Of a DNA stretch of 37,155 nt, positions 1-37,155 are shown piece after piece. The notes below the pieces were generated by a model. That model was not told the DNA's origin. It ran no database searches and worked only from the letters and a program-made list of their open reading frames with translations. The DNA is taken from NCBI GenBank assembly GCA_030602805.1, contig JAUVZA010000005.1, forward strand, positions 1 through 37,155, given 5' to 3'. The position numbers and the translations under genes are program-made. Positions within the stretch are counted from its first letter, which is position 1. The number at the start of each line of letters is the position of its first letter. The DNA comes from Dehalococcoidia bacterium. Lineage in GTDB: Bacteria; Chloroflexota; Dehalococcoidia; Dehalococcoidales; JAUVZA01.

Positions 1-183
1 AGGTGGAAGCCAAAAGGGTGCTGGTCTGGAGCGATGGAGAAAAACATTAAGACTGTCATCGGCAGGAGGTTTAAAAAACATGGGATGAGCTGGACTACGA
101 AAGGAGTGAATAATCTTCTCAAATTAAGGATAATAAAATCGATTGGGAGGCATTCTGGAGGAAACAGTCAAGTTGCGGGGTGA
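1..183 (+). pseudogene. C-terminal fragment of a transposase-like protein, possibly UPF0236/ISLre2/ISKra4-like
   Basis: Frame 1 is open from base 1 to TGA at 181-183 and reads ...GCWSGAMEKNIKTVIGRRFKKHGMSWTTKGVNNLLKLRI...; the basic RR-KK-GMSW pattern resembles C-termini of these transposases. The 5' part lies outside the window. Confidence 0.45.
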
Positions 184-283
184 GTTTTCCCCTAACTAAT
201 TAACACAACCCGACGAAGCATTAGTTTGATTTCTGCGTTAAGAATAATGTAAAATACTAAAAATAGCTACGGGGTAAAAATTA

Positions 284-2185
284 ATGACTGAACAGACGCC
301 TGGTGGTTATACCGGCAAAATCCTGAGAGTGAACCTATCTGATAAGAGTATATCTATTGAAGAACCTGACGATAAGTTCTACCGGCAATACTTTGGTGGA
401 ACAGCACTTATAGGTTACTATTTGCTTAAGGAGCTAAAGCCAGGGATTGACCCCCTGGGCCCGGACAATAAGCTTATCTTTTCCGCAGGAGTAATTACAG
501 GTGTTCCGTGTGCTGGCTGTGGGCGTAGCGGAGTGGGTTCCAAGTCTCCCCTCACCGATGGCTGGGGTGACTCTCAAGCTGGTGGATTCTGGCCCGCAGA
601 ACTGAAACGAGCCGGCTGGGATACTATTATTGTCGAAGGCAAAGCGGCTAATCCAGTATACCTCTGGGTTAATGATAACAAGGTGGAGATTCGGGATGCC
701 TCTCACCTTTGGGGTAAAGCTACCAAAGAAGTAGAGAAGCAAATCCAGGACGAATTAGGTGATAAAAGGGTGCGTATTGCACAGATTGGACCTGCGGGAG
801 AGAAACTGGTACGATTTGCCTGTATTCTCAACGACACAACCCATGCTTATGGTCGCAATGGTCACGGCGCAGTTATGGGCTCCAAGATGCTAAAAGCTAT
901 TGCTGTGCGGGGGAACCAGGCTTTACCATTAGCCCACCCAGAGAAAGTTGGTGAAGTAGCCAAGTGGCTGAGAGACAATTATAAAGTCCTCTCTGCGGGA
1001 TTGACCGCTCATGGTACTTCTGAGGGAGTGCCTGGGCTAAATGAGAAGGGTATATTGCCCACCCGTAACTTCCAGGAAGGACAATTTGAGGGCTATATGG
1101 ATATTGCTGGAGCGACGATGACAGAAACCATACTCGTCGGCAGAGATAACTGTTACGCCTGCCCTATCAATTGTAAGCGCAAGGTAGAGGTGGGACCACC
1201 CTACAACGTGGACCCCGTCTACGGAGGGCCGGAATATGAAACCATTGCCGCTCTAGGCTCCTTTTGCGGTGGCAATGACCTAAAAGCCATAGCTAAAGGT
1301 AACCAGATATGTAATGCCTACGGTCTGGACACCATTTCTACCGGTAATAGTATCGCTTTTGCTATGGAATGTTTTGAAAGGGGAATTCTGAGCAAGGAAG
1401 ATACCGGTGGTATAGAGCTTAAGTTCGGAAACGCTGAGGCAATGATGACAATGGTGGAGATAATAGCCAAGCGGCAAGGTCTGGGCGATATACTAGCGGA
1501 GGGGACCATGCGTGCCGCTGAGAAGATTGGTCACGGTGCCGCTGAGTACGCGATGCAGATAAAAGGGCAAGAGCTACCGATGCACGAACCCAGGGGTAAG
1601 GTTGGCTTGGGAATCGGATATGCCATCTCACCTACAGGGGCAGACCACAACCATAATATGCATGATACTGAGTATGCTATTGAAGGTCGACCTTTAGAAG
1701 TAATAAAGGCTATGGGTATACAAGAACCTCTATCACCTCTTGACCTTAGTCCGGCCAAGGTGCGCATGTTCCGGTATGTTGTGAACTGGCAGCACTTCCA
1801 AAATTGCGCTGTTATATGCTGCTTCCAGCCCTTTAACTGGAGCCACCTTGTGCAACTTGTCAATGGAGCCACTGGCTGGAATACAAGTGTCTTTGAACTG
1901 ATGAAGGTAGGGGAACGGGCTCTAGCCTTAGCCAGAGTCTTTAACGCCAGGGAAGGCTATACTGCTAAGGATGACATCATACCCGAGCGCCTTTACGAAG
2001 CTTTCAACAGTGGTCCCCTAAAGGATAAGAAAATAGGTAAACAGACCATGCACCAAGCCCTACAAACTTACTATAAGATGGCGGGATGGGACCCCGAGCG
2101 AGCCGTACCTACAGCGGAGAAGCTACAGGAGTTGGACTTAGGGTGGGTAGTTGAGGAGTTGGATAAGACCGTTATAAAGAAATAA
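284..2185 (+). CDS. Tungsten-containing aldehyde:ferredoxin oxidoreductase family protein
   Basis: 633 aa; N-terminal GYTGKILRVNLSDKSI, cysteine motif CYACPINC, GHGAVMGSKMLKAIAVRG typical of AOR. Confidence 0.93.
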   Translation: MTEQTPGGYTGKILRVNLSDKSISIEEPDDKFYRQYFGGTALIGYYLLKELKPGIDPLGPDNKLIFSAGVITGVPCAGCGRSGVGSKSPLTDGWGDSQAGGFWPAELKRAGWDTIIVEGKAANPVYLWVNDNKVEIRDASHLWGKATKEVEKQIQDELGDKRVRIAQIGPAGEKLVRFACILNDTTHAYGRNGHGAVMGSKMLKAIAVRGNQALPLAHPEKVGEVAKWLRDNYKVLSAGLTAHGTSEGVPGLNEKGILPTRNFQEGQFEGYMDIAGATMTETILVGRDNCYACPINCKRKVEVGPPYNVDPVYGGPEYETIAALGSFCGGNDLKAIAKGNQICNAYGLDTISTGNSIAFAMECFERGILSKEDTGGIELKFGNAEAMMTMVEIIAKRQGLGDILAEGTMRAAEKIGHGAAEYAMQIKGQELPMHEPRGKVGLGIGYAISPTGADHNHNMHDTEYAIEGRPLEVIKAMGIQEPLSPLDLSPAKVRMFRYVVNWQHFQNCAVICCFQPFNWSHLVQLVNGATGWNTSVFELMKVGERALALARVFNAREGYTAKDDIIPERLYEAFNSGPLKDKKIGKQTMHQALQTYYKMAGWDPERAVPTAEKLQELDLGWVVEELDKTVIKK

Positions 2186-2400
2186 CAACTACGCTCTTTG
2201 TCCACCCTGTTAATGCCAAGAGTAAAGAAGGCCAGAAACGGCCTCGCTAAAAGTTGAAATGGGAAATTCCGGAGCAAATACCTAACGGAATGTTTAATCT
2301 GAGGTACATGGGCTGAAGGGATAAAGTTTGGGGAAAATCACTTACGCCGCCGTTAGCTACAGTAATTACAATTGGCTGATTAGCCAGCAAGAAGGATGTT

Positions 2401-3381
2401 ATGCAGTACAGGAATATGGGAAGGACGGGACTCAAGGTTTCAGCAATATGCCTTGGTACTATGAACTACGGAAACTAGGTAGGCGAGACAGAGGCTATAA
2501 ACATAATAGGGAAAGCGCTAAATGCTGGCGTCAACTTCTTTGATACCACTGACAGATATGCTGAAGGAAGGTCTGAGGGAATCGTTGGCAAGGCGCTAAA
2601 AGGGAAGCGCTACTCTGCGGTGCTGGCAACGAAGGTGGCAAACAGGACAGGGCCGGGCGCCAATGATATTGGGCTATCGCGCAAGCATATCATGAAAGGG
2701 ATAGAGGACAGCTTGCGCCGGCTAGAAACAGACTACATCGACCTCTATTATGTTCACTTGCCGGACTACGACACTCCTATAGAGGAGACATTACGCACCC
2801 TGGATGACTTGGTTCATCAGGGGAAGGTGCGCTACATAGCCTGCTCTAACTTCCATGCCTGGCAGCTCTGTAAGGCGCTGTGGGTAAGTGACCTTCACAA
2901 TTTAGCGCGATTTGATTGTATTCAGCCACCATACAACCTGCTTACCCGGAACATTGAATACGAGCTACTGCCCCTCTGTGCCAGTGAAGGAGTAGGAGTA
3001 TGTGTTTATAACCCTCTGGCGGGTGGCTTGCTTACCGGTAAATACGACCCGAATAAGCCGCCAGCCGAAGGCACCAGGTTTACTCTTGAACGCCTGGGGC
3101 CACTATACTATGAACGCTATTGGTCAGCTACCAATTTTGAGGCTGTAGCTCATCTCAAGCAGATTGCCAGAGAGTATAACCGGAGTTTGACCCAGCTTGC
3201 CCTGACCTGGACACTGAGTAATGAAACAATTACATCAACTATCTGCGGCGCCACTTCAGTTAAGCAATTAGAGGAGAACCTTGGAGCTAGTGAAGTAAAA
3301 TTATCACAGGAAGAACTTGTTGCTTGCGATGAGGTATGGCAGAAGCTCAGTCCTCGGCCTAAATTGTTCTACGGGAGGTAG
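2401..3381 (+). pseudogene. Aldo/keto reductase interrupted by one in-frame TAG at 2476-2478
   Basis: ATG at 2401 reads [67 protein letters not shown]... and continues in the same frame into the 2620-3381 ORF (AKR motifs, YIDLYYVHLPD). Confidence 0.85.
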
Positions 3382-3453
3382 GAACTATTATTTACCTTAA
3401 AATCGTAGCTAGATTCCGAGTAGATTAACAAATAAATAAAGGAGGGAAACTCA

Positions 3454-4503
3454 ATGACTACAGATAGAACTAGCGTTGATGCTAAGAAGCTAACTGATTT
3501 TGCAACCAAGGCGCTCCAAAAGGTGGGCGTCCCGGAGGAAGATGCACGGATAACAGCCAATATACTGGTAGCCACGGACCTGAGGGGTATAGACTCCCAC
3601 GGCGTTGCCCATCTGGCGGCATTCTACGTTAAGGGCATAAAGGAAGGACGTATTAATCCGAATCCTAGAATTGAGGTTTTCAGCCAGGCTCCGGCTACGG
3701 CCATTATGGATGGTGACCGGGGGCTGGGCTTTGTCGTGGGCTACCGAGCCATGATGGAGGCTATGCGCCGGGCTGAGACAACAGGCGCCGGTTTTGTGGC
3801 CGTTCGCAACAGCACCCACTATGGTGCTGGTGGAAACTATGCGATGATGGCTCTATCACATAACATGATTGGGATATCCCTGACTAGGGGTGGCAGGGGC
3901 ATGGTAGCCCCGGGAAGTAGAGGTCGGGGGATTGGTATTAATGTAATAAGCATTGCAGCCCCGGCAAAGAGAGAAGCTCCGTTTGTCCTCGACATGGCGA
4001 CCACTGTAGTAGCTGCGGGTAAGGTAGAGATAGCACTTAGAACAGGTATGACTATGCCGGAGGGATGGTCAGTGGACAGGGAAGGGAAACCTATAACCGA
4101 CCCCAAGCAGTACTACGATGAACAAGGTGCCTTGTTACCTCTGGGTGGGATACCCCGGCTGGGGAGTTTTAAGGGCTATGGGTTAGCAGTAGCCGTGGAC
4201 ATCCTATGTAGCATCCTTTCTGGCTCGACGATTAGTACTCGAGTTCCGGGTAATCATTTCTTTGGTGCTCTTCGTATTGATGGTTTCATGCCTGCTGAGA
4301 AATTCAAGGGAGCAATGGACGGGATGATAAGGGAAATCCGAGCTTTGCCAAAGGCAGCAGGTGTGGACAGAATATACATGGCTGGTGAGGTCGAACAAGA
4401 GATAGAAGAAGAACGGCGGGCTAATGGCATACCACTCCACCCCAGCGTAGTCGCTTCGCTTCAGGAGCTAGCCAAAGAACTGGACATTGAATATGACCTT
4501 TAG
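3454..4503 (+). CDS. Ldh2-type malate/L-lactate/ureidoglycolate dehydrogenase family oxidoreductase
   Basis: 349 aa; LRGIDSHGVAHL, NSTHYGAGGNYAMMA, GSFKGYGLAVAVDILCSILSG. SD aggaggg upstream of ATG 3454. Confidence 0.92.
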   Translation: MTTDRTSVDAKKLTDFATKALQKVGVPEEDARITANILVATDLRGIDSHGVAHLAAFYVKGIKEGRINPNPRIEVFSQAPATAIMDGDRGLGFVVGYRAMMEAMRRAETTGAGFVAVRNSTHYGAGGNYAMMALSHNMIGISLTRGGRGMVAPGSRGRGIGINVISIAAPAKREAPFVLDMATTVVAAGKVEIALRTGMTMPEGWSVDREGKPITDPKQYYDEQGALLPLGGIPRLGSFKGYGLAVAVDILCSILSGSTISTRVPGNHFFGALRIDGFMPAEKFKGAMDGMIREIRALPKAAGVDRIYMAGEVEQEIEEERRANGIPLHPSVVASLQELAKELDIEYDL

Positions 4504-4683
4504 CCGAAAAATGTGTCGTCAGCGACATTGGCACAACTCAGTAATGAGCACTTTAAGTAATTTATTTGTCTCCTGTCAAGTTTCCCGGGTTGCCTCGTTT
4601 CCGTTTTAAGATAGCTATCCATCACATTGACAGACATTGTATAATAGGTCTATCATAACCAGAAAAAGGAGGTGTCGGGCAGG

Positions 4684-5183
4684 GAAGAATTTACTCAAGG
4701 AGAAACTGCAGAAAGGTCAGATTGTTATTGGAACCTTTGTCGGCCTCGGTCACCCAGATGTGACCGAAAGGCTCTCCGTCTTGGGTTCGATTGGCTCTTG
4801 ATAGACGGTGAGCATGCGCCCATAGGCCTAGAGACCATGCAGCAGATGATGCAAGCCATAAATGGGAGCAACCGCACTCCCATCGTAAGGCCACAATGGA
4901 ACGATATGATCATTATCAAGCGTGTCCTCGATATAGGTGTCCATGGCATCCTTGTCCCATGGGTCAACACGAAGGAGGAGGCGGGATACGGCGTATGTGC
5001 CTGTAAGTATCCACCTGAAGGCCTCCGAGGATGCGGACCAAGGAAGCTGCACTTTTCGACCCGGATTACCTTAAAACAGCCAGATGGGGAATTTGGGGTG
5101 AGGGGGGTTAGTGCTGTGGTAGAGATGGCAGCAGCATCGGGGATTACCCTGGTGCCACCAGAGAAGCTAGACCCGTTAGTTGC
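4684..5183 (+). pseudogene. HpcH/HpaI aldolase remnant (lost start, two frameshifts) fused to a glycerate-kinase-derived segment
   Basis: Across frames: KNLLKEKLQKGQIVIGTFVGLGHPDVTERLSV / LGFDWLLIDGEHAPIGLETMQQMM...GVHGILVPWVNTKEEA...GCGPR / ALFDPDYLKTA, then about 105 bp similar to glycerate kinase positions 7268-7371. Confidence 0.85.
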
Positions 5184-5267
5184 GCCCCCGTGGAAGTTAA
5201 CTCTGCGGCGGCTTAATAGGGCTAAATTAAATAATTGAAAGGGGGGACACATATACACATTAAACGA

Positions 5268-6464
5268 ATGACGGAGCAATCGGTAACTATATATGACCAA
5301 TCAAAGGTATATGGCGGGTATACCTTGTTTTCTCCCCATCACACAACGGATGTATGGTTAATTGATATGAAGGGTCGGATTGTGCACCACTGGAGAATGC
5401 CATACACACTCGGAAGTGACGTACGGCTTTTTCCCAACGGCAACCAAATTCGCATTCACAGAACGCTTGAAGAGCCCACATCGTTTTTGGGCACCGGTGG
5501 AAAGGAGCTAGTTGAGGTAGACTGGAAAGGCAACGTAGTGTGGAAATATGAGGATTTATACATGCACCACGACTTCTGCCGTCTGGAAAACGGAAATACT
5601 ATGCTTAACAGATATGTGTTAATCCCTGACGAGATTGCAGCCAAGGTCAAGGGTGGCCTCCCCGGGACGGAGTTAAAAGATGGAATGTGGGGTGCTGCTT
5701 TCCAGGAGATTACCCCAGACGGCAAAGTAGTTTGGGAGTGGTTAGGGTATGAACATATGGACCTCGAAATAGATGTCCATTGTGCACTGGAACGTCGCAG
5801 CATATGGGGTTATGTCAACGGTCTAGACGTCTTCCCCAGTGGAGACATCGTAGCGAGCTTCCGTACTCTTAATAATCTTATAATAATTGACAAACAAACC
5901 GGTGCCATAAAGTGGCGCTGGGGTACCTGGGAGCTTGGGCACCAGCACAACCCTACCGTACTACCCAACGGTAATATTCTTGTCTTTGACAATGGGTTTC
6001 ATCGTAGGGTACAAGATGAACTGAATCCCACGCGCCGAACAGAGGGTTACTCTCGGGTGATAGAAGTTAACCCGAAAACTAATGAGATCGTATGGGAGTA
6101 CAAGGACGAAGATCTGCTCAACTTCTACTCAGGAGTTTGTTCGAGTGCTGAACGCCTGCCTAATGGTAACACCCTTATCTGTGAATCCACAAAGGGGCGG
6201 ATTTTCGAGGTAACACCTGATAGCGAGATAGTTTGGGAATTTGTTAACCCGTTTTATGAATATAAGGAAACTTTAGGATTGAGCAACCTTGTCTTCAGGG
6301 CACACCGGTATGGGTGTGATTATCCCGGTCTAAAAGGGAGGGACCTGAACCCTGATAGATTTAAGTGGGAGCTGATGGAGAAAGGCAAGCCCAGTACTGA
6401 TGAACCCCACACATCAGAGCGTGAGAAAGTCTTGCGTAAGCGCCTTGGTCACCTGGGATATTGA
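5268..6464 (+). CDS. Arylsulfotransferase (ASST)-like beta-propeller protein
   Basis: Repeated LFPNGN / VLPNGNILVFDNG / RLPNGNTLICES motifs and KWRWGTWELGHQHNPT typical of Arylsulfotran families; ORF track begins at TTG 5235, but ATG 5268 is in frame. No obvious signal peptide. Confidence 0.75.
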   Translation: MTEQSVTIYDQSKVYGGYTLFSPHHTTDVWLIDMKGRIVHHWRMPYTLGSDVRLFPNGNQIRIHRTLEEPTSFLGTGGKELVEVDWKGNVVWKYEDLYMHHDFCRLENGNTMLNRYVLIPDEIAAKVKGGLPGTELKDGMWGAAFQEITPDGKVVWEWLGYEHMDLEIDVHCALERRSIWGYVNGLDVFPSGDIVASFRTLNNLIIIDKQTGAIKWRWGTWELGHQHNPTVLPNGNILVFDNGFHRRVQDELNPTRRTEGYSRVIEVNPKTNEIVWEYKDEDLLNFYSGVCSSAERLPNGNTLICESTKGRIFEVTPDSEIVWEFVNPFYEYKETLGLSNLVFRAHRYGCDYPGLKGRDLNPDRFKWELMEKGKPSTDEPHTSEREKVLRKRLGHLGY

Positions 6465-6510
6465 TGGGGACACACAGGACCGTTCGAGCCGTACTACATA
6501 AGGAGTATTT

Positions 6511-6981
6511 ATGTCTAACTTAGTACCTCCACACGGTGGCCGATTACTCCCACTATTGGTTGTTGGTGAGGAATTAAAGGAACACACTGGGGAAGCAAAG
6601 ATACTACTCAAGGTTTGGTTGAACTCAAAAGAAGAATCTGACCTTATTATGCTAGCCATGGGAGCTTTCAGTCCTCTCCAGGGCTGTATGAGAAAGGAAG
6701 ACTACCAAAGAGTCGTCGAGGAGATGCGTTTAGCCGACGGCCTACTCTGGCCTATTCCCGTTACTCTCTCCGTCTCTAGAAAGGAGGCTAACAGGATCAA
6801 AGAAGGCGAGCGAATTGCATTGGTCAGTCGGGATCGTGATGAGATTATAGCCAGTATGCTCATTGAAGAGAAATACGCCTATGATAAAAGAGTAGAAGCC
6901 CTTCAGGTCTTTGGTACAGATGATGAGCAGCATCCAGGGGTCAAGAAAATATATGAACAGCCGGTAATCTACTATCGCTAG
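6511..6981 (+). CDS. Truncated sulfate adenylyltransferase: N-terminal PUA-like domain only
   Basis: 156 aa; SNLVPPHGGRLLPLL...GAFSPLQGCM...LADGLLWPIPVTLSVS...HPGVKKIYEQ matches the Sat N-terminal part; stops before the catalytic domain. Confidence 0.82.
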   Translation: MSNLVPPHGGRLLPLLVVGEELKEHTGEAKILLKVWLNSKEESDLIMLAMGAFSPLQGCMRKEDYQRVVEEMRLADGLLWPIPVTLSVSRKEANRIKEGERIALVSRDRDEIIASMLIEEKYAYDKRVEALQVFGTDDEQHPGVKKIYEQPVIYYR

Positions 6982-7045
6982 TAGGTATCCTAAAGAGTCA
7001 CCTGAACTAGAATAACTTACTAATATCTGAAGAGGAAAACAAAAA

Positions 7046-8185
7046 ATAAAAATAGTAATTGCCCCACAGAGCTTTAAGGGAAGCCTTAGTGCGCAAGAAG
7101 TAGCCCAAGCCATAGCCAAGGGGATTAAGCGCGTTGTGGCTGATGCTGAGACCATCATGGTGCCTATGGCCGATGGTGGAGAAGGGACAGTAGAGGCTTT
7201 AACCTACGGTAGCCACGGTCAAATTGTAGCCACCGAGGTAACGGGACCTCTAGGAGAGAAGGTCACCGCCAAATGGGGACTTTTGGGTGACAGAATTAGT
7301 GCTGTGGTGGAGATGGCAGCAGCATCGGGGATTACCCTGGTGCCACTAGAGAAGCTAAACCCATTAGTTGCCACCACATACGGCACGGGGGAGCTGATTC
7401 AGGCTGCCCTTAATGCTGGTTGCCGCAGGCTAATTATTGGTATAGGCGGCAGCGCTACTAATGATGGTGGTGCCGGCATGGCGCAGGCCCTTGGGGCAAG
7501 ATTGTTGGATGAGGGGGGCAAGGAGCTTCCCTGGGGTGGGGCAGCACTAGCCAAGTTAAGTCGGATAGACATCTCTGAACTGGATCGCCGCCTAGCCGAG
7601 TGCGAGGTCATTACGGCGAGTGATGTAACCAACCCGCTCTGCGGTGAGCAGGGAGCCTCAAGAGTTTATGGCCCGCAAAAGGGAGCCACAGAGGAGATGT
7701 GCCAGCAGCTAGATGAAGCCCTAGCCAACTATGCTAAGGTAATCAAAAGGGATTTGGGCATTAATGTTATGGACATACCCGGGGCGGGGGCCGCTGGAGG
7801 GCTAGGGGCTGGGCTAATAGCTTTCCTAGGTGCTAAGCTAATATCGGGGATAGAAATCGTCAGCGAGGTAGTGGGACTTACAAACTATCTTAAAGAGGCG
7901 TCTCTTGTTTTCACCGGTGAAGGTAGAATAGATACGCAAACGCTGTTTGGCAAAACAGTAGCTGGCGTTGCCGCAAAGGCAAAGGCATGCAATGTTCCGG
8001 TGGGAGCCTTAGCCGGTGAGGTAGACGGTGATGGTAAAGAATTCTCCCGGCATGGCGTAGATGCTGCCCTAAGCATCACCCCCGGCCCTATCAGCTTGAG
8101 GAAATCCATGGCTAATGCGGAGAAGTTAATCGCCGATGCCGCTGAGCGAGCCTTACAGTTAATCTTGATTAGGCTGAAGAAATAG
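7046..8185 (+). CDS. Glycerate kinase (GlxK/GarK family), apparent ATA at the start position
   Basis: In frame from 7046: ATA-AAA-ATA-GTA-ATT-GCC = (M)KIVIAPQSFKGSLSAQEVAQAI...VPMADGGEGTVEAL; SD-like AGAGGA at 7031-7036. ORF track starts at GTG 7136, which would remove the conserved N-terminus. Confidence 0.88.
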   Translation: MKIVIAPQSFKGSLSAQEVAQAIAKGIKRVVADAETIMVPMADGGEGTVEALTYGSHGQIVATEVTGPLGEKVTAKWGLLGDRISAVVEMAAASGITLVPLEKLNPLVATTYGTGELIQAALNAGCRRLIIGIGGSATNDGGAGMAQALGARLLDEGGKELPWGGAALAKLSRIDISELDRRLAECEVITASDVTNPLCGEQGASRVYGPQKGATEEMCQQLDEALANYAKVIKRDLGINVMDIPGAGAAGGLGAGLIAFLGAKLISGIEIVSEVVGLTNYLKEASLVFTGEGRIDTQTLFGKTVAGVAAKAKACNVPVGALAGEVDGDGKEFSRHGVDAALSITPGPISLRKSMANAEKLIADAAERALQLILIRLKK

Positions 8186-8372
8186 TTGAGGTATTATAAA
8201 CCAGCTTGCCATGGTGATTTCCTTCAAAATTTCCTCTTTCCTCACGGTTTCCCTGGACTCTCACCAGTTGTTCATTTTCTATTTTATTAAAGGTAATTCG
8301 TAATGTTGACATCTCTCTTCACATCCGTTTGCAATGAGCAATGAAGATAAGCTGAAAAGGAGAACAAAACTG

Positions 8373-9389
8373 ATGGAAAGGCAATTTAAAGTGGTGCGGG
8401 TGGGTGTAGCAGGCAGATTTACTCCTACGACAGAAGAGGCTGAAGAGCTGGCCAAGGTGAATGCTGAGTTAGTGAATGCTGCTTGTGTCACCGAGGACGA
8501 GACAATTGAAGCAGCGAAGGATGCGGATGTTATCCTAATGGGGAGAGCTCAGATAACGCGCCGGGTATTGGAGTCATTACCCAAGTTACAGGCGGTCATC
8601 TTTGGCACTGTTGGTTATGACCGGGTTGATGCTGATGCAGCTAACGATAACGGCGTCATTGTAGTCAATAACCCCGCCTTTCAGTGGTGCGTTGAAGAGG
8701 TCTCCAATCATGCTATTACTCTGCTTCTTGCCTGTGCTAAAAAGCTGGTTTTTCTGAATAACTGCACAAAGCAGGGTCGCTGGGCTGAGTGCAAACGAGC
8801 TCAGGCGCCGATGGGGTCAATTTATGGACAAACTCTAGGACTAGTAGGTTGCGGCAGCATTGGCCGAGTGACGGGCAGGAAGGCGCAGTGCTTTAGTTTA
8901 AGAATATTAGGCTACGATCCTTATGTGGATAAATCCCTAGCCAAGGAGCATGGGATAACCCTGGTGAGCTTACCTGAGCTACTCAAGGAGTCGGACTTTA
9001 TCTCTGTTCACACTCCTTTAAATAAGGAAACCTGGCACCTAATGGGCGAAAAGGAATTCAAGCAGATGAAACCAACCGCCTATTTTATCAATACGGCTCG
9101 AGGTTCAGTAGTCGATGAGCCAGCCCTCATTAAGGCTCTGCAGGAAAAGTGGATAGCTGGCGCTGGCCTGGATGTCTTCGAAAAAGAGCCTGTTGATTCA
9201 GACAATCCCCTGCTTAAGATGGATAATGTTGTGGTTATGCCCCACTCCGCTTCTTATTCTGACAAAGCTTTTAGCCTACCGGCAAAGATTGTGCTGCAGG
9301 AGGCAGCTAGGGTTCTCAGCGGGCGGTGGCCCAAGAACGTGGTAAATAAAACAGTTAAGCCTAAAGTTAATTTAGTAAAGGAGGATTAA
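8373..9389 (+). CDS. D-isomer-specific 2-hydroxyacid dehydrogenase (CtBP/phosphoglycerate-dehydrogenase-like)
   Basis: LGLVGCGSIGRVTGRKAQ, TAYFINTARGSVVDEPAL, AGAGLDVFEKEPV; ATG 8373 has an AAGGAG upstream (ORF track start 8334). Confidence 0.92.
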   Translation: MERQFKVVRVGVAGRFTPTTEEAEELAKVNAELVNAACVTEDETIEAAKDADVILMGRAQITRRVLESLPKLQAVIFGTVGYDRVDADAANDNGVIVVNNPAFQWCVEEVSNHAITLLLACAKKLVFLNNCTKQGRWAECKRAQAPMGSIYGQTLGLVGCGSIGRVTGRKAQCFSLRILGYDPYVDKSLAKEHGITLVSLPELLKESDFISVHTPLNKETWHLMGEKEFKQMKPTAYFINTARGSVVDEPALIKALQEKWIAGAGLDVFEKEPVDSDNPLLKMDNVVVMPHSASYSDKAFSLPAKIVLQEAARVLSGRWPKNVVNKTVKPKVNLVKED

Positions 9390-9390
9390 A

Positions 9391-10098
9391 ATGCCAGAGT
9401 TATCAGAACAAGAAATACTGGAAAAGTTGAAGGGATTTGACACACCATCCATTACAAATGTCGTAGCTACCTATCCCCGAAATCCTCTTTGTCTGGGTCT
9501 TTACGACCCCTGGCGGTCAAATTGGTATACTGACCAATCGGTTCGCTGTATATACCCAGAGCTAGGTAGATTAGTAGGTTACGCAGTTACAGTGGTATAC
9601 TCACTACCTGACCCGAATTTTAACCGATTGACAATGAGAGATTTGGTAGAAGCTCTAGCAAAATCAAGGAAGCCATCAATCATCGTAATCAAGCAAGACT
9701 TTCCCCCAGAAATACTGCCTAAAGTAGGACTGTGTGGGGGACAAATGACGACGATGTTCAAAACCTGCGGAGCTGTAGGTGTCGTAACGAATGGCCCATC
9801 GAGGGATATAGATGAAATACGCCCAATGAACTTCCAGTACCTTATGAGTGGTGTCACTCCTGGACACGGGAGTATGGCAATAAAGGCCGTAAATGTGCCT
9901 GTCTCTGTTGCCGGAATGGACATTGCCCCTGGCGAGATAATTCATATGGATGAAAACGGCGCCTGCAAGTTCCCGGCAGATAAACTGGCAGACGTCTGTA
10001 AGAATGTTAAGGAACTTGTCAAAGCGGAGGAGGAGCGGGCTAAAGCATTGCGTGCGGCAAAAACAGTTGAAGAGATAAAAGCAGTGCTGTCTGGTTAA
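9391..10098 (+). CDS. RraA-like / HMG aldolase family protein
   Basis: 235 aa; LKGFDTPSITNVV, GGQMTTMFKTCGAVGVVTNGPSRDIDEI, ISVAGMDIAPGEIIHMDENGA-type motifs. Confidence 0.85.
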   Translation: MPELSEQEILEKLKGFDTPSITNVVATYPRNPLCLGLYDPWRSNWYTDQSVRCIYPELGRLVGYAVTVVYSLPDPNFNRLTMRDLVEALAKSRKPSIIVIKQDFPPEILPKVGLCGGQMTTMFKTCGAVGVVTNGPSRDIDEIRPMNFQYLMSGVTPGHGSMAIKAVNVPVSVAGMDIAPGEIIHMDENGACKFPADKLADVCKNVKELVKAEEERAKALRAAKTVEEIKAVLSG

Positions 10099-10163
10099 AA
10101 GGAGCAATGGCTAGAAGTCAAGGAGTAGAAAACGATAAATTCTAGGAGAAAGGGAGGATAAAG

Positions 10164-10958
10164 ATGAAAAGAAATCGACTCAGGGAACTCTTAAACGAAG
10201 GTAAACCAACCCTAGGTACCCATGTCATAACCCCTTGGCCAGGAATTGTGGAAGTAATCGGCCATTCCGGTGCCTTTGATTATATTGAATATGTCGGCGA
10301 ATACTCCCCCTTCAGTCTAGAGCAACTGGACAACTTCGGTCGGGCTATTGAGCTCTTTCCCAACCTGTCCTCAATGATGAAGGTAGAGGAGCAGACAAGG
10401 GGTTTTATTGCCATGAGGGCAATAGACGCCGGTATTCAGAGCGTGCTCTTTACCGACTGCCGTTCTGCGGAAGATGTCAGGGAATGTATTCGTCTGGTTA
10501 GGCCGGAGACACCTGAAGCTGGTGGTATCCACGGCGCAGGCAGTCGGCGAAATGTCGGCTATGTGCTAGAGGGCGGCTCAGCGGCATGGGCCAAGGCAAT
10601 GAACGATGTCGTCATTGCCATTATGATAGAGAAAAAAGGCGCCATGGAGAATCTGGAAGAAATACTATCGGTCAAAGGCGTCGATATGGTTCAATTTGGG
10701 CCTAGTGACTACTCAATAAGCGTTGGCAAGCCAGGACAGGCACGGAGCCCTGAGATACAAAAGATAGAGCGAGACATGATAGAGCTAGCCCTGAAAAAGG
10801 GCGTAGCCCCCAGGGTGGAAACAGCCGGCTTTGAGCAGGCAAAACCATATATTGAGATGGGAGTCCGACATTTCTGTGTTGGCACGGACTTAAGGGTCAT
10901 ATACGGATGGTGCCAACAGCAGGCAGAAGGCATGCGGGAACTGCTCACTTCAGTATAG
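10164..10958 (+). CDS. HpcH/HpaI aldolase/citrate lyase family protein (intact)
   Basis: 264 aa; [64 protein letters not shown]. Confidence 0.88.
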
Positions 10959-11004
10959 CTTAGTTCCCAGAATAGTTAGTAAATGGCAATCTCAAGGGGA
11001 AAAG

Positions 11005-11991
11005 ATGATAAAGCCAAGGGTCTTTATTACTCGTATTATAGCTCAAGAGGCGCTGGACAAGATTGCCCAAGATACGGATATGGGGGTCTGGCCCGAGGAA
11101 CTACCGCCACCATACGAAGTGCTTCTGGAAAAAGCTCGAGACGCTGAGGGGCTGGTAACATTGTTGAGTGACAGGGTTGATGCCGCTCTTATGGATGCTG
11201 CGCCCAAACTCAAGGTAGTAAGCAATATGGCCGTCGGTTACGATAATATCACTATTGCCGAAGCAACGAAGCGCCATATTGTCGTCGGGAATACCCCGGG
11301 GGTACTCACCGAGACAACCGCCGACTTTGCCTTTACCCTGCTTATGGCTGCCGCCAGGCATGTAGTTGAGGCGGCTAACTACACCAGTAAGGGGCGGTGG
11401 AAGACCTGGGGACCCAAGATATTGTTAGGTCAGGATATTCATAACGCCACTCTGGGCATTATTGGTCTGGGCCGCATTGGTGCTGAGGTGGCCAAGCGAG
11501 GCAGAGGCTTCAACATGAAGGTGCTCTATTATGACGAAATAAGACGAAGCGAGGAAGAAGAAAGACGACTCGGCGTGGAATACATCCCCGACTTAGCAAA
11601 ACTACTTTCTAGCGCTGATTTTATTAGTGTCCATGTGCCATTACTGCCGCAAACCCACCACCTGATTGGGGCAGCCGAGTTTGCCATGATGAAGCCAACT
11701 GCCGTCTTTATCAACACCTCCCGCGGCCCTGTGGTTGACCAGAAGGCGCTCTATGAAGCACTCAAGTCCGGGCAAATTTTTACGGCGGGACTAGATGTCA
11801 CCGAAGTCGAACCGATACCTCCTGATGACCCGTTACTCACCCTGGATAATGTCATTATCGCCCCTCACATTGCCAGTGCTAGCTTCACTACTCGAAAAAA
11901 CATGGCTCTTATGGCTGCCGAGAACCTTCTTGCTGGGTTACGCGGCCAGACACCACCAAACTGCGTTAACCCCGAGGCACTCACAGGCTAG
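11005..11991 (+). CDS. D-2-hydroxyacid dehydrogenase, glyoxylate/hydroxypyruvate reductase type
   Basis: 328 aa; [87 protein letters not shown]. Confidence 0.93.
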
Positions 11992-12169
11992 GGGTTCTCC
12001 AACCTGACCCGTTTCGAGGAGTTATCATTACCTGGGCAAATGAAGGGATTAGGTTGCTTAAGGGAATGGGCTATGACCCGAGAATTACGGTAACTACATG
12101 GCAAGTGATAGGTCAAAGTGTGATTCTGCCACGAGGTCTGAATGAAAGGATAGCCTGTGGCAATGCTGC

Positions 12170-12297
12170 TCCAACGCTTCCAGCGAGCATAGCAAAGCAA
12201 TCCCGGAAAGAGGAAAACAAACAAAAGATTGCTTCGGCCGCCTAGGCGGCAGACTCGACTCGGAGAGTGGCCTCGCAATGACAAGGTAAGGAAGCAA
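12170..12297. repeat. Degenerate copy of the same palindromic intergenic repeat
   Basis: agcaaagcaatcccgg ... agattgcttcggcc ... cctcgcaatgacaaggtaaggaagcaa; the last 26 bp match the 14581-14606 copy. Confidence 0.6.
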
Positions 12298-12346
12298 CAA
12301 TACCACTTTCGGTAACTTTTATTATGAGTCAATTCGCAGACTTGGC

Positions 12347-12375
12347 TTGACAAAAAGTAGCGCTTATGCTATGGT
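12347..12375 (+). promoter_or_regulatory. Sigma70-like promoter upstream of dppB-like gene
   Basis: TTGACA-17 nt-TATGGT with TGC immediately before the -10 (extended -10). Confidence 0.55.
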
Positions 12376-12477
12376 TACTAATCAAGCTTGGTTATACGGA
12401 TGATGGGGCGGTAGTAGTGGCTAAGAGGATAGCCGAGGCTTTGCTCTGAGCTTGGCGAACAAGGAGAACAAAGTAGT

Positions 12478-13455
12478 ATGCGTGCTTATATAATCAGAAG
12501 ATTAGCGCTACTGATACCCACTGTGATCATGGTCAGTGTCATGATCTTCTTCTTGCTGAGACTGCTGCCAGGCGACATAGTAGACGCGTTGCAGCAAATA
12601 TCTCTAGACATAACAGTCGACAGAGCTCAGATTGAGGAAGCCCTGGGACTGGATAAACCACTAGTTGTCCAGTATGGACGCTGGGTGGGAGTTGTTCCCC
12701 AAGCGGATGGCAGTTTAAGTGGTGTTATTCAAGGCGACTTGGGGTATTCCTGGTTGAATAAGATAGCCGTGGCCAAACTAGTGTCCCTTAAATGGCCAGT
12801 AACCTTTCAGCTTGGCCTCATGGCTCTACTAATAGCCCAAATGATAGCCTTGCCTATAGGTATATATTCAGCGATACGGCAGGACACTATGGGTGACTAT
12901 ATCGGTCGTAGCTTTGCCATATTGTGTATCTCCGTCCCTAGCTTCTGGCTAGCGACTATGATAATAGTCTTCCCCTCAATATGGTGGGGCCACATGCCGC
13001 CCATAATGCTTGTCCGGTTTACTAAGGACCCAATAGGTAACCTGGAAATGTTCATAATCCCGGCTATAGTTCTGGGCATGGTTATGTCGGGGGGGACCAT
13101 GAGGTTCACTCGCACCATGATGCTGGAGGTGCTGAGGCAGGATTATGTCAGGACGGCCTGGGCAAAGGGGCTCAGGGAAAGAGTAGTCGTCATGAGGCAT
13201 ACCCTGAAGAATGCTCTAATCCCGATAGCCACCATAATAGGACTTCAGATGCGCATCCTGATTGGGGGCACGGTTATTATAGAGGAGATATTTAACCTGC
13301 CCGGGATGGGCCGCCTAATAATAAGGGCTACCCAGTGGAGAGACTACCCGCTAATGATGGGATTAATGCTCATTTTTGCATTCGTCCTGGTGCTAGTCAA
13401 TCTAATGACTGACCTAACCTATGCCTATCTAGACCCCAGGGTTCGTTATAAATAA
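12478..13455 (+). CDS. ABC transporter permease, DppB/OppB family
   Basis: 325 aa; MRAYIIRRLALLIPTVIMVSVMIFFLLRLLPGD; EAA-like segment DYVRTAWAKGLRERVVVMRHTLKNALIPI. Confidence 0.94.
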   Translation: MRAYIIRRLALLIPTVIMVSVMIFFLLRLLPGDIVDALQQISLDITVDRAQIEEALGLDKPLVVQYGRWVGVVPQADGSLSGVIQGDLGYSWLNKIAVAKLVSLKWPVTFQLGLMALLIAQMIALPIGIYSAIRQDTMGDYIGRSFAILCISVPSFWLATMIIVFPSIWWGHMPPIMLVRFTKDPIGNLEMFIIPAIVLGMVMSGGTMRFTRTMMLEVLRQDYVRTAWAKGLRERVVVMRHTLKNALIPIATIIGLQMRILIGGTVIIEEIFNLPGMGRLIIRATQWRDYPLMMGLMLIFAFVLVLVNLMTDLTYAYLDPRVRYK

Positions 13456-13481
13456 AGGAAAAATTAAAAAGGGGGAAGGGT

Positions 13482-14420
13482 GTGGCCGATAGCTCATCAG
13501 GGGGAGTAGCCGAGAGAAAGAGACACTTCTGGCTGGTCGGTTTCTTGATAAGGCTGGTGAAGGAGAAGCCGCTGGGTGCTGTCGGTGGGATTATAACCCT
13601 GCTCCTGCTTTTCACCGCCATTTTTGCCGATTTACTTGCCCCCTATGGAATGAATGAAGTTAATATGGGATATTTCATGGTTCCACCATCAGCCAAGTTC
13701 TGGTTGGGCACAGATAACATTGGGCGAGACATGCTCTCTCGTGTCATCTTCGGGGCTCGCGTCTCGGTGACTGTAGGTTTGGCTGGTGCTACTCTGGCTA
13801 CGATTGTCTCTTTATTTATAGGTGTTGTGTCCGGGTACATCGGCGGTAAACTTGACCTGCTAGTGCAGAGGGTCGTTGATGCCTGGCAGTGCTTTCCCAG
13901 TTTAATTATTATGATGGTCATAATAGGCATCATCGGGGCGGGTATAGGGCCGATAATCATTACTTTGGGGCTAACATGGGGTATCGTCGGTTCCAGGCTA
14001 ATAAGAAGTGCTGTTATCGGCATTAAAGAGAATGTATATGTGTCAGCGGCGACGGCTATCGGCTGCTCTACCCCCAGGATACTTTGGCGACATATCCTGC
14101 CCAATATTATGGCGCCCACAATTATCCTGTTTACCCTACGGGTGCCGTCTATTATTATCACTGAGGCTAGCCTGAGCTTTCTCGGCTTTGGTATTCCTCC
14201 CCCCACTCCGAGCTGGGGAGGTATGCTTAGTGGCTCTGGGCGCGCCAATATGTTCCTGGCACCGTGGATGGTTATATGGCCTGGCCTTGCCCTGGCTATC
14301 GTGGTCTATGGTATAAATATGTTTGGCGATGCGGTGAGAGATATACTGGACCCGAGGCTGAGGGGCGGCGCCGGGCGCTATGGGGTGAAAGTGAAAAAAG
14401 AAGCCTCGGTAAAAAAGTGA
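13482..14420 (+). CDS. ABC transporter permease, DppC/OppC family
   Basis: 312 aa; HPL-like FWLGTDNIGRDMLSRVIFGARVSVTVGL, ISEASLSFLGFGIPPPTPSWGGML. GTG start. Confidence 0.94.
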   Translation: MADSSSGGVAERKRHFWLVGFLIRLVKEKPLGAVGGIITLLLLFTAIFADLLAPYGMNEVNMGYFMVPPSAKFWLGTDNIGRDMLSRVIFGARVSVTVGLAGATLATIVSLFIGVVSGYIGGKLDLLVQRVVDAWQCFPSLIIMMVIIGIIGAGIGPIIITLGLTWGIVGSRLIRSAVIGIKENVYVSAATAIGCSTPRILWRHILPNIMAPTIILFTLRVPSIIITEASLSFLGFGIPPPTPSWGGMLSGSGRANMFLAPWMVIWPGLALAIVVYGINMFGDAVRDILDPRLRGGAGRYGVKVKKEASVKK

Positions 14421-14441
14421 GCCCAGCCCCCCAGAGGGGTG

Positions 14442-14630
14442 TGAGCTAGTTCAGATAGATAGGTGACACTTGCTACTCAAAATGTGGCATACTTTATCCT
14501 TACTCCCACGTCATTGCGAGCGAAGCGAAGCAATCTCATGATTGCTTCTTCCCTCCGAGATTGCTTCGGCACTTTGTGCCTCGCAATGACAAGGTAAGGA
14601 AGCAATGTGTCACTAATTATATGAACGAGT
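14442..14630. mobile_element. MITE-like element with termini matching the IS at 30617-31577
   Basis: Left end tgagctagttcagatagataggtgacac and right end gtgtcactaattatatgaacgagt correspond to the two ends of the IS copy; no transposase inside. Confidence 0.65.
14511..14592. repeat. Imperfect palindromic intergenic repeat (cattgcgag..gaagcaatc family)
   Basis: gtcattgcgagcgaagcgaagcaatctc ... gagattgcttcgg..cctcgcaatgac; related copies near 12180-12297 and 19524-19672. Confidence 0.7.
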
Positions 14631-14638
14631 ACATTGCC

Positions 14639-14667
14639 TTGACAAGTTACGCTTCTCTGTTATAATT
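14639..14667 (+). promoter_or_regulatory. Sigma70 promoter upstream of the mttB-like gene
   Basis: TTGACA-16 nt-TATAAT: ttgacaagttacgcttctctgttataat. Confidence 0.6.
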
Positions 14668-14902
14668 GCCTAAACAGCCTGCATTTGAAGCTAAAAAGGG
14701 GCTTTGCGAAATTAAATAGTCAAGATTCTTAAAGAGGTTAAAAAATGGTTATTTAACGGACCGCGGAGCTTCTCAAGTGGGACAGGGGGCATATAATACA
14801 TCCCTCATGTATAGTTGGTCAGGGTACCGATATAGTTTTTGAGAAGGGAGACGGGGTAACATTGGTGGATACAGTATAAAACTTTTTCTGGAGGGAGACG
14901 CA

Positions 14903-16384
14903 ATGGCAAAAGAAATCAACACAAAGCGACCACTGGTAAGTCTTTTGAGCACCGAATTTATAGAGAGGGTTATAGAAGAGGCTAAGGATGTCCTGGAGAA
15001 GACCGGGGTTTGGGTAGAAAATGAAGAGGGCTTGGAATTGCTTAGCAACGGTGGTGCCCAAGTTGACCGGGGGAAAAAACAAGCTTTTATCCCGAGAAGG
15101 CTGGTCGAGGAGTCGTTAAAGTCGGTTCCATCATCAATCGTAATCTATGATAGAAACGGTAATCCCCATATGAATTGGGAGGGAAACAATAGCTATTTCG
15201 GCGCTGTCGGGGGTGGTAAGGTATGGGATTCAGACCTAGGTCAGCTCAGGGAGTCTACTACCGCGGAGGACCAAATCAATTGTATTAAACTGATCGATGC
15301 CCTGGACAATATAGATGGACAGGGCGCTAGCGTTCTGCTTACTGATGTCCCTATGGAGATTAGAGGATACTACCGACTTTATCTTTACCTGAGGTATTCA
15401 ACTAAGCCATTTTTCGGTGGTGGCGCACGAACCAAAGAGGGCTTTCAAGTCGCAAAGGACTTATTGGTGACCATCCGCGGCAGTGAAAAGGCCCTACGAG
15501 ACAAGCCCTTGAACTGGTCTTCAATTTGCCCTGTCGCTCCTTTAAAATGGGGGGACCTTATCTGCGGCAGCCTGATACGATATGCTCAGAATGGGATACC
15601 GGTAGTAATGACGCCACTGCCCTTAACCGGGGCTACTGGTCCAATCACAATAGGTGGCAGCCTTGTTCAGCACACTGCCGAGGGTCTAAGTGGAGTGGTG
15701 ATAAGCCAGCTTGCTAACCGAGGTGCCCCCATTCTCTGGGCAGGTTCCCCAATAGCCTTTGATATGCGCTGGGGTACCACACCTTTTTCAGCTATTGAGA
15801 GCATTATGATGGGCATGGCTTGCTGTGAAGTGGGAAAATATTTCGGATTAGCAACACGGACCTATATAGGGTGTAGCGATGCCAAGCGCCCTGATTCGCA
15901 GGCGGCACTGGAGACAGGGATTGGCACTGTCTTGGCTGTTCTTGCCGGAATCAATATAATAACAAACGCGGGGCAGTTGAATTTCGAAACTGTTCTGAGT
16001 CTAGAAAAACTGGTAATTGATAATGAGATTTATGGCATGGCCCGCCGCCTGGCGCAGGGGATTACTCCAAGAGGGGAACCCCTGGCGGAAGAGCTGTTTA
16101 CCGAGGGACTATATGAAGGGAAGCATTTCCTGCTCTCCCCGGCTACCATGAAATGGCTTAGGCAGGAGTATTTCTACCCCGGACCTGTAATCAGCCGGGA
16201 AGACGGACAGGTGTGGATGGAAAAGGGGTCTACCACGGCGGAGCAGAGGGCAAAAGAGGAGGTCAAAAGGATTCTGGCTACACATGAGCCGGAGCCCCTT
16301 GACAAAGACATTGATAGAGAGCTCCTAAGAATCGTAACAAAAGAAGCCGAAAAATACGGCATCAGCAAACTGCCCCTGCCGTAG
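14903..16384 (+). CDS. MttB superfamily corrinoid-dependent methyltransferase, non-pyrrolysine type
   Basis: 493 aa uninterrupted; TGATGPITIGGSLVQHTAEGLSGVVISQL, SDAKRPDSQAALETGIGTVLAVLAGINIITNAGQL typical of the trimethylamine methyltransferase family; no in-frame TAG. Confidence 0.92.
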   Translation: MAKEINTKRPLVSLLSTEFIERVIEEAKDVLEKTGVWVENEEGLELLSNGGAQVDRGKKQAFIPRRLVEESLKSVPSSIVIYDRNGNPHMNWEGNNSYFGAVGGGKVWDSDLGQLRESTTAEDQINCIKLIDALDNIDGQGASVLLTDVPMEIRGYYRLYLYLRYSTKPFFGGGARTKEGFQVAKDLLVTIRGSEKALRDKPLNWSSICPVAPLKWGDLICGSLIRYAQNGIPVVMTPLPLTGATGPITIGGSLVQHTAEGLSGVVISQLANRGAPILWAGSPIAFDMRWGTTPFSAIESIMMGMACCEVGKYFGLATRTYIGCSDAKRPDSQAALETGIGTVLAVLAGINIITNAGQLNFETVLSLEKLVIDNEIYGMARRLAQGITPRGEPLAEELFTEGLYEGKHFLLSPATMKWLRQEYFYPGPVISREDGQVWMEKGSTTAEQRAKEEVKRILATHEPEPLDKDIDRELLRIVTKEAEKYGISKLPLP

Positions 16385-16414
16385 CTGGGGAAAAACATTA
16401 CTGGAGGTATAACT

Positions 16415-17050
16415 ATGGATTTGCTGGAAAGCATTAAAGAAAGCATCATAGATATGGACAGGGAAAAGGTGGTTGAGTTGACTAGAAAGGCGCTGGATGA
16501 GGGGATTAAGCCGAAAAAACTCGTTGATGAAGGCTTAACCCCTGGTATGGATGTTGTTGGTCAGGAGTATGAGAAGGGCATTAAATTTATTCCAGAGATG
16601 TTCATGTCAGCCGAGGCGCTGCGGGGAGCTATGGAACTGCTCAGGCCGATTCTGACTAAATCAGAGTTGTCCAGGGCAGGAAAAGTGATTATGGGGACAG
16701 TTGAAGGTGATATACACGACATAGGGCTGCAAATAGTTTCCATGATGCTGGAGGGGGCTGGATTTGAGGTTTACGACCTTGGTGTTGATGTGCCAGCAGA
16801 GAAGTTTGTGGAAAAGGCAAAGCAAGAAAAGGCTGATATTGTTGGAATGTCGGCTTTTCTAACCACCACTGGGCTTCGTTTCTCGGATGTAATTGAAGCC
16901 CTACAAGAAGCTGGCATACGGGAAAAGGTGAAGGTAATGATTGGTGGCGCCGCGGCTAGCGGAAAATACGCAGAGACAATTGGTGCTGACGGCTATGGAG
17001 CCAACGCCAGTGCGGCAGTAAGATTGGCTAAGTCATTTATAAGTAAGTAA
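16415..17050 (+). CDS. Corrinoid (B12-binding) methyltransferase partner protein, MttC/MtbC-like
   Basis: 211 aa; GDIHDIG cobalamin-binding motif, ADIVGMSAFLTTT, VKVMIGGAA. Confidence 0.93.
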   Translation: MDLLESIKESIIDMDREKVVELTRKALDEGIKPKKLVDEGLTPGMDVVGQEYEKGIKFIPEMFMSAEALRGAMELLRPILTKSELSRAGKVIMGTVEGDIHDIGLQIVSMMLEGAGFEVYDLGVDVPAEKFVEKAKQEKADIVGMSAFLTTTGLRFSDVIEALQEAGIREKVKVMIGGAAASGKYAETIGADGYGANASAAVRLAKSFISK

Positions 17051-17142
17051 TTAGCTTAAGTGACGAGAGAAAGTGTGAAGAAAAGAAGAATATAGCTGAA
17101 AAATAACCAACTTTTGAACGTAACCCTAACTGCCTCCGCCTC

Positions 17143-17427
17143 TGAGCTAGTTCAGATAGATGGTTGACAAAACAGTAAAAAGGCTATAACGTAAAAAAAG
17201 TGAGCCGAGCCCCCCAGGGGGGTTGACAAAGCAGTAAAAAAGGCTATAACATAAAAAAGTGAGCCGAGCCCCCCAGGGGGGTTGACAAAGCAGTAAAAAA
17301 GGCTATAACATAAAAAAGTGAGCCCAGCCCCCCAGAGGGGTTGACAAAACAGTAAAAAAGGCTATAATATAAAAAAATAAGCCCAGCCCCCTAGAGGGGT
17401 TGACAAAACAGTAAAAAAGGCTATAAT
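17143..17427 (+). repeat. Five-copy, 59-bp-period tandem promoter array
   Basis: TTGACA begins at 17164, 17223, 17282, 17341 and 17400 (spacing exactly 59); each is followed 15-16 nt later by TATAAC or TATAAT. A solo IS-end sequence tgagctagttcagatagat precedes the array. Confidence 0.93.
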
Positions 17428-17480
17428 AAAAGCAATCCATTAGTAAAGGAGAAAATTTGTGGGTGAAAGGAGGACAAAAT

Positions 17481-17546
17481 GTGAGAGTAAATGAAATCAA
17501 TAAAAAGTGTTGCTTATTAAAAACTAGGGAGGTAATGAACAAATGA
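17481..17546 (+). CDS. Possible 21-aa leader peptide overlapping the SBP start
   Basis: AGGAGG at 17469-17474, GTG at 17481; reads VRVNEINKKCCLLKTREVMNK and its TGA overlaps ATG 17543 as ATGA. Confidence 0.25.
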   Translation: MRVNEINKKCCLLKTREVMNK

Positions 17547-19309
17547 AAAAAAGAATCTTGTGGCTGGGGTTGAGCTTCTTACTGGTGACCACTTTAGTGC
17601 TGACCGCTTGTCCGGCTCCAGAGGAGCCGGTGGTAGAGGAGCCAGTGGTAGAGGAGCCGGTGGTAGAGGAGCCGGTGGTAGAGCCGCCAGTAGGTGTGCC
17701 ACAATATGGTGGGACGTTCACCATCACAAACTATTGCAGTAAAGACGCGGAAAGCCCGGACATAAAGGATGGTTATTGGTGCCCACTCCAATGGCTCCAG
17801 CCTGTTCAAGAGAAGGCAGTTATTGGCGACTTTGAGAAGTACGGGCCCAGGGGCACCGGTGAATATGGATTTAACTTGGTAGAGTATATCCCCGACCAGT
17901 TCTTGACAGGCGCGTATATCGAAGATTGGGAGATTTATCCCGACAAGATGGTCTGGCACATACGGCACGGAATTATGTGGCACGGTAATAAACCATGGGT
18001 AATGGAATCCAGGGAAATGACTGTCGACGATGTTGTCCAAGACATACTCTACTTCATGGACTGCCCAGGGGCGAAGGAACTCAAGAAATATCTAGGGGAA
18101 ATATACGCCCTAGATGAAGACTCTCTTGTTATTGAATTCACTGAATACCACCCTCTAAATTTCTATAACCTTACCTGGGAAGACCGCGTCGGATTAACTC
18201 CCCCTGAACTGATAGACGCCGGTGTAAAGTCGTGGGAAAATCAGGTTGGCACCGGACCATTTATGCTTGATGAGTATGTCGTTGGTTCTCACTTTAGGTT
18301 CATAAAGAACCCTGTTTGGTACAAAACGACGACCATCAACGGCGTGGAATATCCACTACCGTTTGTAGAAGAGCTGATAACGCCCATAATTCCCGATAGG
18401 ACTACCAGACAGGCTGCGATGCGAACGGGGAAGCTTGACCACTATTATAGGGTGCCTGCTGAGTACTGGAAAAGCCTGGACGAAGGAGCTATTGGGATAC
18501 AAAGCGTCAAATATCCTGGGCCTGAGGGATATGCTTTATATTTAAAGCATGACCGGCCGCCTTTCGATAACCTTGAAGTTCGGCGAGCTATGATGATTGG
18601 CACCAACTTCACAGCCTTCGCTGAGCTCTATGGCCTGGGGCCACTACCAATAGACTGGCACCCAGTGTATTCTGAGCATCCCGAGACCGTTTACACCCCA
18701 CTGGAAAAACTGCCGCTGGCAGACCGAATACTATATGAGTATGACCCGGCAGAGGCAAGGAAGATACTGGCCGCTGAAGGTTGGCCCGATGGCTTTACGG
18801 TAAAGTGTATGCTTCCTGCGGCGGGCATATACGAAGGAGATAACCTAGCTCTGCTTGTCTACCAGTGGGAGAAGATTGGCGTTACGATTGAAGTAAACGC
18901 AGTCGATGGACCTACCAACAGTAGAGCCTACCACTTCCCACATGAATTCGCTCACATGTTCATAACGACCAAGGAGGTAGCCAATCCACTTCATACAATC
19001 CTCTCTTGGGGGGTGACGGGGTCGCCGTTTAACGCTGGTGCGTTTTCGGACCCGGCGCTTGATGCGCTAGCTGACAAGATAAAGCCAGAGGTAGATCTGG
19101 TTAAGCGAGACGTCCTGATAAAGGAGGCACTCGTATTGTACAGTTCTGCGGTTCCCCTGATACCTCTTCGGCCTATACTGGAAGGGCACTATTGGTGGCC
19201 GTGGGTAAGGAATTACTGGGGTGAGAATTACGTTGCTGACTATGATATGACCACCCCCTTTGCCTATGCCTGGCTTGACCAGGAGCTGAAGACAGAGATG
19301 GGATATTAG
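17543..19309 (+). CDS. ABC transporter substrate-binding lipoprotein, peptide/nickel (SBP family 5) type
   Basis: 588 aa; lipobox LVLTAC, EEPVVEEPVV linker, SBP_bac_5 features (VGTGPFMLDEYVVG, LRRAMMIGTNFTAF-like, ARKILAAEGWPDGF). Confidence 0.92.
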   Translation: MKKRILWLGLSFLLVTTLVLTACPAPEEPVVEEPVVEEPVVEEPVVEPPVGVPQYGGTFTITNYCSKDAESPDIKDGYWCPLQWLQPVQEKAVIGDFEKYGPRGTGEYGFNLVEYIPDQFLTGAYIEDWEIYPDKMVWHIRHGIMWHGNKPWVMESREMTVDDVVQDILYFMDCPGAKELKKYLGEIYALDEDSLVIEFTEYHPLNFYNLTWEDRVGLTPPELIDAGVKSWENQVGTGPFMLDEYVVGSHFRFIKNPVWYKTTTINGVEYPLPFVEELITPIIPDRTTRQAAMRTGKLDHYYRVPAEYWKSLDEGAIGIQSVKYPGPEGYALYLKHDRPPFDNLEVRRAMMIGTNFTAFAELYGLGPLPIDWHPVYSEHPETVYTPLEKLPLADRILYEYDPAEARKILAAEGWPDGFTVKCMLPAAGIYEGDNLALLVYQWEKIGVTIEVNAVDGPTNSRAYHFPHEFAHMFITTKEVANPLHTILSWGVTGSPFNAGAFSDPALDALADKIKPEVDLVKRDVLIKEALVLYSSAVPLIPLRPILEGHYWWPWVRNYWGENYVADYDMTTPFAYAWLDQELKTEMGY

Positions 19310-19376
19310 GTAGCAGCAGCCACCGCCGAAAGAGCTTCGGCAATCCCCGATACGGGATTAGTGGCCAGAAGCAAAA

Positions 19377-19416
19377 GAAGGGCGAGGGCGAATCCCCCGC
19401 CCTTCTTCTATTATTT
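19377..19416 (+). terminator. Rho-independent terminator after SBP gene
   Basis: agaagggcg-agggcgaatcccc-cgcccttct followed by tctattatttt. Confidence 0.75.
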
Positions 19417-19523
19417 TCTCTTCTCTAAACCAGAAGCCAAAAGAGCGTCTAAGAGAGGCGAAGCCTGGCTGAAGGGATTATCTTTCTCACCTTCTACACG
19501 GAGGGTGTTTAGCAACTCAAACT

Positions 19524-19672
19524 GTCATTGCCAGCCCTTCGCTTCGTGTTATTCTGAGCGTAGCGAAGAATCTCATGGCGCTCAGGACAGGCTAAGCGAA
19601 GCAATCTCACTATCGCTTTCACAGATTGCTTCGGCACCTTAGGTTGCTTCATTACATTCGCAATGACAACTA
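19524..19672. repeat. Degenerate palindromic intergenic repeat(s)
   Basis: tcattgcc...gaagcgaagcaatctc ... acagattgcttcgg ... ttcgcaatgac; related to the 14511 element. Confidence 0.6.
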
Positions 19673-19731
19673 AACAGCCTCGATGCTAGAATAAGGTGCT
19701 AAAGACTGATTCATATTGGTGAAGGGGTTTA

Positions 19732-20565
19732 GTGCCGTTGCAATACTATATTGGCACATCAGGCTGGCACTATGAACACTGGCGGGGCAGATTCTACCCT
19801 GAGAAATTAACCAAAGCCAGGTGGCTTGAATTTTATGCCAGTCATTTCACTACGGTTGAACTTAATAGTAGTTTTTACCGGCTACCTTCAGCGGCTGCTT
19901 TTACTACCTGGCACGATTTTTCACCAGCCAACTTTATTTTTGCGGTAAAGGTGAGCCGCTTTATTACCCACATTAAGAGATTGAAAAATAGTGATGAGGC
20001 GGTAGAGAAGTTTGTTAGTAGAGCTAAGATTTTAGGGGGGAAATTAGGTCCGCTTCTATATCAGCTTCCACCTAATATGCAGCGTAATGACGAGGTGTTG
20101 GAGTCATTTCTGGCTACTTTACCTCAGGGAATGAGGCATGTCTTTGAATTTCGGCATCACTCCTGGCTTGAGGAGAAGGTTTTCGAAATCTTACATAAAT
20201 ATAATATGGGATTTTGTGTCTTTGATATGCCCTCTCTTACCTGCCCTCTGATAGCGACGGCAGATTTTGCCTATATTAGGTTTCATGGCAGCCGCGGACT
20301 CTACTTTAGTTGTTACTCTGATGAGGAGTTGGCTGATTGGGCAAAGAGGCTGGCTAATTTAGCAGTAAACCTGAAGGCAGTCTATATTTATTTTAATAAT
20401 GATGCTGAAGCATTTGCGGTGAGAAACGCCATAACCCTTGGTGGTTATCTTCAGCAAGGGAAGCACATGGTCAAATCCGAAATCTCCTCCAGAGAAAATT
20501 CTAAATCCGAAGCACTAAATACTAAACAATATCAAAATCCAAAATCCAAAACTTTTGGTCATTAG
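19732..20565 (+). CDS. DUF72 family protein
   Basis: 277 aa; YYIGTSGWHYEHWRGRFYP, FTTVELNSSFYRLPS, FEFRHHSWL, AYIRFHGSRG, VYIYFNNDAEAFAVRNA. Confidence 0.9.
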   Translation: MPLQYYIGTSGWHYEHWRGRFYPEKLTKARWLEFYASHFTTVELNSSFYRLPSAAAFTTWHDFSPANFIFAVKVSRFITHIKRLKNSDEAVEKFVSRAKILGGKLGPLLYQLPPNMQRNDEVLESFLATLPQGMRHVFEFRHHSWLEEKVFEILHKYNMGFCVFDMPSLTCPLIATADFAYIRFHGSRGLYFSCYSDEELADWAKRLANLAVNLKAVYIYFNNDAEAFAVRNAITLGGYLQQGKHMVKSEISSRENSKSEALNTKQYQNPKSKTFGH

Positions 20566-20640
20566 TGCGTTGAAATTGTTTAGAGTTTAGAAATTAGTAT
20601 TTAGGATTTCCCCAGAGGGGCTTAGGATTTCACGAAAGAA
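20490..20640. repeat. Imperfect inverted repeat overlapping the DUF72 3' end
   Basis: aaattctaaatccgaagcactaaatactaaacaatatcaaa vs reverse complement of gttgaaattgtttagagtttagaaattagtatttaggattt. Confidence 0.7.
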
Positions 20641-20710
20641 GGGGGTGAGGCTGGTAAAGGGGGAAGGGTTAATAAATAATAGTAGTTAAAGCAACTATGC
20701 CACAATCTTA

Positions 20711-21688
20711 CTAAAGGTGTAGTTCTATAACATCACCGTCTTGGAGGGTGTGGTCTCTTTTTACCATTAGCCCATCGTGCTTTCCTGAGCCCCAGATTCG
20801 GGCATATTTTAGCTTGTGGGCGAAATCCTTGTGGACGTCGGCAGCGGCATCTTCTAGTGTGCTCCCCCGTTTAAGGATTATCGGGTCGTTAAAGTCTGGT
20901 TTTTGCCCTGGAGTCTTGGTATATACCCGAATAATATCAAGCATTTGATAGATTTTAAGTTTTAGCTCTTCTAATCCAATCCCTTCTTTAGCTGAGATGG
21001 CAATAACAGGGAATTGCTCTTTATATTTATTATGTAAAGTTGTGTAGTTTTCGCTGGTATTATCCAGGTCTAGCTTGCTGCCGATAATTAGTGCCTTCTT
21101 CTGATACAGAATAGTGCCTGACTCTTCAGCCTTTCTTTCACCGATTACTATCCTTATTTCCTCCAGTTTTGTCGTGATGTCTTCCATTTGGGCTAGTGGA
21201 GCGTCACTTAAGTCCACCACGACCAGTAGGGCGTCAGCCCGTATAAGCATATGGCGGAGCCACCACTCAATAGACTGAGGCACTAAGGGTGGGGTATCAA
21301 TCAGTTGTATCTGAATGTTCTCAAATTCCATCATCCCCGGGGTGGCAGTTTGTGTGGTAAAGGGGTATTCGGCTACAGTAGGTGAGGCATTAGTAATACT
21401 GGCAACAAGCTGGGATTTACCAGCGTTGGGCAAACCAATTACGGCTACCTGGGCGGCGCCCTCTTTCTCAATAGCCATGGATGCCCGATGAGCACCAGAC
21501 TTTTTGGTAGCTAACTGGGTCAACTTAGCGATTCTGCCTCTTAGCTCAGCACGGAGGTGGTCTGTCCCCTTATGCTTTGGCATAATAGCCAGCATTTCTT
21601 CCAGGGCGGCTATCTTTTCTTCGGGGCGTTTAGCCAATCGGAAGTTCTTTTCGGCTTCAAAGTACTGTGGTGGTAAATTAGCTGGCAT
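20711..21688 (-). CDS. DRG/OBG-type GTPase with C-terminal TGS domain
   Basis: 325 aa; AVIGLPNAGKSQLVASIT, IDTPPL, IIGSKLDLD, C-terminal VHKDFAHKLKYARIWGSGKHDGLMVKRDHTLQDGDVIELHL. Confidence 0.88.
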   Translation of the reverse strand: MPANLPPQYFEAEKNFRLAKRPEEKIAALEEMLAIMPKHKGTDHLRAELRGRIAKLTQLATKKSGAHRASMAIEKEGAAQVAVIGLPNAGKSQLVASITNASPTVAEYPFTTQTATPGMMEFENIQIQLIDTPPLVPQSIEWWLRHMLIRADALLVVVDLSDAPLAQMEDITTKLEEIRIVIGERKAEESGTILYQKKALIIGSKLDLDNTSENYTTLHNKYKEQFPVIAISAKEGIGLEELKLKIYQMLDIIRVYTKTPGQKPDFNDPIILKRGSTLEDAAADVHKDFAHKLKYARIWGSGKHDGLMVKRDHTLQDGDVIELHL

Positions 21689-21694
21689 TGTCGG

Positions 21695-23551
21695 TTACAG
21701 GTGCTCCTTTACTTTTTGGGCTAGATTCTTACTCATGCCTCTTGTGGCGGCTAACTCTTCTATGGAAGCCTCCCTGATGGCTTGAACTGAGCCAAACTGT
21801 TTCAGTAGGGCACGCTTACGCTTAGGTCCAATACCAAGGATGCTATCAAGGGCTGAGGCAAAGGTTTGTCTCTTGCGTATTTTCTGGTGGTAGCCTAATG
21901 CGAAGCGATGTGCCTCATCTCTAAGGCGCTGTAGTAATTGAAGACCTGGGGAACTGCGGGGCAGAACGATTGGCTCTCGCTTCTGGGGCACAAAAATCCC
22001 CTCGTTTTCCTTGGCTAAACTAGCTATAGGCACGGAATCGGCTCCGACTTCACGCATTGCTGCCAGCACAGAATTGAGCTGCCCTTTGCCGCCATCAATG
22101 AGGACAAGGTCAGGTAGAATTGCCCAGGTATTTGGGGTAGAGGCATCACTCTTGAGACTCCGCTTAAATCGTCGTTTAACTACCTCCTGAAGCATAGCAT
22201 AGTCGTCAGCACCTGACACCGTTTTGATTCTGAAGCGTCTATAGTGAGATGGCGTGGGCTTCCCCTCCTCAAAGACTACCATACTGCCTGCTGCTGCTGC
22301 TCCCCCTATGTTTGAGATGTCATAGCCCTCCATTCGGGAGGGTAGGCGAGGAAGATGAAGCTCTCTTTCTATTTCAGCTAAGGCTGCCGCCAGTGCTGTA
22401 GGAGTAGCTAGCTGCTTGACTTTAAGTTGCTCTAAACCTTGCTGAGCGTTTTCAGCCACAATTCTTACCAGTTGTTTTTTAGTGCCCCGGTGAGGCACTT
22501 GAATATGGACCTTAGCCCCCTTTTTGCTTTGAAGCCAGTCCTCAATAATAGCCCTGTCTTCCACAGGATACTGGAGTAGTAATAACAGGGGTATATGAGG
22601 AGCAGAGTTGTAAAACTGCTTAACAAAATTGGTCATGATTTGCTCTGGCTGTTCAGAGCGGGTGCCCTGCAATACAAAGCTTTCCCGACCAATCAGCTTA
22701 CCACTACGGATAAAGAAGACCTGGACATAGGCTTGGTCTTTATCACTGGCAAAGGCAATAATATCCTGCTCGCCTTTAACCGTAGTGGCGATTCTTTGCC
22801 CTTCAATAACCCTGTCTATAGCCTGGATTTGGTCTCTAAGTAACGCCGCCTTTTCAAAGTCCAGAGCTTCAGCGGCTTCCTTCATCTTACTTTGTAGCTC
22901 TTGGACTACCATTTCCCGCTTCCCTTCAAGGAAAAGGATTACCTGCTTTATTACCTCAGCATATTCCTCTTTGCTCACGATACCGATACAGGGTCCAAGA
23001 CAATGGTGGATGTGATACTCAAGGCAAGGTCGCAAATCAGTGCCAGTGATTGCTTTGCGACAAGAGCGAAATGGAAAGATTCCTTTAATTACCTTCAGGG
23101 TTTGGCGCACTGACTTAGCGCTAGCAAAGGGACCAAAGTAACGGCCTCCATTTTCTTCTAGGCGCCGAGTAATATGAACTCTGGGCCAATCTTCATTGAT
23201 GTCTATCTTGAGGTAAGGAAAGGTTTTATCATCTTTAAGCCGGACATTGTAGCGAGGGCGGTGCCTCTTTATCAAGTTTAACTCAAGGATAAGAGCCTCT
23301 TGTTCTGAAGTGGTAACAAAGAAGTCAAAGTCATCTACTCGGGCTACCATCCGCTCAAGTTTTGGTGAAAGCTTCTGCCCAGCGCTAAAGTATGACCTTA
23401 CCCGGTGATGAAGATTAGCTGCCTTACCGACATATAATATATTGCCTTCAGCGTCTCTCATAAGGTAGACACCGGGGCTGGGTGGCAGTTGCTTTAATTG
23501 TTCTGCTATAAGATTACTTGTCAACCCTATCCCCCTTTTCTCCCTTATCAA
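21695..23551 (-). CDS. uvrC: UvrABC system protein C
   Basis: 618 aa; LPPSPGVYLMRDAEGNILYVGKAANLHHRVRSYF, HRPRYNVRLKDDKTFPYLKI, EGYDISNIGG, C-terminal HhH. Likely start is TTG at 23522-23524. Confidence 0.97.
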   Translation of the reverse strand: MIREKRGIGLTSNLIAEQLKQLPPSPGVYLMRDAEGNILYVGKAANLHHRVRSYFSAGQKLSPKLERMVARVDDFDFFVTTSEQEALILELNLIKRHRPRYNVRLKDDKTFPYLKIDINEDWPRVHITRRLEENGGRYFGPFASAKSVRQTLKVIKGIFPFRSCRKAITGTDLRPCLEYHIHHCLGPCIGIVSKEEYAEVIKQVILFLEGKREMVVQELQSKMKEAAEALDFEKAALLRDQIQAIDRVIEGQRIATTVKGEQDIIAFASDKDQAYVQVFFIRSGKLIGRESFVLQGTRSEQPEQIMTNFVKQFYNSAPHIPLLLLLQYPVEDRAIIEDWLQSKKGAKVHIQVPHRGTKKQLVRIVAENAQQGLEQLKVKQLATPTALAAALAEIERELHLPRLPSRMEGYDISNIGGAAAAGSMVVFEEGKPTPSHYRRFRIKTVSGADDYAMLQEVVKRRFKRSLKSDASTPNTWAILPDLVLIDGGKGQLNSVLAAMREVGADSVPIASLAKENEGIFVPQKREPIVLPRSSPGLQLLQRLRDEAHRFALGYHQKIRKRQTFASALDSILGIGPKRKRALLKQFGSVQAIREASIEELAATRGMSKNLAQKVKEHL

Positions 23552-23601
23552 GGGAAAGGGGAATTGTAATTTTCGGCAGGATTATCGCCGGTAGAGAGAA
23601 G

Positions 23602-23659
23602 AAATAACAGCCTTTAGATTTATTGTAGCATAGCCTATGCAATGGGGGAAGTATTTGTG
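23602..23659 (-). promoter_or_regulatory. 58-bp duplicated module, copy 1 (upstream of uvrC)
   Basis: Exact 58-bp match to 30559-30616; on the - strand contains TGC-TACAAT, an extended -10-like motif. Confidence 0.6.
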
Positions 23660-24084
23660 TCAGAGAAATTATCCACGCCCAGAAAAGGGCTAGGATTTAA
23701 TAAAAAAAGCTCTCCTCGATTTGACAAGGGGGAAATAGTCTTATAATCTTCTTTCTAAGTAGGCTGAAAAATAACAACTTTTGAGACAGTCTGGTCTCTC
23801 TGGTGTATCTTTGTGGTGTACCCCCTTGATAACTTCCTGGCTAATCTGATATGCAGGATGACTCACCGATAAGGGGGTGAGTATAATCGGTCAGATACTC
23901 ATTAGCTATGACCTGGGGTCATTGGGTAGGTCTTCAACCTTCTGAACCTTTTCCCAGAAGATATCCTTGCCTTCAAATGCTTTTATCCATTCATCTCGCG
24001 TTATCTGCGGCAAGTTCTATGAGCAGGGCCGGCGATAGTATGAGGGGTGAATGCCAGGTATTTCCACATCACCCTTGTGTCAGT

Positions 24085-25422
24085 CTATTTCACAACCACA
24101 ATCAGCCTGAATGTCCATTCTACCCCCTTTCCACCTTCCCAAGGTTGGCTGTATTCCATGGACACCTCAGTAGAGCCTTCTTTGAGTGCCTTGAAAGTCC
24201 ACACCTCTTTCCCCGCAGCTTCCGGAGCATCCTCCTCAGGAGGTACAAATCTATGGGCTAGCTGCTCTAGCACAGACTGATCATCAATTTGTGCTGACTC
24301 TGACCACTGGAAGCCCGCTGTACGGTCGGAGCCCAGAGTTACTGTAAATGAATCACCGGCAGCAAGTTCCACTTCCTTACTGACGTGTCGGTACATCCTC
24401 AAGTAGACAATTGAAACTGTGACATGTAGCTTAAAATATTTTACATCGACCCTCTTTTCCCAAAGCTGAGGGATATAGACATTGACCGATGTGGTGCCCA
24501 AGGGATTGTTCATCAAATTCACGGTATCTCCCTGCGAAAGCCCACTGTTCTCCACCAGTGGTGATATGTCGCTGATGTTGTTGCCAGAAAGGTGAATCTC
24601 CCGCAGGTTGACAAGGCCAGTTACTGTTGAGAGGTCGCTGATATCGTTTTCCTGAAGGTAAAGCCACTCTAGGTTAGCAAGTCTCGCTAGAGGAGATATG
24701 TCGCTTACCTGGTTCTCGCCAAGGTGGAGCCAGGTGACTTCAGTGAGGGGGGCTAGAGAAGATATGTCGCTTACCTGGTTCACATCAAGGCCGAGATGGG
24801 CGAGGTTAGTGAGGGGGGCTAGAGGAGATATGTCGCTTACTTGGTTATACGCAAGGCTGAGCCAGGCGAGGTTAGTGAGGGGGGCTAGAGGAGATATGTC
24901 ACTTACCTGGTTCAGGCCAAGGTGGAGCCAGGTGAGGTTAGTGAGAGAGGCCAGTGGAGATATGTCGCTTATCGTATGATTATAGGGAAGGTGGAGCACA
25001 GTGAGGTTAATGAGAGAGGCCAGTGGAGATACGTCGCTTACCAGGTTATATGCAAGGTCGAGCCAGGTGAGGTCAGTGAGAGAGGTCAGTGGAGATATGT
25101 CGATTACCAGGTTATACGCAAGGCTGAGATGGGTAAGGTTAGTGCAGTACTCCAATCCGGTGAGGTCGGTGATGTCTCTTCTAGAAGCAGAAAGAAAGGA
25201 GAGTCCTTCCAGCTCAGAGGTATGGATGGGACCTTCAGGCTTGCCGATAGCCTCTCTTACGGCTGCCTCAAGATTTGAATCAGGAAAGGTTACTACTGTC
25301 TCATCGGTAGGGACTTCATCGGTAGGGAGGTCTTCAACACCACAGCCAACGCCGATAGCGATTATGACCAGCACCAGCCAAAGAGACAGTGCTTTACCCA
25401 TTTTGCTAACCACTTTCCTCAC
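24085..25422 (-). CDS. Leucine-rich-repeat (internalin-like) lipoprotein with C-terminal chagasin-like (inhibitor I42) domain
   Basis: 445 aa; signal plus lipobox IGVGC; tandem LRRs LTNLTWLHLGLNQVSDISPLA; C-terminus AAGDSFTVTLGSDRTAGFQWSE...AAGKEVWTFKALKEGSTEVSMEYSQPWEGG. Confidence 0.85.
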   Translation of the reverse strand: MRKVVSKMGKALSLWLVLVIIAIGVGCGVEDLPTDEVPTDETVVTFPDSNLEAAVREAIGKPEGPIHTSELEGLSFLSASRRDITDLTGLEYCTNLTHLSLAYNLVIDISPLTSLTDLTWLDLAYNLVSDVSPLASLINLTVLHLPYNHTISDISPLASLTNLTWLHLGLNQVSDISPLAPLTNLAWLSLAYNQVSDISPLAPLTNLAHLGLDVNQVSDISSLAPLTEVTWLHLGENQVSDISPLARLANLEWLYLQENDISDLSTVTGLVNLREIHLSGNNISDISPLVENSGLSQGDTVNLMNNPLGTTSVNVYIPQLWEKRVDVKYFKLHVTVSIVYLRMYRHVSKEVELAAGDSFTVTLGSDRTAGFQWSESAQIDDQSVLEQLAHRFVPPEEDAPEAAGKEVWTFKALKEGSTEVSMEYSQPWEGGKGVEWTFRLIVVVK

Positions 25423-25542
25423 CTCCTTCTATCTGCGAGGATAATCTTGATTACTATACTGATAACCCTTCTGCTCACCCTATATTCTTGATAAGACCCT
25501 GTGGCGGATTGGTCACCAGGCCCCACTATAGGGAAAGGTGCT

Positions 25543-26223
25543 CTAAGTAACGAAAGTACCATCGCTCAACTCCCTAGTCGCTGTAGCAATTCTAGCCACA
25601 GTTACATCATGGGTAGCCACAACAATAGCCACTTTTTCCTTCTGCACAATGTCTTTAAGCAGAGCGAAGACCGCTGCACCTGTAGCCAAATCCAGCTCTC
25701 CCGTGGGCTCATCAGCCAAGACAAGGGAAGGGTGTTGAACCAGCGCCCGAGCGATAGCTACCCGTTGCTGTTCTCCACCTGAAAGCTCATAGGGTCGGTG
25801 ACCCGCTCGGTCGCTAAGACCCACTAGCTCAAGGCACTCCTCAGTTCGTCTGTGTCGCCTCCCTCTCTCCCAGTCAGCGATTCGCAAGGGCAGCTCGACA
25901 TTTTCGTAGACCGAGAGCAAAGGGAGCAAACCAAAGGACTGAAATACAAAGCCAATGTTATGACGCCGCAGCCGGGTCAATTCCCATTCAGAAAGCTTGG
26001 TCAGGTCTTGGTCCTCAATACAGATAGTGCCAGAAGTGGGGCGGTCAAGTCCTGCCAATAGATTAAGTAAGGTAGTCTTTCCGGACCCTGACCTGCCGGT
26101 GATGACGAATAGTTGGCCAGAAAAGACCTCCAAGTCCACGTCGTGGATAGCTCTTATCTGCTCAGAGCCAAAGCTGAATGTCCTCTCTAGATTGCGGGCT
26201 GAAACCAGCGGCGTAGTCATCAC
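25543..26223 (-). CDS. ABC transporter ATP-binding protein, MacB/LolD-like
   Basis: 226 aa; Walker A GRSGSGKTT, signature [15 protein letters not shown], Walker [13 protein letters not shown]. Confidence 0.92.
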   Translation of the reverse strand: MMTTPLVSARNLERTFSFGSEQIRAIHDVDLEVFSGQLFVITGRSGSGKTTLLNLLAGLDRPTSGTICIEDQDLTKLSEWELTRLRRHNIGFVFQSFGLLPLLSVYENVELPLRIADWERGRRHRRTEECLELVGLSDRAGHRPYELSGGEQQRVAIARALVQHPSLVLADEPTGELDLATGAAVFALLKDIVQKEKVAIVVATHDVTVARIATATRELSDGTFVT

Positions 26224-27119
26224 CTGTCCTCTCTCTTCTGGCTCTCCTCAGGCCAGACAGTGATATGGTCATCAGCTAGAAGAACCCTCACGCGCCCTTT
26301 CAGGTTCAACTTCTCTATATAGTCCTTGGGGAGCTGAAGGCGACCAGCCTTATCTAAAACGACAAACTCATCAAGGATTCTCCCGGGACCGGCATCCGGG
26401 AACCGAGGTTCGCGGATAGCTTCCAGACTGGTTCTGCCATCGCGGATAGTCACGACTCGCTCCACCTCATCTGTAATGCGGATGTCATGGGTTACGATGA
26501 CAATGGTAACCCCATAGGCCTCATTTAAGGAACGGAACACATCAAAAATACTCTCCGCCGTTTGACTATCCAATTCTCCAGTAGGTTCATCGGCTAGCAG
26601 AAGTGGGGGGTTATTGGCTAGGGCGACAGCGATAGCCACGCGCTGTTGCTCCCCACCAGACAAGCGGTCTGGCCTGTAACGCAGCCGAGCAGCCAATCCC
26701 ACTGCCTCCAGCATCTCCTCTGCCCGTCTCCGCCGTTTCCTTTGAGGCCACCCCAGCAAAATGAGGGGCAGTTCCGCATTTTGCAATGCCGAAAGATAGG
26801 GAATGAGATTTCCCCCCACCTGCTGCCAAACGAAGCCTACATCCCGCCGCCTGTAGGTAACCAGGTCACGACTTGACATCTTGAGAAGGTCCCTTTTCCC
26901 AACAATGACCCTACCAGCCGTGGGGATGTCCAGCCCCCCAAGGATGTTGAGCAAAGTGGTCTTACCGCTTCCGCTGGCCCCAACAATAGCCATAAGCTCG
27001 CCCAACTTCACCTTGAGGTCCAAACCCCGTAAGGCCACTACCTCTAGGTCGGCTATCTTATAGATTTTAAACAGGTCTTCACAGATTATGTAGTAACTAT
27101 CACCTTGAGAACTAACCAT
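26220..27119 (-). CDS. ABC transporter ATP-binding protein, MacB/LolD-like, with AbrB/SpoVT-like C-terminal tail
   Basis: 299 aa; [36 protein letters not shown]; tail [41 protein letters not shown]. Confidence 0.9.
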
Positions 27120-27154
27120 CTTTCACCTGCCTATAAATTATTCAAAAGATAGCC

Positions 27155-30100
27155 TTACCTATCTCCTATCCTCAGCGTCCGGTGGAGAGCCACCCGGGAG
27201 AAGAATAAAATGACGAGGGCAGTGGTAACAATGAACACCACAGTGAGAGCGATATAGGCTATGCCGATGGTGAACCAATCAGTGGTAAGGGCAATGGGAG
27301 GCGCCACTCTTTCCCCATTCTTGGCAAGCTGGAGGAAAAGCATTATGAAAGGGTCGAGTCTTAGCCCTATAAACGTGCCTATTCCCATACCGATACCAAT
27401 GACCAAGAGTTGCTCAAGGCCGACCAGCCCGATTATCTGACGCAGGGAAAAACCCAGCGTCCTCAGGATGGCAAATTCCAATTGCCGCCCTTGTGCCGAG
27501 AGATAAGTGTATACCACAAACCCCAGGCCGCTAACAAGGGTCACCCCGAGAACAACAACTAGAAGCATTCCACCCCAACCAGCAGCCTCCAGGGGGTCGG
27601 CTTTTGACTCTGCTATCATCTCGGCCTGGTCATACAGCTTGCGCGCCCCAAATTCCCATGCGCCCAGGGTATCAAGAACTGCCTCCTTCTGTTCCTTATC
27701 GTCGGTAACTGTGAGCCATACCTCATTGGGGTAAAAGTGCATACTCCTACTCAGCACTAGGCTTCTCAGGCTTGATAGCCGGTTAAAGTTAGCAATCACA
27801 AATTCCCTGTCTCCGGGGTCAAGTGTAGGGAAGTAATCCACAACATCCTTAATTACCACAGACATATACTGACCAGGACTAAACATACTAATATCAACTG
27901 TACTACCTAGAGAGATGTCTGTCCTATCCAAAAGAGAGCGGCTAGCCAAAAGAACCAAGGGTCTAGTGTCTAAATTAGGGTATATAGCCCTGTAGCCAAA
28001 AGTTTCGCTAGGAGCCCACCTGAACTCCCCCGAGGCAGCACCACTGTAAAACTCTTCGTTATTGATAGTAAATGTATCTTCTCCCCCTCCCCCAGATACA
28101 CCAGCCCCCCCGACCACGAATCTGAAGGTCTTCTCCTCCGCAATAGTAGTCCAATTGTCCACATCTTCGAAATCCTCAATTAGCACTGGCTCGGGGGAGA
28201 AGGCACCACGAACCTGAAGGTCGTCGAGATAGACTCCCACGGGAGCTGCGCCATTTTGCTTTACCCTCACATAGATACACTGGAGGCTGAGAGGAGGGGT
28301 GAGCAGACGGTCTGTCTCTTCACTCATCAGGCTTACTTCCAAGTACTGCCAGCCCTCAGCAGCCGGCGAGCCAAGTTCATAGTCAATGTAGTAACCCAGG
28401 CCATCTTTGACCCTGGCATAGATAACTAAATCAGGATGTGGCTCTATCGGGCGTGCCCACAGACCAATAAATTCAGTGCCCTCTGGTAAGTCCAATCCCT
28501 CCTTAATAGGCTGGTCCTCTGCCAACAAATTCATGAGTTCAGGGAGGGGTTTTTCCGAAAAGTCGTCCCTGTACCAGGCAACCTGTCCAAAACTCTCAGG
28601 ATCAATGGCAAACATAGTGAAACTCACTCGGGCAAACACGCTTCCTATCGTTCCCCTTCCCCTGTGGGCAATGCTGAGGTCTTCCACACCCGGGATGCTT
28701 GAATAGCGCTCAACGAGGGTGTCCTTTCCCGTGCGCCAATCATACAACCCCTCAAGGCGAACATCACTTCCCACGGAATACGCAGCCTGTTCACTATAGC
28801 TGCGCTCCAAGGTGCCAATGAAGCTAGCCGAGAACACACCCACACTTGCTGCCATCATCAATAGGAGAATCGGTCGCCCATAATGGACAGGGTTTCGTGC
28901 CATATAGCGCAGGCCAAGTATCACCGGGGCGTTTGCCACATATCTACCAAGCCTCGCCGCCAAGCTAATTACGATGGGAAACAAGCGAAGAAAGACAATG
29001 GCAACAGCAACCATGAGAAGCAACGGGGTTACCAGCAGCAGAGGGTCTATGTCCCGCCCGCCGAAGGCGTCTTGGATAAGGGGCGAGCCGCGTGCTCTCA
29101 GTCCCCAATACAACACCCCACCAAGGACCAGCATAGCCAGGTCCAGATAGAAACGCTGCCAAAAAGGTGCCCTTGGCGGACGGGCAACGTGCTGTCTTTG
29201 GTGCACCACACCACGGCGTGCCGCTTGAATGGCAGGCACCAAGAGGGCAAGTAAGCAAAGTGCGGCTGCCCCTGCCGCCAACAGGAAAACCGAAGTTGAG
29301 AACCTTATGGGTAAAAGCCCTCCCCCGGTCAGGGGAAGGAAGGGAGCAGTTTTGCCTAAAAGGCTAAAGACAAAGGCGCCCAAAAAGGGGCCCACAGCGC
29401 CCCCGAATGCACTTATTAGCAGGCCTTCCATGAAAGAGATGCTAAAGATTTGCCCTGTGCTGGCACCTCGACTCTTTAATAGAGCGACTTCCCCCGATTG
29501 CCGCTCGATAACCATGTTTGCAATCGTAACCAGATAGTAAAGAACGATGCCCACAACCTGGACCATGAGAAGGAAAAGGGGAATCTGGGTGTACAGTAAC
29601 CTATGCTGATAGGCGGAAATGACTACATTAAGAAGGGTGAACTGTGAGCTGTAAGGCAACCCTACGGTGATTTGCCGCTCCATACGGTTGACAGCGTTCT
29701 TAATAGACTCTGCGTTTTGCGTATTGATCTTGGTAGGGTCTATGTAGTAAAACCAGTTATATGTGGCTTTAGTCACAGGAGCTATGTGGGCAATACCTTC
29801 AAAAAGGGCCTGTTCTGGAATGAAGAGGGGTGCTACCATTCCTACATCCTTTGGCCCGGTGAATATCTCGGTGACGCCGATGCCGCCGAACCAAAATTCT
29901 TCCTTGGGGTCAATAGGGTCAATGATTCCCGTGAGCTTAATGGTAAGTGATCGGTAACCCCAGTGTGGGGCGAAAATAAGCCGGTCGCCAACCCCAACGC
30001 CAAAGGTTTCTGCTGCCTCGCTGCCAATCATAGCCTCGATTTCCAACCCGGGGTCGGCTAACTCCTCCTGGGAAAGACCAGAAGGAAGAGGGTCAGGGTA

Positions 30101-30535
30101 GCGCCCCTCTAACAGTGTTATGTGCTTTTCTAGATTAGTGAAGACCTGAAAATAACCCCCCGGTCTAAGACCATCTGGGGTGGGGCGGTCTGCCCAGGCA
30201 ACACGGAAGCTTTGGCTTTTTATGTACCTTTCTTCCTGGCGAACGAGCGCCCCGATGTTTCGTGCCGCCTGGCGGTCAACGAATTCCCGTCGTTCCTGAT
30301 AGTCCTCTGGGTCGATGTGATAGTTGCGGGCCTGGATGTGCACAGTCAGGAGCTCTATGGGCTTCTCGCGTAGGGCGTGGGCCAATCCTAAATCATTAAG
30401 AGCGTTGGAGTAAAGGGGGATGCTGGAGAGAAGGGCAACGGCCACAAGCACGCCAACCATTATGCAAGAGAGGAGCCGCCAGTTAGCCAGGCTCCTCCTA
30501 ACAACAAGCTGCCAAGCGGAAAAGAAAAGCGACAT
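27155..30535 (-). CDS. Large FtsX/MacB-type ABC transporter permease with extended extracytoplasmic region
   Basis: 1126 aa; N-terminal TM plus MacB-like region, two FtsX-like TM blocks (VALLKSRGASTGQIFSISFMEGLLIS; LEFAILRTLGFSLRQIIGLVGLEQLLVIGIGMGIG). Confidence 0.88.
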   Translation of the reverse strand: MSLFFSAWQLVVRRSLANWRLLSCIMVGVLVAVALLSSIPLYSNALNDLGLAHALREKPIELLTVHIQARNYHIDPEDYQERREFVDRQAARNIGALVRQEERYIKSQSFRVAWADRPTPDGLRPGGYFQVFTNLEKHITLLEGRYPDPLPSGLSQEELADPGLEIEAMIGSEAAETFGVGVGDRLIFAPHWGYRSLTIKLTGIIDPIDPKEEFWFGGIGVTEIFTGPKDVGMVAPLFIPEQALFEGIAHIAPVTKATYNWFYYIDPTKINTQNAESIKNAVNRMERQITVGLPYSSQFTLLNVVISAYQHRLLYTQIPLFLLMVQVVGIVLYYLVTIANMVIERQSGEVALLKSRGASTGQIFSISFMEGLLISAFGGAVGPFLGAFVFSLLGKTAPFLPLTGGGLLPIRFSTSVFLLAAGAAALCLLALLVPAIQAARRGVVHQRQHVARPPRAPFWQRFYLDLAMLVLGGVLYWGLRARGSPLIQDAFGGRDIDPLLLVTPLLLMVAVAIVFLRLFPIVISLAARLGRYVANAPVILGLRYMARNPVHYGRPILLLMMAASVGVFSASFIGTLERSYSEQAAYSVGSDVRLEGLYDWRTGKDTLVERYSSIPGVEDLSIAHRGRGTIGSVFARVSFTMFAIDPESFGQVAWYRDDFSEKPLPELMNLLAEDQPIKEGLDLPEGTEFIGLWARPIEPHPDLVIYARVKDGLGYYIDYELGSPAAEGWQYLEVSLMSEETDRLLTPPLSLQCIYVRVKQNGAAPVGVYLDDLQVRGAFSPEPVLIEDFEDVDNWTTIAEEKTFRFVVGGAGVSGGGGEDTFTINNEEFYSGAASGEFRWAPSETFGYRAIYPNLDTRPLVLLASRSLLDRTDISLGSTVDISMFSPGQYMSVVIKDVVDYFPTLDPGDREFVIANFNRLSSLRSLVLSRSMHFYPNEVWLTVTDDKEQKEAVLDTLGAWEFGARKLYDQAEMIAESKADPLEAAGWGGMLLVVVLGVTLVSGLGFVVYTYLSAQGRQLEFAILRTLGFSLRQIIGLVGLEQLLVIGIGMGIGTFIGLRLDPFIMLFLQLAKNGERVAPPIALTTDWFTIGIAYIALTVVFIVTTALVILFFSRVALHRTLRIGDR

Positions 30536-30558
30536 TAACTACGCATCCCCCTTCTGTT

Positions 30559-30616
30559 AAATAACAGCCTTTAGATTTATTGTAGCATAGCCTATGCAAT
30601 GGGGGAAGTATTTGTG
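30559..30616 (-). promoter_or_regulatory. 58-bp duplicated module, copy 2 (upstream of FtsX-type permease)
   Basis: Exact match to 23602-23659; interrupted at its distal end by the IS. Confidence 0.6.
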
Positions 30617-31577
30617 CTCGTTCATATGATTAGTGACACATGGCCTCCTTTCCAGAGTATTCTTTCCGCTGCTCCAGAAATTTAAGTGGTGTCACATAAC
30701 CCAGTGCCTGGTGGGGTCTTACGGTATTATACACCTGTTCCCATTCTAATAGCTCCTCCCTTAGCTCGGAAAGGTCAAAGGAACTTTCTGTTACCCCATA
30801 GAATTCCTTGGTATGAGTCCGGTGAGCTCGCTCAACGCCACCATTGAGTTTGGGTGAGCGTGGTGGCAAGACGAAGAGGTTAATACCACGCTTCTGGCAT
30901 TCCTCTTCAAAGACCGCTTCAAATTCTGCTCCACCGTCTACCTGAATTGCCCTCACCGGGAAAGGCATCCTGCTCTCCAGGGTATCCAGGAAGTGGGCAG
31001 CGGTGCTAGCATTAGCTCGACTATGGACACTGACCACATCCCACCGTGATACAACATCCTTGGCAGTAAAGTGTTTGAGAATTATTCCGGGCAGGGGTCT
31101 CACATCTAATGTATCCACCTCTACTATATCACCTGGCTTGTTGGCTAGGTATTCTTTTGGCTTTCTTATGGCATAAGGACGCTGCCGCTGTCTTTTCCTC
31201 ACCATGCAGCAACACCGTCAGTTTATCTTTCCCCATCTGGGATATTTCTCTCTTAATTTAAGTACAGCCTGAACTAGCTTCGTAGAATAGGTAGGCTGTC
31301 TTACATGCTGGGGCCGATGGGAACGCTCCTCCAGACTTGCTATATGCCTGGGGTTATAGCGTCTCTTCCAACGGTAAAAAGTCTGTGGAGAGATGCCAAA
31401 GTAGCGGCAGGTAAGGCGGGCATTGTGAGTATGAGAGTGGTAGCAATCAAACCATTTAAGTCTTTGCCTGGCTTTTTTCGATAGCTCCCAGGCGAGAGAC
31501 TCTAGGAACTGCTCCACTTATTATTCTCATAGTCCGCCTTAGGCGGATAGTGTCACCCATCTATTTGAACTAGCTCA
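30617..31577 (-). mobile_element. Degenerate insertion sequence with rve-type (IS481/IS3-like) transposase
   Basis: Termini ctcgttcatatgattagtgacac and gtgtcacccatctatttgaactagctca; two ORFs: HTH half 31218-31517 (ARLTCRYFGISPQTFYRWKRRYNPRH) and catalytic half 30630-31205 (DIVEVDTLDVRPLPG...IQVDGGAEFEAVFEEE...PHQALGY). Confidence 0.88.
30630..31517 (-). pseudogene. Transposase of the above IS, frameshifted and apparently internally deleted
   Basis: ...KYPRWGK-IN* / in another frame KDKLTVLLHGEEKTAAASLCHKKA / in a third frame RKRQRQRPYAIRKPKEY. Confidence 0.75.
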
Positions 31578-32172
31578 GCGCTAGCCTCTGCCACAGCTCC
31601 TTTACCTTTGCCTTTAACTCATCAAGGCTACAATCGGTATTGATTACTACATCGGCATGTCTTGCCCGCTCCTCTGAGGGTAGCTGTGAGCGGATGCGAG
31701 CCAAAGATTCTGCTTGAGACAACCGGGTTCGTTCTTCAAGTCGTTTAAGCACTGTAGACTCAGAGGCTGTGGTAACCCAAACCTCATCTGCTAATGAAGT
31801 CCAACCAGCTTCCAGTAGTAGAGGAGCTTCAAGCACTACCACTCTCATTCCCTGCCGTCGGTACTCCTCAAGCTGAGCCTTTACCATATCATACATCCGG
31901 GGGTGCATTATCTGGTTTAATCGCGATAGAGACTCAGGATTGCCAAACACTATCTCACCTAGCTTTTGGCGGTCAATATTGCCATCAGGGGCAAGAATCT
32001 GCCTACCAAAAGCAGCTACTACCTTGCGCCATATCTCAGTATCAGGCTTAAAGGCTTCATGCCCTACTTTATCCGCATCCAGAATGACCGCCCCCAGCTC
32101 AGCCAAGAACTGCGACACCGTGCTCTTACCACTACCTATACCACCGGTGAGACCGATAACCTTCATTGGCAA
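31570..32172 (-). CDS. coaE: Dephospho-CoA kinase
   Basis: 200 aa; MKVIGLTGGIGSGKSTVSQFLAELGAVILDADKVGHE. Confidence 0.96.
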   Translation of the reverse strand: MPMKVIGLTGGIGSGKSTVSQFLAELGAVILDADKVGHEAFKPDTEIWRKVVAAFGRQILAPDGNIDRQKLGEIVFGNPESLSRLNQIMHPRMYDMVKAQLEEYRRQGMRVVVLEAPLLLEAGWTSLADEVWVTTASESTVLKRLEERTRLSQAESLARIRSQLPSEERARHADVVINTDCSLDELKAKVKELWQRLALS

Positions 32173-32289
32173 TCCTCTTACCCAAGTCTATCTACTAGTA
32201 GCTGGGTAGTCAAGATATTCTTTATCTACCTCACCCCCTTTACCCCGTTAGAATTCCTAACGGGGTTTACCCTCCTTGTATCTGTAGAT

Positions 32290-32606
32290 TAGGTGGTGGT
32301 ATGAATAGAGTAGAAATGGAGGCGGTAGACCGATACCCCCGAGGTCTTCTAAGACCGCAGGAGAGCCGGGGTCGCCGCGTTCCCATCTTCAAAGAGCCCG
32401 AACAGTTGTCCTTCACCTGTGAAGGATAAGCCCGCCTGAGGCAAGGAAGGGACATAAAGGAGGAGAAACCAATGGAGAAAGAGAAAGTGTATGTAGGCAT
32501 TGATGTAGCCAAAGCCAGCATGGATATAGCTGTGCATTCCACAGGACAGCTCTTCTTCTCAAGGAGAGGTCGCAGACTCGACTCGGAGAGGGGATTAAGG
32601 GGATGA
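32290..32606 (+). mobile_element. Truncated IS110-family left end with start of transposase
   Basis: ATG 32472 with AGGAGG upstream: MEKEKVYVGIDVAKASMDIAVHSTGQ (IS110 DEDD N-terminus) then unrelated LFFSRRGRRLDSERGLRG*; long structured non-coding leader upstream. Outer boundary not determined. Confidence 0.65.
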
Positions 32607-32628
32607 GGTTAATATAATAATCAATCTC

Positions 32629-33132
32629 TCATAGTGGTCCTGTTAGTGCGGCGTGGAGTATCAGTCCAAAGAAAACGAGATAGCCAAAGATATAGATACC
32701 TACTGCTACCGGACTTTCGTTGATGTTTATAAACGGTATTCTGGGTGTTAGCTTATCAACAATGTGGAACCAGGCTATTCCGATAAGCAAGCTTATTATG
32801 AAGCTTATAGCTAATACGCCCCAGGTTCTAAAATCAAAGATGTATCCTAGTATTGGGGCTACAACCGCAGTGAGTGCTGTAATAGCTCCGTGGATGACAA
32901 GACCAATCAAGATGAAAAAGCCGGCAATGAATAATCCGGTGGCAACAGGGCTTTCACCTATACGCTGACGCTGATGAATACGGGGGGTAAGAGCATCTAG
33001 TACCCTGATCCCAAGCCAAGCCAGAAGGGTACAGATGAGAGCCATCAATATAACCTTAGCTAGCCATATCAGAACAATTATCCAGAAGGGGGTGACCAAA
33101 CCTAGCTCATACATAAATGTCCTCCTTACCAT
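32629..33132 (-). CDS. DUF350-like membrane protein with internal duplication
   Basis: 167 aa; two copies of D.LTPRI...ESPVA.G..I.G......GL..HAA.T. Confidence 0.6.
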   Translation of the reverse strand: MVRRTFMYELGLVTPFWIIVLIWLAKVILMALICTLLAWLGIRVLDALTPRIHQRQRIGESPVATGLFIAGFFILIGLVIHGAITALTAVVAPILGYIFDFRTWGVLAISFIISLLIGIAWFHIVDKLTPRIPFININESPVAVGIYIFGYLVFFGLILHAALTGPL

Positions 33133-33137
33133 CCGTA

Positions 33138-33686
33138 TTAGGTTAACAGCAATGGGGTGATATATATCTCAATGATAGCCGCTGGCACGAGTAAAACAAG
33201 CGCCACCATAAGATACCTTAAATCTTGTTTAAGGCTAGGCAGTAATAGATTTCTCCTTTCTTTTTTGAACAGGGCTAGTATTGCCATTGCGCCGAAACTG
33301 AGAGCAGCCGCCTCACCCAAGATAAAAGCCGGGAGTTCAAAAATACCATGAGGAAGCAAACCAGCTAATACAAAACCAAGGGATTCTTGCTGAATTACTG
33401 CAGCCGATATGAAAGCTATGAGCCAGCCATTTACAGTTAAAGCCAGGATAGGCATCAGGCAAAAAATTGGGCTGAGGACAAAACTCAGCAGTAGGACTGA
33501 GACATTCTTAGCCAAGATGAGAATAACAGTAAGGAACCTGAAGGGAACTAAGATGTCACTAAGCTCTTGAAGGGCAGCAATATCCTCAGAAAGAAGTTTG
33601 ATGGCACTAGTTGGGGTAGCCAAACCGAATACTAGACCGATACCGAATAAGAAAATAGCGATGAAAATCCACTTTTTATAATTCAT
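33138..33686 (-). CDS. Stage II sporulation protein M (SpoIIM/DUF95)-like membrane protein
   Basis: 182 aa; ILILAKNVSVLLLSFVLSPIF, NGWLIAFISA, LPHGIFELPAFILGEAAALSFG. Confidence 0.7.
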   Translation of the reverse strand: MNYKKWIFIAIFLFGIGLVFGLATPTSAIKLLSEDIAALQELSDILVPFRFLTVILILAKNVSVLLLSFVLSPIFCLMPILALTVNGWLIAFISAAVIQQESLGFVLAGLLPHGIFELPAFILGEAAALSFGAMAILALFKKERRNLLLPSLKQDLRYLMVALVLLVPAAIIEIYITPLLLT

Positions 33687-33698
33687 ATAAATAACATC

Positions 33699-33993
33699 TT
33701 ATTTGCTGCCGAATTTATCATAGAAAGTAATCTCAGAAAGTTCCTTTCTTGGCCTAGGCCCAGGTTCTTGGGTAGGGTAGCCCAGAGGGGTCATCCCAAC
33801 CACACAAAAACCCTGTGGTACCTCCAGAATACTTGCTGCCTTTTTAGCATTAAAAGCGCCGACACTGGGTATTGCGCCAAGATGGTGCCCAACGAGCAGC
33901 CCCCAAAACAGACTCTATAGCTTTATTATCTACTAAAGTAGTCTTATATTTACGAATACTCCTTCTGGTTTTAATTACTTCCAGAACTTCCAT
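33699..33993 (-). pseudogene. Nitroreductase family pseudogene, internally deleted and frameshifted
   Basis: - strand: MEVLEVIKTRRSIRKYKTTLVDNKAIESVLGAARWAPSWRNTQC... then in another frame GAFNAKKAASILEVPQGFCVVGMTPLGYPTQEPGPRPRKELSEITFYDKFGSK*. Confidence 0.82.
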
Positions 33994-34062
33994 CCTTAAC
34001 CCCCGTTAGATTTTACTATTAACCCTGTCCTTTGTACCCCTTCTTAATATTGAAAAATATTT

Positions 34063-34710
34063 TTATTCCTCTCCCCAGGCACCCTCACCAATAAGGGAGA
34101 CGAAGCGGCAGCCGCCTAAGTTCTGAACTATATTCTTCTTTCTGCGCTTGGTGACTTTATATAACTCCTGTACATAACGCGAGCCTATAGGAATTACCAA
34201 TCGTCCACCAATCGCTAGCTGAGCTAGAAGGTTGACCGGCACCCTGGGGGCACCAGCAGTAACCATTATGGCATCATAAGGTGCCTCAGTCTGCCAGCCC
34301 AGAGTCTTCTCAGCCAGGTGCACCACAACATTGGTATAACCTAGACTATCCAATACCCTCTTAGCTCCCTCAGTCAAAGCGGGCAGACGCTCTACGGTAA
34401 TCACTAACCGGGCTAATTCAGCCAGAATAGCTGCCTGGTATCCACTCCCCGTCCCCACCTCCAGCACCTTTTCACTACCAGTAAGCTCTAACGCCTCGGT
34501 CATAAGAGCAACAATAAAAGGTTGTGAAATTGTCTGGTCTAAGCCAATAGGAAGTGGTATATCTTCATAGGCTAAGTCCTGCTCCTCTAGCGGCACAAAG
34601 CGCTCCCGAGGGATACGGGCCATAGCGACTAATACCCGCTCATCTCTAATTTCACTACCAAGGTGCTCTATTAACCTGGCTCTTGCTGCTTCAAAGTCCA
34701 TAATGAGCAC
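34063..34710 (-). CDS. pcm: Protein-L-isoaspartate O-methyltransferase
   Basis: 215 aa; IPRERFVP, PIGLDQTISQPFIVALMTEAL, VLEVGTGSGYQAAILAEL. Confidence 0.93.
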   Translation of the reverse strand: MLIMDFEAARARLIEHLGSEIRDERVLVAMARIPRERFVPLEEQDLAYEDIPLPIGLDQTISQPFIVALMTEALELTGSEKVLEVGTGSGYQAAILAELARLVITVERLPALTEGAKRVLDSLGYTNVVVHLAEKTLGWQTEAPYDAIMVTAGAPRVPVNLLAQLAIGGRLVIPIGSRYVQELYKVTKRRKKNIVQNLGGCRFVSLIGEGAWGEE

Positions 34711-34727
34711 TCACTGCCAAGACAAAG

Positions 34728-35015
34728 TTAGGATAAAACTAAGGCTAGCACAACAAGAATAACCAGCATTATCCCGGCTAGAATATCGATTCTTCGTAAC
34801 TCAGTAAGTATATAGGGATACCGAACAGTAGTCAGCGCAGGCATCGGAGTTGGCGTGCTTGCCGAAGGCGCAGCCACCCTAGGAGGGACAACAGGTTTAT
34901 AGGTTTGAGTGGCTGCTTGCCGTTGAGCAACTATACCTGGAGGGCTTCGCCTGTCTTTCTTCTTTTTACCTCGGAAAGAACGTTTTCTTCTGCCGTGCTG
35001 TGATTTACTAGGCAT
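34728..35015 (-). CDS. Small basic, C-terminally membrane-anchored protein of unknown function
   Basis: 95 aa; N-terminal KSQHGRRKRSFRGKKKKDRR, Pro-rich middle, C-terminal hydrophobic helix. Confidence 0.55.
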   Translation of the reverse strand: MPSKSQHGRRKRSFRGKKKKDRRSPPGIVAQRQAATQTYKPVVPPRVAAPSASTPTPMPALTTVRYPYILTELRRIDILAGIMLVILVVLALVLS

Positions 35016-35057
35016 CTAGAACCTCCTATATAGGAGCTTTTACAAACCTCACTCAGA

Positions 35058-35969
35058 CTACTTAGCCCTGGGATGGGACTTCTCATAGGTGCGCCGAACA
35101 TGTTCGGTAGTAAGATGGGTATAAACTTGGGTAGTAGAGATATTGGCATGACCCAGTAGTTCCTGAACCGACCTCAGGTCAGCCCCACCACTTAGCATAT
35201 GAGTAGCAAAGCTATGCCTCAGGGTATGAGGAGTAATCTCTTTATCCAACTCGGCTGATTTAGCATAACCTTTTAATATTTGCCACAGGCCTTGCCTAGT
35301 TAGTCTGTCACCACGGCGATTAAGGAACAAGGCCTGCTCAGCATCGTTATGTGATAGATGAGGACGAGCTTCTTGCAGATATTCTTTTACGGTTAAGGCG
35401 GCTCGTGGAGCAATGGGAATAAGCCGTTCTTTATGCCCCTTACCAAAGCAGCGTACACTACCATCATCTATGTCTATATCACCCAAGTTCAAAGATACTA
35501 GCTCGCTCACCCTCATACCACTGGCATATAATAACTCCAGTATTGCCCTATCCCTTTTCGCTTCCAGCGTAGACAGCTTGGTCGGTTGTTCTAACAAACG
35601 GCGAACCTGGCTAATTGAGATAGGTTTAGGTAGTGACTTCCCCACCCTAGGTGAAGTCACATTCAATGTCGGGTTATCCTTTATATTGCCCTCAGCCACC
35701 ATAAAGCTAAAGAAAGACTTGGCAGCAGCCACTTTACGGGCTGCCGTGGTAGCAGCATAACCCCTCTCCTTAAGATTAAGCAAATAGCTTAACATCCCTT
35801 GTCGACCAAAACTAGCCCACGATGGAGTAAAGTCACGCTTGGTAGCCTCTTCCTCAACAAAGTTAGCTAATTGATATAGGTCATTACGATACGCAGCTAC
35901 CGTGTTCTCAGAAAAGCCTTTCTCCACAGTTAGATAGTTTAGAAAATTATCAATAGCCTCTCTCATCAT
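35058..35969 (-). CDS. Tyrosine recombinase XerC/XerD type
   Basis: 303 aa; LLYASGMRVSELVSL, HTLRHSFATHMLSGGADLRSVQELLGHANISTTQVYTH. Confidence 0.93.
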   Translation of the reverse strand: MMREAIDNFLNYLTVEKGFSENTVAAYRNDLYQLANFVEEEATKRDFTPSWASFGRQGMLSYLLNLKERGYAATTAARKVAAAKSFFSFMVAEGNIKDNPTLNVTSPRVGKSLPKPISISQVRRLLEQPTKLSTLEAKRDRAILELLYASGMRVSELVSLNLGDIDIDDGSVRCFGKGHKERLIPIAPRAALTVKEYLQEARPHLSHNDAEQALFLNRRGDRLTRQGLWQILKGYAKSAELDKEITPHTLRHSFATHMLSGGADLRSVQELLGHANISTTQVYTHLTTEHVRRTYEKSHPRAK

Positions 35970-36274
35970 GTCTCCTCACTACTAGACAATCTATAATTTA
36001 TTTTAACATAACTAAAAATAAATTTCAGCCCAGCAAAACAAATACGCCTGTATGAGAGAAATTATCCACGCCCAGAAAAGGACTCCTTTTTGTATTAGCC
36101 ATGCCGTTCCACTACCAAGTACTCTGACCCGACATGTGATATAATCCTTGGTGATAGGCTAGGAAGGATTAAGAGAGCGCTATGAGCGACGCAGTTTATC
36201 AGCAGAACAGGTAGTGTATATGATATATCGGTCGCTCTCAGAGATCTTTTCCTGGTCTAGCTGAGTCTGAGGAA

Positions 36275-36781
36275 ATGAAACTAGAAACTGAAAGGCTGTT
36301 TCTTAGACCAATGCAAGTTGCGGACGTGGCTGCTCTGGCTACGCTCTGGACTGATCCTGAGGTAACACGATTTATGGGTGGGCCACGAAACTACAAAGAA
36401 CTGTACAAGGAACTTTCGGAAGATACCCGAATTAAGCCGTATCCTAAGTTTGGCTTGTGGCCCGTGATTGAGAAGGCAACTCGCCAGGTAGTTGGTCATT
36501 GTGGAATTATTGATAAGGAAGTTGATGGTGTGACAGAGTTTGAGTTGGTTTATGTCTTGACAAAATCTACTTGGGGAAAAGGATATGCTACTGAGATAGC
36601 TACTTCTATCAAAGACCATGCCTTCAAACATTTTGACTTGAAGCGGATCATTGCTCTAATTGACCCTATGAACCCGACCTCGGCGCGTGTGGCTACAAAG
36701 GTTGGGTTGCGATATGAAAAGGATACAGTTCGACCGAATGGGAAGATAATGCAGGTTTTCACCCTGAGTAATGATGGTTAG
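36275..36781 (+). CDS. GNAT family N-acetyltransferase (RimJ/RimL-like)
   Basis: 168 aa; METERLFLRPM-like KLETERLFLRPMQVADV, GKGYATEIATSIKDHAF, NPTSARVATKVGLRYEKD. Confidence 0.9.
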   Translation: MKLETERLFLRPMQVADVAALATLWTDPEVTRFMGGPRNYKELYKELSEDTRIKPYPKFGLWPVIEKATRQVVGHCGIIDKEVDGVTEFELVYVLTKSTWGKGYATEIATSIKDHAFKHFDLKRIIALIDPMNPTSARVATKVGLRYEKDTVRPNGKIMQVFTLSNDG

Positions 36782-36840
36782 TTTCAACAATCGTTAGATT
36801 CAGTAAAAAAGCCTTGGATGTGTTCAGGTTTTGAGGCGGA

Positions 36841-37155
36841 GTGAACGAGGTGCCGGTGGAGTACCTGGTAAGAATTAGTTTACCCGATGACGGCTGGGAT
36901 GTAAATATGCTAGAGGAAACTTGTTGGAAGGCAGGAAAAGAAGCTGCTCAGGGACTCTTCCTATCAGCCCTAGAGCAACGAGACCAAGGGGTGGCGGCTT
37001 TAGCTGAGGGGGATAGCAAAGGCAGTTATCCCCTGGATAAAGCCACGGGGCTGTCTGGAGTTGGGTGCAGGAGAAGCTTACCGTAAAGGTGGGTGTTATG
37101 TACTCCGGTAAGGAGCTGGAAAGCGAGACCGCCAAATACAAACGGTATCGGCTTA
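36841..37155 (+). pseudogene. N-terminal part of a transposase-like ORF, frameshifted, cut by window edge
   Basis: VPVEYLVRISLPDDGWDVNMLEETCWKAGKEAAQGLFLSALEQRD..., then EKLTVKVGVMYSGKELESETAKYKRYRL in another frame to the end. Confidence 0.45.

Follow-up and report, generated by a model that had tools for sequence, protein, structure and literature searches.

A 59-bp promoter repeat upstream of a binding-protein gene

The window, by which we mean the whole stretch of 37,155 nucleotides analysed here, holds an OppC/DppC-type permease gene and a solute-binding protein gene separated by a methyltransferase module, insertion-sequence remnants and a tandem array of promoter-like units. The features of this region are, in order:

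13482 to 14420, forward strand: OppC/DppC-type permease gene (Pfam PF00528, PF12911)
14410 to 14440, forward strand: block 0, a 31-bp exact copy of the GC-rich block of unit 3 (E 2.6e-9, own genome)
14442 to 14633, forward strand: non-autonomous IS481-type element of 192 bp, directly after block 0, with left and right terminal repeats and without transposase
14903 to 16384, forward strand: MttB-superfamily methyltransferase gene (Pfam PF06253; NCBIfam TIGR02369 below cut-off)
16415 to 17050, forward strand: gene of the methyltransferase cognate corrinoid protein (Pfam PF02310, PF02607; NCBIfam TIGR02370 above cut-off)
17143 to 17163, forward strand: IS481-type left terminal repeat, 21 bases, fused to unit 1 at GG/TTGACA
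17164 to 17222, forward strand: unit 1, TTGACA-N15-TATAAC and GC block, its -35 abutting the IS481-type end
17223 to 17281, forward strand: unit 2, TTGACA-N16-TATAAC and GC block
17282 to 17340, forward strand: unit 3, TTGACA-N16-TATAAC and GC block (identical to 14410 to 14440)
17341 to 17399, forward strand: unit 4, TTGACA-N16-TATAAT and GC block, predicted active promoter (12 of 12 hexamer bases)
17400 to 17427, forward strand: unit 5, TTGACA-N16-TATAAT, gene-proximal promoter (12 of 12 hexamer bases)
17543 to 19309, forward strand: gene of a family-5 extracellular solute-binding lipoprotein, 3' of the array (Pfam PF00496)

The first-pass annotation of this DNA had described TTGACA hexamers at 17164, 17223, 17282, 17341 and 17400 with a spacing of exactly 59 bp, TATAAC in units 1 to 3 and TATAAT in the two units nearest the gene, spacers of 15 nt in unit 1 and 16 nt in units 2 to 5, and a binding-protein gene downstream, and all of this is borne out, the last by the Pfam match to PF00496. 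Its bounds for the array took in the stretch 17143-17163, which is the IS481-type terminal repeat and lies outside the repeat. The GC-rich block that it placed between the promoters is likewise present, with a fifth copy beyond its coordinates at 14410-14440.

Tandem Repeats Finder reports the repeat at 17162-17426 (265 bp) with a period of 59, 4.5 copies and a 94% match. The array is not a chance occurrence; the pattern TTGACA-N16-TATAAY, allowing at most one mismatch, is found five times in the window against 0.25 expected, four of the five within the array, and none of 100 shuffles reached five. Since each of the five units differs from all the others, they are not copies of a single assembled unit. 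In unit 1 an A has been lost from the spacer and an extra A gained after the -10, so that the length of 59 bp is kept. The arrangement, direct tandem promoter-bearing copies immediately 5' of a gene, is that of a promoter tandem repeat.

Three other identities were considered and rejected. A coding repeat would call for a period divisible by 3, which 59 is not, and the array is crossed by no long open reading frame (ORF); no known RNA family is found in the window at gathering thresholds; and a dispersed genomic repeat does not fit a search of the own genome that, beyond the array, returned just block 0 and matches to the IS481-type end.

The array is followed by a 21-codon leader ORF (17481-17546, forward strand; VRVNEINKKCCLLKTREVMNK) with a GGAGG just 5' of it, whose TGA overlaps the start of the binding-protein gene (ATGA), and this stop/start overlap suggests translational coupling between the two. 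Short ORFs preceded by GGAGG, of different sequence, also stand before the binding-protein genes of the paralogous operons on contigs C52 and C96. Within the binding-protein gene itself, after the lipoprotein signal, a 15-bp tandem repeat of about 4.3 copies (17620-17683) encodes a repeated EEPVV linker. No relatives of the binding protein were found in a separate contig collection, which possibly leaves out the own genome.

Promoter quality along the array

TTGACA-N12-20-TATAAY occurs at 40 sites genome-wide and at 6 in a reversed control, which marks the TTGACA/TATAAY pair as a real promoter class in this genome. The -10 hexamers outside the array end in T at 31 sites and in C at 4, with A or G in this place at about 6 further sites together, and TATAAC is thus approximately at background level. 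Spacers outside the array measure 17 or 18 bp at 26 of 35 sites.

Set against these preferences, the claim of five sigma70-like promoters 5' of the binding-protein gene finds good support in units 4 and 5, which match the hexamers at all 12 bases, have a 16-bp spacer and belong to the class enriched over its control. It finds little support in units 1 to 3, whose TATAAC is near background; the five copies are not equal promoters. The distal units miss the full sigma70-type consensus through TATAAC and, in unit 1, also through the 15-bp spacer. Since the final T is strongly preferred and spacers of 17-18 bp dominate, units 1 to 3 are probably weak promoters, and expression of the gene is probably driven by units 4 and 5. 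Unit 1 in particular is predicted to be a weak promoter, combining a short spacer with a C at the last -10 base, while the start site of unit 5 is predicted near 17434, about 110 nt 5' of the start codon. The distal copies also hold a weak alternative -10 (TATAACAT; TAACAT at 18-bp spacing in units 2 and 3) and may for this reason not be silent. Promoter activities and relative strengths are here what we infer by prediction from sequence.

No terminators were found between the units on the forward strand. Among the four promoters with 16-bp spacers, two of 28 columns vary, which is too few for unequal conservation of the hexamers within units to be detected.

A copy of the GC block at the end of a permease gene

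Block 0 lies 2.9 kb upstream, takes in the TGA with which the OppC-type permease gene ends (14418-14420), and is the sole close match to the repeat unit outside the array in the own-genome search. Without the interval 14441-17163, block 0 would abut unit 1 exactly as the blocks abut the promoters inside the array: the five blocks would then be spaced at 60, 59, 59 and 59, and the five promoters at 59, the single block spacing of 60 being due to one shared junction T. On the most economical account, an originally unbroken array filled the whole distance from permease stop to binding-protein gene and was split afterwards. The unsplit, empty-site arrangement was found in no genome searched.

The relative position of the permease and binding-protein genes varies among related operons. 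In keeping with the account of a split array, contig C52 carries two paralogous operons in which the binding-protein gene directly follows permB-permC, some 50-60 bp past permC. Against it, the permeases of contig C96 come after the binding-protein gene, and in genome G012 about 3.7 kb lie between permeases and binding-protein gene. The permease of C96 ends in KKE, without the five extra residues of the permease at 13482-14420, and block 0 may therefore be a fragment of the array that took the place of the permease end.

IS481-type ends and methyltransferase modules

The first 27 bases from 17143 have several matches in the own genome, and copies of this piece with unrelated outer flanks stand at unrelated sites there as well as in further families of the order. 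With up to three mismatches, we counted ten left ends and six right ends genome-wide, and none in reversed controls. The left ends at 14442 and 17143 share the same orientation and lie 2,701 bp apart, flanking the mttB and corrinoid genes. The family assignment comes from a 965-bp element with complete ends at 30613-31577, in which a minus-strand end at 31577 is paired with a related end at 30613, and which encloses an IS481 transposase fragment (NF033577, E 9.9e-35, a fragment below the curated cut-off); both the 17143 end and the element at 14442-14633 share terminal repeats with it and are for this reason called IS481-type here. No obvious target duplication was seen by eye in the flanks of the IS ends. 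Old insertions often lose their target site duplication.

Two further observations concern the 192-bp element and its surroundings. Inside it, at 14510-14590, lies a palindromic repeat with CGTCATTGCGAGCGAAGCGAAGCAATCTCA, which we take to resemble a dispersed repeat of many bacterial genomes. A few bases past the element, about 240 bp before mttB, a perfect TTGACA-N16-TATAAT whose -10 is preceded by a TG (14639-14666, forward strand) is probably the mttB promoter.

The genome contains five other mttB-corrinoid modules, and three of these five (on contigs C47, C67 and C31; loci L112, L114 and L115) have a terminal repeat with at most three mismatches within about 0.7 kb, while a more diverged IS481-type end lies near the module on C26 (L113). 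With the window excluded, three module loci with an IS481-type end compare with 0.13 expected, P about 3e-4 for what is a post hoc count. On C26 the GCGACA of the diverged end is followed at 16 bp by a TATACT into which the end runs, similar to the way in which the 17143 end runs into unit 1, and the IS481-type terminal GTGACA is one base off the consensus -35. Separately, on C47 the IS481-type end starts at the apparent stop codon of the corrinoid gene.

Two ORFs elsewhere in the window are recorded for completeness. One (24085-25422, reverse strand) joins leucine-rich repeats, with a DNA period of 66 bp and about 7 copies, to a chagasin-type peptidase inhibitor domain. The other (4672-5238, forward strand; 188 amino acids), near a complete glycerate kinase gene at 7136-8185 on the forward strand, combines part of an HpcH/HpaI aldolase with a short stretch of glycerate kinase and has the look of a gene remnant or a fusion.

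Origin of the array and its possible function

The account that we favour starts from the junction between the two transporter genes. The original segment, 59 bp in length, would have reached from the permease gene's end across the sigma70 promoter that serves the binding-protein gene; its tandem duplication would have left five promoter copies separating the permease stop codon from that gene. Later, an mttB-corrinoid segment with IS481-type ends would have been placed between block 0 (14410-14440) and the first promoter (17164). At present the proximal promoters at 17341 and 17400 would drive the binding-protein gene, and the TATAAC copies, one of them with a 15-bp spacer, would add little. 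We infer the order of these events from the arrangement of the locus, and give the account as a whole, from junction duplication through IS481-bounded split to the proximal pair driving the gene, about an even chance of being correct.

Alternatively, as the first-pass annotation proposed with its array that boosts or phase-varies expression, all five promoters might fire, with output growing with copy number and slippage altering both copy number and the level of binding protein. Such behaviour has precedents in engineered tandem tac promoters, where output rises stepwise up to five copies (PMC3293061), and at lpdA of M. tuberculosis, where expression with four copies is 12.5-fold that with one and single populations contain different copy numbers (PMC12817950). 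By analogy, slippage could plausibly change the copy number of a 59-bp direct repeat. Yet three of the five copies here carry a TATAAC near background in this genome, tandem promoters interfere through collisions (PMC11339919, PMC8830795), and the point differences among all units suggest an array without fast turnover, so that we consider this dosage function possible, though unlikely.

We are more doubtful that the array is a leftover duplication in which the proximal promoter alone matters and the remainder is decaying neutral sequence. The weakest hexamers and spacer do sit in the distal copies, and two variable columns in 28, over the four promoters with 16-bp spacers, show no selection on the hexamers. 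The perfect hexamers of unit 4 and a -35 that is perfect in all five units speak against a purely neutral remainder.

The recurrence of IS481-type ends beside mttB-corrinoid modules invites a more far-reaching speculation, namely that these ends travel with the modules as portable promoter parts and that the -35 of unit 1 came from, or was joined by, one of them, which would make the array a mobile-element-derived, expandable promoter for a transporter beside methyltransferase genes. We think this improbable.

The near-palindromic GC block just 5' of each -35 could conceivably serve as a repeated regulator site, as its CCCC-N5-GGGG is kept in all blocks, although a block that is absent elsewhere in the genome except for block 0 is unlike the site of a multi-target regulator, and block 0 overlaps a stop codon; an operator array is thus very improbable. 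We give even less credence to an effect at the RNA level, by which GC hairpins in transcripts from the upstream copies would stabilise or attenuate the leader: one GC block is predicted to fold into a 7-pair stem and the unit 1 leader to fold at -79 kcal/mol, but no U-run follows the stems on the forward strand, so they are not terminators, and the effect depends on active distal promoters. An assembly artefact in this 104-contig draft genome is equally remote, for although the 265-bp array is longer than common short reads and its exact copy number is uncertain, no two units are the same and assemblers are more prone to collapse such repeats than to expand them.

Distribution

Among 156 genomes of the order, the array is present in its own genome and absent from the other 155, and the promoter core was found in one of 400 genomes sampled from the phylum and in none of the other 399. 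An exact scan of the separate contig collection, which may leave out the own genome, found the array in none. A survey of the class for a promoter followed by a TTGACA within 45 nt returned 34 of 393 genomes; more than two such pairs on one strand occur in this genome only, and no run of repeated units is seen among the other pairs listed. A literature search turned up no paper that connects arrays like this with organisms and genes of this kind.

If active, the array would represent a natural five-copy near-consensus promoter array outside the pathogens in which promoter tandem repeats have been most studied. With its graded hexamers, this single array would lend itself to asking whether promoter duplicates persist for the sake of dosage or simply decay. 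On our preferred account of a duplicated junction, the block at the permease stop would record the birth of the array from an operon junction and its later splitting by a cassette bounded by mobile elements.

Comparison with known systems

The closest natural counterparts are the promoter tandem repeats of M. tuberculosis at dop (57-bp unit), lpdA-glpD2 and cysG-efpA, for which copy-number variants occur within populations (PMC12817950); an eLife study also cites expression links for promoter tandem repeats (PMC9213004). Both those repeats and the present array consist of direct tandem copies of a promoter region immediately 5' of a gene, with similar units (57 bp at dop, 59 bp here), and both are poorly resolved in short-read drafts. 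In M. tuberculosis, however, copy-number variation and, for lpdA, the change in expression have been measured, whereas the present array is known from the sequence of one genome. Unlike the M. tuberculosis repeats, it has a complete -35 and -10 in each unit, graded along the array, and an IS481-type end at its border.

The core-tac-promoter clusters engineered in E. coli share with it the arrangement of five head-to-tail near-consensus promoters before one gene, but they are synthetic and identical, with a 41-bp core; according to their authors, writing in 2012, prokaryote genomes had yielded no report of a natural tandem repetitive promoter (PMC3293061). Where tandem promoters lie close together, polymerase collisions can also reduce their output (PMC11339919, PMC8830795). 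The likeness to the IS481 family lies in the NF033577 transposase fragment, the 965-bp element with related terminal repeats and its 192-bp transposase-less derivative, while the copy at 17143 departs from the family in being one end alone, fused to the array, with no obvious target duplication. Judged by its anatomy, the array resembles known promoter tandem repeats, in a well-preserved form and with what seems an unusually legible origin.
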